Of a stretch of 64,000 bases of DNA, positions 1 to 64,000 are shown piece after piece. Location: the NCBI GenBank assembly GCA_905182495.1, contig CAJJBU010000014.1, positions 1 through 64,000 of the forward strand, written 5' to 3'. Position 1 is the stretch's first letter. The number at the start of each line of letters is the position of its first letter. Position numbers and translations under genes: made by a program. The notes beneath the pieces are model-generated. The model had not been told where the DNA came from. It made no database searches and saw nothing but the letters and a program-made list of their open reading frames with translations. Source of the DNA: Flavobacteriales bacterium UBA952. Its GTDB lineage: Bacteria > Bacteroidota > Bacteroidia > Flavobacteriales_D > Crocinitomicaceae.

Positions 1-1
1 A

Positions 2-430
2 GCTAAAATCAAAAAAGCACATGACCATGACATGGAGCTTACTATAAAGTATACCGCAGCAAAGTCCAAAAGAAAGATTGGCGATAAAATATCTGGAAAA
101 GAAGCAGAGAAACAATACTACGCGTCATTATACAGTGGTATTCCTAAAGTGACTTACGGTGCTAAATGGTTTGAAGATGGAGAACATTGGTTGCCTACAA
201 AAAATGAATATGGGCCTCAACAATATGCTCATTTTTTCTTCTTCATTACTGGCTTTCATGGTTTCCATGTTTTCTCTGGAGTGATGATTAATATTTTGAT
301 TTTGTTTGGTGCCATGAAGGGCACTTACCATAAAAGAGGGCATTATGAAATGGTTGAAAAAACCGGACTTTATTGGCACTTTGTTGATTTAGTATGGGTA
401 TTTGTATTCACCTTCTTTTACCTTGTATAA
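2..430 (+). CDS. cytochrome c oxidase subunit III, C-terminal part (partial at window edge)
   Basis: The frame is open to the left edge of the window, so this is the last 142 residues of a longer protein; the ATG at 32 is internal. Subunit III is a non-catalytic membrane subunit of haem-copper oxidases that stabilises proton uptake by subunit I. The end of the protein carries the family hallmarks: a Gly-Phe-His-Gly-Phe-His stretch inside a membrane helix, then a Trp-His-Phe-Val-Asp-Leu-Val-Trp helix at the C terminus. A long soluble linker (about residues 10-70 of the visible part) separates helices. It is followed after 21 bases by subunit IV and then by copper chaperones, a normal oxidase operon order in Bacteroidota. 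Confidence 0.9.
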   Translation, partial: AKIKKAHDHDMELTIKYTAAKSKRKIGDKISGKEAEKQYYASLYSGIPKVTYGAKWFEDGEHWLPTKNEYGPQQYAHFFFFITGFHGFHVFSGVMINILILFGAMKGTYHKRGHYEMVEKTGLYWHFVDLVWVFVFTFFYLV

Positions 431-451
431 TTTTAAAAAGACCTGAGCCGA

Positions 452-820
452 ATGGAAAGAGATGATTTAATTGAATATTCTTTAGATACGCATCATTCTG
501 AAGAAGAAGGAAAAAAGATTAGAAGTAAAATTGTAAAAGTCACCATCTTACTTACTTTAATCACCGTTATTGAGGTTGCACTTGGAGCCTTCATAAAGCA
601 ATCTGCTGATTTTTGGCCTTTTGTTAAATGGACTTTTATTGTACTTACCTTATTAAAGGCAGGATACATTGTCATGGTATTCATGCACCTTGGAGACGAA
701 AGAAAATGGATGCGTAACGTCATCTTAATTCCTTATGCGACCTTTATCGCATACTTGATTTTCATAGCGCTGTGGGAAGCTCTTGCTGTAGGAGACGCTT
801 GGTCATCAGTTGCCGCTTAA
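452..820 (+). CDS. cytochrome c oxidase subunit IV (prokaryotic COX4 type)
   Basis: A 122-residue protein with a charged N-terminal cytoplasmic stretch and three membrane helices (about 28-47, 60-80, 88-110). This layout, and the Phe-Met-His-Leu segment after the second helix (near 77-80), match the small CoxD/CyoD-like subunit IV of bacterial caa3/aa3 oxidases. It lies 21 bases after subunit III and 9 bases before a SCO gene, so it is almost certainly in the same transcript. The role is structural or in assembly; it holds no cofactor. Confidence 0.88.
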   Translation: MERDDLIEYSLDTHHSEEEGKKIRSKIVKVTILLTLITVIEVALGAFIKQSADFWPFVKWTFIVLTLLKAGYIVMVFMHLGDERKWMRNVILIPYATFIAYLIFIALWEALAVGDAWSSVAA

Positions 821-829
821 CTGAAGCCC

Positions 830-1477
830 TTGTCGAAAAATAGATTCAATAAGTTTATTGGTTTTTTTCTTGTATTTGGCCCAGCCATGTTGCTCGTATT
901 TATAGGCACAAGAAGTTGTGAGCATAAATTCGAAGAGCTCGATGACTACGGTCAGATGCCTTCATTTGAATTTACGGATGCTTTTGGTAATAACAGATCA
1001 TCAGAAGAGTTTAAAGGAGAACTCTTACTAATCAATACGCTACAAAGTTCCTGTCCTGATAGTTGCTCAGTATTAATGTGGCACTTGAATCAAACTATCT
1101 ATCAGCACGTATGGAACAACAAAACGAAAAAAACGAAAAGAATTAGAATGATTTCGTTTCTTACGGATGGAAATGGAAACCCCGAAACGGATCTCTCTAT
1201 TATCAATGCCGCTGTGAATGACCTCGCAGAGCACTATGACCCCTCAATTTGGATGATAGCAACTGGCGATGTCAAAAAAATATATGACATCAAAAGCAAC
1301 GGTGTTAACCTCGTCGATAGCGGAGGAGACTTCCAAGAGCTCATGCTCCTTTTAGACAAAGAGCACCATTTAAGAATGGTTTTATCAGGGAAAGTTGAAG
1401 GGCAAATAAGAAGAATGAAGCAGAGTATGGCCCTACTTCAAAAACAATACGACAAAAAATCATCAACGAAAGAATGA
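830..1477 (+). CDS. SCO/SenC-family thioredoxin-fold protein lacking the distal copper-binding His
   Basis: A 215-residue protein with an N-terminal membrane anchor (about 10-27) and a thioredoxin-like domain. The SCO Cys-x3-Cys pair is present (Cys75, Cys79). Aligned by eye to the next gene, the position of the conserved distal copper-ligand His is Phe168, in the stretch before Leu-Leu-Leu-Asp. Canonical SCO proteins insert copper into the CuA site of subunit II using two Cys and one His, so this copy may act as a thiol reductase or partner rather than bind copper in the usual way (inference). The start is TTG, the only plausible one after the previous stop; the end overlaps the next gene by 4 bases, suggesting translational coupling. 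Confidence 0.8.
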   Translation: MSKNRFNKFIGFFLVFGPAMLLVFIGTRSCEHKFEELDDYGQMPSFEFTDAFGNNRSSEEFKGELLLINTLQSSCPDSCSVLMWHLNQTIYQHVWNNKTKKTKRIRMISFLTDGNGNPETDLSIINAAVNDLAEHYDPSIWMIATGDVKKIYDIKSNGVNLVDSGGDFQELMLLLDKEHHLRMVLSGKVEGQIRRMKQSMALLQKQYDKKSSTKE

Positions 1478-2151
1478 TGCGCTTTTTTCCACTCTTTTTA
1501 TTACTCATTCTATGTGCTTGTTCGGATGATGAATCAAAAGTCAAGCTTCCCTACATCGGACATTACGACCTTGAGTATAGTACTAAAGACGGTATAAAAC
1601 TTGTTGATACGGTTTACCAACCAATTCTTGATTTCTCTTATCTCAATCAAGATTCTATATCGGTATCGAATGCCACTTACAAAAACAAGATTTGGATTAC
1701 CGAATTCTTTTTTGCGACCTGCCCAACGATTTGTCCCATAATGAATGGTGAAATGAAACGACTTCAGGAAATGATTCAAGAGATTGATAGTGATTCAAGA
1801 GTACAATTTCTATCCTTTTCTATAGACCCAAAAAAAGACAGCCCCGCAGCACTAAAACAGTACAAACGCCGTTATTGTAAAGACTGCGAAAACTGGGACT
1901 TTTTAACAGGCGACGAAGCGTTTACCCATCGCTTAGGTATTGAAAGCTTTAAAGTATTTGCAGGTAGAGAAGAACAAGCAGAGGGTGGATATGCTCACTC
2001 GGGTGCATTTTCTTTGGTAGACCCTGATGGGTTCTTAAGAGGCGTCTATAACATAACAGATTTCGATGGAATCGTAAACAATAAAGAATCTCAGCGGTTA
2101 ATTAAAGACTTACACTTACTTATAGAGAACACAAGTGTCAAAACAAATTGA
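1474..2151 (+). CDS. SCO1/SenC-family copper chaperone, lipoprotein
   Basis: A 225-residue SCO protein with a short signal peptide and a lipobox ending at Cys16, so it is probably anchored to the membrane on the periplasmic side. All three copper ligands of the family can be placed: Cys83 and Cys87 in a Cys-Pro-Thr-Ile-Cys-Pro motif, and His175 in Ala-His-Ser-Gly before the Leu-Val-Asp-Pro-Asp-Gly strand. The expected role is copper delivery to the CuA centre of cytochrome c oxidase, encoded just upstream. An extra Cys pair (Cys135, Cys138) lies outside the core motif. Overlaps its neighbours by 4 and 17 bases. Confidence 0.9.
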
Positions 2152-2887
2152 ATACATAGAAGAGCAATTGAACCCGTTAAGGGATAAGCTAAAAAACCAT
2201 AGCCTATATGATCATTTGCAAAGTATTGAAGACGTTAAAATCTTTATGTCTATGCACGTATTTGCTGTTTGGGATTTCATGTCTCTATTAAAGGCTTTGC
2301 AGATTCAGTTAACAACAACAACAATTCCTTGGACACCAAAACCCAAAGCCTCTTTGGCTAGGTTTATTAATGAGATCGTTCATGGTGAGGAGAGTGATAT
2401 CAATGAATTAGGTGAGCCAAAAAGTCATTTTGAAATGTACATTGAGTCTATGGAGCAGATCGGTGCAGACTCCAATGAAGTAAGAATCCTGGTGCAAAAA
2501 ATAGAAAATGGAGTTGGGATCATGGAAGCTCTTGAGGCGGCAAATATCGATCCTTCTGTTAAAGATTTCGTTCGCTTTTCTTTTGAGGTGATTGACTCCG
2601 GAAAAGGCCACTGCATTGCTGCTGCTTTCACTTTTGGGCGTGAGGATTTAATACCTGACATGTTCATTGAAATTTTAAAGCAGGCGGACACGAAAAACAC
2701 CTTGTATAATAAGCTTCGGTATTATTTAGACAGGCACATAGAATTAGATGGCGATGAGCACGGTCCCCTTTCACTTCAAATGGTAGAGGAGCTGTGTGAA
2801 AATGACAGTACTAAAACCCTAGAGGTCCTTGAAACATCGAAAAAAGCCCTTCAACACAGAATCAATTTATGGGATGGAATCTACTAG
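2135..2887 (+). CDS. DUF3050 family protein, probable haem-oxygenase-like fold
   Basis: A 250-residue soluble, largely helical protein matching DUF3050 by overall pattern (recognised by eye). There is no signal peptide, so it should be cytoplasmic. Candidate metal ligands are Glu80/His83 in an Ile-Val-His-Gly-Glu-Glu stretch, and His201, Asp205 and His209 in an [10 protein letters not shown] segment; this spacing recalls haem-oxygenase-like di-iron oxidases. The enzymatic activity is not known. The start is GTG inside the end of the SCO gene (17-base overlap), so it belongs to the oxidase operon, where such a protein is not a standard member. Confidence 0.75.
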
Positions 2888-3484
2888 AAAAATTGTTGCT
2901 CAAAAAGGAAGAGTACAACGCATAGTGCAGAAACAAACAAAAAACTTGATAAAGTTATTCTTGCCGTTTCTATCGTCATTCCTTTAGCCGTGGCTATTCT
3001 TTTTGGCGTAAAGATTGAAGGGCTTGACTTTTCTTTTTTACCCCCAATCTACGCAGGATTAAATGGCTTGACTGCTGTGGGACTTATTGCCGCACTTGCT
3101 GCTATTAAATTAAAAAACAAGGCCATACATCAAAAGATCATTCAGCTGTGCCTACTTAGCTCTATTCTTTTCTTATTGCTCTATGTTCTATACCATATGA
3201 CTTCTAGTTCAACTAAGTATGGAGACCTTAATGGAAATGGGATTCTAGAAGCAGCTGAGCAACTTCAAATTGCAAGCACACAAACGCTATATTATGTGAT
3301 TTTGATTTCACATATTTTTTTAAGCCTTGTCGTAATTCCAATGGTTTTGTTTACCTATAAATTTGCTTGGGAAGGAGATTTTGTGAAGCACAAAAAATGG
3401 ACTCGATTTGCATTCCCAATATGGTTATATGTAGCTATTACCGGTGTGGTTGTCTTTTTTATGATTTCGCCTTATTATTCCTAG
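2874..3484 (+). pseudogene. DUF420 family membrane protein, frameshifted as read
   Basis: The body (Leu-Phe-Gly-Val-Lys onwards to the stop at 3484) is a typical DUF420 protein with four membrane helices, a family found beside oxidase genes and linked to oxidase assembly (CtaM-like). The frame holding the body has no ATG, GTG or TTG that would keep the first helix; the GTG at 2990 cuts into it. An ATG at 2874 in another frame overlaps the DUF3050 stop by 14 bases and reads into a run of five A at 2902-2906. Adding one A there joins both frames into about 203 residues with an intact first helix. So the gene is best read as 2874-3484 with a one-base deletion, possibly a sequencing error. Confidence 0.72.
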
Positions 3485-3488
3485 CTAC

Positions 3489-4631
3489 TTACTTAATAAG
3501 AATCTCAACACGCCTATTGGCCTCTTTTTCCATTTCGTTCTGAGGTAATTTATAAACCGGATTTGAAAACCCAAAACCTTTTGCACTCAGTCTTTTAGAA
3601 GATATGCCAGCCGATATTAGGTGTCGAACAATTTCTTTTGCGCGCTTTTTTGAAAGCCTCTTTGAACTAAATCTTTGGGTACCATCTCCATTTACGTGAC
3701 CTTGTATTTCAATATTTACTCCTGCATTTACCAATAAAAAATCGCGCAATCGATTCAGCTTTGGCCCCGACTCTTCAAGAATATCAGAAAGACCTGCTGA
3801 GAAGTAAATCTCATCAATTTTAGCGACCGCCCCTCTTACTAAGGGCTTCAATAAAATGGTGTCATTTAAACCGTTTTTTACTAAAATAGAATGCGCTGCA
3901 TTGTCAAATGAAAAATAACCCTCTGCATCTACCTTAAGTTCACAAATCTTGATGTTCTTTCGAATATTTAGAATTAAGTCGCTTGCTACATAAGCCCCAT
4001 CAATATCGTTTGAACCCGTAAGAGATATTTTACTTTTTACTGGTCTTTTAGTGATTCCATCTCTGATATGAAGTTCATATTCCAAAGCACCATGATGCGA
4101 GCTAAGGTCAAACATTAAAGAGTCTATAATTTCATTCCCGTATTTATCCTGAGGAGAAAAATCAAAAGAGAATTCTAAAGAATCTTTGACACCATCATCA
4201 GCCATTAACAATACGGCATACCTCAATGCTTCTTCAGTAAATAAAAATGCCGAGCCAAGGTCTGTAGTGCTCGGTTCTGAAAAGATCAGCTTTGCTTTTT
4301 TTGCATTTAACTCATCACATAGATCCCCCCCTTTTTCCTTGAATATATAAGTGTGAAAAGGAGTCTTCGTGTTTTTAATATTGAGACTTAACAAGCCTGA
4401 TGAGGGCGGGTCAAAAAACAACCAAATTTGATTTTTTGTAACCTCAATCGTTTTTTCATAACCATATAAATTCTTCTTATCTATTCCTTTTTTTCCCTGA
4501 AAAGAAAGCGAATAAAAATTATTCGGAGAAAGTGAAATCCCACCCGTGCATTTGGTATACCCCATTTCTTGAGTCCATGATTGACTAAAGAAGCAGAGAA
4601 ATAAAAACAAAATGTATGTTTTTTTACTCAT
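3489..4631 (-). CDS. OmpA-family outer membrane protein, secreted
   Basis: A 380-residue protein with a clear signal peptide (about residues 1-20, cleaved before Gln-Glu-Met). The C-terminal ~110 residues form an OmpA-like peptidoglycan-binding domain: an Ile-Glu-Ile-Gln-Gly-His-Val-Asn-Gly-Asp-Gly strand, a Leu-Ser-x-Lys-Arg-Ala helix, then Lys-Gly-Phe-Gly and Asn-Arg-Arg-Val-Glu-Ile. The N-terminal ~250 residues are beta-rich and not recognised. Its likely role is to tie the outer membrane to the cell wall. It lies 3 bases after the DUF4403 lipoprotein and is probably cotranscribed with it. Confidence 0.82.
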   Translation of the reverse strand: MSKKTYILFLFLCFFSQSWTQEMGYTKCTGGISLSPNNFYSLSFQGKKGIDKKNLYGYEKTIEVTKNQIWLFFDPPSSGLLSLNIKNTKTPFHTYIFKEKGGDLCDELNAKKAKLIFSEPSTTDLGSAFLFTEEALRYAVLLMADDGVKDSLEFSFDFSPQDKYGNEIIDSLMFDLSSHHGALEYELHIRDGITKRPVKSKISLTGSNDIDGAYVASDLILNIRKNIKICELKVDAEGYFSFDNAAHSILVKNGLNDTILLKPLVRGAVAKIDEIYFSAGLSDILEESGPKLNRLRDFLLVNAGVNIEIQGHVNGDGTQRFSSKRLSKKRAKEIVRHLISAGISSKRLSAKGFGFSNPVYKLPQNEMEKEANRRVEILIK

Positions 4632-4634
4632 TAT

Positions 4635-6032
4635 TTATTCTATTCCAACTGTTAAAGAACCTGTCAGGCTTGCCCGAACATATAAATGGGAATCACTCAA
4701 TAAAATATCCCTAACCCTTAACTCGTCGAGCTTTCCCTTTACATGAACACCTGAAGCAAGCTCTCCATTTAATTTGCTTTCCAATGTGCTACGTAAAGAA
4801 TTTAGTTTAGTGGACATGTCTATTTGTGCCTTTTGTTCTATCTCTTTTTTAATTTTATTTCCAAGAAGCCATTTTGCTGACTTCAATAATAATGCCTTTG
4901 TCTTTATGTCAAAATCAACCTCTGTTAACGAAAGTGTTTGCGTTTCGCTATTCATTACTGGGCGACAAACCAAATAAAGTGTTCCTTTTCGAAAGCCTTC
5001 AAAATCTAATCTCAATATAAGTTTATTAGATTGACTTCCAATGATCCTAATCTCACGAACGATTACTTGCTTTCCTTTCACAGATATCACTTCGCTCTTA
5101 AAGGTTCTTTGAAGTATAGACGTTAAAGAGTCGTATCTGGCTGCAAGGTCAGCCATAATTTCAAACCCATCCCCTCTTTTTTCATTACTCATTTCCTGAA
5201 ATTGCACATATGGAGAAGGTGTTTTCTCGCTGCTTATAACTGGAGAAAAGAATAAGCTTAAAGAGAATTTAGCAATATTGCCCTTGTAGCTAAGCGGAGT
5301 AGCAGAGAAAGAGATTGGATTGATCTGAAAAAAACCATATGAATCTAATCCTATTGGCTTCTGTAGTTCCTTCCAAGCTGCCTCTATTTTAGAACGTGTA
5401 TCTGTCGCTGCTAAATCTTTATCGATCCCTTTCTGCAAGGTTTTTAATTCTTTTTCGATTTCTGCTTGAACCCGATCTGTAACATCGTAATTAAAGAACG
5501 TGATTTCACAAGGGTCTTGAATAGTAAATGCTTTAAGTTTTGTTTTAGCAGTCAATCGATAATCCTTGCTTAAACCAAGACTTGTGAGGTAGCTCATTTC
5601 ATACCTCCGTCTTTTTTCATTGATCCCGCATGATCCATAAATCCTTGGAACCGTGCAAGACTCTTTGCCGCTCCATAGCGTAATACATAAAGGACAATAG
5701 CTTAAATCTAAGGAGAAGTCTCCTCGAATTTTTGTTTCGAGTTGTGTAGGTCGGGTGGAAAAAAGAATAGGGCTGCGGTAAAACTTATAATCATAGCTGA
5801 CCCCTTCGCATATCGATGACTTTCCACTAAAGTTTAATGGCGTGTTCTTTTCTGCCTTATCAAACAAAGAAGACATATTGAATTCTAAATCTATATTCAG
5901 GCGAGAAACTATGGGCTCAATCTTATCCCTTTTATCAGAATAAAGCGCAGGAACTACGGGCGCTATCGTCCTGCAAGAAGACAAAGCTAAAAGCAACAGG
6001 ACACAATTAATAATTGTCATTTTACCTAACAT
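4635..6032 (-). CDS. DUF4403 family lipoprotein
   Basis: A 465-residue lipoprotein (lipobox Leu-Ser-Ser-Cys near residue 20) with the features of DUF4403: a Trp-Lys-Glu-Leu-Gln-Lys-Pro-Ile segment in the middle, a following statement of strands around Phe-Gln-Ile-Asn-Pro, and a C-terminal BPI/TULIP-like beta-rich half with amphipathic helices. The function of the family is unknown; lipid handling at the outer membrane is a guess from fold similarity only. A Cys-rich insert near residues 70-140 holds at least six Cys, which could form disulphides in the periplasm. An ATG at 6032 and a second in-frame ATG at 6020 are both possible starts; the latter gives the shorter signal peptide. Confidence 0.7.
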   Translation of the reverse strand: MLGKMTIINCVLLLLALSSCRTIAPVVPALYSDKRDKIEPIVSRLNIDLEFNMSSLFDKAEKNTPLNFSGKSSICEGVSYDYKFYRSPILFSTRPTQLETKIRGDFSLDLSYCPLCITLWSGKESCTVPRIYGSCGINEKRRRYEMSYLTSLGLSKDYRLTAKTKLKAFTIQDPCEITFFNYDVTDRVQAEIEKELKTLQKGIDKDLAATDTRSKIEAAWKELQKPIGLDSYGFFQINPISFSATPLSYKGNIAKFSLSLFFSPVISSEKTPSPYVQFQEMSNEKRGDGFEIMADLAARYDSLTSILQRTFKSEVISVKGKQVIVREIRIIGSQSNKLILRLDFEGFRKGTLYLVCRPVMNSETQTLSLTEVDFDIKTKALLLKSAKWLLGNKIKKEIEQKAQIDMSTKLNSLRSTLESKLNGELASGVHVKGKLDELRVRDILLSDSHLYVRASLTGSLTVGIE

Positions 6033-6145
6033 ACACGGTTGTGATAAAGAGTCTGACTAAATTAATTGAAATTTTTAGATCGATGCGCAAGGGAATACAC
6101 AAAAAAATAGAGTGCTGTTGCACTATGTAACTTCCTGAGAATAGT

Positions 6146-8413
<2,268 letters not shown>

Positions 8414-8455
8414 TTATTCTAGCGCGATAGACTCTCTATATCTTCTTATTTTACT

Positions 8456-8463
8456 TAACTTTG
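8456..8463 (+). promoter_or_regulatory. promoter -7 box (TAACTTTG) 6 bases before the ATG at 8470
   Basis: Exact TAnnTTTG match. The expected transcription start would fall within a few bases of the ATG, so the mRNA would have almost no leader. The alternative TTG start at 8461 lies inside this box, which argues against it. Confidence 0.5.
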
Positions 8464-8469
8464 GATATC

Positions 8470-9936
8470 ATGCTAATAACTCGGGACGCTAAAATTAATT
8501 ACCTCAACATTGGTCTCATGCTCATGAGTGCCGTGTTTGCATTCCTGATGCCTTTCGAGACATTTCTATTTGCCTATGCCTTTCTTGGGCCTTTGCACTA
8601 CCTAACAGAAATCAGTTGGCTACATGACAAGCAATATTTTACCAAAGGGAAATACGATTTTACTTTTTTATTAATTATTGGCGTGGTTCTTTCAATTGCA
8701 GCCTTTGCAAATGACTTTAAGTTTTTAAACTTTGATCTTTCCCCACCATTGGTTGACGTAAAAACGGATTTTGTCTCATGGTACTACAGTATGAGTATCG
8801 GTGACATTTCAATTATGTTGGCACTTTTCAGCGCCGTTCTCTTTGTCTTATTTAAAAACATCAAACTGAAGCTGGCATCTATTTTAATCCTGTATGTCAT
8901 TGTCTATTTCTCATTTAACCTCGACATGGATTTATTGGGAATATTTATCCTATTGGCGCTATTTAGCGCTGCTTTATTTGTCTTTGTAAAAAACGTCTAT
9001 ATAAAACTTGCCTGTATCGCTTTACTGTATTTTGGCATCTATTATAATTACAACGCCGATTGGTTTGGTTTAGATACAGAATTCTTGACCCAAGAAGATG
9101 TTTCTGCAGCCAAATCAGAAAAGAATCAATTCAAGAACAGCTCGGTCATCTTTGCATTAACTTCATTAGTTCCAACCTTGATTCATGTCTATGTTTTCAC
9201 TGGCTTATTTATGCTCTTTGGAGCACTAAAATCAAGAAGTAAAACAGGACTCTTATCTATTGCTTTCTTTATTGGAATCCCTCTTCTTTTGGTTTTTTCT
9301 TTACCCGTGAAAAGTGAAGGGAATTACCTTTCTAACTACGGGAAAGAAGCCTATTACGCAGACGGAACCGGTTTTTTCAATACCAACGTAAGTATAATGA
9401 GGCAATTCGAGCTTTCAAAAAACATGTCAAATAATGATTATATCGATTACTTCGTAAAGGATTCGGTGGAGAAGCAACGAATGAAGGTTATGTTCAAGGA
9501 TAGCTTGAATAAGGATTTCATTATTCAGAATGAAGAGCACCCCTATTACCTAAAGCCTATTGCTTTGGCGGATGTTAAACAGGGTAGCTATAAAGACAAT
9601 TGGTGGTCCGCAGTTTTCCTATCCAGTGCTGGACTCATGTTAATGCGTTTTATTGCTTTTGCTTATTTATACCATTATTTAAATTGGTTCAGTAAAACAG
9701 AAATCATACGCTGGCATAAAGTGCCCAAAGTTCGTTTTATTGGTGTGGTCACACTATGGATTATCTCCTGTGGGTTATACGTATATGATTATGCTATAGG
9801 CCTAAGCTTTTTATTCTTCTTAAGTTTCACACATGTATTGCTTGAATTCCCCTTGAACATCACATCCATTATTGGCATCGGAAAGGAAACAAGGTCTATC
9901 CTTAAAAATGGATTTTCTAAAAAACAGCCCAACTAA
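8470..9936 (+). CDS. polytopic membrane protein of unknown function with an internal tandem repeat
   Basis: A 488-residue integral membrane protein with about ten hydrophobic segments. I do not recognise a characterised family. Notable motifs are Gly-Pro-Leu-His-Tyr-Leu-Thr-Glu-Ile-Ser-Trp near residue 43 and His-Val-Leu-Leu-Glu-Phe-Pro-Leu-Asn near the C terminus; paired membrane His/Glu residues like these occur in membrane oxygenases such as the Brp/Blh family, but that link is only suggestive. Two adjacent copies of a ~45-residue helix-plus-loop unit (8803-8940 and 8941-9072) are about half identical. The start at ATG 8470 is chosen because the upstream TTG lies within the promoter. A DUF2891 gene follows after 15 bases, so the two are likely cotranscribed. 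Confidence 0.7.
   Translation: MLITRDAKINYLNIGLMLMSAVFAFLMPFETFLFAYAFLGPLHYLTEISWLHDKQYFTKGKYDFTFLLIIGVVLSIAAFANDFKFLNFDLSPPLVDVKTDFVSWYYSMSIGDISIMLALFSAVLFVLFKNIKLKLASILILYVIVYFSFNLDMDLLGIFILLALFSAALFVFVKNVYIKLACIALLYFGIYYNYNADWFGLDTEFLTQEDVSAAKSEKNQFKNSSVIFALTSLVPTLIHVYVFTGLFMLFGALKSRSKTGLLSIAFFIGIPLLLVFSLPVKSEGNYLSNYGKEAYYADGTGFFNTNVSIMRQFELSKNMSNNDYIDYFVKDSVEKQRMKVMFKDSLNKDFIIQNEEHPYYLKPIALADVKQGSYKDNWWSAVFLSSAGLMLMRFIAFAYLYHYLNWFSKTEIIRWHKVPKVRFIGVVTLWIISCGLYVYDYAIGLSFLFFLSFTHVLLEFPLNITSIIGIGKETRSILKNGFSKKQPN
8803..9072 (+). repeat. intragenic tandem duplication (two ~135-base units)
   Basis: Unit 1 (8803-8940) and unit 2 (8941-9072) both encode Leu-Ala-Leu-Phe-Ser-Ala-x-Leu-Phe-Val, a Lys-Asn turn, Lys-Leu-Ala-x-Ile and a Tyr-rich tail. 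By hand alignment about 23 of 44 residues are identical, with several runs of shared nucleotides. This adds membrane segments to the middle of the protein. Confidence 0.75.
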
Positions 9937-9951
9937 AACCAATTATCAAAG

Positions 9952-11139
9952 ATGAAATCTCTTCTATTTTTAGCTATCGTATTCTTTAGTTTTCATTTGT
10001 GTTCTCAGGAAGTATCCCTGGTTCAAACGCGAGAAGATGGTCGCTATACACTTTCACCCGAAGGCGCCTCCTATTTTGCAAAGCTTTCTCTTGAATGCAC
10101 CGGGAAAGCCGCTCCCCATTTTATTGAACGGGTATATGAGAACAGGTATAAATGGAGGTTCGTAGATACGGTCTCAGGGAAAGATTACTGGCCCGCACTT
10201 CGTGGCCTTGAGCAAGAGCCTTCTGCAAAAGATTTATGGCCCTCTTTTTATGGGTGCTTTGATTGGCATAGCAGTGTGCACAATCATTGGTGTTTGGTAA
10301 AACTATTGAAATCATACCCCGATATTGACGAGGCCCAAGCCATTCGAGAGAAATTACAATTGAGCTTTAGCCCTGAAAACATCGTTAAAGAATTAAGCTT
10401 TGTTCAAAACAATGAGTTTGGTCTTTTTGAGTTTCCTTACGGGCAATCATGGTTACTTAAGGTCGCTGATGAATTGGCTGGCTGGGAGGACCCTGATGCA
10501 AAAGTTTGGCTCAAAAACATCGCGCCTCTTGTTGAATACATCGCTGGTGCTCACAAGTGGTATTGGGTTAACGTTACACCTGAAGAAATAGTCAGCGGAA
10601 GTCATGACAGCCCATCCATGGGATTGGCATTTGCGTATGATTATGCTGTTACCTTTAAGGATGATGAGCTGAAAGAAATCGTTGTATCGACAGCCCTAAA
10701 ATATTATAAACGCTATGGTTACAAGGACCTATCCAAAGAACCTTTAGATTATGACTTTATGTCTGGAGGGCTTCTCGTCACTGATATTATGAGAAAAATC
10801 CTTCCCCCTAAAAAGCTGAAAAAATGGTTGGGAAAATATTCCCCTGAATTGCTTGATGAAAAGCAAGTATCAAAAGTCATGCAAATCAAAAAAACAGACA
10901 AACACGATGAATACGAATCACATTGGGATGGTTATCATTTAAATAGGATCTGGTGCCTTAATGGCCTGCTGATTTCCCTAAACACAAAAAAAATGAAACC
11001 TGAGCTCAAGACACAATGGATACAGGGCATGAATGCGATGTGGGATTACGCTCAAGAAAGTATTGGTAAAGGAAATTATGACATTGACCATTGGCTCTCT
11101 TCCTTCTCTGTTTTTGCTCTAATTGGTTACGAAGATTAA
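9952..11139 (+). CDS. DUF2891 family protein, secreted
   Basis: A 395-residue protein with a signal peptide (about 1-18, cleaved near Ser-Gln-Glu). It matches DUF2891: the hallmark Phe-Tyr-Gly-Cys-Phe-Asp-Trp-His-Ser-Ser-Val-His-x-His-Trp is at about residues 99-113, followed by a helical toroid-like body with Trp- and His-rich motifs (His-Lys-Trp-Tyr-Trp near 201; Ser-His-Asp-Ser-Pro-Ser-Met-Gly near 218). The helical arrangement recalls (alpha/alpha)6 barrels that act on sugars, but no activity is established. Located 15 bases after the membrane protein, suggesting a two-gene unit acting at the envelope. Confidence 0.85.
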   Translation: MKSLLFLAIVFFSFHLCSQEVSLVQTREDGRYTLSPEGASYFAKLSLECTGKAAPHFIERVYENRYKWRFVDTVSGKDYWPALRGLEQEPSAKDLWPSFYGCFDWHSSVHNHWCLVKLLKSYPDIDEAQAIREKLQLSFSPENIVKELSFVQNNEFGLFEFPYGQSWLLKVADELAGWEDPDAKVWLKNIAPLVEYIAGAHKWYWVNVTPEEIVSGSHDSPSMGLAFAYDYAVTFKDDELKEIVVSTALKYYKRYGYKDLSKEPLDYDFMSGGLLVTDIMRKILPPKKLKKWLGKYSPELLDEKQVSKVMQIKKTDKHDEYESHWDGYHLNRIWCLNGLLISLNTKKMKPELKTQWIQGMNAMWDYAQESIGKGNYDIDHWLSSFSVFALIGYED

Positions 11140-11162
11140 ACAAGAAACCCCTTGCTGAACTA

Positions 11163-11603
11163 TTAGCGCATTTGTTTCTCTGATTTTTTTGGGCCTAAGG
11201 AGGCATTTTCCTGAAGTTCTTTTAGCTTATTTTCCGCCTCTTCGCCCTGATAAATACGGGTCGTTGTTTTTCCATTTATAGTCTCTTTTATTTCTAAAGT
11301 TTTCACCCCCTGAATCTCTCTGAATTGAACCTCTACTGATTTTGAAGTGCCCTTAACCGAACCCTCTTTTCCGAGCACATCATTACTCGAATACTTTACT
11401 TGTTGGTTAAACTCCTTCAATTTCTGAACAGCGGCTTTTCCTGAATAAATCTCCTCTTTTGAAATACCATTAGCGGTAGTACGTATAATAACAGACACTG
11501 AATCTCCATCTTGACGTGATTCAATTGCTACCGTTTTATCATTTTGTTGAGCAAAGCATGAGGCTGATAAAACCAAACTGCAAAAAATTATTAGTCGATT
11601 CAT
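11163..11603 (-). CDS. small secreted protein with two internal repeats, function unknown
   Basis: A 146-residue protein with a signal peptide (about 1-19, Cys-Phe-Ala before Gln-Gln). The mature part has two related units, residues 35-66 and 99-131, each with a strand, an Asn-Gly turn, Ile-Tyr-x-Gly, a conserved Ala and Lys-Leu-Lys-Glu at the end, separated by a polar linker. I do not recognise a named family. The 10-base gap after the BrkB gene on the same strand suggests cotranscription. Its stop faces the DUF2891 stop 23 bases away; I see no strong shared terminator. Confidence 0.7.
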   Translation of the reverse strand: MNRLIIFCSLVLSASCFAQQNDKTVAIESRQDGDSVSVIIRTTANGISKEEIYSGKAAVQKLKEFNQQVKYSSNDVLGKEGSVKGTSKSVEVQFREIQGVKTLEIKETINGKTTTRIYQGEEAENKLKELQENASLGPKKSEKQMR

Positions 11604-11613
11604 TTTTATGATC

Positions 11614-12531
11614 TTAATGTGATTTTACTTTTTTTAATTGAGACAATGCTGCATTCAGCTCAAATCCAAGAAGCAATAAAATAGCATTGATGTAAATGTA
11701 TAACATCAAAACTAAAAGAGCTCCTATTGAACCATATAGCTCATTATAGTTCGAGAACTTAGCGACATAGATACCAAAGATATAGGTTGTAACCAAAAAT
11801 AAAAGAGCGGTCATAAATGCACCTGGTGAAAAAAACCGTTCCTTTCTCCCTCCTGGCGTTCCAAAGTAATAAAGTGTTGATGAAAACAGGAGTGCAACAC
11901 CTATTGTAAATAACAATTTAAACCCAATAATAGAATAGTATAGATCTAGCAAATCTAATTTGGTATAGGCACTTTTCAGATAAAATAATATATATATATA
12001 TCCGGCTACTGCAGAAACAATAAGAATAGAAAGCAGAAGGCCAACGATAATACTATAAATATATTGACGGATAAAAGATCGGGTTACTCTAATATGATGA
12101 GAACCCTGGAACCCAGAAAAAATAGCCCGCACACCATTCCCCATAAAAATAATGGAAAGTAAGAAGCTAGAAGACAATAAACCACCGCGTTGGTTTCCTT
12201 GTATATCGGAGTAAATTGACATAAAAAACTCTTGTGAAGACGCAGGCAATGTAGAAGCAACAAAACTCGAAAAAGTTTCTGTAAAATTCTCAATAGGGAT
12301 ATAAGGAATCAAATTAAGAACGAATAGAAGTGCGGGAAATAAAGCCATAAAAAAGCTAAAAGAAATACTGCCAGCCCTAGAGGTCAGGGCTCCCTTAATC
12401 AATCCAGATAAGTACATATTAAAAAGATCGTAAAACGAAAACCCCGCATAGCGCGGAAGCTGCCTCTTCTTTAGCCATCCCTTTAAAATATTATAAAGGG
12501 GTCCTAGATTTATGTGGTTTTCTTTTTTCAA
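11614..12531 (-). CDS. YihY/virulence factor BrkB family membrane protein
   Basis: A 305-residue inner-membrane protein with about six helices, matching the YihY/BrkB family (long mis-annotated as ribonuclease BN). Family features visible are Arg-Ala-Gly-Ser-Ile-Ser-Phe-Ser-Phe-Phe after the first amphipathic stretch (near 52), Asn-Gly-Val-Arg-Ala-Ile-Phe near 132, a Thr-Pro-Gly-Gly-Arg motif near 225 and a C-terminal Leu-Gly-Phe-Glu-Leu-Asn. Function is not firmly known; transport or envelope roles have been proposed. The 226-base gap upstream (12532-12757) separates it from the divergent sigma factor gene. Confidence 0.87.
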   Translation of the reverse strand: MKKENHINLGPLYNILKGWLKKRQLPRYAGFSFYDLFNMYLSGLIKGALTSRAGSISFSFFMALFPALLFVLNLIPYIPIENFTETFSSFVASTLPASSQEFFMSIYSDIQGNQRGGLLSSSFLLSIIFMGNGVRAIFSGFQGSHHIRVTRSFIRQYIYSIIVGLLLSILIVSAVAGYIYILFYLKSAYTKLDLLDLYYSIIGFKLLFTIGVALLFSSTLYYFGTPGGRKERFFSPGAFMTALLFLVTTYIFGIYVAKFSNYNELYGSIGALLVLMLYIYINAILLLLGFELNAALSQLKKVKSH

Positions 12532-12630
12532 TCTATACTTAATCGTTTAGCGAAGATACATATTGCACAATAAAAAATCAGAAACAAACACATCTGATTC
12601 AATCACAAAAACGCATGCAACCTTTTTTGA

Positions 12631-12638
12631 TAACTTTG
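12631..12638 (+). promoter_or_regulatory. promoter -7 box (TAACTTTG) for the sigma-factor operon
   Basis: Exact TAnnTTTG match 119 bases before the sigma factor ATG, giving a leader of about 115 bases. The 12532-12757 gap holds nothing else I can identify. No good -33 TTG at the usual distance was seen. Confidence 0.4.
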
Positions 12639-12757
12639 ACTATACCTTTATGAGGCTGCAACGGACCAAGGATTTTTATCACGGGGCTCCTTTATAAAAC
12701 GATAAAAAGAAGAAAACTCAGCACTAACAATTAGGCTGTTATAAAGCAATGAACTAA

Positions 12758-13306
12758 ATGTCGCCACAAGAAACAGAATTTCTTATTGCTCAGGTGAAAA
12801 AAGGCCATCAGGCATCAATAACAGAGCTTTATGAAACACACAAATCCTATTGGTTTCGGATCTGTTTGAGGTACGCGAAAAATAGAGATGAGGCGCAGGA
12901 TGTATTTCAGGATGGTGTCGCAAAAATATTTGAAAAAATAGACACTTTTAATGCACACAAAGGGTCTTTTAACGCATGGTCAAATAAAGTGCTTGTGCAT
13001 GAAGTTCTGAGATCGCTAAAAAAACACCAATGGCAAAATTCATTTAGCAGCGTAGAGGGGTACGAAAACGAGGCCTATGAGCATGACCAGGCCATAGAGC
13101 GCATTAGTGCAAAGGAGCTGACTGAAGTGATTCAGGCATTGCCATTGGGTTATCGAATCGTTTTCAACATGTATGAAATTGAGGGGTATACCCATAAAGA
13201 AATAGCTGAAGCATTGAATATCTCCACTGGGACCTCCAAGTCACAACTGTCAAGGGCCAAAAAAGTGTTGCAAAACGAGATTGTAAAACTTTTTGAAATC
13301 AATTAA
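12758..13306 (+). CDS. RNA polymerase sigma-70 factor, ECF subfamily
   Basis: A 182-residue sigma factor with region 2 (about 20-90, with Asp-Glu-Ala-Gln-Asp-Val-Phe-Gln-Asp) and region 4 (about 120-178, with Leu-Pro-x-Gly-Tyr-Arg-x-Val-Phe-Asn-Met-Tyr-Glu-Ile-Glu-Gly-Tyr and the Thr-His-Lys-Glu-Ile-Ala helix-turn-helix). This is the standard Bacteroidota ECF layout. It recruits RNA polymerase to a small regulon. The next gene starts 2 bases after its stop and encodes a membrane/barrel protein that takes the place of an anti-sigma factor. Confidence 0.93.
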   Translation: MSPQETEFLIAQVKKGHQASITELYETHKSYWFRICLRYAKNRDEAQDVFQDGVAKIFEKIDTFNAHKGSFNAWSNKVLVHEVLRSLKKHQWQNSFSSVEGYENEAYEHDQAIERISAKELTEVIQALPLGYRIVFNMYEIEGYTHKEIAEALNISTGTSKSQLSRAKKVLQNEIVKLFEIN

Positions 13307-13308
13307 AA

Positions 13309-14796
13309 ATGGAAAACAACAATTTAGGAGATTTTATTCGAGGTAAGCTAAACCAAACTGGTTCAGGCGAAGTCTGGGCCAACCCCGACGAGAAGGTAGA
13401 TATATCTGTACTGAATAAAATCAATGCATCCAAAAAGTCCAGGCTCGGAGGGAATAAAACAATGGCTTTTGTAGGTGGAGTCGTGGTTTCCTTATTGTTT
13501 CTTGGTGTCTTTATCTATATGCAAAACGAAAAAATAAATACATTATACCAGCAGGTAAAGGGTCAAAAAGAGAAAATCATTTCGCTAAAAACAGATAAAA
13601 TTGCCCCCAAAGAATCCATTCCTAAAGTAAGCTTAAGCAATATTGAACTATTGGAAACAAAAAAAGAAGTTGAGGTTTTAGAAAATGAAAATAAAAAACT
13701 AATCGCTGAAAACAGCGCCTTGTTACAAAAAAGTCAATCCAAACAGCAACGAACAACGAAAGCTTCCGTAAAAACGAAGCAAGAGAAAGAGAAACCTATA
13801 GAATATGATTTATCTTCAACGACAACCGAAGCTAAAGATTTCGAACCTCAAAAAATAGTATTGGAAAATGATTTAAAGGAGCAGAAAAACCTATTTTCCA
13901 ATCTAAAAGCAAGAGAAAGAAAGCTTTTAGATAGTATATCCGCGCTAACAGCTATGCTCCCAGATACAGTCTCAAATATTGCTCCTGTGCCTCCACAAGT
14001 GGAAATAACAAGACCTATTAAAGAAAGGAAATTCTCAGTCGGCTACGATTACTCCCTAAATTATTGGGACGCTCCCATTGACAGAAACGTAGAAGAACAT
14101 GAAGTTGCATCTTCTAAGGGTGGATTTACAAAAGTCTCATCTGTGGTAAATGGGTTTACATTCGGGTATGCTCCGAACCCTAGAATAAGGTTAATCGGAG
14201 GGTTTCGACTTTCACGTTTCAATGTTTACAGCGCCTATGACCTTTCCCTTGCCTACTCTTCTAATCAAGAAACATTAGGTTCTGGTGGCTCTGTATACAA
14301 CCGCTTCAACCTCACAACAAGTACGCCATACAATACCATGTATAATGAATCTATTGTGACCTTTGACGAGAATAGCGCCCCATCAGATGGTGACTTTATT
14401 GGTTGTTTCAATGAAGTCGATTTGTCCTTTAATGAATATCAAATTCCTTTGGGTGTAGAATATCTATTGAGTGCCAAGAAAACCAGGTTCTTTTTTCAGG
14501 CAGGCCTTCAGCTAAACCTACTTCAATTGCAGGATTTCAGCCACAACACGTATCTTTATGACAGTGAATTTGAATTATTAGAAACGGTTAGCAACGATTT
14601 GAGTAGCCAAAGAATAGAAAACGAATTTAATTTTGGTGCCTATGGTGCACTTGGCATTGAACAACCGGTTTTTACAAACTTTTATTTCAGAGGTTCGTTT
14701 AATTTTAGCCGAACGTTCCTGAAATCAGAGTACAATGACCTCACACCCTCGTACAATTCAAATACATGGCGGTTTGGCATTGGATATAGATTTTAG
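13309..14796 (+). CDS. one-TM, coiled-coil, C-terminal outer-membrane beta-barrel protein; candidate trans-envelope anti-sigma
   Basis: A 495-residue protein with an unusual order: a short cytoplasmic segment (1-50) with the Glu-Val-Trp near residue 21-23 common in anti-sigma-like N termini of Bacteroidota, a single membrane helix (about 52-70), a long charged coiled-coil-prone region (about 71-215), a Pro-rich hinge (about 224-238), and a beta-rich domain (240-495) with alternating Tyr/Phe strands ending in Gly-Ile-Gly-Tyr-Arg-Phe, a typical outer-membrane barrel end. It has no cleavable signal peptide. Gene order right after an ECF sigma factor suggests control of that factor (inference). 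It is followed after 21 bases by a TonB receptor. Confidence 0.72.
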   Translation: MENNNLGDFIRGKLNQTGSGEVWANPDEKVDISVLNKINASKKSRLGGNKTMAFVGGVVVSLLFLGVFIYMQNEKINTLYQQVKGQKEKIISLKTDKIAPKESIPKVSLSNIELLETKKEVEVLENENKKLIAENSALLQKSQSKQQRTTKASVKTKQEKEKPIEYDLSSTTTEAKDFEPQKIVLENDLKEQKNLFSNLKARERKLLDSISALTAMLPDTVSNIAPVPPQVEITRPIKERKFSVGYDYSLNYWDAPIDRNVEEHEVASSKGGFTKVSSVVNGFTFGYAPNPRIRLIGGFRLSRFNVYSAYDLSLAYSSNQETLGSGGSVYNRFNLTTSTPYNTMYNESIVTFDENSAPSDGDFIGCFNEVDLSFNEYQIPLGVEYLLSAKKTRFFFQAGLQLNLLQLQDFSHNTYLYDSEFELLETVSNDLSSQRIENEFNFGAYGALGIEQPVFTNFYFRGSFNFSRTFLKSEYNDLTPSYNSNTWRFGIGYRF

Positions 14797-14817
14797 ATAA
14801 AAAAACAAATATAAAAA

Positions 14818-17220
14818 ATGAAAAAAACAATCCTTTTATTATTTCTTTTAAGCTTTTCATTTCTGAGCTTTTCACAAAAATTCACCATAAGCGGAACCAT
14901 AAAAGAAGCAAAATCTGGAGAGCCGATTATTGGAGCGAAGGTCTATGATTTAAAATCTAAAAAAGGAACACTCTCCAACGAATATGGGTTCTACAGTATA
15001 ACATTGCCCAAAGACAGTGTCTACTTAAGGGTCTCGTATATCGGGTATACAGCCATGGAATATCAGTTTGACGGCGTGAAAAACTATGCCTTATCTGTTG
15101 ACCTAATGACCATACAAGAGCTTGATGAAGTTACGGTTACCGCGGAAAAAAACATTGAGGAGCGGACACAGATGAGCTCCTTTGATGTATCCATTGAAAA
15201 AATTAAAGCACTCCCAGTTTTCTTAGGAGAGAAAGACATCATCAAAACCATTCAGCTCTTTCCTGGTGTTCAGTCAGGTAGTGAGGGGTCCAGTGGAATT
15301 TACGTTCGGGGTGGGGGGCAAGACCAAAACCTCATGCTTTTAGACGGTGTCCCAATCTACAACGCGACTCACTTATTTGGCTTCTTTTCCATATTCAATG
15401 CAGATGCCATCAATAAAGTAACGATGATCAAAGGAGGGTTTCCTGCACGCTACGGTGGCAGACTATCTTCTGTGCTAGATATTCGAATGAAAGAAGGGAA
15501 TATGAAGGAGTTTCATGGAGAAGGTAGTATTGGACTGATCTCTTCGAAGCTATCTCTAGAAGGCCCAATTAAAAAAGACAAAACTTCTTTTATCATCTCA
15601 GGAAGACGGACGTATATAGATGTACTCGCTCGGCCTTTTATTAATATGCGTAATAGAAACCAAGGCGGTGGAAAAGGCGAAGGTGGTTCTAATGAAACAC
15701 AAACTGGGGGGTATTACTTTTGGGATTTAAATGCGAAAATCAACCATAAGTTTTCTGAGACCAGCCGACTCTACTTGAGTGGCTACTTTGGAAGAGACCG
15801 TTTTTATAATGATGCCAACAATAGCTACACAACAGCCGAAGACACGTCAAGTACAGACGAAACTTCAAGCAATGGATTGCGATGGGGAAATGCAATAGCA
15901 GCAGTGCGTTGGAACAAGATCATCAGTCCAAAGCTATTTATGAATCTAACCGGGACATTTAGTCAGTACCAGTTTAGAGTTGGAGGTCAGAACCAATCCA
16001 CAACGACTTATCCCAATGAACCAACCACAAGTCAAAGCACTATTTTTAACTATGATTCAGGGATTCAAGATTGGACAGTTAAAGCTGATTTCGATTACAG
16101 ACCCAATCCAAATCACACCATTAAGTTTGGATTTGGAGATACCTACCACACCTTTGTACCAGGTGTGAATCAAATAGCGCTTACAAACAATACTTCAAGC
16201 GGTATTGATACAACATTTGGGTCTTCAAGACAATATGGTCATGAGCACTGGGCTTATTTTGAAGATGATTGGGAAATTTCAGCACGTCTGAAATTAAACG
16301 TAGGGGTACATTTTTCAGGATTCAAAGCAAATCAGGAATGGTACCCAAGCATTCAGCCTAGGTTCGCAGCAAGGTATATGCTCAATGAAAATTCATCATT
16401 GAAGATGTCCTACTCAAGCATGACTCAGTTTTTACACTTATTAACCAACCCTACAATAGGCCTACCTACAGACCTATGGGTTCCTGTCACAGACCGAGTT
16501 GCGCCAGAGTACTCAAATCAATTTGCACTTGGTTATGCACAAACCCTAACTAAAGGCTTCCAGTTTTCCGTAGAAGGATACTATAAAGACATGAGGAATT
16601 TAATTGCCTACAAAGAGGGAGTTAGCTTTTTTGGGTCTTCACAAGATTGGCAAGATAAAATCACGGTAGGAAATGGAAATAGCTATGGACTAGAGCTATT
16701 GGTGGAAAAAAAAATAGGCAAAACTTCTGGATGGATCGGCTATACCCTGAGCTGGTCAAACAGACAGTTCGACTCTCTAAATTTTGGGAATCCATACCCA
16801 TATATATATGACAGAAGACATGATATTGGGCTTGCCGTGACACATAAGTTTAATGACCGCGTGGATATTGGTGTCGTTTGGGTCTTTGGATCAGGATATG
16901 CCACAACACTCGCACAACAAACCTATTTAGGGGTGGATGGTCTTGGCATTGGCGCAAATACGCCTTACGAACCTATCGAGCATATTGAGGCACGCAACGA
17001 CTATAGAATGCCGGCCTACCACAGGCTAGATATAGGTGTAAACCTTCACAAGAAAAAGAAAAAATGGGAGAGTACATGGAGCTTTGGTCTCTATAATGCT
17101 TATTCCCGTCAAAATGCATTCTTTCTCTTTTTTGAGGAAGGGAATAATGGAACAAGGACGCTAAATCAGCTTAGCTTATTTCCTGTTCTTCCTAGTGTTT
17201 CTTATAGCTTTAAATTTTAA
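14818..17220 (+). CDS. TonB-dependent receptor with N-terminal carboxypeptidase-regulatory-like domain
   Basis: An 800-residue outer-membrane receptor: signal peptide (1-19), a carboxypeptidase D regulatory-like domain (about 24-105, Ser-Gly-Thr-Ile-Lys-Glu-Ala ... Gly-Ala-Lys-Val), a plug (about 125-235, with Ser-Gly-Ile-Tyr-Val-Arg-Gly-Gly-Gly-x-Asp-Gln-Asn and Leu-Asp-Gly-Val-Pro-Ile-Tyr), then a 22-strand barrel ending in Phe. It should import a large or scarce ligand powered by TonB. There is no STN signalling domain and no SusD partner; a DUF4249 lipoprotein follows instead. The substrate cannot be deduced. Confidence 0.93.
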   Translation: MKKTILLLFLLSFSFLSFSQKFTISGTIKEAKSGEPIIGAKVYDLKSKKGTLSNEYGFYSITLPKDSVYLRVSYIGYTAMEYQFDGVKNYALSVDLMTIQELDEVTVTAEKNIEERTQMSSFDVSIEKIKALPVFLGEKDIIKTIQLFPGVQSGSEGSSGIYVRGGGQDQNLMLLDGVPIYNATHLFGFFSIFNADAINKVTMIKGGFPARYGGRLSSVLDIRMKEGNMKEFHGEGSIGLISSKLSLEGPIKKDKTSFIISGRRTYIDVLARPFINMRNRNQGGGKGEGGSNETQTGGYYFWDLNAKINHKFSETSRLYLSGYFGRDRFYNDANNSYTTAEDTSSTDETSSNGLRWGNAIAAVRWNKIISPKLFMNLTGTFSQYQFRVGGQNQSTTTYPNEPTTSQSTIFNYDSGIQDWTVKADFDYRPNPNHTIKFGFGDTYHTFVPGVNQIALTNNTSSGIDTTFGSSRQYGHEHWAYFEDDWEISARLKLNVGVHFSGFKANQEWYPSIQPRFAARYMLNENSSLKMSYSSMTQFLHLLTNPTIGLPTDLWVPVTDRVAPEYSNQFALGYAQTLTKGFQFSVEGYYKDMRNLIAYKEGVSFFGSSQDWQDKITVGNGNSYGLELLVEKKIGKTSGWIGYTLSWSNRQFDSLNFGNPYPYIYDRRHDIGLAVTHKFNDRVDIGVVWVFGSGYATTLAQQTYLGVDGLGIGANTPYEPIEHIEARNDYRMPAYHRLDIGVNLHKKKKKWESTWSFGLYNAYSRQNAFFLFFEEGNNGTRTLNQLSLFPVLPSVSYSFKF

Positions 17221-17224
17221 AAAA

Positions 17225-18136
17225 ATGAAAAAACTTATTTTATTTTTATCCGCCACATCTTTTCTATTATTCACAAATTGCACAAAACAAATTGAGTTTG
17301 ATGCACAGGATATTGCACCACGAATTGTGGTCAATAGTCTTTTTACAAATGACTCTTTATGGGCTGCCAATATTAGCCGAAGTGTTGGCGTATTAGAAAC
17401 AACAAGCTATACGAGTATTGAAGACGCAGATGTCTCAATTTTCGATGGAGACGGCGTTCAGGTGACGACACTTACGAACCAAGGAGATGGGCTTTACACC
17501 TCCCCCACAGGCGCAACGCCTGTAGCCGACGAGCTATACACGATTGAAGTTAGTGCACCTGGGTATACACCCGTAAGCGCAACAAATAGGATTCCTACAG
17601 CCGTTCAGATCAATAGCATTGATACGGTTAGTAGTACCAATAGCGATGGACAGACTATCTTGGAAACAACAATTAATTTTCAAGACCCGCCCGCAAATGC
17701 AAACTACTACATGGTGGAAGTTTTGGTCAAAGGAACATGGATAGACTTCTTTGAAGGGGATACGATTGAATTTCGGGAACCTTTAGAAATTTCTTGCACT
17801 GATGTTAATGTAGAAACGGTAAATAGATTCAATTTCGGAGGCTTTGAAAACACCTATCTATACCTTATGCTCAAGGATGAAAATTTTGATGGGGAAGATT
17901 ACGCACTCACCTTTAGTGTGATCAATTACGCTGAGCTAAAAGACCTAGAGCTTTTTGGTGAAATTAGATTGGTCAACACTAGCGAGGCTTATTTCAACTA
18001 TCTGAAATCCTTTAATCTGTATCAAAGAGCAAGTGGAAATCCATTTGCAACACCGGTTCAAGTATACTCGAACGTAGAAAATGGAATGGGAATATTCGCA
18101 GGAGGAACGCTCACATATTGGGATGTAGGATTTTGA
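17225..18136 (+). CDS. DUF4249 family lipoprotein
   Basis: A 303-residue lipoprotein (lipobox Leu-Phe-Thr-Asn-Cys, Cys19) matching DUF4249: N-terminal Ile-Val-Val-Asn-Ser-Leu-Phe-Thr-Asn-Asp strand, an Ig-like Ala-Asp-Val-Ser-Ile-Phe-Asp-Gly unit, and a beta-rich C-terminal half with an Asn-Val-Glu-Asn-Gly-Met-Gly-Ile-Phe-Ala-Gly ending. These proteins are usually encoded right after a TonB receptor and probably work with it at the cell surface as SusD-like partners, though the mechanism is unknown. The ATG at 17225, 4 bases after the receptor stop, gives a clean signal peptide and is preferred over an ATG at 17195 inside the receptor gene. Confidence 0.88.
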   Translation: MKKLILFLSATSFLLFTNCTKQIEFDAQDIAPRIVVNSLFTNDSLWAANISRSVGVLETTSYTSIEDADVSIFDGDGVQVTTLTNQGDGLYTSPTGATPVADELYTIEVSAPGYTPVSATNRIPTAVQINSIDTVSSTNSDGQTILETTINFQDPPANANYYMVEVLVKGTWIDFFEGDTIEFREPLEISCTDVNVETVNRFNFGGFENTYLYLMLKDENFDGEDYALTFSVINYAELKDLELFGEIRLVNTSEAYFNYLKSFNLYQRASGNPFATPVQVYSNVENGMGIFAGGTLTYWDVGF

Positions 18137-18736
18137 TTATAAGAAATAAACATACCGCATTTATCCTCTTTTTCTTTGGCACATTGCTCCTTAGTATCGG
18201 AAGCTGCAAAAAAAGGATATGAAGCTAGATTTGGCCATTTTTACATCCTTAACGACAGCACGTTTCTCGTAAATGGTGACATGGGCAGCAGAGTAGACAA
18301 TCAGGTAGAAAGGTTGCTCAATAAATACCCAGACATTAGCTACGCTATTATGGAAAAGTGCCCTGGCTCTCGGGATGATGAAGAGCTTTTTAAAGCCGCA
18401 CGCATGATCTATAATCAAAGCGTTCATATCCACCTTCCGCCGAATGCTAAAATTGAATCCGGCGCGGTAGATCTCTTTTTGGCAGGAACTACACGAACGA
18501 TGGACGATGGAGCCAAAATAGGAGTAAATGCTTGGAGTGATGGAAATACATCTGCCACAGAATATCCCGTTGGACATGAAGAGCACGAGATCTATATTGA
18601 CTACTATGCCAGTATTGGTTATTCACAACAAGAGGCAGAAAATCTATATTATTTTATCATCAATGCTGCTGAGCCAAACAACATTCACTATATGACAGCC
18701 GAAGAAATTGAAGTATATTCTATTTTGAATCCGTAA
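18133..18736 (+). pseudogene. ClpP/crotonase-fold lipoprotein, frameshifted at an A7 run as read
   Basis: A TTG at 18133, overlapping the DUF4249 stop, opens a frame with a perfect lipoprotein signal (about 17 hydrophobic residues, then Ser-Ile-Gly-Ser-Cys), which stops 5 codons later. The rest of the protein (to 18736) lies in the next frame. Both join if the run of seven A at 18208-18214 is read as six, giving about 200 residues. The body has the signature of ClpP-like serine hydrolases: Pro-Gly-Ser near residue 63 of the body, Glu-Ser-Gly-Ala-Val-Asp-Leu-Phe-Leu-Ala-Gly (candidate nucleophile Ser, codon near 18458), and Gly-Ala-Lys-Ile-Gly-Val-Asn-Ala-Trp. Activity is unproven. It is probably in the operon with the receptor and DUF4249. 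Confidence 0.65.
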
Positions 18737-18800
18737 AATCCATTTTTCAAATGGAGTAATGAACCCATGATCGACTTGGCTGTAAACTATAAAAAAGAAT

Positions 18801-19475
18801 ATGGAAAAGCCCCAAATTAGAATTTCAAAGCCTTGCAAGGAAGACTGGAGCAAAATGTCTATAAATGAGCTCGGAAAACACTGTCAGCTTTGTGACAAAA
18901 CCGTAGTTGATTTCACAATAATGTCTTCAGATCAAATTGCAGCTTATCTTATGAGAAAAAGCAAAGAAAGCATATGCGGACGTATTTTAAGCACTACTCC
19001 TATTACTCAATTATCGAAAAAGCAACAATGGTTCAATTGGCTATACAAAAAAATTGAACTCGGGAGTCAGCTTTCAACCTATAAGGGTGTCACTCCTGAG
19101 CATGCCTTGAGTGTCTTAATGCTTGTCATGGGTTGCCAGCAAGACAGACCTGGGACAGAAAAACACAGCTCCTTGAGCTTCCTGCCGTAGAGCTCGGCGA
19201 TTCCATTGCTCCGATGCCCGATACTTTAAATCACAAAGGATCTATGAAAGGTGACAGTAGAAGACAGCAATGTAATTAAGACGCTAGGTCTAATTAGGCG
19301 GCCTGAATTTATTAAACCTCGAGAGGATAAAAAACACAACATCGAACAAGTTTCTATCGAACCTACACCAATCGTTGGAAAAGTTGTTCGGATTGAGGAA
19401 ATTGGCGAGGTTGTACCATTAGAAATAATTAAAGGGGATATAACCGTAGGTCAAAAAAATGACTCTTTAAAATAA
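18801..19475 (+). pseudogene. Cys-pair cytosolic family protein, broken by two compensating frameshifts as read
   Basis: The N terminus (18801 on) matches a Bacteroidota family seen beside TonB-related genes: Ile-Ser-Lys-Pro-Cys-Lys-Glu-Asp-Trp-Ser-Lys-Met, Cys-Gln-Leu-Cys, Val-Val-Asp-Phe-Thr and Cys-Gly-Arg, which could bind a metal. The frame ends at 19190. Adding one A to the five-A run at 19159-19163 continues a sensible reading (Leu-Leu-Glu-Leu-Pro-Ala-Val-Glu-Leu-Gly-Asp), which then must gain one base shift near 19247-19252 to enter the original frame again and end at 19475. Restored length is about 225 residues. A hydrophobic stretch with Met-Gly-Cys lies near residue 110. Function unknown. 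Confidence 0.55.
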
Positions 19476-19501
19476 AATCAAATTAGGCCTTAATAAAAAC
19501 C

Positions 19502-19509
19502 TAACTTTG
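19502..19509 (+). promoter_or_regulatory. promoter -7 box (TAACTTTG) for proC
   Basis: Exact TAnnTTTG match, 17 bases before the proC ATG. No TTG was found at the -33 position. Confidence 0.5.
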
Positions 19510-19526
19510 CCCCCAAAATATTTGGT

Positions 19527-20318
19527 ATGGAAGGTGCAAGGATTACAATTATAGGCTGTGGAAACCTCGGAGAGTCAATTCTTAAGGGATTGATCGCAAA
19601 AGAAACCATCCCGAGCGAACAATTAGTTGTTACCAAAAGAAATCCCGAAAACCTGAAGCATTATGAGAAGCACGGCGTTCGCGTATTATCCGACAATATA
19701 GAAGCCATCAAAAGTGCCGACCTTATTCTCTTGGCACTTAAACCTTATAATGTCTTGGGCGTGCTAAAAGAACTCGCTCCCGCAATAAACCCGGATAGAC
19801 AGGTTGTCGTTTCTTTAGCGACCGGAGTTTCAATTGAAGCGCTGCAAAAAAACATGCAAAACAATACCCCTATTTATAGAGCAATGCCCAATACGGCAGC
19901 TGATGTAGGTGCTTCAATGACATGCATTGCATCCAATAACACAAGCCATGATGCTCTTGTAGAAAACTGCTTTAATACCATAGGAGAAAGTATCCGAGTC
20001 GATGAGAATTTAATGGATGCAGCGACTGTTTTAGGCGCTTGTGGTGTGGCATTCGCGCTTCGGTTTATTAGAGGAATGGTACAAGGGGGTATTCAAATTG
20101 GTTTCGACTCTAATACAGCCAGTGCCATTGTAAATCAAACCGTAAAAGGAGCCGCAGAACTGTTGTTACAAGGACATCAGCACCCTGAATATGAGATAGA
20201 TAAAGTTACCACACCAAAAGGGTGCACTATTTCGGGACTCAATGAAATGGAGCACAATGGATTTAGCTCTGCATTAATTAAAGGGATTGTAACCTCCTTT
20301 GAGTCGATAGATTCTTAA
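19527..20318 (+). CDS. proC: pyrroline-5-carboxylate reductase
   Basis: A 263-residue enzyme for the last step of proline synthesis, reducing 1-pyrroline-5-carboxylate with NAD(P)H. The N-terminal Rossmann fold shows Ile-Gly-Cys-Gly-Asn-Leu-Gly-Glu-Ser (about 9-17); the C-terminal half has the family signature Val-Thr-Thr-Pro-Lys-Gly-Cys-Thr-Ile-Ser-Gly-Leu (about 227-238) and Arg-Ala-Met-Pro-Asn-Thr-Ala-Ala (about 119-126). Length fits the family (about 260-280). It has its own promoter and appears monocistronic. Confidence 0.95.
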   Translation: MEGARITIIGCGNLGESILKGLIAKETIPSEQLVVTKRNPENLKHYEKHGVRVLSDNIEAIKSADLILLALKPYNVLGVLKELAPAINPDRQVVVSLATGVSIEALQKNMQNNTPIYRAMPNTAADVGASMTCIASNNTSHDALVENCFNTIGESIRVDENLMDAATVLGACGVAFALRFIRGMVQGGIQIGFDSNTASAIVNQTVKGAAELLLQGHQHPEYEIDKVTTPKGCTISGLNEMEHNGFSSALIKGIVTSFESIDS

Positions 20319-20323
20319 GGTTT

Positions 20324-20352
20324 TTTGTTTTGAACAATACTACTTATCTTTA
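20324..20352 (+). promoter_or_regulatory. promoter: TTTG (-33) and TATCTTTA (-7)
   Basis: TTTG at 20324-20327 and TATCTTTA at 20345-20352 are separated by 17 bases, a good fit to the Bacteroidota pattern apart from the final A. This gives a leader of about 50 bases for the thioredoxin-like gene at 20409. Confidence 0.5.
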
Positions 20353-20408
20353 GAGTAACAATTAGGATAACGCCCAAGGGCTGATTACACAATTTTAAAC
20401 AATTTATT

Positions 20409-21236
20409 ATGAAAAAAAACTTCTACTTACTTATGCTATTGATTTGTCTACCTTTTATCAATAATGCACAACTCAACAATTTTTCGGTAGGTGATGTTGC
20501 GCCTGATTTTACAGTTACCGATATTCACGGACACACACACAACTTAAGTGACTACGCTGGTAAATATGTAGTCGTTGATTTATTTGCATATTGGTGTGGA
20601 CCTTGCGCGGCAATTGCGCCCACTATAAATGAATTCTACAAAAAATACGGCTGTAATGCATACGATGTGGTTGTTTTATCTGTTGAATATGAGGGAACTG
20701 AGCAACAAACAATCGACTTTGAAAATGCAAATGGTGGAGATGCAAATTTCCCAACACCTACAGCTAGCGGTATAGAAGGTGGTGGAGCTGCGGTACATGC
20801 TGTATATGGAGCAGCAGCCTTTCCAACAATTTTCTTGGTGGGCCCAGATGGGACAATCAAAAACGAAGATATCTGGCCAATAAGCGGTGTCGGCACCTTT
20901 GAAGGTGCAATCGCTTCTGCAGGAGGTGCTAACGCTCTAGTTCCTAACGCTTGTGTACTCGGTATTGAAGAGCTTAGCCTTGAATCGATTACTGTATTTC
21001 CAAACCCGTCAAATGGTGATTTTTCAATCAACCTTTCTAATATAACATCAGAAAACATTAAGGTAGAAATGATCTCGTTGGTTGGGCAAGTGGTTTACAC
21101 GAATCAATTTGATACAATGGCAGAAGAAAACAAGTTAACCGTCAGTACTGAAAAGATTGAGGCTGGTTCTTATCTCGTAAAACTGACTGGATTGGATTCA
21201 GGAAAATCCGTTACGACAAGTATCAGTATCAGATAA
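20409..21236 (+). CDS. TlpA-like thioredoxin-fold protein with T9SS type A sorting domain
   Basis: A 275-residue secreted protein: signal peptide (1-20), redoxin/TlpA domain (about 24-180) with active-site Trp-Cys-Gly-Pro-Cys (Cys63, Cys66) and a cis-Pro in Ala-Ala-Phe-Pro-Thr, then a C-terminal type A sorting domain (about 200-275: Val-Phe-Pro-Asn-Pro-Ser-Asn-Gly ... Gly-Ser-Tyr-Leu-Val-Lys-Leu). The sorting domain should direct export by the type IX system to the surface or medium, so this would be an extracellular thiol-disulphide protein. A Gly/Ala-rich insert (Gly-Gly-Gly-Ala-Ala-Val-His) sits mid-domain. Likely monocistronic. Confidence 0.88.
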   Translation: MKKNFYLLMLLICLPFINNAQLNNFSVGDVAPDFTVTDIHGHTHNLSDYAGKYVVVDLFAYWCGPCAAIAPTINEFYKKYGCNAYDVVVLSVEYEGTEQQTIDFENANGGDANFPTPTASGIEGGGAAVHAVYGAAAFPTIFLVGPDGTIKNEDIWPISGVGTFEGAIASAGGANALVPNACVLGIEELSLESITVFPNPSNGDFSINLSNITSENIKVEMISLVGQVVYTNQFDTMAEENKLTVSTEKIEAGSYLVKLTGLDSGKSVTTSISIR

Positions 21237-21305
21237 TACTTAAATAACTTTAAAGGGAGGGCATTTTGTTTTTCCTTTTTTTATGCACTAAAATTGAAAT
21301 AAACC

Positions 21306-21971
21306 ATGCTGAATTCTAACGTATTTCCATTTCTAGAGGCTCTTAAAGAAAACAATAACAGAGCGTGGTTCGCAGAAAACAAGTCTTCTCATGACGACGC
21401 AAGAAAACACGTTGTTGAATTCACTAAAATATTATTTGAGCGCTTAAGTGACCTAAACCATCTAGACAATCAAAAGGTATTTAGAGTGTATAGAGACGTG
21501 CGTTTTTCAAAAAATAAAACTCCTTACAAATCTCATTTCGGCATAGGATTTCACCGTACTAAGCCGATTTACAGGGGGGGGTATTATTTGCACCTTGAAC
21601 CCGGTGCTTCTTTCTTAGCGGCTGGTTTTTGGGCCCCAAACAAAGACGACCTCTTTCGCATCAGAAAAGAAATTGAAACGGATCATGAGCAATTTGATAA
21701 AATATCGAACGGTGTCAAGCTCATCAAGTATTGGGGCCCCATGAAAGGAGAGCAATTGAAAACAGCGCCAAAAGGATTTGATAAAGAACACCTTGGAATC
21801 AAGCACCTCCGATTTAAGCAATTCATATTCACGAAAGAGATCTCAGACGACATGCTTTTTGACCCTGAATTTAGCCATTGGGTAGTTGCTCAGTTCAACG
21901 CTATTCGCCCTTTTCTAAATTATATGGGAGAGGTGCTCACTACGGACCTTAATGGGGAACCTGTCCTCTAG
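21306..21971 (+). CDS. DUF2461 family protein (TIGR02453)
   Basis: A 221-residue cytoplasmic protein of the DUF2461/TIGR02453 family, recognised from Phe-Leu-Glu-Ala-Leu-Lys-Glu-Asn-Asn-Asn-Arg-Ala-Trp-Phe at the N terminus, Phe-Arg-Val-Tyr-Arg-Asp-Val-Arg-Phe-Ser-Lys-Asn-Lys-Thr-Pro-Tyr-Lys near 61-77, and Gly-Gly-Tyr-Tyr-Leu-His-Leu-Glu-Pro-Gly near 91-100. The biochemical role is unknown. It stands alone between proC/thioredoxin genes and the Crp/Fnr gene. Confidence 0.88.
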   Translation: MLNSNVFPFLEALKENNNRAWFAENKSSHDDARKHVVEFTKILFERLSDLNHLDNQKVFRVYRDVRFSKNKTPYKSHFGIGFHRTKPIYRGGYYLHLEPGASFLAAGFWAPNKDDLFRIRKEIETDHEQFDKISNGVKLIKYWGPMKGEQLKTAPKGFDKEHLGIKHLRFKQFIFTKEISDDMLFDPEFSHWVVAQFNAIRPFLNYMGEVLTTDLNGEPVL

Positions 21972-22055
21972 AGCCCAATGAGAAAAGGGTTTCAGAATGG
22001 AAAAATAAAGCGGTATCTTTAGCCCTACGTTGTAAGTAATTGACAGAATCAAAAA

Positions 22056-22631
22056 GTGCAAGATTTAATCACCAAAATAAAAAGTAGCATAGCCATCAGT
22101 GCAGAAGCTGAAGATCATCTTTTTTCCATTTCAAAAGAGAAAATAGTTGCTAAAGGGGAGGTTTTAATCCGCCAAGGACAAGCAGTGAAAAATTCGTTTT
22201 TTGTGACAACTGGTTGCCTAAGGTCCTATTGTATTGACAAAAATGGTAAAGAACATACTTTGCAGTTTGCGATTAAAGATTGGTGGATTAGTGATTTTAT
22301 TGCTATTTATAATAATGAACTCGCAACATTAACTGTGGAATGTATCACTGATTCAAGCATCATTGAGTTTAACGCTAAAGAATTAGACAGAATACACTCG
22401 CTATTCCCTGAATTTGAGGCTTATCAACGAAAAAATTTGGAACGTCATGTGGTTAGTTTGCATAAAAGAATTTTAAATCAATTACAATTAACTGCTACAG
22501 AGAGATATGCTTTGTTTCTGGAACAATATCCTGATATTGAGCAGTACACTCCAAATTATCACATCGCATCTTATTTAGGAATCACGCAACAAAGCTTGAG
22601 CCGTATTAGAGTAGAGAAAGTAAATAAATAG
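22056..22631 (+). CDS. Crp/Fnr family transcriptional regulator
   Basis: A 191-residue regulator with an N-terminal cyclic-nucleotide-binding-like beta-roll (about 20-115; Val-Ala-Lys-Gly-Glu-Val-Leu-Ile-Arg-Gln-Gly-Gln) and a short C-terminal helix-turn-helix (about 160-185; Ile-Ala-Ser-Tyr-Leu-Gly-Ile-Thr-Gln-Gln-Ser-Leu-Ser-Arg-Ile-Arg). The effector-binding residues of true Crp are not obvious, as in most Bacteroidota members. The start is GTG; a stop lies five codons upstream, leaving no alternative. It precedes the oxidoreductase and HchA genes on the same strand and may control them. Confidence 0.88.
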   Translation: MQDLITKIKSSIAISAEAEDHLFSISKEKIVAKGEVLIRQGQAVKNSFFVTTGCLRSYCIDKNGKEHTLQFAIKDWWISDFIAIYNNELATLTVECITDSSIIEFNAKELDRIHSLFPEFEAYQRKNLERHVVSLHKRILNQLQLTATERYALFLEQYPDIEQYTPNYHIASYLGITQQSLSRIRVEKVNK

Positions 22632-22644
22632 CTTTCTTACCATA

Positions 22645-22680
22645 GGGTAAGTTTTACCCGTTGCGCCTGTTCTATTTTTG
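22645..22680 (+). promoter_or_regulatory. inverted repeat GGGTAA-N3-TTACCC next to promoter -7 box TATTTTTG
   Basis: A perfect 6-base dyad (22645-22650 and 22654-22659) lies just upstream of an exact -7 box (22673-22680), placing it over the -33 region of the oxidoreductase promoter. It is not followed by a T run, so an operator is more likely than a terminator. The Crp/Fnr protein encoded just upstream is the obvious candidate binder (inference). Confidence 0.5.
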
Positions 22681-22708
22681 TATCAACTAATTACAAATCG
22701 ATACAAAG

Positions 22709-23692
22709 ATGATAGCATTACAATTAATAAAATACGGTGAGATTAAAGATGGTTTAGCCTTTAGTGAGGTCGACAAACCAACGGTACAAGTAAAAGATGT
22801 ACTTATAGAAGTTAAGGCAGCTGCCATTAATCCTATAGACAAAAGTATTATACTAGGAAACCTAAAAGGCTTACTCCCTATTTCACTTCCGAGTATCGTG
22901 GCCTATGATGTTAGTGGCACTGTAGTTGAAACTGGAGATGAAGTCAGTGATTTCAAAATTGGCGACTTGGTTTATTCTAGAGTCCCTCAAGAACAAATGG
23001 GCACTATAGCGGAATATGTTGCCGTAAGTAGTATTGCAGTCTCAAAAAAACCAGGAAACATCACTTTTGAAGAAGCTGCTGGCTTACCTCTTGCGGGACT
23101 TACTGCCCTACAATCCTTGGAATATGCCGGAATAAAGGAAAATGATAAGGTACTTATTCACGCAGGATCAGGCGGCGTGGGTAGTTTCGCTATTCAGTAT
23201 GCAAAATCAAAAGGCGCTTACGTTTACACGACTACCAGTACAAATAATGTAAATTGGGTAAAAGAGCTCGGTGCAGACAGCGTGATCGACTACAAAACGG
23301 AAGATTACAAAGCCATCGTGAAAGACGCGGATATCGTATTTGATACACTTGGGCAAAACTACACCCTGGATGCGTTTAAGGTCGTTAAACAAGGTGGAAA
23401 AGTGGTGAGCGTTGTTGGCCCTTTAGATGAGAGGACTGCCGAAAGTTTCGGAATACCTGACTACAAATTACCAGAAGAATTAGCGCAGCTAAGTAGGGAT
23501 AAAAATGCGGAATACAAATTCATTTTCATGCATCCAAATGGAACTCATTTAAATGAGATTAAATCACTCATTGAAGATGAAAAAATCAAACCAATCATTG
23601 ATAAAGTTTATTCATTTTCACAAAGTATTGAAGCTTTCACTCACCTTGCGTCGGGAAGAGCAAAGGGTAAAGTTGTTATCAAAATAAACTAA
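22709..23692 (+). CDS. NADP-dependent quinone oxidoreductase, zeta-crystallin-like MDR family
   Basis: A 327-residue medium-chain dehydrogenase/reductase: GroES-like N-terminal domain (about 25-125, Ala-Ala-Ala-Ile-Asn-Pro-Ile-Asp), then a Rossmann domain with Ala-Gly-Ser-Gly-Gly-Val-Gly-Ser-Phe-Ala-Ile-Gln (about 152-163). Zinc-ligand Cys/His residues of alcohol dehydrogenases are absent, so it should be of the zinc-free quinone/enone reductase type. Proximity to a Crp/Fnr regulator and an HchA-like gene suggests a response to reactive carbonyl or quinone stress. Confidence 0.9.
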   Translation: MIALQLIKYGEIKDGLAFSEVDKPTVQVKDVLIEVKAAAINPIDKSIILGNLKGLLPISLPSIVAYDVSGTVVETGDEVSDFKIGDLVYSRVPQEQMGTIAEYVAVSSIAVSKKPGNITFEEAAGLPLAGLTALQSLEYAGIKENDKVLIHAGSGGVGSFAIQYAKSKGAYVYTTTSTNNVNWVKELGADSVIDYKTEDYKAIVKDADIVFDTLGQNYTLDAFKVVKQGGKVVSVVGPLDERTAESFGIPDYKLPEELAQLSRDKNAEYKFIFMHPNGTHLNEIKSLIEDEKIKPIIDKVYSFSQSIEAFTHLASGRAKGKVVIKIN

Positions 23693-23738
23693 GTCTTCAT
23701 TTCAAAAACAAAACAATCACGAATTAAAAAATAAAAAT

Positions 23739-24593
23739 ATGTTGAAAAAAATATTAGGAATTGCACCAAAGTTAGAATCAGACGGTTCTTACAGTCCGTC
23801 AAAACTTGCTCTAAAATTAGCAACGGTTCAAAAAACTGATTTTCAAAACACTTCATACAAGAAATACGAAGGAAAGAAGTCCAAGGTCTTGGTGATTTTT
23901 ACTGAGCAAAAAAACTTGAAGATGAAAAATGGCAAATTGTTTTCAACAGGGAACCATCCCGTAGAAGCTCTATTACCTATGCTGCATCTTAGAAATGCTG
24001 GATTTGATTTTGAGATAGCTACACCAACAGGAAAGCCTGTCGTTTTTGAAATGTGGGCCTTTCCTGAAAAGGATGAACATGTAAAGGCAATTTATAATGA
24101 CCTTAAACCTCAATTCGATAAGCCGTTAAAAATAAAGGACTTCATTGAAAATTCATTCAATGACGCAGGTTCATATGCCGCAGTATTTGTACCCGGTGGA
24201 CATGGAGCAATGATCGGAATTCCTGAAGATAAAAACGTAGGAAAAGCATTGATTTGGGCACATGAAAATGACTTATTTACGATTACTCTTTGTCATGGAC
24301 CAGGTTCTTTATTATCAACCACTCTTAACAATCAGAAATTTATTTATGAAGGATACAAAATGGCCGTTTTTCCTGATTCAGTAGACAAAAAAACACCTAT
24401 GATTGGTTATTTACCCGGACAAATGCCTCATGGCTTAAGTGAAAAAATAAAGAGCTTAGGAGCGACTATTGTAAACACTAAATCAGACAAAACGGTTTGT
24501 TTGGATAGAAAACTAATAACAGGCGCAAGTCCTTTAGCTTCTAATGAATTAGGAAAGCTTGCTGCAAAAACCTTGTTGAAGGAACTGATTTAA
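23739..24593 (+). CDS. hchA: HchA-like DJ-1/PfpI-superfamily protein (glyoxalase III / chaperone)
   Basis: A 284-residue protein of the Hsp31/HchA branch of the DJ-1 superfamily. The nucleophile elbow is at Leu-Cys-His-Gly-Pro-Gly (Cys185, His186), and the partner Glu is in Val-Phe-Glu-Met-Trp-Ala (Glu104); Val-Pro-Gly-Gly-His-Gly-Ala-Met lies at about 151-158. Length fits HchA (about 283). Family members detoxify methylglyoxal to lactate without glutathione and protect proteins. It lies 46 bases after the quinone reductase, and a good terminator follows. Confidence 0.88.
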   Translation: MLKKILGIAPKLESDGSYSPSKLALKLATVQKTDFQNTSYKKYEGKKSKVLVIFTEQKNLKMKNGKLFSTGNHPVEALLPMLHLRNAGFDFEIATPTGKPVVFEMWAFPEKDEHVKAIYNDLKPQFDKPLKIKDFIENSFNDAGSYAAVFVPGGHGAMIGIPEDKNVGKALIWAHENDLFTITLCHGPGSLLSTTLNNQKFIYEGYKMAVFPDSVDKKTPMIGYLPGQMPHGLSEKIKSLGATIVNTKSDKTVCLDRKLITGASPLASNELGKLAAKTLLKELI

Positions 24594-24620
24594 AAACTAC
24601 TTACGACAATCTATAAGAGT

Positions 24621-24659
24621 AAAAGCGGTTTGGGTGTGAAATCAAGCCGTTTTGTTTTT
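24621..24659 (+). terminator. Rho-independent terminator after hchA
   Basis: A stem of AAAA/TTTT plus CGGTTT/AAGCCG (one bulged G, one G-T pair), a 12-base loop and a trailing GTTTTT run, 28 bases after the hchA stop. The rest of the 24594-24828 gap shows nothing identifiable. Confidence 0.7.
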
Positions 24660-24828
24660 AATTAAATGTCTTGGTCTACGAAAAGCACCTTTGTTTTAAG
24701 CAATACATATGCACGAAAGAGATCCTGTTTCATGGCTAAGATTATACTAGATCCAAGAAATAAAGGCCGAAAATAAACGCAATACATTTTGGCGCGCATT
24801 TCGCTGTGGTTGAATTAGAATTTGGGGT

Positions 24829-26685
24829 TTAAGACAAAAAACCTGCTACAAAATCCGTAGCGTGAGTCGTGGAAAGCACCGGGAAGTCAAACCAGTTTTG
24901 CAATTCCTTTTCGAAGCCAACCTTATTCAAATAACAATTCAAGGCATGGTTTAGCCCCTTAGTGTATTTAAGATGATCGGCGCCTTCCGGGTCCTCATGG
25001 AATAAATCATTTTGAGCAAATCCCTCGAAAACTGGTCCTGTAATTTTTATACCGAATTGTTGAGGGTTCTGACCAATTGGACTATGAACCGTTGTTGTAA
25101 ATTGGTGCCAAAATGCAGACTGAATGCAGTTTATTTCAAACAACTGCCGCACAACCTCCAATGAATCAATCGTTTCTTGCTCAGTTTGGGTTGGGAACCC
25201 ATACATCAGGTATGCGTGAACCATGATGTTGTGCTTAGAAAAATTATGAGTTACTCTTGTCACTTGACAAATGTCAACTCCCTTTTTCATCTTAGCCAAT
25301 AAACGGTCTGAAGCGACTTCCAAGCCCCCAGTGATCGCAACACAACCTGATTGTGCCATTAATTGACATAATTCAAGGTCAAATGTCTTTTCGAATCGAA
25401 TATTGGTCCACCAAGAGATCATTACATTTCTTTCTATCAATTTTTCTGATAAGGCCCTTAGCATTTTAGGAGGAGCAGCTTCATCAACAAAATGAAAACC
25501 AGTAATGCCCGTATCTTTAATTATTTTCTCGATTTTGTCTACCAAATTCTCGGCTGTAGTGTTTTGGTAATTGCCAATATAATCCAAACTCACATCACAA
25601 AAAGAACATTGTTTCCAATAACATCCGTGTGAAATAGTCAGTTTATTCCACCTCTTATCGGTCCACATACGATGCATTGGATTGACGACATCCAAAAAAG
25701 ACAGGTATTTATCAAAAGGCAACTGCGAATAATTAGGGGCAGGTAAGTTTTTATGATGGAAAATGGTGTTTGGCGTTTTATTCTTGTAAACAACTTGATT
25801 GTTTTCCAGTACAAAAGTTCTTTCGAGGGCATTTATGTCAACTTTACCATCTATATAATTGACGATATTTAGCAAAGGCCCTTCTCCGTCATCGAGTGAG
25901 ATGAAATCAATAAATTTAAAAATCCTCGGGTCCTCTAGGGAACGTAATTCTGTATTGCAATACCCTCCACCAATAGCAATGCGAATGTTTGGATAAAATT
26001 GTTTGATGAACTGAGAAGATCTAAGGGCGGCGAACAAATTACCAGGAAAAGGAATGCTAAAACAGACCAAATCAGGAGAATGCATACTGATTTGCCTTTC
26101 TAAAATATCCAACATTTTATCTTCAATGAGCGTCGGCTGGTAATTTAAAAACTCCTCTATTTGATCAAAACTACTCGCCGATGTCGAGATCTGTTCGGCA
26201 TATTTCGTAAATGAAAAAAACTCATCCACATTGGCCTGAATAAAGTCTCCAATTTCTTCAATAAAAAGTGTTGAAAAATGCTTTGCCTTATCGATTACTC
26301 CAACATCTCCAGCATCCCATTTAATTTCGATGTTAACCTTTTCCAATCGATGTCCCGCAGGCAAGAAATCAGCAGCCAAGATTCTATTTGCCGTTTTAAC
26401 ATCCTGTTTTTGAAGAAATCCAATGACCACATCAACCCTTGACATGTACTGATCCTTTAGTTCATAAACTAAAGGATGGTGAAAACTCTCAAGGTCCTCT
26501 GCCTCCAGAAAAATAGAACGCAAAAAATCACTTGTAAAGATGGAAATAAACAGTTCGATACTTAAATCAAAATGCGAAACAGACACCTTGTATTGTTCTA
26601 AAAACCCTTTCAGATAAGCCGTTGCCGGATAAGCCGTGTTCAACTGAGTAAATGGAGGTGTAACCAAAAGGAGTTTAGGTTGCAT
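24829..26685 (-). CDS. B12-binding-domain radical SAM protein
   Basis: A 618-residue protein starting at ATG 26685 (Met-Gln-Pro-Lys-Leu-Leu-Leu-Val-Thr-Pro-Pro). The N-terminal ~300 residues look like a cobalamin-binding-type domain (Pro-Ala-Thr-Ala-Tyr-Leu-Lys-Gly; Ile-Gly-Gly-Gly-Tyr near 238). The radical SAM core follows with an iron-sulphur motif Cys355-x4-Cys360-x2-Cys363, wider than the usual Cys-x3-Cys-x2-Cys but seen in this subgroup, and the SAM-binding Gly-Gly-Leu-Glu further on. The substrate is unknown. An upstream in-frame ATG at 26784 is rejected because a promoter sits at 26690-26697. It is monocistronic. Confidence 0.87.
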   Translation of the reverse strand: MQPKLLLVTPPFTQLNTAYPATAYLKGFLEQYKVSVSHFDLSIELFISIFTSDFLRSIFLEAEDLESFHHPLVYELKDQYMSRVDVVIGFLQKQDVKTANRILAADFLPAGHRLEKVNIEIKWDAGDVGVIDKAKHFSTLFIEEIGDFIQANVDEFFSFTKYAEQISTSASSFDQIEEFLNYQPTLIEDKMLDILERQISMHSPDLVCFSIPFPGNLFAALRSSQFIKQFYPNIRIAIGGGYCNTELRSLEDPRIFKFIDFISLDDGEGPLLNIVNYIDGKVDINALERTFVLENNQVVYKNKTPNTIFHHKNLPAPNYSQLPFDKYLSFLDVVNPMHRMWTDKRWNKLTISHGCYWKQCSFCDVSLDYIGNYQNTTAENLVDKIEKIIKDTGITGFHFVDEAAPPKMLRALSEKLIERNVMISWWTNIRFEKTFDLELCQLMAQSGCVAITGGLEVASDRLLAKMKKGVDICQVTRVTHNFSKHNIMVHAYLMYGFPTQTEQETIDSLEVVRQLFEINCIQSAFWHQFTTTVHSPIGQNPQQFGIKITGPVFEGFAQNDLFHEDPEGADHLKYTKGLNHALNCYLNKVGFEKELQNWFDFPVLSTTHATDFVAGFLS

Positions 26686-26689
26686 GATG

Positions 26690-26697
26690 CAAAGATA
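26690..26697 (-). promoter_or_regulatory. promoter -7 box (TATCTTTG) 4 bases before the radical SAM start codon
   Basis: Exact TAnnTTTG on the minus strand. With the start codon only 4 bases downstream, the transcript should be leaderless or nearly so. Confidence 0.5.
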
Positions 26698-26942
26698 GAG
26701 TTCTTTACAAAGAAATTGAATGAAAAAGGACTCTTTTATCTTGTACGAAATAGGAGCTGAACTAAGCTGAGTATAGAGACACAAGTTTTCCTACATCAAA
26801 TACCCAAAGACAAACCACTTGTCCTTGATCTGAGCGTAGCCGAAAATCTATTCTTGACCCTTTTTTTCCAAGCTTCAGTTCTAACTCTTCATTCAGTCTT
26901 TCTTACCTGTTAAAGTGCATCAAAAATGATTCAATTTTAAGG

Positions 26943-26950
26943 TATATTTA
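26943..26950 (+). promoter_or_regulatory. possible promoter -7 box (TATATTTA)
   Basis: A one-mismatch version of TAnnTTTG, 24 bases before the acidic lipoprotein gene; similar TATATTTA and TATCTTTA boxes precede two other genes in this window. Confidence 0.3.
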
Positions 26951-26974
26951 CATGAACCATTAATTATTTAAAAT

Positions 26975-27418
26975 ATGAAAAAACAAAAATTTATTATTGT
27001 TGTGGGCATTGCAGCGATGACATTGGCTTCCTGCGGGGGGGCAACAGAAAAGAAAACGTCAGATGAAGAATCAAATGACAAGACCGAAATAAGTAATGAG
27101 GAGGAAATAAAGATTAGTAGCGATGAAGAGGAAATAGAGGCTTCTGAGCAGGAGGTTGTTTCTGAGGAGACTTCGTCATCTGATGAATGGAATGAAGTGC
27201 TTGACGGTTATGAGAGTTATGTGGATGATTACGTGGCAATCATTAAAAAACAAAGAACTGACCCTTCTGACATGTCGCTGATGACCGAGTATCAAGCATT
27301 AATGCTAAAAGGTACGGATTGGGCGACTAAAATGTCTGAGCTGTCTTCCGATTTTGGTTCTGAACAAATTTCAAGAATGCTTGAAATTCAGATGAAACTT
27401 TCAAAAGCAGCAATGTGA
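26975..27418 (+). CDS. acidic lipoprotein, DUF6591-like
   Basis: A 147-residue lipoprotein (lipobox Leu-Ala-Ser-Cys, about residue 20). The next ~50 residues are a Glu/Ser/Asp-rich low-complexity linker, followed by a helical domain (about 68-147) starting Glu-Trp-Asn-Glu-Val-Leu-Asp-Gly-Tyr-Glu-Ser-Tyr-Val-Asp-Asp-Tyr. That helical part resembles DUF6591-type proteins, with moderate confidence. It is probably exposed in the periplasm or on the surface; the function is unknown. A strong terminator follows directly. Confidence 0.7.
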   Translation: MKKQKFIIVVGIAAMTLASCGGATEKKTSDEESNDKTEISNEEEIKISSDEEEIEASEQEVVSEETSSSDEWNEVLDGYESYVDDYVAIIKKQRTDPSDMSLMTEYQALMLKGTDWATKMSELSSDFGSEQISRMLEIQMKLSKAAM

Positions 27419-27436
27419 TCAATCATTTTTTAATAC

Positions 27437-27465
27437 AAAGAGGGGCTTCGGTCCCTCTTTTTCTT
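27437..27465 (+). terminator. Rho-independent terminator
   Basis: An 8-base perfect stem AAAGAGGG/CCCTCTTT with loop GCTTCGGT (a UUCG-type tetraloop can form inside) followed by a T-rich tract, 18 bases after the acidic lipoprotein stop. Confidence 0.85.
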
Positions 27466-27769
27466 TTAGAACAATACCATTAGTACCATGTAATTCCCAT
27501 TCAATGGGTTTAATACATAAAATAACCACATTTGAATACGTGGTTTGTTTCTTTTAATGACCTGAGTGAGGGCATTTGTTTAGCAATCAGTCTGGATTTA
27601 TTGATCTGTATCGTCCTTATCCTATATTTTCGGACAGTAAAAGCAATTAAAAAGGTGTTTGATTAAAATAAAAGATTTCATAAAAATCTATAAAACGTCT
27701 TAAATCGAATGAGTGTTTAAACCTCTAAGGGTGATTTCATTACTATCTTTAAAGACTTTAATAGATATC
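27466..27769. other. intergenic region with two small inverted repeats
   Basis: Between a terminator and asmA. CCCATT-C-AATGGG (27496-27508) is a perfect compact dyad; AACCAC-N10-GTGGTT (27524-27545) is followed by a T-rich stretch and may be a second, weak hairpin. No gene was recognised; a GTG-initiated extension of asmA (27713) is considered unlikely. Confidence 0.35.
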
Positions 27770-30700
27770 ATGAATACTCATTTCCTTAAAAAAAGAAAAT
27801 TCTGGGCGCGCTTGCTAAGCGCTGTTCTTTTGCTTCCGGTACTGATTTTTAGTGTTCTACTGCTCTTTATATACCTCAAGCAAGATCAAATCATTCAGTC
27901 TGAAATAGATGCATTAAACAAGGGGCACAATGGGCAGGTATTCATAGGGGACATACATCTAGAGCCTTTTAAGAGCTTTCCTTACCTTTCTATTAAGGTC
28001 GATAATGTGCGAGTCACGGAGTTTAAGGGTAAAGGTGCTGAAGAGATCTTAAATGTAGAAGACATTTATGCCGGTTTTAATTTATGGGATCTTTTGAGTG
28101 GACGTTTTGACATTCAATACCTACTCATAGAGAATGGGGTTTTTAACCTCGTATTACATAAAGATGGAACAACCAACCTCCAAAATGCGCTTGCAACTTC
28201 AGGTGAGAAGGGAGTCGAAGAACCCATGGATATACATTTAAAAAACATTGAGCTTAGAAACCTTGATGTACATAAGTTGGATGAAGCAACCAATGTGGAT
28301 GTCGAAACTTTTATTTATTCTGCGGATGGCGGTTTTAAAACAGAAGGTCAACTCATTAATGCACATATTGATACCGAATTCGAATTGAATGTTATCGATG
28401 ATGGTGACTCTACTTATATCAACCACAAACATTTTGAATTTCACACCGACATCACCCTCAATGAAAAAGAAGGGTTGCTTGTCTTAAAACCTTCCGGAAT
28501 TCGTATGGAACACGGAGATTTTAATATTGAAGGGTCAATAGATGTAAAGAATGACCTAACATTGGACCTTGATATAAAGGGAACGAAACCCAACTTTGAT
28601 ATGCTTATTGCCTTTGCACCACAGGATCTGATTCCCGTATTAGAGCGTTATAAAAATGCAGGGAATATTTATTTTAATGCCATCATTCAAGGACCGACGC
28701 TTCATGGTGCTATGCCTTTTATAGATGTGAATTTTGGCGCAAGTGAAGCCTTTCTTGAAAACACAGGAGAAGGCAAAATCATAGATGATATGGGGTTTGA
28801 GGGCCACTTCACAAATGGAAAAAAACGTAACTTAAAAACGATGGAGTTCTCCCTGACCGGTATGACCGCAAAATTAGAAACAGGTCGTTTTTTGGGATCC
28901 GTATCTGTCATCAATTTCGAAGAACCCGAAGTTGATATGCAGCTGAATGCAGACTTCAACCTTGAGTTTTTAACACGCTTCTTGAGTTTGAGTGGGGTAA
29001 AAGCCACTGGGAGTGCCGAGCTTGAGATGAGGTTTCATGATATCGTAGATCTAGACAATCCTGAGCTTGCGTTAAACGACCTAAACCAAGCCTATTTCAG
29101 TGAGTTGAAAATCCAGAACCTCTCTCTACAATCAACAGATTTACCCGTGCCCTTAGAAAACCTAGATATGCATCTGATTATGAAGGGTAAAAAAGCAGAG
29201 CTTGATTTGTTCGAGATGAAATTCGGAAATTCCGACCTGTCAATCCAAGGATATCTTTCAGACCTTCCTTCAATTGTACATCATACCAATATCCCTGTTG
29301 ACGCTCACCTAGAAATAGAATCTAAGGTTCTCGATCTCGCCGAAATCACAGACTACTCAAAAAAGGACAGTACAGGGATTGATGAACGCATTAAGGGCCT
29401 AAGTCTGGGGCTTTCATTTAGCTCATCAGCTAGAGCATTTACGGAGTCTAAAAACCTTCCGGTTGGAGAGTTTTTCATTGACAATCTTCATGCCCAGCTC
29501 AAGCATTACCCTCACGAATTACATGATTTCCATGCGGATATAATGGTAGGGGACCGAGACTTGAGAATCAAGGAATTCACGGGGTACATTGATGATTCGG
29601 ATTTTCATTTTAATGGAATGGCACACGATTATGGGTTTTGGATGCGAGAGGTACTCGATGGGGATGTTGATTTAGACATTACCTTAAGCTCTGACCTACT
29701 TCGACTAGAAGACGTGTTCTCCTATAGAGGGGAAAACTTTGTGCCTGAAGATTACCGCCACGAGGAAGTTGATCACCTGGTTCTTCACGTGAACTCAAGC
29801 ATGCATTATAAAGCATCTAAGCTCCACTCTATAGACCTTGATCTAGATCGACTCAATGCAAAGATGCATGTACATCCAATGCGTTTTGAAGATTTTAAAG
29901 GCCGCTTTCATTATGAAGACGACCACCTTATGATCGAAAATCTCCATGGAAAAATTGGACACACGGCTTTTGATATCGATATGAATTACTACTTAGGGAA
30001 AAATTCCGAAATCAGAAAAAGAGACAACCACTTTGGGCTCAAAGCAAATTATATTGACTTTGACCAGCTCTTTAATTTTAACCTGACCCGGCCATCCGAA
30101 ACTTTATCGACACCACCTGAAAAGAACAAAGCACAGTCTACAGCAGACGTTGAAGAACATGCAGATGCCTTCAATCTTTATGAACTCCCTTTTACCGATA
30201 TGACCTTTGATATTGATGTTGGACATTTCATCTATCACCGCATCGACTTACAAAATATACACACTCGCTTACGCACGAGTCATAACCATTACATCTATGT
30301 TGATACACTAGATCTAAATGCTGCAGGCGGAAATATAACAATGACGGGTTATTTTAACGGAAGTGATCCAAAGCACATTTATCTAAAACCAGACCTTCGG
30401 TTTAGAAATGTCGATCTCGACAAACTCCTTTTTAAATTTGAAAATTTCGGGCAAGACGCCATTGTCTCTGAGAACCTACACGGAAAACTAACCGCTGATA
30501 TAAAAGGTAAAATAAGAATGTACCCAGATATGATTCCAGACATCGACCAATCAGAAATTCATATGAATGTACAGGTTTTAGATGGACGGCTTGAAAACTA
30601 TGAGTACATGCTTTTACTGTTCCGATTATCTAGGAGATAAGGACCTCTCTTCAGTTCGATTTGACACCCTCCAAAACCACATGGATATTAAAAATGGCCA

Positions 30701-30995
30701 GCTAACGATTCCCAATATGACCATCGAATCGACGATTGGACATTTCGAATTATCTGGCAAACAGGATATGAATTTTAATATGGAGTACTTTATCAGAATT
30801 CCCTGGGCTGTTATAAAAGAAGGTGCGCGTTATACTGTTTTTGGTAATAAAAAAACAGCAGATGGCCAAACAGGTGATGACGAAATTATTGAAGTAGACC
30901 CGAACAAAAAGGTGCGCTACTTAAACCTAAAAATCCATGGTAATATGGAGGATTATAAAATCACTCTCGGTAAAGGGAAAAAACGAATGCGCTGA
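27770..30995 (+). pseudogene. AsmA-family protein, frameshifted near the 3' end as read
   Basis: A very large AsmA-like protein (about 1,070 residues when restored) with a single N-terminal membrane helix (about 10-35) and a long repetitive beta-rich body, as in inner-membrane proteins proposed to bridge lipids to the outer membrane. N-terminal hallmark: Phe-Lys-Ser-Phe-Pro-Tyr-Leu-Ser-Ile-Lys-Val-Asp-Asn-Val. The first frame ends at 30640, but the C-terminal AsmA region (Gly-Arg-Leu-Glu-Asn-Tyr-Glu ... Asp-Tyr-Leu-Gly-Asp-Lys) goes on in another frame to 30995. Removing one T near 30620-30622 restores it. The body is His/Asp-rich. The start is ATG 27770, since the GTG at 27713 adds an unrelated extension. 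Confidence 0.75.
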
Positions 30996-31076
30996 TTAAG
31001 AAATATAAAAGTCAATAATTACTTGAACAATAAAGAGCTTCCCTTTTTATTAGGATAAGACAAATTCGAATTAAGC

Positions 31077-31946
31077 ATGAAAAAACGAAGCATAAAAAAA
31101 ATAATCCCTGCTCAACGCGTCAATATGGGCGGGCATCTTTTAGACCAGCCACTTCCCGTTCAAGGCGTAGAGATGATTGATCCTTTTTTATTAATACATC
31201 ATTGGAATGAACCTCTAGCTAAGGGGGGGCGGCAAAGTGAATTAGGTGTAGGGCCACATCCACATAGAGGGTTCTCTCCTGTTACGTTTATTTTTAAGGG
31301 AAGTGTTCGGCACCAAGACTCTATAGGTAATACCGCTGTTATTTCTTCGGGAGGAACACAATGGATGCATGCAGGAAATGGCATCGTACATAGCGAACGT
31401 CCCGGTATTGAATTAGTCAAAAACGGGGGTGAGCAGGAGTTTATTCAATTCTGGGTCAATACACCCGCTAAATATAAAATGGAGGCGCCCTACTACTTGC
31501 CCATTACTGCCGAGGATACCCCAGAGATCAAGACCGAAAAATCAACTATTGGCGTTGTTGCTGGAGAGTTTGAAACACTTAAAGGGCCAGCAAAAACGTA
31601 CAGCCCCCAGACCCTGCTCCGCGGTGAAGCACAAGCAGGAGCAATCTTAAACCTTTCTTTTCCACCGAACTACAACGTTTTGCTTTACTTACTCGATGGC
31701 AGCCTATCTGTTGATGGCAAGAAAGCCCGAGTAAAAGATCTTATTTGGTTCAATAACGACGGCGAAGGGATCAATATTCATATTGAGGAGCAGACACGAT
31801 TCATCGTGCTTTCCGGCGAGCCAATTAATGAACCCGTCGCTTCTTATGGCCCTTTTGTAATGAATACGCAGCAGGAATTGCAACAGGCCGTTAATGATTT
31901 CCAAAATGGAAGTATGGGAGATCTCGAGGAGACTTTTGAGTCTTAA
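31077..31946 (+). CDS. pirin family protein
   Basis: A 289-residue bicupin. The N-terminal cupin carries the pirin metal ligands: His-Pro-His-Arg-Gly-Phe (about 61-66) and, about 40 residues later, His-Ser-Glu in Gly-Ile-Val-His-Ser-Glu-Arg-Pro. Ligand set His-His-His-Glu is complete, so iron binding and quercetinase-like dioxygenase activity are possible, though cellular roles in bacteria vary. The C-terminal cupin (Gln-Thr-Leu-Leu-Arg-Gly, Tyr-Leu-Leu-Asp-Gly-Ser-Leu) is intact. It lies 81 bases after asmA. Confidence 0.92.
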   Translation: MKKRSIKKIIPAQRVNMGGHLLDQPLPVQGVEMIDPFLLIHHWNEPLAKGGRQSELGVGPHPHRGFSPVTFIFKGSVRHQDSIGNTAVISSGGTQWMHAGNGIVHSERPGIELVKNGGEQEFIQFWVNTPAKYKMEAPYYLPITAEDTPEIKTEKSTIGVVAGEFETLKGPAKTYSPQTLLRGEAQAGAILNLSFPPNYNVLLYLLDGSLSVDGKKARVKDLIWFNNDGEGINIHIEEQTRFIVLSGEPINEPVASYGPFVMNTQQELQQAVNDFQNGSMGDLEETFES

Positions 31947-32045
31947 TTCTGAGTTCTTAGGCGCTCCTACAATTGTCTTTAATCAGAGAATCCTACTTAT
32001 ATTTACGAATATTACTTCAGAAAAGAAAACTACAAAATATAAATT

Positions 32046-33107
32046 ATGGGATTTTTAGATCATATTATTTTAGACAATTCAATTAAAGATTGGTCCATTT
32101 CTCTTGGGATTATTCTTGCAGCGTTTATCGCAACAAAGGTGGTGTATTGGTTTATTTCTAATATTATTAAAAGACTCACCTCTAAAACAAAAACAAATCT
32201 TGACGATGTATTAATTGAAAAGCTAGAAAAACCGATTCAATATTCAATATTGATTTTGGGTTACTGGATTGCGATACACTACCTAAATATTGCCAACGAT
32301 TCCTTAATTGCCTTTTTAGAAGGTGTTGCTTCTTTGGCTACAGTGTTAACCTTAACATCCATCGCCTCGAAAGTTTTTGATGCCTTGGTTACTGAAATCG
32401 TTTTGCCTTATGTCGAAAAAAGTGAGGGGGGTGGCGATAATTATATGCTCCCTATTCTCTCAAAAACAGTGAAGGCCGTTATTTGGACCTTTGGCGTTGT
32501 GATTGGCTTAGATAATATTGGTTTTGATATTACGGCTATGATTGCTGGCCTTGGAATTGGTGGCTTGGCTTTGGCTTTGGCTGCACAAGATTCCGTGAAA
32601 AACATTTTTGCCGGCGTCATGATTTTCCTAGACAAACCTTTTAAGATAAAAGACCGGATTCAGATTCAGGAATTTGATGGAGTCGTTGAAGAAGTAGGCT
32701 TAAGAAGTACAAGGATTCGAACTTTAGACGGTAGAATAGTAACCATTCCTAACAGCACATTTACAGACAATAGTGTGGTAAACGTAACCTCTCAACCCGC
32801 TTTAAAAATAGTTTTAAACTTAGGTTTAACCTATGATACCGATGAGGTCGGTATGCAAAAAGCTGTAGATGTTTTGCGACAAATTGTTGTGGATAATGCG
32901 GCTATTTTAGAAGCTGATTGTTCCGCTGGTTTCAAAGACTTTGGAGACTTCTCTTTAGGAATTCTATTTATCTATTACGTCAAACCAGAGGCACATTGGT
33001 TAGATTCTCAAAACGATATAAGCAAAGAGGTCCTCAAGCGATTTGCAGAAGCAAAACTAGACTTTGCCTTCCCAACCCAGACATTACTTAATAAGGCGAT
33101 CGATTAA
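32046..33107 (+). CDS. mechanosensitive ion channel family protein (MscS type)
   Basis: A 353-residue inner-membrane channel: several N-terminal helices (about 15-130), then the pore helix region with Gly-Leu-Gly-Ile-Gly-Gly-Leu-Ala-Leu-Ala-Leu-Ala-Ala-Gln-Asp (about 169-183), the beta domain (Asp-Lys-Pro-Phe-Lys-Ile-Lys-Asp-Arg-Ile), Val-Glu-Glu-Val-Gly-Leu-Arg-Ser-Thr-Arg-Ile-Arg-Thr and Ile-Pro-Asn-Ser (about 239-242). It should open on hypo-osmotic shock. A weak promoter box TATATTTA (31998-32005) lies upstream. Confidence 0.94.
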   Translation: MGFLDHIILDNSIKDWSISLGIILAAFIATKVVYWFISNIIKRLTSKTKTNLDDVLIEKLEKPIQYSILILGYWIAIHYLNIANDSLIAFLEGVASLATVLTLTSIASKVFDALVTEIVLPYVEKSEGGGDNYMLPILSKTVKAVIWTFGVVIGLDNIGFDITAMIAGLGIGGLALALAAQDSVKNIFAGVMIFLDKPFKIKDRIQIQEFDGVVEEVGLRSTRIRTLDGRIVTIPNSTFTDNSVVNVTSQPALKIVLNLGLTYDTDEVGMQKAVDVLRQIVVDNAAILEADCSAGFKDFGDFSLGILFIYYVKPEAHWLDSQNDISKEVLKRFAEAKLDFAFPTQTLLNKAID

Positions 33108-33243
33108 AAAAATGCTTTTTAGAGTCTCCTGAATTTATGGGTTTTAAGGTTTCCTTAGACAAGTATTGCTTGTTTAAATTTCAAGAAATACTTCTATTCA
33201 CTTATTTACTATACAGCTAAAAAAATTAAAAACAGACTTAAAG

Positions 33244-34635
33244 CTAATGCCCAAGCATTTTTGAAGGGTCAACGATTGCGTCATAATCGGCTTCAGAAAC
33301 ATGTCCTAAGGTAATTGCGGCTTCCCTTAAAGTCGTTCCTTTTTTATGTGCAAATTTTGCGATTTCGGCAGCTTTATAATACCCGATTTTTGTGTTTAAG
33401 GCAGTAACTAGCATCAAAGAGTTTTCCAAATGCATTTTTAGTATGGGTTCATTTGCCTTGATCCCAACAATACAATTATCAGTAAAGGACTGACATGCAT
33501 CACCAATTAATCTTGCAGATTCAAGAACATTTTTAGCCATGACAGGTTTAAAAACATTGAGTTCAAAATGACCATTCGATCCTGCAATTGAAACAGTAAC
33601 ATCATTGCCCATTACTTGGGCACAAACCATGGTTAATGCTTCTGGTTGGGTTGGGTTAACCTTCCCCGGCATAATAGAAGAGCCTGGCTCATTGTCTGGA
33701 ATCACTAATTCTCCAATTCCACATCGTGGTCCTGATGACAACATGCGAATATCATTACCGATCTTCATTAAAGAAACCGCAGCTCTCTTTAAGGCAGAAG
33801 ACAATTCCACCATAGCATCATGCGCTGCAAGAGCCTCAAATTTATTCGCTGCAGTTACAAAGGGAAGACCAGTGAATTCTGCAATTTTCGCAGCGACCAA
33901 GACATCGTATCCTTTTGGTGTATTCAGGCCTGTACCAACCGCTGTTCCTCCTAATGCGATCTCCCTAATCGCAAATAACGCGTTGTTTATAGCGCGTTCT
34001 GCATGATCCAACTGTGCTACATAACCGCTGAACTCTTGGCCCAAAGTAAGGGGGGTCGCATCCATAAAATGAGTTCGACCTGTCTTTACAATATCCTTAA
34101 ACTCTACCACTTTTTTCCCTAAAGCTGATCTCAGGTTTTTTATTCCCGGCAAGGTGATTTCTACAATTTGTTTGTATGCTGCTATATGCATTGCAGTAGG
34201 AAATGTGTCGTTTGAAGATTGGCTCTTATTCACGTCATCATTAGGATTAAGTACTTTTTTACTATCCGTTAACGCACCACCTTGAAGAACATGACCCCGA
34301 TTTGCGATGACTTCGTTACAATTCATGTTGGATTGAGTTCCAGAACCCGTTTGCCATACAACAAGTGGAAATTCATGGTCATGCATTCCTGAAATAATCT
34401 CATCGCAGACCTTAGAAATCAGTTCTTTTTTAGAGGCATCAAGCACCCCAAGTTCAGCATTAGTATGTGCTGCAGCTTTTTTAAGGTATGCAAAAGCATG
34501 CACAATCTCAATAGGCATTGATCCAGGTTCGCCTATCTTAAAATTGTTTCTTGAACGTTCCGTTTGAGCCCCCCAATAGCGAGATGAAGGGACCTTTACC
34601 TCCCCCATTGTATCTTTTTCTATTCTATATTCCAT
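33244..34635 (-). CDS. fumC: class II fumarate hydratase
   Basis: A 463-residue TCA-cycle enzyme that interconverts fumarate and malate without an iron-sulphur cluster. Diagnostic segments: Gly-Ser-Gly-Thr-Gln-Ser-Asn-Met-Asn near 98, the His-Phe-Met-Asp-Ala-Thr-Pro region near 188, and the fumarate lyase signature [11 protein letters not shown] near 320. Full length for the family. The promoter reads from 34686-34693 on the minus strand, face to face with one for the small membrane protein on the plus strand. Confidence 0.97.
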
Positions 34636-34664
34636 TTTATAATGAATTATTTACATTAATTTTT

Positions 34665-34693
34665 TAATTTTGCTACAGCGTACAGCAAAAATA
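34665..34693. promoter_or_regulatory. overlapping bidirectional promoter with dyad TTTTGCT-N9-AGCAAAA
   Basis: TAATTTTG (34665-34672, plus) and TATTTTTG (34686-34693, read on minus) are both exact -7 boxes. They sit in a 7-base inverted repeat, so the two expected start points fall within a few bases of each other at about 34679. One serves fumC, the other the 51-codon gene at 34701. Confidence 0.55.
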
Positions 34694-34700
34694 ACAGAAC

Positions 34701-34856
34701 ATGAGCACTTTCGGTATAGTTTTATTTCTTTTAATTGGAGGCATGGCCTTTTGGATGTTATTATTCTTAATGGGATTCATTCTCCCATATTGGATTACGC
34801 TTGGTCTTTTTGAGCAACTTCGTCCAAAAAGAGTTCTTGACGAAGAGGAAAAGTAA
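34701..34856 (+). CDS. 51-residue membrane protein, unknown function
   Basis: Starts at ATG 34701 and ends at TAA 34854-34856. It encodes one long or two short membrane helices (about residues 4-40, rich in Leu, Gly, Met and Phe) and a charged tail ending Asp-Glu-Glu-Glu-Lys. It has its own exact -7 box 29 bases upstream and codon use like its neighbours, which supports expression. It is divergent from fumC. No homologue recognised; a single-protein membrane partner is the most that can be said. Confidence 0.6.
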   Translation: MSTFGIVLFLLIGGMAFWMLLFLMGFILPYWITLGLFEQLRPKRVLDEEEK

Positions 34857-35008
34857 ACCTCCTTTTTAATCATTCTGTTTTCTTTGAGTCCACTAGAATG
34901 ATTCGGTTATGACCTGGCAATCTGTGCTCCCGATTTATGTATTAAATAATAAGATCTGACGTAGGTAGGGCTAAATCCAAAAATTTTTCTTGGCATCTCA
35001 CCATCATA

Positions 35009-35024
35009 TTTTGTTCAAACAAAA
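35009..35024. promoter_or_regulatory. inverted repeat TTTTGTT-CA-AACAAAA upstream of tryptophan dioxygenase
   Basis: A 7-base perfect dyad with a 2-base centre, 41 bases before the ATG at 35066. It overlaps TATTTTG, close to a -7 box. It may be an operator; no regulator gene is nearby. Confidence 0.35.
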
Positions 35025-35065
35025 TAACTAACTTCGAATTATCATTATATCTGAATTACAAGTAA

Positions 35066-36082
35066 ATGGAGATTACCCCTGAAATCAAGCAGCGATTAGA
35101 ACAGTTAAGTAACAAATATGCTGCTATAGGACAAGACTTAGTTTCCTATCTAGACGGATTGATTTACGCCAACCCATTGAATTATTGGGACTATATCGAA
35201 GTAGAAGCTCTGCTGAGTTTACAAAAACCGAAAACGGATTATCCCGACGAAAAAATATTTATCGTTTACCATCAAATTACGGAACTTTACTTCAACTTAA
35301 TTATTCATGAGATCGATCAAATTTGCCGTAATGGAAAAGTGATATCAGAAACGGGACAAGATTTAGGTTGGAATGAAAAGCTAAGTACTGATTTCTTTAT
35401 TTCTAGACTGAAGCGTTGTAACATGTATTTCACTACGCTTACGAGCTCCTTTGACGTCATGCGTTTCGGTATGGAAAAAGAGCAATTCACCAAATTTCGA
35501 ATGTCTCTTTTATCATCAAGTGGGTTTCAGACTGCAGCATATCGGCGTATAGAAATTGCTTGTACCGATCTTAAATATCTTGTGTACGAAAAAGAACGGG
35601 AACGTTTGAAAGATTCTGATTTCCATGAGCAGCTTGACAACGTCTACTGGAGAAGAGGCGCTATTGTTGAAGAAACTGGACAAAAGGCACTAACTCTTAA
35701 GGATTTCGAAGACAAATACCTTCAAGAGTTTCATGACTTTGCCGATACCTATCAACCCATGAATCTATGGAAAAAGTTCTCTAGCCTTTCAGAATCAGAC
35801 CGCAAAAACCCATCGCTATTAAAGGAGCTAAGAGAGCTTGATATAAATATCAATGTGAACTGGCCCTTGGCACACTATAAAACGGCTGTGCATTATCTAG
35901 CGAGAGGAACTGGCGATGAAAAAGGAACCGGCGGCACCAATTGGCAGAAATATTTACCTCCACGTTTTCAAAGAAGAATATTTTATCCTGAGCTATGGAA
36001 CGACCAAGAAAAACAAGATTGGGGTAAAAAATGGGTGAATGAGGTATTATCCGATCAAATCAAAACGGGTTCCAAGATCTAA
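35066..36082 (+). CDS. tryptophan 2,3-dioxygenase family protein
   Basis: A 338-residue haem dioxygenase, longer than most bacterial enzymes (about 280) and nearer the long form with an insertion. It opens the indole ring of tryptophan to N-formylkynurenine. The signature Val-Tyr-His-Gln-Ile-Thr-Glu-Leu-Tyr-Phe at about 74-83 holds the substrate-site His; Phe-Arg-Met-Ser-Leu-Leu-Ser-Ser-Ser-Gly-Phe-Gln lies near 150, and the proximal haem His is likely in His-Tyr-Lys-Thr-Ala-Val-His-Tyr-Leu near 270. No other kynurenine-pathway gene is in the window. Confidence 0.9.
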   Translation: MEITPEIKQRLEQLSNKYAAIGQDLVSYLDGLIYANPLNYWDYIEVEALLSLQKPKTDYPDEKIFIVYHQITELYFNLIIHEIDQICRNGKVISETGQDLGWNEKLSTDFFISRLKRCNMYFTTLTSSFDVMRFGMEKEQFTKFRMSLLSSSGFQTAAYRRIEIACTDLKYLVYEKERERLKDSDFHEQLDNVYWRRGAIVEETGQKALTLKDFEDKYLQEFHDFADTYQPMNLWKKFSSLSESDRKNPSLLKELRELDININVNWPLAHYKTAVHYLARGTGDEKGTGGTNWQKYLPPRFQRRIFYPELWNDQEKQDWGKKWVNEVLSDQIKTGSKI

Positions 36083-36112
36083 AAAAGCCATAAAAGAGAG
36101 CCTTTTGTTTAT

Positions 36113-37804
36113 TTACTGAATGGGTTTTAAATATGCTCTAGATAAATCAAGAATTCCAAATGAGTTTACCTGAGCACCGCGCAGTCTTAGATTAATGACA
36201 ACAACTAAGTCTTCAAAATACAAAGGCACAATTGGGGCCTCTCTGTTTAAAATATTAACGCAAGAATTGAAATATTCATTACGTTTCGATGGATCCTCCT
36301 CCCCTCTTGATGCATCTAAATTATTATCAAACTCTTTATTACTAAAGTTGTTCATGTTTAAGGTTCGAACTTCTTTGTTTTTTGAATAATACGGCATTAA
36401 AAAAGATTCTGCGTCGGGATAATCTGAAATATAAGCCGTCTTCCACATGGCTGCTTCACCTTTTTCAATCATGTTCATTTTATCCATAAAGCTGACATGA
36501 ACTAATTTTAATTGTAAGTTTAAGTTTTTATCAAGGTGGTTTACCAAGCTATTGCACCATTGGTCTTCAGGTGAGCCTTCTATAGAATTAACATAAAAAG
36601 AAATTGTATCTCCTATTTTATAACTACTCTTTCGAAGATGACTTTTTGCCAAACGCATATTATAAGGATTCATCGTTCGGCCCGTATAACTAAAAAAGGG
36701 GACTGAGGGAAGGACGCCTAGTTCCGCGGGGGAACCCTCACCGTATAGAAATTCTCGGCATATTTGTTGACGATCTACAGCATGATAAATCGCCCTGCGG
36801 AGGTTGGGGTCATTAAATGGAGGTCGGCTACAATCAAATTCTAAATAATTTACTTTTAAGCCCTTTTTATACTGAACCTTATGTAATATGTTCTTTCCTT
36901 CCTGAGCGTCTATAAGGGTTCCGAATAGGGAGTTGATTTCATTAATCGGTATTGAAGAAAGCAAGTCCGTATTTTGAGAAGCGAAAGACTTAAAAATATC
37001 TTGGCCCACTTTTTTAAATTTTATAGTCAGTGTGTCTAAAAAAGGTAACGCATTATTATACGAGTCACGTTTCCAATATTTCGGGTTTCTAGTAAACAAC
37101 AAATTCGCTTTTGTTTTTTGATTAAAAATAAAGGGACCAGTTCCAATGGGGTGTTCGGGTATTTTTTCGCCATAAAAATCATAAGCGCGCCGAGAGATAA
37201 CAGAAAGGCTTTGATGGGTTAAGATTTTCAATATCGTCTGGGTCGAATCAAGAAGGCTCAACCTTAAAACTGAATCAGAGAGCACCTTAACCCCGCTGAC
37301 ACCTTGGTTAAAATCACATCCCTTATCCTTTGTAAATTCCGCAGCTCCCATTATTTTTGACGTCAAAAGATGTCCTTGACGATTCAGATGATGAGAAGAG
37401 CATGCAAAGTCTATTGTGAATTTCACATCCGTTGCAGTTAAGCGGCCAAAGCCGTTATTAAAACAAGGGTCTGGGTGAAAATAAACTCCATTTCTTATTT
37501 TTAAATCAACATATGAGTTATCTGTAGAAAACGCATAGTCCTTGATTAGATTGGAAACCAACTTCTGGTCTTCTTCATTATATGCTAGTAGGGTTTCAAA
37601 TACGGGAGCAGAAGCTCTTTGATCATACATTGACACGCCTGCCATAGGAAATATTGGTCCTGTTTTTTCCGAAGCATAATAAGCCACATTTCCACCATAA
37701 ACACGGCCCCCTTTTGCGATGAGCTTTGTTTCTTCTTCAGGAGTAGTGCATGCCGATAGTATAAAAAAAAGAAATACCATTAAATTGAAAGAAAGTCTTG
37801 ACAT
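36113..37804 (-). CDS. ABC transporter substrate-binding protein, peptide/nickel type (SBP family 5), lipoprotein
   Basis: A 563-residue lipoprotein (lipobox Leu-Ser-Ala-Cys, Cys19) with the OppA/DppA fold: Asn-Gly-Val-Tyr-Phe-His-Pro-Asp near 105, Gly-Thr-Gly-Pro-Phe near 223, Arg-Arg-Ala-Ile-Tyr-His-Ala-Val-Asp-Arg near 338. It should bind oligopeptides or similar ligands in the periplasm. No permease or ATPase genes are adjacent, so the partner genes must be elsewhere. It converges on the tryptophan dioxygenase gene with a 30-base gap. Confidence 0.9.
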   Translation of the reverse strand: MSRLSFNLMVFLFFILSACTTPEEETKLIAKGGRVYGGNVAYYASEKTGPIFPMAGVSMYDQRASAPVFETLLAYNEEDQKLVSNLIKDYAFSTDNSYVDLKIRNGVYFHPDPCFNNGFGRLTATDVKFTIDFACSSHHLNRQGHLLTSKIMGAAEFTKDKGCDFNQGVSGVKVLSDSVLRLSLLDSTQTILKILTHQSLSVISRRAYDFYGEKIPEHPIGTGPFIFNQKTKANLLFTRNPKYWKRDSYNNALPFLDTLTIKFKKVGQDIFKSFASQNTDLLSSIPINEINSLFGTLIDAQEGKNILHKVQYKKGLKVNYLEFDCSRPPFNDPNLRRAIYHAVDRQQICREFLYGEGSPAELGVLPSVPFFSYTGRTMNPYNMRLAKSHLRKSSYKIGDTISFYVNSIEGSPEDQWCNSLVNHLDKNLNLQLKLVHVSFMDKMNMIEKGEAAMWKTAYISDYPDAESFLMPYYSKNKEVRTLNMNNFSNKEFDNNLDASRGEEDPSKRNEYFNSCVNILNREAPIVPLYFEDLVVVINLRLRGAQVNSFGILDLSRAYLKPIQ

Positions 37805-38041
37805 TTAGTTCGAAATTCTGATTATCGGTTCTTTTTGTACACCAAATTTATTTCTTAAACTTAAATAATATAAACCATTTGAGTGGGGGGAAAGGTCAAT
37901 AAAATCAGTTTCAAATTTCGAGGGCATTCGTTTTTCCTGGCGACTACGTATTTGAATCGTCTGATAACCAAGGCTTAAATAGATAATCCCTTTAGGTGGA
38001 TTTAGAGGGGTTCGAAATTTTTTAGGTCCTGAAATTATCCT
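37805..38041 (-). pseudogene. fragment resembling the C-terminal end of a T9SS-sorted protein
   Basis: An open frame of 78 codons with no usable start, whose stop (37805-37807) directly abuts the ATG of the substrate-binding protein. Its end reads like a sorting domain: Ile-Asp-Leu-Ser-Pro-His-Ser-Asn-Gly-Leu-Tyr-Tyr-Leu-Ser-Leu, then Pro-Ile-Ile-Arg-Ile-Ser-Asn. A TAG at 38042-38044 blocks it upstream. Another frame upstream could supply a TTG start with a frame change near 38025, but the evidence is weak. It may be a decayed gene or one more frameshifted gene. Confidence 0.35.
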
Positions 38042-38120
38042 CTAGAATGCTATAAAACTTCAGTTGCAACGCAAGTGGAAAGGAAAGGTAACAAGGTTTT
38101 CAATGCCACTAGAGGTATTG

Positions 38121-40430
38121 TTAGCGAATTAGATGCACAAAACCATGGCCTTCTAAAATGACTGGTTCTGCATCTCCGAAGGTGTCTTCAAGGCCCACTG
38201 CAACATACTTGTAAAAGTAAACACCTTCTTCCGCTTCTTTTCCGGAATTGTTAATAAGGCCATTCCAAGATGGGTTTATGTTGTCTGGGTCAACACTTGT
38301 TTCATTATAAACAATATTACCCCACCTATTAAAAATAAATAACTCAAGTTCAGATAAGTTTTCATAGGTTAAATAAAAGGCTTCATTCGTATTATCTTCA
38401 TCAGCGTTTGGTGTAAAAACATTCGGCGCTGTTACAAGCGGTTCAGGTGGAACAGGATAAGTACATGATCCATCATCAAAGTTCGCAGTAGGTTCGTAAT
38501 TAAGAGCGTCTATATCTGTGCAACCACAGATATTCATCGTAATTTGAACCTGTGTAGTATCTTTACAATTCACTCCTTGAGATACAATAAGTTGAGCGGT
38601 AAATACAGCCGCAGAAACGCCGTCATAAGTATTAGTCATTTCTTCAACGATCACGCTAGACTGAGATGTGGCATCACCAAAAGTGAGGTCATACGCATCT
38701 CCATTCTGGCTTCCGCTATAATCAAAAGAAACAATCAATGGTGCGCAACCTTGCTCTGGAGTGGCAACGAGAGATGCTATAGGCGGGTCAAGAAGTTCTA
38801 TAAAAGCACTGTCTGAGGTTGTACATACGGCATCTTCAACCGAAATATAATACCACCCCGAAGGGAGGTCTGTCCATACAGATGCTGCAGGTCCCGTTGT
38901 TCCTAGTGCGTTCGTCCAAGAATAATAAACCCCATGTTCGGGGGTCGTTGTTTCACCTGAAACTATTGCTGAAACATAGCCATCTGGCTCACAAGTCGCG
39001 GAGCCAATAAATATAGTGTCTATTGAAAGTGTTTGGTTCAAGGTCAAGGTAACCGTATCGACACCGGAAAAACCACAATTGTCCGTTGCAGTCACCAAAA
39101 CATCAATAAATCCATTTTCTGAAATGCCTTGATAAATACTATCCCCTGTTCCAATGGAATTCCCTAGCGTATCAGTCCAAGAAAAAGAGTAAGGGGCATA
39201 GCCCCCAAAAGCCGAAACATACAAAGGTACACTATCATTAGCACATAGAACGAGTGTGTCAGATTCCGTAATATTCAAAATAGGACCGTCACCTATGTAA
39301 ATGATTCCGGATGAAATAATTGTATCTCCACAAATATTTACTAACTCAACTGTAATAGTAACAGACTCAAAACCTTCATCCAGGCCGTCCTGAAAAGGCG
39401 ATAGATTTACAACTACGGAATCTTCTCCTGGAAGAAAAATGATAGAATCAGGTAATGCGTTGTAATCCGTTCCTTCTATTGCCTCGCCATCAATCTCGTA
39501 ATTAATGACTAAGGTATCTCCTGTTTCTCCTTCCGGTCTAGTAAAAATAAAATTAGCATCCGTGCATCCTTCAACGATAGTTGTGTCTCCAGAAACTGTT
39601 GCCACAGTAACATCAACAGCATCTGAAAAGAAGCTACCTGCCTCAATAAAAACAGCCGTATTCAAATATGTATCTTGACAATCGGCAATTGCAAATTTAA
39701 AATGATACGTCTCTCCACATTGAACACTTAGTTCAACAGGAATAGGGGTCGTAAATCCATTGTGGGTGTGTGTTGTTCCTCCGGCGTTGCTCACATAGAA
39801 CGCAGCGTTCAAGCCTGGGTGAATCGTGCTGATTGTAATGGGTGTATTCGTCCCAGGTAATACGGCAACGTTCTGTGCACCACCTGGAAAACCAGCAGGA
39901 GAAGCAAAGGGGCCAGTTATACCGGGGCCACTAACAAAAAAAGCAAATACATCATTAAATACAGAATTGATGTACGTTAGGTATTCGTCCGAAGAAAAAA
40001 CAAAATTAAAGCCAGCGACATTTGAAGAGGGAACAAAATCAAATTCAAGGATCGCGGCATCATTTGTTGAGTTAATGTTTCCTGATTGGGGGTTTGAGGT
40101 TACTGATTGTGCAACAGATAATAAGCCAGGGTCAGACAATCCACTTCCTGGTTGGCCTGCGTCAGCAGTGCCTGCTGCGCCTACTAGACCTGTTACCGGA
40201 CCTGCTGCTATGATCACTCCTGAGGGGAAGCCAATATTTGAAGCAGTCCCATTAAAGTTTCCTATTTGGCTAGGAGCTCCTGTATAAACAACATTAGAAA
40301 CAGTAATCCCTCCACCAACAAGACTTTCAACGTATTGCGTAGGTGTCATGCCGGTTGTAACTGTCAGTTGAGCACTTGAGTAGGTAGACAAAAACAAAAG
40401 AGAAAAAAAGATAAATAAACCTTGTTTCAA
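38121..40430 (-). CDS. large secreted surface protein: choice-of-anchor L domain plus gliding-motility (T9SS type B) C-terminal domain
   Basis: About 769 residues from a TTG at 40430: signal peptide (about 1-21, ending Ser-Ser-Ala-Gln), choice-of-anchor L-type domain (about 22-260, Asn-Asp-Ala-Ala-Ile-Leu-Glu-Phe-Asp-Phe; Phe-Val-Phe-Ser-Ser-Asp-Glu-Tyr), a Calx-beta-like unit, PKD-like repeats, a Cys-Gly-Cys-Thr-Asp-x3-Leu-Asn-Tyr motif near 650, then a type B sorting domain (Pro-Asn-Val-Phe-Thr-Pro-Asn ... Phe-Asn-Arg-Trp-Gly). It should be an adhesin or matrix-like protein on the surface. The TTG at 40502 lies upstream of the promoter box, so the TTG at 40430 is preferred. Confidence 0.85.
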   Translation of the reverse strand: MKQGLFIFFSLLFLSTYSSAQLTVTTGMTPTQYVESLVGGGITVSNVVYTGAPSQIGNFNGTASNIGFPSGVIIAAGPVTGLVGAAGTADAGQPGSGLSDPGLLSVAQSVTSNPQSGNINSTNDAAILEFDFVPSSNVAGFNFVFSSDEYLTYINSVFNDVFAFFVSGPGITGPFASPAGFPGGAQNVAVLPGTNTPITISTIHPGLNAAFYVSNAGGTTHTHNGFTTPIPVELSVQCGETYHFKFAIADCQDTYLNTAVFIEAGSFFSDAVDVTVATVSGDTTIVEGCTDANFIFTRPEGETGDTLVINYEIDGEAIEGTDYNALPDSIIFLPGEDSVVVNLSPFQDGLDEGFESVTITVELVNICGDTIISSGIIYIGDGPILNITESDTLVLCANDSVPLYVSAFGGYAPYSFSWTDTLGNSIGTGDSIYQGISENGFIDVLVTATDNCGFSGVDTVTLTLNQTLSIDTIFIGSATCEPDGYVSAIVSGETTTPEHGVYYSWTNALGTTGPAASVWTDLPSGWYYISVEDAVCTTSDSAFIELLDPPIASLVATPEQGCAPLIVSFDYSGSQNGDAYDLTFGDATSQSSVIVEEMTNTYDGVSAAVFTAQLIVSQGVNCKDTTQVQITMNICGCTDIDALNYEPTANFDDGSCTYPVPPEPLVTAPNVFTPNADEDNTNEAFYLTYENLSELELFIFNRWGNIVYNETSVDPDNINPSWNGLINNSGKEAEEGVYFYKYVAVGLEDTFGDAEPVILEGHGFVHLIR

Positions 40431-40489
40431 AATTCTAATAATTGATAAATGTATTTTAAAGACGGGTCTTTTATATACGTAGTTGCACG

Positions 40490-40497
40490 CAAAAATA
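40490..40497 (-). promoter_or_regulatory. promoter -7 box (TATTTTTG) for the T9SS surface protein
   Basis: Exact TAnnTTTG on the minus strand, 59 bases before the chosen TTG start at 40430 and downstream of the alternative TTG at 40502. The rest of the gap to 40737 holds an AT-rich stretch with a partial TATTTTG box at 40713-40719 that may serve the M20 peptidase. Confidence 0.5.
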
Positions 40498-40737
40498 AAC
40501 AATAATTCACGACTAAAAAAACCATAATTAATTCCTCCTATTTTAAACCAGTATAATTTATTAAGATTTTGATAATTTATAATGGTTCCATAATGCGATT
40601 AGCCCTTTTCTCTCGAGTTTACTTTAAGGCAAACCCGCCATTTGCTTATTGGGTTTTATTCAAAAAAAACCACCATGTTGATTTCAATAATTCATCACTC
40701 ACAAAAAAGCAGTATTTTGCAAGCCAAAAAAACAATC

Positions 40738-42126
40738 ATGATTCATACTCAAAAATATATTTCAGAAAATAAAGAACTTTTTTTAAATGGCTTATTAAGC
40801 TTATTGAGAATACCGTCCGTTTCCGCAGATTCTTCATATAATGAGGATGTTGCAAAATGTGCAGAACTTCTTTCCAAGGATTTAATAAAAATTGGTCTTG
40901 ATCGCGTAGAAATATGTCAGACTCATGGCCACCCAATTGTTTATGGTGAGAAAATAATTGATCCTAAATTGCCTACCGTACTTGTTTATGGGCATTATGA
41001 TGTTCAACCTGCAGATCCAATCGATTTATGGACCTCCCCTCCCTTTGAACCCGTAATTAAAAAAACAGACTTGCATCCTATGGGGGCAATATTTGCTAGA
41101 GGTGCATGTGATGATAAAGGGCAAATGTATATGCACGTTAAGGCTGTTGAAGCGATGCTGGCAAAAAAAGAACTTCCCTGTAATGTGAAATTCATGATTG
41201 AAGGAGAAGAAGAGGTTGGCAGTGAAAATCTTGCTGTTTTTGTTATGAATGAAAAAAAACGCTTAGCCGCGGATATTATTTTAGTGTCTGATACGGGTAT
41301 GTTAGCAAATGATGTGCCTTCTATTACCACCGGTTTAAGAGGCTTAAGCTATGTTGAAGTTGAAGTGACTGGACCCAATAGAGATCTACACTCAGGTCTA
41401 TATGGTGGCTGCGTTGCAAATCCTATCAATGTTTTGTGTAAGATGATTGAGTCCTTGCAAGACAGTGATAAAAAAATTACTATCCCTGGGTTTTACGATG
41501 ATGTTGCGATGCTGTCAACGGGTGAACGTGCAGAAATGGCAAAAGCGCCATTCTCTCATGATGCATATTGCGGCGCTCTGGATATTGAAGATACCTACGG
41601 AGAAGTTGATTATTCAACCCCTGAGCGTGGGTCAATTCGTCCATCTTTAGATGTAAATGGCATTTGGGGAGGGTATACAGGTGAAGGTGCTAAAACAGTA
41701 ATTGCTTCAAAAGCATATGCGAAAATATCTATGCGATTGGTGCCTAATCAAGACCCTCATAAGATCACAGAATTGTTCAGTTCGCATTTCAACTCGATTG
41801 CACCAAAAGGCGTTACCGTAAAAGTCACTCCTCACCATGGAGGTGAGCCTGCAGTCACCCCTGTCGATTCCATTGGATACCTTGCAGCGAGTGATGCATA
41901 CGAAAAATCTTTTGGGGTAAAACCCATTCCTGTTCGAAGCGGTGGAAGCATTCCAATTGTTGCCATGTTTGAAAAAGAGCTCGGATTAAAAACGGTTCTT
42001 ATGGGCTTCGGGCTTGACAGCGATGCCATACACTCTCCCAATGAGCATTACGGTTTGTTCAATTTTTACAAAGGAATTGAAACGATTCCTTACTTTTTTG
42101 AAGCCTTTGCCAAACGCATGAAATAA
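40738..42126 (+). CDS. M20 family dipeptidase
   Basis: A 462-residue zinc metallopeptidase. Metal-site motifs: Gly-His-Tyr-Asp-Val-Gln-Pro-Ala-Asp (about 84-92), Gly-Ala-Cys-Asp-Asp-Lys-Gly-Gln (about 121-128) and Glu-Gly-Glu-Glu-Glu-Val-Gly-Ser (about 154-161, catalytic Glu pair), then the dimerisation lid and a C-terminal His-Ser-Pro-Asn-Glu motif. It should hydrolyse dipeptides or N-acyl amino acids in the cytoplasm. The ATG at 40738 gives the usual N terminus; the ATG at 40642 adds a non-homologous stretch. First of three closely packed genes with the LEA14-like and polA genes. Confidence 0.93.
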   Translation: MIHTQKYISENKELFLNGLLSLLRIPSVSADSSYNEDVAKCAELLSKDLIKIGLDRVEICQTHGHPIVYGEKIIDPKLPTVLVYGHYDVQPADPIDLWTSPPFEPVIKKTDLHPMGAIFARGACDDKGQMYMHVKAVEAMLAKKELPCNVKFMIEGEEEVGSENLAVFVMNEKKRLAADIILVSDTGMLANDVPSITTGLRGLSYVEVEVTGPNRDLHSGLYGGCVANPINVLCKMIESLQDSDKKITIPGFYDDVAMLSTGERAEMAKAPFSHDAYCGALDIEDTYGEVDYSTPERGSIRPSLDVNGIWGGYTGEGAKTVIASKAYAKISMRLVPNQDPHKITELFSSHFNSIAPKGVTVKVTPHHGGEPAVTPVDSIGYLAASDAYEKSFGVKPIPVRSGGSIPIVAMFEKELGLKTVLMGFGLDSDAIHSPNEHYGLFNFYKGIETIPYFFEAFAKRMK

Positions 42127-42127
42127 A

Positions 42128-42583
42128 ATGAAAGTCTCTTTTGTTTTTCTTTCCTTATTTGTTTTAAGTGCCTGTGCGGAGCTGAGATCTCCAGAGATCA
42201 TAAGCTTTGACGGGGTTTCCGATTTTTCCTTAAAAGAACGGTCCGTTTTTGTAACAGTTAAAGCCCAAGTCATAAACCCCAATAATAAAACGATAACAAT
42301 CCATAAAGTGGATTCTGAAGTTGAAGCAAACAACCGTAACTTAGGGCAATTGAAAACGCTCCAAAAAATACGTTTTAAAAAAAGAGATACCTTAAAAATC
42401 GCTATCCCTCTTGTAATTGAACTTGAAAAAGGCGCAATGTTCCAATTGGGAATGCTTGCTCTTCGCGATTCAGCGAATTTTGTTTTTAAAGGAAATGTTT
42501 TGGGCGGGTGGGGGATTTTTAAAAAAAGCGTACCTTTTGAAATAGAAAAAAAATTACCTACAAAATCATTAATCCGTCCATAA
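42128..42583 (+). CDS. LEA14-like (LEA type 2) lipoprotein
   Basis: A 151-residue protein with a lipoprotein signal (Leu-Ser-Ala-Cys, about residue 16) and a single LEA2/WHy-type immunoglobulin-like domain (about 35-140; Val-Lys-Ala-Gln-Val-Ile-Asn-Pro-Asn-Asn-Lys-Thr-Ile and a Leu-Gly-Gly-Trp-Gly-Ile-Phe-Lys segment). Members bind lipids or protect against stress, but bacterial roles are unclear. It starts 1 base after the peptidase stop and ends directly at the polA start, so the three genes are cotranscribed. Confidence 0.8.
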   Translation: MKVSFVFLSLFVLSACAELRSPEIISFDGVSDFSLKERSVFVTVKAQVINPNNKTITIHKVDSEVEANNRNLGQLKTLQKIRFKKRDTLKIAIPLVIELEKGAMFQLGMLALRDSANFVFKGNVLGGWGIFKKSVPFEIEKKLPTKSLIRP

Positions 42584-45418
42584 ATGCTATCGGCAGAACA
42601 CCCAAAAAAATTATTCCTCCTTGATGCGTATGCATTGATATATCGGGCATATTTCGCTTTTTCAAAAAACCCTAGGGTCAACTCGTTAGGCCAAAATACC
42701 TCAGCCGCATTTGGGTTTACCAATGTATTGATTGATATTCTCAAAAATGAACGGCCAACTCATATCGCAGTCGTGTTTGATCCGCCTGGGGGCTCTACCG
42801 TTCGTAAGGAAGATTATAAAGAGTATAAAGCGCACAGAGAGGCCATGCCTGAGGATATTCGGTCGATGATAGAACCGATTAAAAACCTCATCCGTTCTTT
42901 TAATATCGAAGTCGTTGAAGTCGCTGGTTATGAGGCCGATGATGTCATAGGGGCGCTTTGTAAAATGGCGGAAAAGAAAGGTTTCTCGACCTACATGATG
43001 ACTCCGGATAAGGATTATGCGCAGCTCGTTAGCGAATGTTCTTTCATCTACAAACCAGGAAGAGGTGGGGCTCCTGCTCAAATTCTCGGAATCCCAGAGG
43101 TTCAGGAGAAGTTCGGCGTTGAGAACCCTCTGCAGGTCATTGACATTTTGGGGCTTTGGGGTGATGCTGCAGATAATATTCCTGGAATCCCCGGAATCGG
43201 AGAGAAGACTTCGAAAATATTAGTAGCAAAGTATGGCTCCATCGAAGGGTTAATTGACAACGTTGAAGACTTGAAAGGAAAGCAAAAAGAAAATGTGATC
43301 GCATTCGCCAAACAAGGTCTTCTTTCTAAAAAATTAGCCACTATTATTACCGATATTGATTTGCCTTTTGATGAAGAAAAACTAAAAGTCAAACCCGTAG
43401 ATAAAGAAAAATTGAAAGCCTCTTTTACGTCCCTTGAATTTAGAACATTAGGGAAAAGAGTGCTCGGTGAGGAAATTCAAATCCAAGAGAAACCCGATTT
43501 GCTTGTTCCCAACATCAAAACTCCAACTAAGGACGCCTCTCAACTTGATTTATTTGGCGCACAAAGCTTGCTCGAAGATAAGGATCCGATCCCAACATCT
43601 TCATTTAGTACCATTGCCACAGAGGGTGCCAAATACCATCTAGCAAATACAGATGAGGAAATAGAGAAACTCATTAATTTATTATCTAATCAAAAGGAAT
43701 TTTGCTTTGATACTGAAACAGACAATATTGAGGCAAGGCATGCCAATCTTGTTGGGATTTCTTTTTGTTTTCAGGAGAAAGAAGCCTACTATGTACCCAT
43801 ACCAGATGAAAAAGACCTGTCTAAGAGCCGTGTTCATTTATTTTCAAAGGTCCTACTTAACCCTAACATTATAAAAATCGGTCACAATTTGAAATATGAC
43901 CTTAAAGTCTTAGATCGCTATGGAATTCATATTCCATCTTCCTGCTTTGATACAATGATTGCCCACTACCTAATTAATCCAGAATCTAAACAGAGTATGG
44001 ATTATTTGGCCGAACAGCACTTAAACTACCAAACCATTTCTATTGAGTCTTTAATTGGTAAGAAAGGAAAGAATCAAAAAAACATGAAGGATTTAAGTTC
44101 TGAACAGGTTTGTGATTATGCATGTGAAGATGCAGACATTACCTATCGTTTAAAGCTAGAATTCGAAAAAGAAATCCAAAAGCCTCATCTGAAGAATTTA
44201 TTCGAAGAAGTCGAAATGCCGCTGATGTTTGTTTTGAAAAACATGGAAAATGAAGGGATTGCAATAGATGTTGGGGCACTTAAGACTTTTGGCGAAGCCC
44301 TTCACAAGGACTTACTTCGTCTAAGTGCAGAAATCATAAGTGCAGCTGGAGAAGAATTTAACATTGACTCTCCACGACAATTAGGGAATATTCTCTTTGA
44401 GAAAATGCAAATCTCTAGTAAGGCGAAAAAAACAAAAACTGGGCAATATGCGACCTCTGAAGATATCCTTCAAAAGCATAAAAACGACCACCCTATTGTT
44501 ATTAATATTCTTGAATATAGGCAGCTGAAAAAGTTGAAAAGCACTTATGTAGATCCCCTTCCTGAGCTTTGTGATTCAATAGATGGTCGTATTCACACCA
44601 ATTTTATGCAGACCGTAACAGCAACAGGTCGATTGAGTTCTAACCACCCGAACCTTCAAAACATTCCCATTCGAACGGCAAAGGGGAGAGAAATTAGAAA
44701 GGCTTTTGTTCCTAGAGAAAAGACATATCAGCTTTTGGCAGTAGATTACTCTCAGATTGAATTGCGTATCATAGCCGCTCTTAGTGATGACAAGTCAATG
44801 ATTGAAGCCTTTCAAAAAGGCATTGATATTCACACGGCTACAGCTTCCAAAGTCTTCAAAATCCCAGTGACCGAAATTACTCGTGATCAAAGAAGTCAGG
44901 CCAAGGCTGTTAATTTCGGGATCATTTATGGGCAATCTGCTTTCGGTTTGGCCCAGAATTTAAATATAAGTCGAAAAGAAGCAAAAGGTATTATTGATAA
45001 TTATTTCGAAGAATATCCGACCATTAAAAAATACATGGAGAACGTTGTTTCCGAAGCGAGAGAACAGGGCTACGTTAAAACCGTTCTTGATCGCAGACGC
45101 TACCTTCCGGACATCAACAGCACCAATGCAATTGTCAGAGGTTATGCCGAAAGAAATGCTGTTAATGCACCCATACAGGGTTCTGCAGCAGACGTAATTA
45201 AATTAGCGATGGTCGCCGTACAAAAAGATATGTTTGCATTGAAAATGAAGTCAAAAATGATCCTTCAGGTGCATGATGAACTGGTTTTTGACGTGCACCC
45301 TGACGAAAAAGAAGTCCTTGAAAAGCTTGTTAAGGAAAGCATGGAAGGTGCATTAAAATTAAGTGTCCCCCTAGAAGTTGAATATAAAATTGCCGACAAC
45401 TGGTTAGAGGCCCATTGA
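42584..45418 (+). CDS. polA: DNA polymerase I
   Basis: A 944-residue enzyme with all three domains: 5'-nuclease (about 1-300; Leu-Asp-Ala-Tyr-Ala-Leu-Ile-Tyr-Arg, and Gly-Tyr-Glu-Ala-Asp-Asp), 3'-5' exonuclease (about 350-540; Phe-Asp-Thr-Glu-Thr-Asp-Asn holds the Asp-x-Glu metal pair, so proofreading looks intact) and family A polymerase (about 560-944; Asp-Tyr-Ser-Gln-Ile-Glu-Leu-Arg; Gln-Val-His-Asp-Glu-Leu). It fills gaps and removes RNA primers in replication and repair. Directly abuts the LEA14-like gene. Confidence 0.97.
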   Translation: MLSAEHPKKLFLLDAYALIYRAYFAFSKNPRVNSLGQNTSAAFGFTNVLIDILKNERPTHIAVVFDPPGGSTVRKEDYKEYKAHREAMPEDIRSMIEPIKNLIRSFNIEVVEVAGYEADDVIGALCKMAEKKGFSTYMMTPDKDYAQLVSECSFIYKPGRGGAPAQILGIPEVQEKFGVENPLQVIDILGLWGDAADNIPGIPGIGEKTSKILVAKYGSIEGLIDNVEDLKGKQKENVIAFAKQGLLSKKLATIITDIDLPFDEEKLKVKPVDKEKLKASFTSLEFRTLGKRVLGEEIQIQEKPDLLVPNIKTPTKDASQLDLFGAQSLLEDKDPIPTSSFSTIATEGAKYHLANTDEEIEKLINLLSNQKEFCFDTETDNIEARHANLVGISFCFQEKEAYYVPIPDEKDLSKSRVHLFSKVLLNPNIIKIGHNLKYDLKVLDRYGIHIPSSCFDTMIAHYLINPESKQSMDYLAEQHLNYQTISIESLIGKKGKNQKNMKDLSSEQVCDYACEDADITYRLKLEFEKEIQKPHLKNLFEEVEMPLMFVLKNMENEGIAIDVGALKTFGEALHKDLLRLSAEIISAAGEEFNIDSPRQLGNILFEKMQISSKAKKTKTGQYATSEDILQKHKNDHPIVINILEYRQLKKLKSTYVDPLPELCDSIDGRIHTNFMQTVTATGRLSSNHPNLQNIPIRTAKGREIRKAFVPREKTYQLLAVDYSQIELRIIAALSDDKSMIEAFQKGIDIHTATASKVFKIPVTEITRDQRSQAKAVNFGIIYGQSAFGLAQNLNISRKEAKGIIDNYFEEYPTIKKYMENVVSEAREQGYVKTVLDRRRYLPDINSTNAIVRGYAERNAVNAPIQGSAADVIKLAMVAVQKDMFALKMKSKMILQVHDELVFDVHPDEKEVLEKLVKESMEGALKLSVPLEVEYKIADNWLEAH

Positions 45419-45443
45419 TAATATTTGTTAATCCATTCTTTAC

Positions 45444-45477
45444 TTGCCAAAATGACTCTTGAATAGTTGTATCTTTG
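45444..45477 (+). promoter_or_regulatory. promoter: TTG (-33) and TATCTTTG (-7) for rseP
   Basis: TTG at 45444-45446 and an exact -7 box at 45470-45477, 23 bases apart. The ATG at 45495 is downstream, while the in-frame ATG at 45459 lies before the box and is unlikely to be used. Confidence 0.55.
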
Positions 45478-45494
45478 TGTCTCAAATTTTGATA

Positions 45495-46916
45495 ATGGAC
45501 ATTTGGATTAAAGCTGCACAATTATTTTTATCTCTTGCTATTTTAGTTACCCTTCATGAATTGGGTCATTTCATTCCGGCAAAACTCTTTAAAACACGTA
45601 TAGAAAAATTCTACCTGTTTTTTAACCCTTGGTTTTCTTTACTACGTTATAAAAAAGTTAACGGAAAGAAGAAATACTCTTGGTTTACAAAGGAATCACC
45701 TGAAGCCTGGAAAGAAGATGAACAAACAACCGAGTGGGGACTTGGATGGCTTCCTCTAGGGGGTTATGTCAAAATTGCCGGTATGATTGATGAGTCTATG
45801 GACAAAGAGCAAATGGATAAACCTGCTCAGCCATGGGAGTTTCGTTCCAAGCCAGCATGGCAACGCCTGATCATTATGATTGGCGGGGTAACGGTTAACC
45901 TTCTTTTAGGGTTTTTCATATATACCATGGTCCTTTTTGCTTGGGGGCGCGTACAAATAAACCCTCAAAAAATGTCTAATGGAGCAAGTGTACATCCCTA
46001 TATAACGGAAAATTATGGCATAAATTCAGGGGATCAAATTCTCAAGGTAGATGGAGAGGTTTTAACAAATCTCGATGAACTAAATAAAATCATAATGCTA
46101 CGCGACTTGGAAAGCTTGACCGTAAAGCATGAAAATGGTCTGACAGAAACCATTTCCTTTCCTGAAGACATTGGTTCTGAACTTTTTGAAAATGGCGCTT
46201 TCCCTGCATTTGGGATGCGAACTAAATCATCCTTTATTGAAAGTGTTGACGGCGGCTCTTTGGCCGAAGAAGCTGGATTAAAATCTAAAGATAAAATTAT
46301 TGAAATCGATGGTGAAAAACTAGAATACTTTGACCAGATACAGAGTGCCCTTTACCAAAACAAAAATAAAGCAGTAATGCTTTCTGTGCTTCGTGAAGAT
46401 GAAAACAAGGCATTAGATACGCTCCTACTTGAAGCAAAAGTTGACCCTGACGGTAAGCTTGGTTTTGCCGTAGGTATCAGTGAGGTTGCAGACTCTTCAG
46501 CGGTTGAATCGATAGCCTATACGTTTGGAAATAGTATTGTCGAAGGAACTAAGTATGGTTTAAATACCCTTGGAGACTACGTTAGTCAATTCAAGTTTAT
46601 TTTCACTAAAAAGGGAGCTGGCTCCATAGGTGGTTTTGCTACGATAGGAAATCTTTTTCCTCCTGTATGGGATTGGCATGCGTTCTGGATGCAAACGGCA
46701 TTGCTATCCATTATTCTTGCCTTTATGAATATTTTACCCATCCCAGCGCTTGATGGTGGCCATGTTGTTTTCTTAATTTATGAGATGATAACTGGAAAAG
46801 AAGCTCCTCTAAAAGTTTTAGAATACGCCCAGTATGTAGGGATTTTTCTTTTACTTGGATTGATGGTCTATGCCAACGGAAACGATTTGGTTCGTTGGAT
46901 TAATGGTGCGTTTTAG
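45495..46916 (+). CDS. rseP: RIP metalloprotease RseP (site-2 protease)
   Basis: A 473-residue intramembrane zinc protease. The His-Glu-Leu-Gly-His site (residues 21-25) lies in the first helix and the third ligand Asp in Ile-Pro-Ala-Leu-Asp-Gly-Gly-His near 420; two periplasmic PDZ domains lie between (about 150-340). It cleaves membrane-anchored anti-sigma factors and signal-peptide remnants. Members in Bacteroidota could release ECF sigma factors, so it may act on proteins like the one-TM barrel protein at 13309 (speculative). Preceded by its own promoter. Confidence 0.95.
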   Translation: MDIWIKAAQLFLSLAILVTLHELGHFIPAKLFKTRIEKFYLFFNPWFSLLRYKKVNGKKKYSWFTKESPEAWKEDEQTTEWGLGWLPLGGYVKIAGMIDESMDKEQMDKPAQPWEFRSKPAWQRLIIMIGGVTVNLLLGFFIYTMVLFAWGRVQINPQKMSNGASVHPYITENYGINSGDQILKVDGEVLTNLDELNKIIMLRDLESLTVKHENGLTETISFPEDIGSELFENGAFPAFGMRTKSSFIESVDGGSLAEEAGLKSKDKIIEIDGEKLEYFDQIQSALYQNKNKAVMLSVLREDENKALDTLLLEAKVDPDGKLGFAVGISEVADSSAVESIAYTFGNSIVEGTKYGLNTLGDYVSQFKFIFTKKGAGSIGGFATIGNLFPPVWDWHAFWMQTALLSIILAFMNILPIPALDGGHVVFLIYEMITGKEAPLKVLEYAQYVGIFLLLGLMVYANGNDLVRWINGAF

Positions 46917-46981
46917 CGCGTTTCTGTAATTGACTAGAATCGAATTCAAATGAATTTTGTTTCTTTATAAAAAATATACAA

Positions 46982-47200
46982 ATGAATTATACTCGTCCAA
47001 CCTTAACTTTCTTTTTTGCTCTAGCAGCAACATTATTTCTTGTTTCATGTGGAGGCACATCTGCTTGTGACTGCAAAAACAATGATAAAATGGGAAATGC
47101 TAGCGATACAGAACTAGAAGAAAAATGCAAAGAAGCTGAAAACAACATGTCTTCCGAAGAAAAAGCAGACTACATCTCTTCCTACAAGGACTGTAAATAA
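46982..47200 (+). CDS. small Cys-containing lipoprotein, unknown
   Basis: A 72-residue lipoprotein: lipobox Leu-Val-Ser-Cys-Gly-Gly (Cys23), then a short acidic helical tail with Cys-Asp-Cys-Lys and two more Cys (in Glu-Lys-Cys-Lys-Glu and at the penultimate position). The four mature Cys could form two disulphides or bind metal. No family recognised. Stands alone between rseP and paaZ. Confidence 0.65.
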   Translation: MNYTRPTLTFFFALAATLFLVSCGGTSACDCKNNDKMGNASDTELEEKCKEAENNMSSEEKADYISSYKDCK

Positions 47201-47234
47201 ATTCAGCTTTCTAAATATATCTAGGCGCAAATGC

Positions 47235-47252
47235 AATCTGCTTTTGCAGATT
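47235..47252. promoter_or_regulatory. perfect inverted repeat AATCTGC-TTTT-GCAGATT upstream of paaZ
   Basis: A 7-base perfect stem with a 4-base loop, 36 bases before the paaZ start. There is no T run to suggest a terminator for the upstream lipoprotein; an operator or 5'-leader hairpin is more likely. Confidence 0.45.
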
Positions 47253-47287
47253 CGGTTGCTTCTTAGTGAACCTAAAAACAGACTTGT

Positions 47288-49339
47288 ATGCAAGACTTTC
47301 AAAACTATATTCTTGGCGCCTGGGGCAATGGTAAAGGCTCAGAAACCGATCTTTTTAATGCAATTAATGGAGATCCCTTAGGTTGCGTTTCAAGTGCAGG
47401 AATTGACTACAAAGAAGTCCTGCAATATGGAAGGTCTGTTGGAGGTCCATCACTGCGAAAAATGACATTTCAAGAAAGGGGAAGAATGCTCAAAGCATTG
47501 GCTTTTTATCTTCTTGACCGTAAAGACTCGTATTACAAGGTTAGTGCTTGGACTGGTGCAACGAAAATCGATTCTTGGATTGATATTGAAGGCGGAATTG
47601 GCAATTTATTTGCTAATGCATCCTTAAGAAAGCAGTTTCCTGACCTGCCTTATTATGTAGATGGCGTTGCCGCACCCTTATCTAAAGGAGGGAGTTTTAT
47701 TGGGCACCATATTATGGTGCCAAAAGAAGGGGTCGCTATACATATCAATGCTTTTAATTTTCCAATATGGGGAATGCTCGAAAAAATCGCGGTAAACCTT
47801 ATGGCTGGTGTTCCTGCAATTGTTAAACCTTCTGAATTCACTTGCTATTTAACAGAAGTAATGGTTCGAGATATCATTGCCTCACAAATCCTTCCTGAAG
47901 GAGCGCTTCAGCTTATTTGTGGTTTGGGCAGGGGAATTATAGACCACGTAGACTCTAGAGATACAGTAACCTTCACGGGAAGTGCCTCGACGGGGAAAGT
48001 CCTAAAAGGATTGCCTCACATCACTGAACAAAGTGTTTCGTTTAATCTTGAGGCAGACTCTTTAAATGCATCGGTCCTTGGTATGTATGCGACTCCGGGA
48101 ACGATAGAGTTTGATCTTTTCGTAAAAGAATGTGTTAAGGAAATCACGATTAAAGCCGGTCAAAAATGTACGGCCGTCCGAAGAATACTTGTACCTGAAA
48201 ACCTATTAGATGAGGTGCAAAAGGCAATAAGCGAAAAGCTAAACAAAACAAAAATTGGCGACCCATCAATAGCGGGTGTTCGGATGGGGGCATTAGCCTC
48301 AAAACTACAAGTAGAGAGGGTTAGAGCAAGTGTAGACCTTCTCGCTAAATCTCAAAGTATTGTCTCAGGTGACCTAGACAATTTTGAAGTTCATGGAGCA
48401 GATAAGAATAAGGGCGCTTTCTTTTCGCCAATTCTATTTCGAAATGACGATCCTTTTAAAAATATAGCTTGTCATGAAATTGAGGCATTTGGTCCAGTAT
48501 CTACGATTATGCCATATAAAAATATCGATGAGGCAATTGAACTTGCAAAAATGGGTAAAGGTTCATTGGTATCATCCATAGTCACCCCTGATAACAAAGA
48601 GGCACGAGATTATGTGGTAGGTGCGGCGAGTATGCACGGAAGAATCTTAGTGCTCAATAAAGATTGTGCAAAAGAAAGCACAGGTCATGGCTCTCCCATG
48701 CCTTTACTCACGCATGGTGGTCCTGGTCGCGCTGGAGGAGGCGAAGAGATGGGCGGTAAGCGTGGGATTCTACATTACTTACAAAGAACTGCTATTCAAG
48801 GTCATCCGACTACAATTACTGCAATAACAGAGCAATTTCAAATAGGGGCAGAAATGCCAGAAGCAAACCCACATGTCTTTAGAAAGCACTTTGAAGAATT
48901 GGTCGTTGGAGAAACCGTATTCACGCACAAACACACTGTCACAGATGCAGATATTGTAAACTTTGCCAATGTGTCTGGTGACAACTTTTATGCGCACATG
49001 GATGCGACCTCGCTTGACGGAACTATTTTTGAGCAGCGTGTAGCGCATGGTTATTTTATTTTATCCAAAGCTGCAGGCTTATTTGTCGATCCTAAAAAAG
49101 GGCCTGTATTACTCAATTATGGTTTGGATGATGCGCGTTTTATTAAACCCGTATATCCTGGAGCAACAATTGGCGTTCGATTTACGGTTAAAGAAAAAAT
49201 GGACCAAGAAAAACGTAGTGAAGACGATATATCAAAAGGGATTGTCCGTTTTCTTGTCGATGTTTACGATGAAACAGGTGAGACCGTAGCCTTGGCGACC
49301 ATCTTGACAATGGTTAAAAAGCTTGATCAATCTTATTAA
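47288..49339 (+). CDS. paaZ: bifunctional oxepin-CoA hydrolase / 3-oxo-5,6-didehydrosuberyl-CoA semialdehyde dehydrogenase
   Basis: A 683-residue fusion of an aldehyde dehydrogenase domain (about 1-520) and a MaoC-like hydratase domain (about 535-683), as in E. coli PaaZ. The dehydrogenase catalytic Cys294 (Gly-Gln-Lys-Cys-Thr) and general base Glu255 (Asn-Leu-Glu-Ala) are present; the hydratase Asp/His pair is in Ser-Gly-Asp-Asn-Phe-Tyr-Ala-His. It opens the oxepin-CoA ring and oxidises the aldehyde in phenylacetate degradation. No other paa genes are nearby, so the pathway must be encoded elsewhere or this enzyme acts in a different ring-cleavage route. Confidence 0.93.
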   Translation: MQDFQNYILGAWGNGKGSETDLFNAINGDPLGCVSSAGIDYKEVLQYGRSVGGPSLRKMTFQERGRMLKALAFYLLDRKDSYYKVSAWTGATKIDSWIDIEGGIGNLFANASLRKQFPDLPYYVDGVAAPLSKGGSFIGHHIMVPKEGVAIHINAFNFPIWGMLEKIAVNLMAGVPAIVKPSEFTCYLTEVMVRDIIASQILPEGALQLICGLGRGIIDHVDSRDTVTFTGSASTGKVLKGLPHITEQSVSFNLEADSLNASVLGMYATPGTIEFDLFVKECVKEITIKAGQKCTAVRRILVPENLLDEVQKAISEKLNKTKIGDPSIAGVRMGALASKLQVERVRASVDLLAKSQSIVSGDLDNFEVHGADKNKGAFFSPILFRNDDPFKNIACHEIEAFGPVSTIMPYKNIDEAIELAKMGKGSLVSSIVTPDNKEARDYVVGAASMHGRILVLNKDCAKESTGHGSPMPLLTHGGPGRAGGGEEMGGKRGILHYLQRTAIQGHPTTITAITEQFQIGAEMPEANPHVFRKHFEELVVGETVFTHKHTVTDADIVNFANVSGDNFYAHMDATSLDGTIFEQRVAHGYFILSKAAGLFVDPKKGPVLLNYGLDDARFIKPVYPGATIGVRFTVKEKMDQEKRSEDDISKGIVRFLVDVYDETGETVALATILTMVKKLDQSY

Positions 49340-49414
49340 TACGTTCCTCTATTTTTTAATGCTACAAAAAGCGGAACACAGAATTTGATTTCTATCAATT
49401 AATAGGGAGCTTTA

Positions 49415-49446
49415 TTTGCCTAAGTGTCATTTATACACTAAGTTTG
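49415..49446 (+). promoter_or_regulatory. promoter TTTG-N20-TAAGTTTG with embedded dyad AGTGT-N7-ACACT
   Basis: -33 TTTG at 49415-49418 and exact -7 box at 49439-49446, 20 bases apart. Between them lies a 5-base inverted repeat (49423-49427 and 49435-49439) placed for a regulator to block or help polymerase. It should drive the 70-residue gene and amt. Confidence 0.55.
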
Positions 49447-49470
49447 TTTTAACCCTCTAAAATAAAACTT

Positions 49471-49683
49471 ATGATTACTTCCAAAAAAAGATCTCTAAAC
49501 GAAATTAGACAAACAAAAGATTCTTATTACGTCGTTCCATCAACAGTTACAAAATCCCTCACCGAACAGGTGATCGGAGATTTTTTTAAAAGGGACAGCG
49601 GTCAATCGACAATCACAATAGAAAATTATTCAGAATTAACAGACTTTTTACGAACGAATCGTTTCATTATCACAAAGGAATAA
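49471..49683 (+). CDS. 70-residue protein coupled to the ammonium transporter, unknown
   Basis: A 70-residue soluble protein, basic N terminus, with Thr-Lys-Ser-Leu-Thr-Glu-Gln and Ile-Glu-Asn-Tyr-Ser-Glu-Leu-Thr-Asp-Phe-Leu. Its stop is 3 bases before the amt ATG, so the two should be translated together. It does not resemble P-II (GlnK), the usual Amt partner: no T-loop Tyr region or ferredoxin-like repeat is visible. It may be a small regulator of Amt or of nitrogen genes (inference). Confidence 0.6.
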   Translation: MITSKKRSLNEIRQTKDSYYVVPSTVTKSLTEQVIGDFFKRDSGQSTITIENYSELTDFLRTNRFIITKE

Positions 49684-49686
49684 TTC

Positions 49687-50982
49687 ATGAAAAAAAACTG
49701 GGGCAGTAAACTCAACTTTGTGTTATTGGCCATCCTTGTTTGTGTTGTTTTATTTGAGAATGACCCCTATGATTATTCGACCAGTCATCTTCCAATAGAT
49801 AGTGGAGATACTGCATGGATGATCGTAGCAAGCGCCTTTGTCTTATTGATGACGCCGGGACTTGCTTTTTTCTATGGCGGAATGGTGAATATTAAAAATG
49901 TTATTTCCACCATGTTACAGAGCTTTGTAGCGCTGGGGGTAATAAGCGTAGCCTGGGTTGTTATCGGGTTTAGTTTGGCCTTTGGGGACAGTTTTTATGG
50001 AATCATTGGTAGCCCTATTACCTATTTCAGTTTTAAAAATGTAACTCTTGCCCCACACCCTGAATTTGGTCCAACAATTCCCTTCTTAATTTTCGCTTTT
50101 TTTCAACTAAAGTTTGCGATTATCACACCGGCGCTTATCTCAGGAAGTTTTGCGGGACGGATTCGTTTTCGGTCCTATATTCTATTTATGCTGCTATTTA
50201 CTATTTTCATTTACTCTCCCTTAGCCCATATGACATGGCATCCGGAAGGTCTTTTAAGGAAGTGGGGGGTTATCGATTTTGCAGGTGGGACAGTCGTTCA
50301 TATGTCCGCTGGATTGGCTGCTCTTGCTGGTGCATTGTTTTTAGGGAAACGTAAAATACTCGAAGAAAAACCTGCAAATATTCCTTTTGTCATTTTAGGG
50401 ACAGGGCTTCTTTGGTTTGGGTGGTTTGGATTTAATGCCGGCTCCGCTTTGGGAGCAAACTTTGATGCTGTTGTCGCTTTTGCAAACACAAACCTAGCAT
50501 CGGCAACGAGTATGATTACATGGATATTCTTTGATAGATTTCGAGACGGAAAGATGTCTGCTCTTGGTGCCTGCATTGGTGCCATTGTCGGACTTGTCGC
50601 AATAACTCCTGCTGCCGGCGTGGTCACGCTCGGACAAAGTATATTTATTGGTTTTATTGCCGCTATTATAAGCAATTTAGCCATTGGAGTCTTTCGTAAA
50701 TTGAACATAGACGACACTCTAGATGTCTTTCCGACACACGGAATTGGAGGTATAGTTGGAATGGTTCTTACCTCTGTTTTTGCGGCAGATGTGGGCTTGG
50801 TTTACGGCGAGTACAACACCTTTTTGATGCACCTCGTTGCCATTTTAGTTATAGGTGTTTATACACTTGGCATGAGTTATCTTTTGTTTAAAATCGTCAA
50901 TTTAATTACCCCTCTTCGGGTTCGTGAAGATCAAGAAGAAAGAGGGCTTGATGCCTCACAGCACGGCGAGTATTTTAATTAG
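49687..50982 (+). CDS. amt: ammonium transporter
   Basis: A 431-residue Amt-family channel with 11-12 membrane helices. The conserved His pair of the pore is present in Gly-Thr-Val-Val-His-Met-Ser-Ala-Gly and Phe-Pro-Thr-His-Gly-Ile-Gly-Gly, and the signature Gly-Gly-Met-Val-Asn-Ile-Lys-Asn lies in helix 2. It imports NH4+/NH3 across the inner membrane. Coupled to a 70-residue gene rather than to glnK; its stop faces the hflX stop 6 bases away. Confidence 0.95.
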   Translation: MKKNWGSKLNFVLLAILVCVVLFENDPYDYSTSHLPIDSGDTAWMIVASAFVLLMTPGLAFFYGGMVNIKNVISTMLQSFVALGVISVAWVVIGFSLAFGDSFYGIIGSPITYFSFKNVTLAPHPEFGPTIPFLIFAFFQLKFAIITPALISGSFAGRIRFRSYILFMLLFTIFIYSPLAHMTWHPEGLLRKWGVIDFAGGTVVHMSAGLAALAGALFLGKRKILEEKPANIPFVILGTGLLWFGWFGFNAGSALGANFDAVVAFANTNLASATSMITWIFFDRFRDGKMSALGACIGAIVGLVAITPAAGVVTLGQSIFIGFIAAIISNLAIGVFRKLNIDDTLDVFPTHGIGGIVGMVLTSVFAADVGLVYGEYNTFLMHLVAILVIGVYTLGMSYLLFKIVNLITPLRVREDQEERGLDASQHGEYFN

Positions 50983-50988
50983 GCTTTT

Positions 50989-52177
50989 CTAATAGAGGAA
51001 GTTGTTATACGGATATCTAACCTTAAAGATCTCTTGTACTTCCTTATAAATCGTGTTTCGAAGCTCTTCCATATTCTCCTTGCTTTTGGCAGATATGAAA
51101 ATCACTTTTTCGGGACCGAGCTTTGACATCCATGTTTTTTGCAGAGCCTCCAATGAGGATAAACCATCCGGATCTTCCAGCTCATATTCTGGCGGTAAAT
51201 AAGCATCTATTTTATTAAAGACGACTAAGGTCGGCTTTTCAGTTTTATCAATTTCACTTAAAGTTTCATTTACTACACGGTAATGGTCTTCAAAATTCGG
51301 GTGAGAAATATCCAGTACATGAATTAATAAGTCCGCTTCTCGTACCTCATCAAGAGTTGATTTAAACGACTCCATCAGCTGTTTCGGAAGTTTTCTAATA
51401 AACCCAACAGTGTCCGTTAGTAGCAACGGCAGGTTGCCTATAACAACTTTACGAACCGTCGTGTCAAGTGTTGCAAAAAGCTTGTTCTCTGCAAAAACCT
51501 TAGACTTTGAAAGTACATTCATTAAGGTGCTTTTACCTGCATTGGTATAACCAACTAAGGCAACTCTGACCAGCTGCCCCCGATTACCCCTTTGCGCACT
51601 CATTTGCTTGTCGATTCGACTTCAATCGCTCTTTCATTAAGGAAATACGTGTATTGATAATCCTTCTATCGGTCTCGATTTGAGACTCTCCTGGACCACG
51701 AAGCCCAATACCACCTTTTTGTCTTTCTAGGTGTGTCCACAATCGTGTCAATCGAGGGAGCATATACTGAAGCTGAGCCAATTCAACTTGTGTCTTTGCA
51801 TGAAAGGACATTGCCCTATTCGCGAAAATGTCTAAAATAAGAATGGTGCGGTCCAATATTTTACATTCCAGTTCTTTTTCGATATTTCGCAGCTGAGAAG
51901 GTGAAAGTTCATCATCAAAAATAACCATCTCAATATCCTTAGCGTTTATATATTCTTTGATTTCTTCTAGTTTTCCGGTCCCAACAAATGTTTTGGGATT
52001 AGGCATAGGTAGTTTTTGAAGAAATTGATGCTGTGTTTCGGCACCGGCCGTTTCAGCTAAAAACCTAAGCTCATCTAAATGCTCAAGAGCCTCCTCTTCA
52101 GATATTTTAGCATGCGCCACACCAACAATTATACAAAATTCATGTTCCTCTTTAATTGTTGCTTGTGGTTTTCCCAT
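50989..52177 (-). pseudogene. hflX: GTPase HflX, frameshifted as read
   Basis: A ribosome-splitting GTPase read in two overlapping frames. The N-terminal half (52177 to 51584) holds the HflX domain and Gly-Ile-Gly-Leu-Arg-Gly-Pro-Gly-Glu-Ser-Gln-Ile-Glu-Thr-Asp-Arg-Arg; the GTPase half (51603 to 50989) holds Gly-Tyr-Thr-Asn-Ala-Gly-Lys-Ser-Thr (P loop), Asp-Thr-Val-Gly (G3) and Asn-Lys-Ile-Asp (G4). Removing one A from the AATC near 51613-51616 joins them as Lys-Ser-Ile-Asp-Lys-Gln-Met-Ser, the expected linker, giving about 400 residues. HflX is well conserved, so a sequencing indel is more likely than loss. It overlaps the cytochrome c stop by one base. Confidence 0.87.
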
Positions 52178-52494
52178 TACTTTCTTAAGGTTAATACAAA
52201 TTCAGATAGCCAAGCTACCTTTTCCTCCGATTGCAGTGTTTGTCCATACGCAGGCATCGCACCTTTTCCCTGCATAATGATTTGCTGTATTTCAGCACTG
52301 GTAAGTACGCTAATTTTTAGATTCTTGGAGCCGCTTGCGCCCAAATCACCAGAAGCACCATGACACCTCAGACAATGAATGTTATATAGCGTTTCACCAT
52401 TTTCCAGTGGTGAATCAGTTAAAACTTCTTCCACAGAACTACTACACCCAGCAAGTGTAAATAAAAGTCCAAAAAAGAGTGTTCTTAGAACCAT
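52177..52494 (-). CDS. cytochrome c, lipoprotein
   Basis: A 105-residue class I cytochrome c: lipobox Leu-Ala-Gly-Cys (Cys17), haem-binding Cys-Leu-Arg-Cys-His (Cys41, Cys44, His45) and an axial Met in Gly-Ala-Met-Pro-Ala-Tyr-Gly near residue 78. A periplasmic membrane-tethered electron carrier. It overlaps the upstream membrane protein gene by 10 bases and hflX by one, in one transcript. Confidence 0.88.
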   Translation of the reverse strand: MVLRTLFFGLLFTLAGCSSSVEEVLTDSPLENGETLYNIHCLRCHGASGDLGASGSKNLKISVLTSAEIQQIIMQGKGAMPAYGQTLQSEEKVAWLSEFVLTLRK

Positions 52495-52910
52495 GATCCA
52501 TTAAGCGCTTCTCTAAATGGCCAAGGAATAGAGAGTAAAATAAGAACCAGTCCTATCGTATACCATACCGCTATTTTTTTGTTTTTTTGTGCCGGAAATT
52601 CTTGCTTTTCAGCTATTTTACGACCGATTGTTACGATTATTATTGCTGCCAACATTCCTAGAAGGTGTTCCATACCATAGAACCGTGTAATAGGACTCTT
52701 CATCCATCCAGATTCAAAAGAAACATTGCCTGAAGTGTAGTAAAGAATGAGCCCTAATAAAAGCTGAATGTGAAGAGAAACCATCGCGAAAAGATTAACC
52801 ATCTTGTTTTTTTTCTCATAGCTGTTTTTCCCTGCCACGGCGATATAAATCGCATAAATAAGTAGTCCTAATACCAACCACCTTAACCCTGAATGTGTGT
52901 GTACTAACAT
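52485..52910 (-). CDS. four-helix membrane protein, unknown
   Basis: A 141-residue inner-membrane protein with about four helices. His residues near helix starts (His4, His6 and His47, His82) might bind haem, and the gene overlaps that of a cytochrome c, so a cytochrome b561-like or electron-transfer role is possible but unproven. It starts with Met-Leu-Val-His-Thr-His-Ser-Gly-Leu-Arg-Trp, a motif shared with other small Bacteroidota membrane proteins. Start ATG at 52910; lepA ends 9 bases upstream in the same direction. Confidence 0.65.
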   Translation of the reverse strand: MLVHTHSGLRWLVLGLLIYAIYIAVAGKNSYEKKNKMVNLFAMVSLHIQLLLGLILYYTSGNVSFESGWMKSPITRFYGMEHLLGMLAAIIIVTIGRKIAEKQEFPAQKNKKIAVWYTIGLVLILLSIPWPFREALNGSWF

Positions 52911-52919
52911 GTTTTATTT

Positions 52920-54716
52920 TTAGTCGTTCAACTTTAATACGGCAAGAAAAGCCTCTTGAGGGACCTCTACGCGTCCGATCTGTCGCATTCTTTTCTTTCC
53001 TGCTTTTTGTTTTTCTAATAACTTCCTTTTTCGAGAAATATCACCACCATAACATTTCGCGGTAACATCTTTACGCAATGCTTTTATTGTTTCTCTAGCG
53101 ATTACTTTAGCGCCTATAGCGGCTTGAATAGGTATTTCAAACTGCTGTCTCGGAATCAGTTCTTTAAGCTTTAAACAGATTCGTTTACCCAAATCAAAGG
53201 CATTGCTTCTATGCACAAGTGCAGACAATGCATCTACCTGCTCCCCATTGAGTAATAAATCCATTTTAATTAAATCTGATGTTTTATAATCTGTTGGATG
53301 GTAATCAAAGGATGCGTACCCTCTAGAAACAGACTTTAATCGGTCATAAAAATCGAAAACAATTTCGGCCAAAGGCATTTCAAAAGTAATTTCGACTCTG
53401 TCTTGTGTAAGGTAAACTTGATTTTGAAGTTCTCCCCTTTTTTCTATACAGAGCGTCATGATCGCGCCAACATATTCTGTCTTTGTGATGACTTGAGCTC
53501 GTATGTAGGGCTCTTCTATACGTTCCATTCCAGAAGGATCTGGAAGCTCAGATGGGTTATTTACAATATTAATCTGATCAGGTGTTTTCTTCATGTACGA
53601 CTTGTACGAGACATTCGGTACTGTTGTAATCACAACCATATTAAACTCCCGCTCCAATCTTTCTTGGATAATTTCCATATGCAGCATTCCTAGAAAACCA
53701 CAACGGAACCCAAAACCGAGTGCCGCAGATGATTCAGGCTCAAAAACCAAAGAAGAATCATTTAGTTGTAGCTTTTCCATCGAATACCTTAACTCTTCAT
53801 AGTCTTCAGAGTCTACGGGGTAGATTCCTGCAAACACCATGGGTTTGACGTCTTCAAATCCTTTAATTGCAACTTCACAAGGGTTTTCGGAAGCCGTTAT
53901 CGTATCGCCAACTTTAACCTCATTGGCCTGTTTGATTCCTGAAATAATATAACCCACGTCACCTGTTCTTAATTCTTTTTTCGGCTTTAAGCCCATTTTA
54001 AGAATGCCTATTTCGTCTGCGTTATAATCTTTATTTGTGTTTAAAAAACGGATGCGTTGGCCCTTACGAAGCATCCCGTTTTTAATTCTAAAGTATGCGA
54101 TAATCCCACGAAATGGGTTAAAGACCGAATCAAAAATCATGGCTTGCAATGGGGCATCATCATCGCCTACAGGAGAAGGGATTCGATTGATAACGGCCTC
54201 TAGAATTGCATCAACACCTAGGCCTGTTTTACCGGAAGCTTCAATAATTTCTTCAAATTCGCAACCTATAAGTTCAACGATTTGATCAGAAACCTCTTCG
54301 GGCATTGCCCCGGGGAGATCCATTTTATTAAGTATAGGTATGATCTTTAAATCGTGTTCAAGCGCTAAATACAAATTCGAAATTGTTTGTGCCTCTATCC
54401 CTTGAGATGCATCTACTATAAGTAAAGCGCCTTCACAGGCGGCAATAGATCTAGAAACCTCATACGAAAAGTCGACATGCCCAGGAGTATCAATCAGATT
54501 GAGAATATAATCCTCGCCTTCAAAGGTATAACTCATTTGAACGGCATGACTCTTAATGGTAATTCCTCGCTCCCGCTCTAGGTCCATATCATCGAGTGCT
54601 TGATTTTGCATTTCACGATCTGATATCGTTCCTGTTGTTTGAAGAAGCCGATCTGCTAAAGTGCTTTTCCCATGGTCAATGTGGGCAATAATGCAAAAAT
54701 TCCGAATGTGTTTCAT
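52920..54716 (-). CDS. lepA: elongation factor 4 (LepA)
   Basis: A 598-residue translation GTPase (usual length about 600). P loop Ala-His-Ile-Asp-His-Gly-Lys-Ser-Thr (about 11-19), Arg-Gly-Ile-Thr-Ile-Lys-Ser (switch I), Asp-Thr-Pro-Gly-His (G3) and Asn-Lys-Met-Asp (G4), then EF-G-like domains and the C-terminal LepA domain ([11 protein letters not shown]). It binds ribosomes and affects back-translocation and assembly. Confidence 0.97.
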
Positions 54717-54783
54717 GAACTATCAAAATTACACTTTAAATCTGAATTTATCTTCGTTTGAAGTGCTATTTATAAAACGAGTT

Positions 54784-55824
54784 TTACTTGTATAGTCGCG
54801 AGAATAGAACTTCTTTATGCAATGGTTTTTCCGCTAAAATATAATCCGCCATCTCCAAAGACAACAAGGGGGCTAACATGTATCCTTTTGTCCCAAGGCC
54901 ATTGAATATATATAGCCCGTTATGCTCGGGATGTTCTCCCATAACGGGTCTTCGATCTGCCACCGTGGGTCGAATCCCAACATATTGCTCTTCAACCGTG
55001 TAATCAGCATCTGAAATTGCTTTTAATGTCAATTCTAATTTAGCGCGCGCTTCAGCTGTAACTTCCAGGCTTGGCTCATTCCATTCATAGGTTGCACCTA
55101 ATTTATACTCGTTTCCTCCCAAAGGCAATAGAAATCCTTTTTTATTCCAGGACTCGTTTTTTGATAAGTTTTTACTTGTTATTTTTAACATTTGGCCCCG
55201 ATTATGCTGAATATTTGCTTTGGTAAAAAAAGGAAGTGCATCGTTGTCAGCACCGCAACAAAATACGATAGCATCGTATGACTTCGTCTTATAAGTACAA
55301 GTTTCTAATTCGAGACTCGAGACATCGAACGGGGCATAGGATAAAACACCTTTACTTATGAGATAGGCGTGTAGTTGCTTCATGAAGACTTCAGGATGGA
55401 TCCAAAAAGCACTTTTTACCAATCCTGACCCAAATTCATTTTTTGAATTCGGTATTGATTCATCAAAATCATCGTGAATCGTGAGGTAATCCTGATAAGC
55501 CGTTTCATGCTGCTTTGTTTCCCAAAACCCTCGCTCTTGAGCTGAAGAAAAAAAGCGCCTTATCTTAAGTTCGTTAAAGAACTTGGTATCAAATTTTTTT
55601 TCTAACTCCAAATAAAAACGACGGGCATAAGGCAATAATTCTTGAACACGCCATGATAAATTCATTCTCCTAAAAACCATAGGGTTAACCATCCCTGATG
55701 CCACCAATGAAGAGTGGTTATCTCCTCTGTCAATCACGCGAACCTCAACCCCTTTTTTAATCAGTTGAATGGCTAAACTTCCTCCTGCTACGCCTCCACC
55801 AATTATCAAAATCTTCTTCATCAT
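54784..55824 (-). CDS. FAD-dependent oxidoreductase (DadA/ThiO-like)
   Basis: A 346-residue flavoprotein with N-terminal Gly-Gly-Gly-Val-Ala-Gly-Gly-Ser (dinucleotide fold) and a DAO-type C-terminal segment Gly-Ile-Arg-Pro-Thr-Val-Ala-Asp-Arg-Arg-Pro-Val-Met-Gly, then Gly-Leu-Gly-Thr-Lys-Gly. D-amino-acid or glycine oxidase-type chemistry is likely; the exact substrate is unknown. It overlaps the end of comF by 4 bases (ATGA), so translation is coupled. Confidence 0.82.
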   Translation of the reverse strand: MMKKILIIGGGVAGGSLAIQLIKKGVEVRVIDRGDNHSSLVASGMVNPMVFRRMNLSWRVQELLPYARRFYLELEKKFDTKFFNELKIRRFFSSAQERGFWETKQHETAYQDYLTIHDDFDESIPNSKNEFGSGLVKSAFWIHPEVFMKQLHAYLISKGVLSYAPFDVSSLELETCTYKTKSYDAIVFCCGADNDALPFFTKANIQHNRGQMLKITSKNLSKNESWNKKGFLLPLGGNEYKLGATYEWNEPSLEVTAEARAKLELTLKAISDADYTVEEQYVGIRPTVADRRPVMGEHPEHNGLYIFNGLGTKGYMLAPLLSLEMADYILAEKPLHKEVLFSRLYK

Positions 55825-56543
55825 GTATTTGCTATCGCGAGGCTAAAAATAGTTATTTGCAAGTTCTCATTCTTTTTAACCAAGATTTCACATATCGAAT
55901 TTAACGTAGCACCAGTTGTTATAACATCGTCAACAATAGCCACTGTGCTGTGCTCAATAATCTTATCTGAAACAGAGAACGTCCCCTTGGTGTTTTCTTT
56001 ACGCTCTTCTTTAGAGAGTTTGGTTTGACTTTTGGTGTTTTTGGTTTTCTTTAGAAGATTGTTTCCCACAGGGACACCAATGACAGATGATATTCCTAAT
56101 GCGATCAATTCGCTTTGGTTATAACCCCTGTCATATCTTTTATTGTGATGAACAGGGACAGGTATGAGTACATCAAATTCTGCTTTTGAATGTAGGGCAA
56201 AATATTGCTGCCCTAAGAGGGTTCCAAAGTAAACCGCCGCAGACCGATTGAATTTGTATTTAATTTGGTGAATTACGGTCTGAACGGGTGAGTCCCGTTC
56301 AAAGTTGAAAAGGACACAAGATTCGATTATTTTTGAGCCAAGAATAGCCTGTTCTAATAGGTGATGCGCCTCCTTTTTTCTCCATTTTACTAATTCCATT
56401 TTTGAAAGACATCCATAACATAGAAACGGTGTTTTTATCGTTAGCTCTCTATGGCAATGAAGACATACGTCTGGATATAAAAGATGAATTATCGATTTTA
56501 AAAAAAAAAATATCCTGTCAAAAATCCTATGTAACCAAGGCAT
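55821..56543 (-). CDS. ComF family phosphoribosyltransferase-like protein
   Basis: A 240-residue protein with an N-terminal zinc ribbon (Cys-Leu-His-Cys near 27-30 and Cys-Tyr-Gly-Cys near 42-45) and a C-terminal phosphoribosyltransferase fold (Asp-Val-Leu-Ile-Pro-Val-Pro-Val-His near 121; PRPP motif Val-Ala-Ile-Val-Asp-Asp-Val-Ile-Thr-Thr-Gly-Ala-Thr near 208). ComF helps DNA uptake in competent bacteria; the broader family function is uncertain. Confidence 0.87.
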   Translation of the reverse strand: MPWLHRIFDRIFFFLKSIIHLLYPDVCLHCHRELTIKTPFLCYGCLSKMELVKWRKKEAHHLLEQAILGSKIIESCVLFNFERDSPVQTVIHQIKYKFNRSAAVYFGTLLGQQYFALHSKAEFDVLIPVPVHHNKRYDRGYNQSELIALGISSVIGVPVGNNLLKKTKNTKSQTKLSKEERKENTKGTFSVSDKIIEHSTVAIVDDVITTGATLNSICEILVKKNENLQITIFSLAIANT

Positions 56544-57008
56544 AAAAGGAATCTAAGTTTATATGAACATTTCGATGTGAAAAAAGCATTTAGGTTTAAT
56601 GTAAAAAGGTAGTAAAAGTCATATATATTTATATGTATATAATATTGTAAAAAAATCAATACACTTTGTCAAAAACATCAATAAAAGTTTTACATTTTTC
56701 AATTGAAGCTTTGTGGATATCTTTCGGCCGCGTGTTTATAATCGCTGAAAGGTCTGTCGTTAAATGGATTGCGGTTTAAAGTGTTGAAAACATTGCGGAA
56801 TTGTTAATTTCTTTACTTTGATTGTCTGAGATTTTTAACAATTTTTGTATGCCTCAGTCATCTGAAACTCTTCTTTCAAAAAGTGTTTTATTCGGCGGCT
56901 AGGGAAGCAAGAGTGTTTAGGGAAAATAAAAAAGGAAAATCACGGATTTAGATGTCCCTGACCGAAATTGTTGCCTCTTTAAATTAGAAACCAAATAACT
57001 AAATAAAT
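56544..57008. other. 465-base gap between comF and nrdB
   Basis: AT-rich DNA between divergent genes. It holds a low-complexity ATATATATTTATATGTATAT-like patch (about 56623-56645) and imperfect -7-like boxes (TACTTTG near 56814), but no exact TAnnTTTG, clear NrdR pair, terminator or open frame of note was found. It likely contains the promoter of nrdBA. Confidence 0.4.
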
Positions 57009-57986
57009 ATGGCGGAAAAAAACGAGCCGATTCTTCAAGGAAACAACAATAGATTTGTTCTTTTCCCGATTCAACATGATGATATTTGGTCTTTTTATAA
57101 ACGGGCTGAAGCAAGCTTCTGGACAGCAGAAGAAATTGACTTGTCTCCTGACCTAATTGACTGGGAAAACAAACTCAATGATGACGAAAAGCATTTTATA
57201 AAACATGTTTTGGCGTTCTTTGCAGCTTCTGATGGGATCGTAAATGAGAATCTTGCAGAAAACTTTCTTGCAGAGGTTCAATACACCGAGGCAAAATTCT
57301 TTTATGGCTTCCAAATTGCAATGGAAAATGTTCACTCAGAAACTTATTCGCTTTTAATTGACTCTTATATTAAAGATACCGATGAAAAGAAACATTTATT
57401 CAATGCGATAGACACCCTAGAGTGTGTCAAGAAAAAAGCAGAATGGGCATTGAGGTGGATTGATAAAGGTTCTTATGCAGAACGCTTAGTGGCATTTGCA
57501 GCTGTCGAAGGGATATTCTTTTCCGGATCTTTTTGTTCTATTTTTTGGCTGAAAAAAAGAGGGCTAATGCCAGGTCTTGCTTTTTCAAATGAATTAATTT
57601 CAAGAGATGAAGGTCTTCATTGTGACTTTGCTTGCTTGCTTTACACGCAACATTTGGTAAACATGCTTCCTAAAGAACAAGTCGCAGCAATTATAAAAGA
57701 TGCCGTAGAAATTGAAAAGGAATTTGTGACAGATGCGATTCCTGTTAGGTTAATTGGAATGAATAGTGATTTGATGTCCAAGTACATTGAATTTGTAGCA
57801 GATCGTCTCCTTGTAGAGCTTGGAAACGAAAAGATTTATAATACCGAGAATCCGTTTGATTTCATGGAAATGATTTCCATACAGGGTAAAACGAACTTCT
57901 TCGAAAAAAGAGTGGGTGAGTACCAAAAAGCCGGTGTTCTTACTGGAGAGAATGACAAGGACTTCACCGTTGATGAAGATTTTTAA
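57009..57986 (+). CDS. nrdB: class Ia ribonucleotide reductase, beta subunit
   Basis: A 325-residue di-iron protein that stores the tyrosyl radical. Ligands and radical site seen: Asp75 in Ala-Ser-Asp-Gly-Ile, Glu106 and His109 in Met-Glu-Asn-Val-His, Tyr113 (radical) four residues on, and the second Glu-x2-His (Glu-Gly-Leu-His) near residue 204. The pattern is like eukaryotic R2 proteins. There is no N-terminal ATP-cone. Followed after 23 bases by nrdA; beta before alpha is an order seen in Bacteroidota. Confidence 0.96.
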
Positions 57987-58009
57987 TAACCGAATAAAGA
58001 GGATAGCAG

Positions 58010-60358
58010 ATGTACGTAGTTAAAAGAGATAGTAGAAAAGAGCCTGTAAAATTCGATAAAATTACAGCTAGAATAATAAAGATGTGTTATGGCTTAGATC
58101 CTTTGGTTTCACCTGAGGCTGTAGCAATGAAGGTTATTGAAGGGATTTATGACGGGGTAACAACAACGGATTTGGATAACCTCGCCGCTGAGGTTGCTGC
58201 GGCAAAGACAATTGATCATCCTGATTATGCTTTATTAGCATCTCGAATTGCAGTATCGAATCTTCACAAGGACACCAAGAAAACATTTTCGGATGTCATG
58301 AGTGATTTATACAATTATATAGATCCAAAAACAGGAGAAAATGCGGCGCTTTTATCGGAAGAGGTTTTTTCCATTATTATGGATAACAAAGACCTTTTTG
58401 ATTCAAGTATCATCTATGACCGTGACTTTAGATACGACTACTTCGGGTTCAAAACCTTAACGCGTTCTTACCTCATGAAGCTTCATGGAAAAATTGCTGA
58501 AAGACCACAGCAAATGCTTATGAGGGTTTCAATTGGTATTCATAAAAACGATGTGGAATCCGCTTTAAAGACCTATAACTTGATGTCTGAAGGTTGGTTT
58601 ACGCATGCGACACCAACGCTATTTAACTCGGGAACGCCTAAACCTCAAATGTCATCGTGCTTCCTTTTAACAACGAAGGAAGATAGTATTGATGGGATTT
58701 ATGACACGCTTAAATCGTGTGCTCAAATTTCTCAATCCGCAGGAGGTATTGGTCTTTCTATTCACGACATTCGCGCGACAGGTTCCTACATTAAAGGAAC
58801 CAATGGTGAGTCCAACGGAATTGTGCCTATGCTACGTGTTTTTAATGACACAGCTAGATACGTTGATCAAGGTGGGGGTAAAAGAAAAGGCTCTTTCGCA
58901 ATTTATCTTGAACCGTGGCATGCCGATGTTTTTGATTTTCTTGATTTAAAAAAGAATCATGGAAAAGAAGAACAACGTGCAAGAGATCTATTTTATGCCC
59001 TTTGGATTCCAGATTTATTTATGAAACGTGTTAAAGAAAATGGGGATTGGACCTTAATGTGTCCACACGAATGCCCAGGCTTGTCAGACACGCATAGCAA
59101 AGAGTTTGAGGCGCTTTACACCAAGTATGAAAAAGCAGGTAAAGGCCGAAAAACGATTAAAGCCCAAGACCTTTGGTTTAAGATTCTAGAGTCTCAAATC
59201 GAAACGGGTACGCCGTATATGTTATATAAAGACGCTGCAAATGCAAAATCTAATCAACAAAACCTTGGCGTAATCAAGTCTTCAAACTTATGCACTGAAA
59301 TTATTGAATATACCGCTCCAGATGAAGTCGCTGTTTGTAATCTTGCTTCATTAGCGCTACCTAAATACATTAAAGAAGACAAAACATTTGATTTCGAGAA
59401 GTTATTTAATGTGACCTATCAGGCTACCTTGAATCTTAATAAAATTATTGATGGGAACTTCTACCCCGTTGAAGAGGCGAGAAACTCTAACATGAGACAC
59501 CGACCTATTGGTCTCGGCGTTCAAGGTTTGGCTGATGCTTTCATCCTTATGGGATATCCTTTTGAGTCGCCAGAAGCAAAGGCACTTAATAGAGAGGTGT
59601 TTGAAACAATGTATTTCGCTTCAATGACTGCATCGAAAGATTTGGCAAAAGAATTAGGCCATTACGAATCTTACCCAGGCTCACCTATTTCTAAAGGTGT
59701 TTTCCAATATGATATGTGGAATGTGACCCCGACTGATCGTTGGGAATGGAAGTTGCTAAAGGCTGAAGTTAAAAAGTATGGTGTTAGAAACTCATTGTTA
59801 TTGGCGCCAATGCCAACAGCATCTACAGCACAGATTCTTGGAAATAATGAGTGCTTCGAGCCTTATACGTCAAACATCTATACAAGACGCGTCCTCTCAG
59901 GAGAGTTCATCATTGTCAATAAGCACTTGTTAAAAGATCTTGTTAAAGAAAACTTGTGGACTGCTGACATGAGAAATAAAATTAAGGGAGCAAGTGGGTC
60001 GATTCAAAATATCGATGAAGTCCCTCAGCGTCTTAAAGATCTATATAAAACAGCTTGGGAAATCTCCCAGAAAGCGATTATTGATCAGGCTGCTGACCGT
60101 GGTGCTTATATCTGTCAAAGTCAATCTTTGAATATTTTCATGGAGAATGCAAACTTTGGAAAACTAACCTCTATGCATTTCTATGGATGGGAGAAGGGAT
60201 TAAAAACAGGGATGTATTACCTGAGAACAAAAGCTGCTACTGATGCCATTAAGTTTACAGTGGACAAGACTGTCGTTTCAAATAGCACCCCTAAATCAGA
60301 AGAAGAAATCGCTTGTGCAATAGACGATGGGGACGACTGCGAAATGTGTTCTGGTTAA
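58010..60358 (+). CDS. nrdA: class Ia ribonucleotide reductase, alpha subunit
   Basis: A 782-residue catalytic subunit with an N-terminal ATP-cone (about 1-90, Val-Val-Lys-Arg-Asp) for activity control, a Ser-Ser-Cys-Phe-Leu-Leu loop Cys near 218, Asn-Leu-Cys-Thr-Glu-Ile (active-site triad Asn/Cys/Glu near 425) and a C-terminal Cys-Glu-Met-Cys pair (Cys777, Cys780) that is re-reduced by thioredoxin or glutaredoxin. It makes dNDPs from NDPs. Cotranscribed with nrdB; a terminator follows. Confidence 0.97.
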
Positions 60359-60386
60359 TCAAAAACTAATTATTCGTAAATAAATA

Positions 60387-60418
60387 GGGGGATGCTTAAC
60401 GCTCCCCCATTTCTTTTT
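60387..60418 (+). terminator. Rho-independent terminator after nrdA
   Basis: Stem GGGGGA/TCCCCC around a 10-base loop, followed by a T-rich tract, 29 bases after the nrdA stop. Confidence 0.75.
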
Positions 60419-60446
60419 CAAGGAAAAAAACTAATACGACAGGGTC

Positions 60447-61967
60447 ATGAAAAAAATTAAATCCGCTCTTATTTCGGTATACTACAAAGACGGTTTAGAT
60501 GAAATCGTTAAAGAGTTACATAAGAACAACGTTGAAATTTATTCAACGGGAGGGACTCAATCTTTCATTGAATCCTTAGGGGTCCCCGTTATTCCTGTTG
60601 AAGACTTAACAGAATATCCTTCTATATTAGGAGGTCGCGTAAAAACCTTACACCCCAAGATATTTGGAGGCATCCTGAATCGTAGGAGCTTAAAACAAGA
60701 TCAAGAAACAATAGAGGAGTACAATATCCCAGCACTTGATTTGGTTATTGTTGATTTATATCCTTTTGAAAAAGTTGTTGCATCAAAAGCTACTCACGAT
60801 GAGGTTATTGAAAAGGTAGATATAGGCGGCATTTCTCTTATAAGAGCTGCTGCAAAAAACTATATCGACGTCATGGTGGTTTCATCAACAAATCAGTATT
60901 CGAAATTCTTGGAAACACTAAAACAACAAGAAGGTGCTTTTAACCTTGAACAAAGAAGAGCATACGCGACTGCGTCTTTTCAAATATCTTCACATTATGA
61001 CACCTCTATTTTTAATTATTTTTCCGGCGACTCCTCAGAGGTTTTAAAAATCAGTAATTCCCAAAAAAGATCCTTGAGGTATGGCGAAAACCCACATCAA
61101 AAAGGGATGTTTTTCGGTGACTTCGATGCGGTATTCAAACAGCTTCATGGTAAAGAGCTCTCCTACAACAATTTATTAGATGTTGATGCGGCAACTAATT
61201 TAATGGGTGAGTTTTTAGACGATGGGCCCACTTTTGCGATTATGAAGCATAATAACGCTTGTGGTTTAAGTACAAGGTCAACGATTGTTGATGCCTATAA
61301 AGATGCTTTAGCAGCCGACCCGGTAAGTGCCTTTGGCGGCGTTCTTATTTCTAATACCCGAATAGACGCAGGGACAGCCGAACTTATCAGCACTTTGTTT
61401 TGCGAGGTACTCATCGCTCCTTCTTTTGATGCTGAAGGACTTGAAATTCTTAAGCAAAAGAAAAATAGAATTTTACTAGAGTCTAAGCCAATAGAAACGA
61501 CGAAGCAAACGGTAAGGTCTGTTTTAAATGGTTATCTCGTTCAAGATAAAGATCTTGCCATTGAAAATGAATCAGCGCTTCAAAATGAAACACTGCTTTC
61601 TCCCTCAAAAAATGAAATAAAAGATCTCCTTTTTGCAAATAAAATTTCAAAACACACAAAATCAAACACCATTGTTTTAGCTAAAAACCTTCAACTTCTA
61701 GCCAGTGGGACTGGTCAAACATCACGAGTTGATGCATTAAGACAAGCCATACACAAAGCAAAGTCTTTCGATTTCGACCTGAAAGGGGCGGTCATGGCAA
61801 GTGATGCGTTTTTTCCTTTTCCTGATTGTGTTGAAATTGCTCACATTCAGGGTATTGATACCGTAATACAACCTGGAGGGTCAATTAAAGACCAACTCTC
61901 TATAAAATATTGTGATGCCCATAATATGAAAATGGTTTTTACAGGTATTCGTCATTTCAAACATTAA
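60447..61967 (+). CDS. purH: bifunctional AICAR transformylase / IMP cyclohydrolase
   Basis: A 506-residue enzyme for the last two steps of IMP synthesis. N-terminal cyclohydrolase (MGS-like fold, about 1-190: Ser-Thr-Gly-Gly-Thr; Gly-Gly-Arg-Val-Lys-Thr-Leu-His-Pro-Lys), C-terminal transformylase (Arg-Tyr-Gly-Glu-Asn-Pro-His-Gln; Lys-His-Asn-Asn-Ala-Cys-Gly; Asp-Pro-Val-Ser-Ala-Phe-Gly-Gly; Gln-Pro-Gly-Gly-Ser). Full length. Gap of 75 bases to mreB. Confidence 0.97.
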   Translation: MKKIKSALISVYYKDGLDEIVKELHKNNVEIYSTGGTQSFIESLGVPVIPVEDLTEYPSILGGRVKTLHPKIFGGILNRRSLKQDQETIEEYNIPALDLVIVDLYPFEKVVASKATHDEVIEKVDIGGISLIRAAAKNYIDVMVVSSTNQYSKFLETLKQQEGAFNLEQRRAYATASFQISSHYDTSIFNYFSGDSSEVLKISNSQKRSLRYGENPHQKGMFFGDFDAVFKQLHGKELSYNNLLDVDAATNLMGEFLDDGPTFAIMKHNNACGLSTRSTIVDAYKDALAADPVSAFGGVLISNTRIDAGTAELISTLFCEVLIAPSFDAEGLEILKQKKNRILLESKPIETTKQTVRSVLNGYLVQDKDLAIENESALQNETLLSPSKNEIKDLLFANKISKHTKSNTIVLAKNLQLLASGTGQTSRVDALRQAIHKAKSFDFDLKGAVMASDAFFPFPDCVEIAHIQGIDTVIQPGGSIKDQLSIKYCDAHNMKMVFTGIRHFKH

Positions 61968-62042
61968 CTTTAGTATATTTGAAAGAGCTTCTTTATTTCA
62001 AAAGAAATCATTCAATTTACTAGCAAAGAAGGAATCGTCAAT

Positions 62043-63068
62043 ATGGGTATTTTTAGTTTTTTAACACAAGAGATAGCGATCGATTTAGGCACCGCAAATA
62101 CACTCATTATTTGGAATGACAAGGTTGTTGTTGATGAGCCCTCAATAGTCGCTAGAGACATTAAATCCGGAAAAATTGTTGCAATCGGTAAAAAGGCGCA
62201 ACAAATGCATGGTAAAACCCACAAGCTTATTGAAACGGTTAGACCACTTAAAGACGGCGTTATTGCTGATTTTCAGAGTGCTGAACAGATGATTCGAGGA
62301 ATGATTAAAATGATCAATACTGGAAGAAGTCTATTTAACCCAACCCTTCGAATGGTGATTTGTATCCCCTCAGGTATTACGGAAGTTGAAAAAAGAGCTG
62401 TTCGTGACTCGGCAGAACACGCAGGCGCAAAGGAGGTTTATCTTATACACGAACCGATGGCAGCTGCAATTGGAATTGGAATTGACGTTGAGGAGCCCAT
62501 GGGCAATATGATTATTGACATTGGCGGCGGTACTTCGGAAATTGCTGTGATTGCCCTTGGAGGAATCGTTTGCGACAAATCGATCCGTATCGCGGGAGAT
62601 GATTTCACGAGTGATATTGAAGAGTATATGAGAAGACAGCACAATATTCTTGTTGGGGAAAGAACGGCCGAGCAAATTAAAATTGAAGTGGGTGCTGCGC
62701 TTCCAGAACTCGCGAATCCGCCAGAAGAATATGCGGTACGGGGCAGAGACTTGATGACGGGAATTCCAAAAGAAATATTGGTTTCGTATACCGAAATATC
62801 ATACGCATTAGATAAAACCATTTCAAAAATTGAAGAAGCAATATTAAGCGCATTAGAGATGACCCCTCCAGAATTATCTGCAGATATATACAAAACGGGT
62901 ATTTATCTTGCGGGAGGAGGTTCAATGCTACGCGGATTAGATGACAGGATTTCAGCCAAAACAAAGCTCCCTGTGCATATTGCAGAAGACCCTTTGCGAG
63001 CCGTAGCTCGAGGGACAAGTATCGCTCTTAAAAACATCGATAAATACCAGTTCTTAATCAAGGATTAA
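62043..63068 (+). CDS. mreB: rod shape-determining protein MreB
   Basis: A 341-residue actin homologue (Ile-Asp-Leu-Gly-Thr-Ala-Asn-Thr at about 13-20, Asp-Ile-Gly-Gly-Gly-Thr-Ser near 160, Leu-Ala-Gly-Gly-Gly-Ser near 289). It guides lateral cell-wall synthesis with MreC and MreD. First of an mreBCD unit that runs off the window. Confidence 0.97.
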   Translation: MGIFSFLTQEIAIDLGTANTLIIWNDKVVVDEPSIVARDIKSGKIVAIGKKAQQMHGKTHKLIETVRPLKDGVIADFQSAEQMIRGMIKMINTGRSLFNPTLRMVICIPSGITEVEKRAVRDSAEHAGAKEVYLIHEPMAAAIGIGIDVEEPMGNMIIDIGGGTSEIAVIALGGIVCDKSIRIAGDDFTSDIEEYMRRQHNILVGERTAEQIKIEVGAALPELANPPEEYAVRGRDLMTGIPKEILVSYTEISYALDKTISKIEEAILSALEMTPPELSADIYKTGIYLAGGGSMLRGLDDRISAKTKLPVHIAEDPLRAVARGTSIALKNIDKYQFLIKD

Positions 63069-63115
63069 TCTTATTGAATTTTAAAAAGTCTAGGCGCTAC
63101 TCTTAGGTACTTTCT

Positions 63116-63123
63116 TATCTTTG
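63116..63123 (+). promoter_or_regulatory. internal promoter -7 box (TATCTTTG) 3 bases before the mreC ATG
   Basis: Exact TAnnTTTG between mreB and mreC. If used, mreC would be made from a leaderless transcript separately from mreB. Confidence 0.45.
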
Positions 63124-63126
63124 AAC

Positions 63127-63942
63127 ATGCAGAACTTAATAGCCTTTATTAGACGGTTACGTTTCCTTATCGTTTTTCTGTTATTTCAGTTTTTTGCTCT
63201 GTCCATGTATGTCACTTATATGTCTACTCCAAAAAGCAGCTACTTTACCACGGCCTCTGTTATTACAGGGAGTTTGTTTGAAATAAGGCATTCTATCTCC
63301 CAACATTTTCAGCTAGAAGAAAACAATGAACAGCTTCAAGAGGAAAACATTGAATTGCGAAAAAGCTCCTCCTTATTTCTATATAATTCAAGCTTTTCGA
63401 CACTGCACACCCAAGACTCTATTTATGCCCAGCAGTATGATTATATAGCAGGCACAATTATTAATTCAACAACGACAAAAAGAAATAACTTTTTCACCTT
63501 AAATGTTGGGGAAATTCAGGGTGTAGAAAAAGGCATGGGTGTGTTTTCTAGCAATGGAGTCGTTGGGATTATACACAACACGAGCCCTCACTACAGCGTT
63601 GTTAAAAGCGTACTGACAAAAAACATTAATATAGATGTTCTTCTAACTGATGTCGGTGCACACGGAATGTTAAAGTGGGACGGTGAAGACCCAAGAATCG
63701 GCAAGGTCACAGGCATTAGCAACGACATCGCCATTCCAATTGGTAGTAAGTTGATTACACGTGGAGGAAGTGGGATTTTCCCCAAAGGAATCGATGTCGG
63801 TTTTGTTAAAGCAATTAAACCTATTGAAGGTGAGGCCTCTTGGCATATCGATTTAGAATTTACCGAATCCTATGCCACTCTCGAAAACATTTACATCGTT
63901 AAGAATTTGTTCTTAAATGAATTTAACAATATTCAAAACTGA
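63127..63942 (+). CDS. mreC: rod shape-determining protein MreC
   Basis: A 271-residue protein: one membrane helix (about 12-32), a short coiled coil (about 55-78; Asn-Glu-Gln-Leu-Gln-Glu-Glu-Asn) and the beta-rich MreC domain with Asn-Val-Gly-Glu-x-Gln-Gly-Val and Gly-Val-Val-Gly-Ile-Ile. It links MreB to penicillin-binding proteins. The ATG at 63127 is preferred over the TTG at 63121, which lies in the promoter box. Confidence 0.93.
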   Translation: MQNLIAFIRRLRFLIVFLLFQFFALSMYVTYMSTPKSSYFTTASVITGSLFEIRHSISQHFQLEENNEQLQEENIELRKSSSLFLYNSSFSTLHTQDSIYAQQYDYIAGTIINSTTTKRNNFFTLNVGEIQGVEKGMGVFSSNGVVGIIHNTSPHYSVVKSVLTKNINIDVLLTDVGAHGMLKWDGEDPRIGKVTGISNDIAIPIGSKLITRGGSGIFPKGIDVGFVKAIKPIEGEASWHIDLEFTESYATLENIYIVKNLFLNEFNNIQN

Positions 63943-63945
63943 GAA

Positions 63946-64000
63946 ATGCCACAACTTCAAATTTACTTTCTGCGGCTTCTCCTGTTTGTTTTCTTGCAGG
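63946..64000 (+). CDS. mreD: probable rod shape-determining protein MreD, N-terminal fragment (partial)
   Basis: An ATG 3 bases after the mreC stop opens a hydrophobic frame (18 codons visible) that runs off the window. Position after mreBC and the start of a membrane helix fit MreD; too short to confirm by motif. Confidence 0.55.
   Translation, partial: MPQLQIYFLRLLLFVFLQ

Follow-up and report, generated by a model that had tools for sequence, protein, structure and literature searches.

A cluster of five genes in the window (the whole stretch of DNA analysed, 64,000 nucleotides from a marine bacterium) places a 495-residue protein with the layout of the Dma family between an ECF-type sigma factor and a TonB-dependent receptor. 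This protein is probably a dual-membrane anti-sigma factor, in which the N-terminus would hold the sigma factor, a tether would lead to a barrel in the outer membrane, and release would start transcription of the operon. It is likened here to Dma1-3 by described architecture, and formal membership of the family is not claimed. Proteins of this type are already published, and it is the pairing with a TonB receptor that looks unusual. The preliminary description of this DNA had recognised, beside an ECF sigma gene, a single protein chain that starts in the cytoplasm, has one helix for the inner membrane and ends in an outer-membrane-type barrel, and domain searches support this; its observation is confirmed and its interpretation is partly supported. 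Novelty of the architecture is not supported, since the same layout has been published as the Dma family (PMC13088901) and described in Phocaeicola (PMC9308784).

Organization of the gene cluster

The five genes lie in the same direction, in the order sigma factor, 495-residue protein, TonB receptor, DUF4249 protein and fifth gene, with the following features:

12758..13306, + strand: ECF-type sigma factor, 182 aa (Pfam Sigma70_r2 and r4_2, TIGR02937, above cut-off)
13309..14796, + strand: Dma-like anti-sigma candidate, 495 aa, whole gene including the stop codon (protein searches)
13309..13455, + strand: cytoplasmic N-terminal segment, residues 1-49, putatively sigma-binding (hhalign against sigma-adjacent N-termini)
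13459..13515, + strand: single transmembrane helix, residues 51-69 (hydropathy 2.44)
13519..14031, + strand: periplasmic tether, residues 71-241, K/E-rich (modelled as helical, with low confidence)
14032..14793, + strand: predicted eight-stranded outer-membrane beta-barrel (AlphaFold2 model, fold and profile matches)
14818..17220, + strand: TonB-dependent receptor, 800 aa (Pfam)
17225..18136, + strand: DUF4249 protein (PF14054, E 1.4e-38), a lipoprotein by the signal LLFTNC read from the sequence
about 18137..18736, + strand: fifth gene, 205-aa ORF, whose relatives carry a lipoprotein-like signal (comparison with relatives)

As in the Dma layout, the gene for the ECF-type sigma factor (Pfam, TIGR02937) directly adjoins that for the 495-residue protein, and the successive gaps from the sigma gene to the DUF4249 gene of 2, 21 and 4 bp suggest that these genes form one operon. 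The receptor contains CarboxypepD_reg_2, Plug and barrel domains in Pfam, with no STN domain listed even at E<=10, and no FecR domain was matched at E<=1, in agreement with the preliminary description, which saw neither. Pfam gave no anti-sigma domain in the 495-residue protein either, and no upstream motif common to the window and the related loci L003 and L004 was seen by eye. A simple count of the Nei-Gojobori type on one pair of loci (window against L004, with dS of 0.5 to 1.2, near saturation) gave dN/dS values of 0.055 for the sigma factor, 0.28 for residues 71-235 of the 495-residue protein, 0.072 for its barrel, 0.028 for the receptor, 0.032 for the DUF4249 protein and 0.134 for the body of the fifth gene, with the strongest purifying selection on the receptor and the DUF4249 protein.

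In the window and in L002, the fifth gene has seven A in a row, across which its signal and its body (ORF 18176-18736) fall into different frames; in L003 and L004, with six A, both parts share a single frame. No credible relative of the fifth gene was found in Pfam, NCBIfam or PDB sequences, and a ClpP-like reading of it was dropped, as these searches gave it no support.

Architecture of the 495-residue protein

The helix at residues 51-69 is the sole segment of the protein with a hydropathy above 1.6, in agreement with the single helix of the Dma layout, and it is flanked on its N-terminal side by K42, K43, R45 and K50. The 49 residues ahead of it are long for a signal peptide. Judged from sequence comparison, the evidence that this segment resembles other sigma-adjacent proteins is mixed, with a profile match above decoys and a weak one by plain HMM. 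Against an HMM of 60 sigma-adjacent N-termini it scored 1.7 bits; 114 of 2000 shuffled sequences did at least as well, and the scores of unrelated ORFs went up to 9.8. In the hhalign profile comparison of residues 1-50, seven of the 66 sigma-adjacent proteins outscored every one of 250 decoys (medians 11.8 vs 8.4), the p-value of the rank test being inflated because the 66 proteins are mutually related. A further alignment pairs residues 1-97 with the barrel-type protein L119, which is likewise sigma-adjacent, at a probability of 55.

The tether is long, as in Dma, and measures 171-176 residues in the 10 alignment rows that hold both of its ends. Its identity to the most distant rows (P0010-P0012) is 25-27%, whereas the N-terminus has 53-55% and the barrel 64-67%. 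Thus, it keeps its length and not its sequence, as expected of a tether-like part. The preliminary description had read about 140 residues of coiled coil here, which is not established, since the heptad test of the K/E-rich linker was not significant. A profile search of PDB sequences returned 14 matches at E<=10, and the best one (E 0.034) is presumably a coiled-coil protein. Structure prediction of the 495-residue protein alone gave a barrel model with a pTM of 0.58 and, from 11 sequences, a poor full-length AlphaFold2 model (pLDDT 32), which was used solely for secondary structure and shows three helices in the linker with low confidence.

The C-terminus is predicted to be an outer-membrane beta-barrel, again as in Dma, with strands at residues 242-255, 273-287, 293-313, 363-386, 393-418, 438-455, 458-472 and 478-494. 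A soluble periplasmic form of residues 240-495 had been named in advance as the finding that would speak against this reading; instead, the AlphaFold2 barrel model matches the OprF/OmpA/OmpW folds, and the strand-alternation signal also supports a barrel. For a comparison with other proteins, a profile of residues 225-495 was set against 312 targets, of which 12 were C-termini of barrel-type sigma-adjacent proteins and 300 were other ORFs. The first ranks, at a probability of 86-88, went to L070 and to its ortholog L069, which had been left in the decoy set; the next best of the 312 targets stood at 10.8, and the remaining 11 of the 12 barrel-type targets, all except L070, were indistinct from decoys. 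Both L069 and L070 come from genomes of the same genus, have an ECF sigma gene directly before them, and carry a transmembrane helix at residues 47-65 or 50-68.

Related sigma factor genes in the order

The 60 sigma genes closest to that of the window were taken from 199 genomes of the order; they are 60 of the 61 matches ranked 3rd to 63rd, the copy on contig C3 of the window's own genome (L060) being left out, and therefore lean to the nearest sigma factors. All 60 are directly followed by a gene on the same strand, and 57 of these 60 genes encode an N-terminal transmembrane helix by hydropathy, which marks the position after the sigma gene as that of an anti-sigma factor. Eight of the neighbours are of the barrel type; they were first picked by eye from their C-termini, and strand scores, which cover only the 40 of 60 neighbours with at least 300 residues, gave them a C-terminal strand signal of z >=2.1, with the other proteins of this size reaching at most 1.8. 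L149 is a borderline case (z 1.7 in one scoring and 2.1 in another). A Pfam barrel match at E<=0.01 was found in three of the eight, and one of the eight passed the Pfam cut-off. In addition, a sigma gene, a transmembrane helix and a barrel-like C-terminus occur together at L069/L070, L075 and L086, and less clearly at L076 (hydropathy of the helix 1.52); at all five of these additional loci the adjoining sigma gene passes Pfam. The first five downstream ORFs contained a homologue of the window's receptor or DUF4249 protein at none of the 60 sigma loci, six of which are stretches under 6.5 kb (L096, L103, L105, L109, L140 and L145).

Other kinds of neighbours were also observed. A CHU_C type IX sorting domain is present in 41 of the 60 sigma neighbours (E<=0.01), and a PKD domain also occurs in 28 of the 60; a CHU_C neighbour is found at L060 too (G000:C3:266000-274500), and weakly, below the Pfam cut-off, at L058. 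These CHU_C-type neighbours carry an inner-membrane helix followed by a secretion tag. Among the paper titles compared, the nearest is that on PorA, a secreted-type protein that reportedly acts on PorXY-SigP signalling in Porphyromonas (PMC7712824). In 11 of the 60 loci (L101, L102, L106, L109, L111, L126, L128, L130, L136, L139 and L146) the sigma neighbour is short (<=240 residues, eight of the 11 with a transmembrane helix by hydropathy) and is followed by a separate gene for 314-341 residues, which has a barrel-like C-terminal signal (z >=2.1) in seven of the 11; possibly the same job is here split over two genes. Furthermore, on contig C25 of the window's own genome (L061, 4063-5712), a sigma gene is followed by a gene for a 549-residue protein and then by a separate gene for 320 residues. 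The 549-residue protein shows a possible transmembrane helix (residues 72-90, hydropathy 1.41) and, at its C-terminus, a PorP/SprF barrel (PF11751, E 7e-18); its layout thus appears Dma-like, the barrel being of the type IX secretion kind. The survey as a whole suggests that the anti-sigma factors of the order vary widely at their outer end, which may be a separate barrel gene, a fused barrel, a PorP/SprF barrel or a type IX sorting domain, and that their inner end keeps one layout.

Distribution and gene loss

A search of a large protein collection returned 13 proteins at E<=0.001, including that of the window, with P0009 and P0013 clearly shorter; a second search added one protein (P0014) and a third added none. 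Full-length members were confined to four genomes of this genus, the same four in a sample of 240 genomes from the family and in an overlapping one of 399 from the order, and in all four the order sigma factor, 495-residue protein, receptor, DUF4249 protein and fifth gene is kept. Since two of the four are nearly identical here (5374 of 5379 bases between L002 and the window over 12758-18136), they are counted as three lineages. In the sister genome G234 (L071, 4670-4800), as seen on one contig of a draft genome, the sigma gene and nearly all of the anti-sigma gene are absent from the locus, the receptor and the last barrel codons remain, and the break falls at a short similar stretch. The loss of both genes together is in line with the anti-sigma reading, and this apparent natural deletion provides a comparison case.

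The reverse comparison starts from the receptor-DUF4249 pair. Among 40 other DUF4249 loci, picked by hand, mostly from top-ranked matches, and including the second copy in the window's own genome, a homologous receptor lies directly upstream of DUF4249 in 35, as it does in the window. None of the 40 loci gave a match to the window's sigma factor (BLASTP, E<=1e-3), nine of them being under 6.5 kb and four (L154, L161, L164 and L165) too short to include the genes before the receptor and hence to tell. In the second pair of the window's own genome (L185, C16:77781-85432), the TonB receptor is split into two ORFs of 561 and 268 aa, and the locus gave no sigma match.

Proposed mechanism

We assume that residues 1-49 would hold the sigma factor at the cytoplasmic face, that the helix would anchor the protein in the inner membrane, and that the tether of steady length would cross the periplasm to an eight-stranded barrel inserted in the outer membrane. 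The tether would then relay a change at this membrane, through proteolysis or a pulling force, and the freed sigma factor would transcribe its own operon, including the genes for the TonB receptor, the DUF4249 protein and the fifth protein. The basis for this reading in sequence and model is the gene order, the domain layout, the barrel fold, the conserved tether length and the purifying selection. The receptor and the DUF4249 protein are most likely at least products of the switch.

As for the signal, it is plausible, if short of probable, that the barrel signals damage to the outer membrane or the failure of barrels to insert, and that the receptor is just one member of the regulon. This would be in line with the barrel-bearing anti-sigma factor of Phocaeicola, whose regulon is induced by a toxin, likely through envelope stress (PMC9308784), and with the effect of Dma1 and Dma2 on vesiculation (PMC13088901). 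However, the pairing with one receptor system, seen at none of the 60 other sigma loci, suggests a more specific role. The receptor and the DUF4249 protein might themselves be the input, if substrate loading or transport altered the contact with the neighbouring barrel, which would read the state of the receptor and relay it through the tether to the sigma factor, so that a single protein would do the job of FecR and of the STN domain. Such gating is possible, on the unlikely side, and it is doubtful that the TonB receptor is an input as well as a product. The short gaps that suggest one operon, the strongest purifying selection on the receptor and the DUF4249 protein, the gene order kept in four genomes and the lack of both STN and FecR all point towards it, but the receptor would share the operon just as well if it were only a target of the sigma factor, and the account of the Dma2 operon gives three genes and names no receptor among them (PMC13088901). 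It also sits poorly with G234, which keeps the receptor after the apparent loss of the sigma and anti-sigma genes. Finally, the protein could be no anti-sigma factor at all but a signal-anchored protein of the outer membrane or periplasm, co-transcribed with the sigma gene by chance. This would agree with the weak N-terminal HMM score and with the missing Pfam anti-sigma domain, but it is very improbable in view of the long N-terminus, the profile match of residues 1-50 and the position directly after the sigma gene, which in the related loci is nearly always held by a membrane protein.

Returning to the dual-membrane anti-sigma factor, it is rather unlikely that a Dma-type protein was recruited in one lineage as a dedicated transducer of the TonB receptor-DUF4249 uptake system. 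If this were true, two barrels would communicate side by side in the outer membrane, one polypeptide would relay the state of the receptor to the sigma factor, and the locus would couple gene control to transport with neither STN nor FecR.

Comparison with known systems

In FecI/FecR/FecA, an ECF sigma factor, an inner-membrane regulator and a TonB receptor are encoded together, and the window resembles this system in the grouping of the three. The difference is that neither FecR nor STN was found in the window at the thresholds given above, on which ground membership of the FecIRA systems was rejected, and that here the regulator seems to extend to the outer membrane on its own. The pair M0N98_03761/03760 of Phocaeicola vulgatus is similar in having an anti-sigma factor predicted to span the periplasm with a C-terminal outer-membrane barrel; it responds to toxin or envelope stress, and the description of its locus mentions no TonB receptor (PMC9308784). 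The pair BT2172/BT2173, reported as a conserved operon, shares with the window a TonB transporter adjoining DUF4249, whereas in the window a sigma and anti-sigma pair precedes the receptor (PMC11003636).

The closest resemblance is to the Dma family of Bacteroides, described as having an N-terminal anti-sigma domain, a transmembrane helix, a long tether and a C-terminal barrel, with an adjoining ECF sigma factor (PMC13088901). The adjacent ECF sigma gene, the cytoplasmic N-terminus, the single helix, the long tether and the C-terminal barrel are common to both. However, the tether of the window is steady in length and modelled as helical with low confidence, while the Dma tethers are called disordered, and the locus of the window adds a TonB receptor, DUF4249 and a fifth gene. 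The discussion in the same source states that the inputs of Dma are unknown (PMC13088901). The gene order of the window, which suggests a link between a Dma-like protein and one specific uptake receptor, would offer a candidate input for these recently described proteins.
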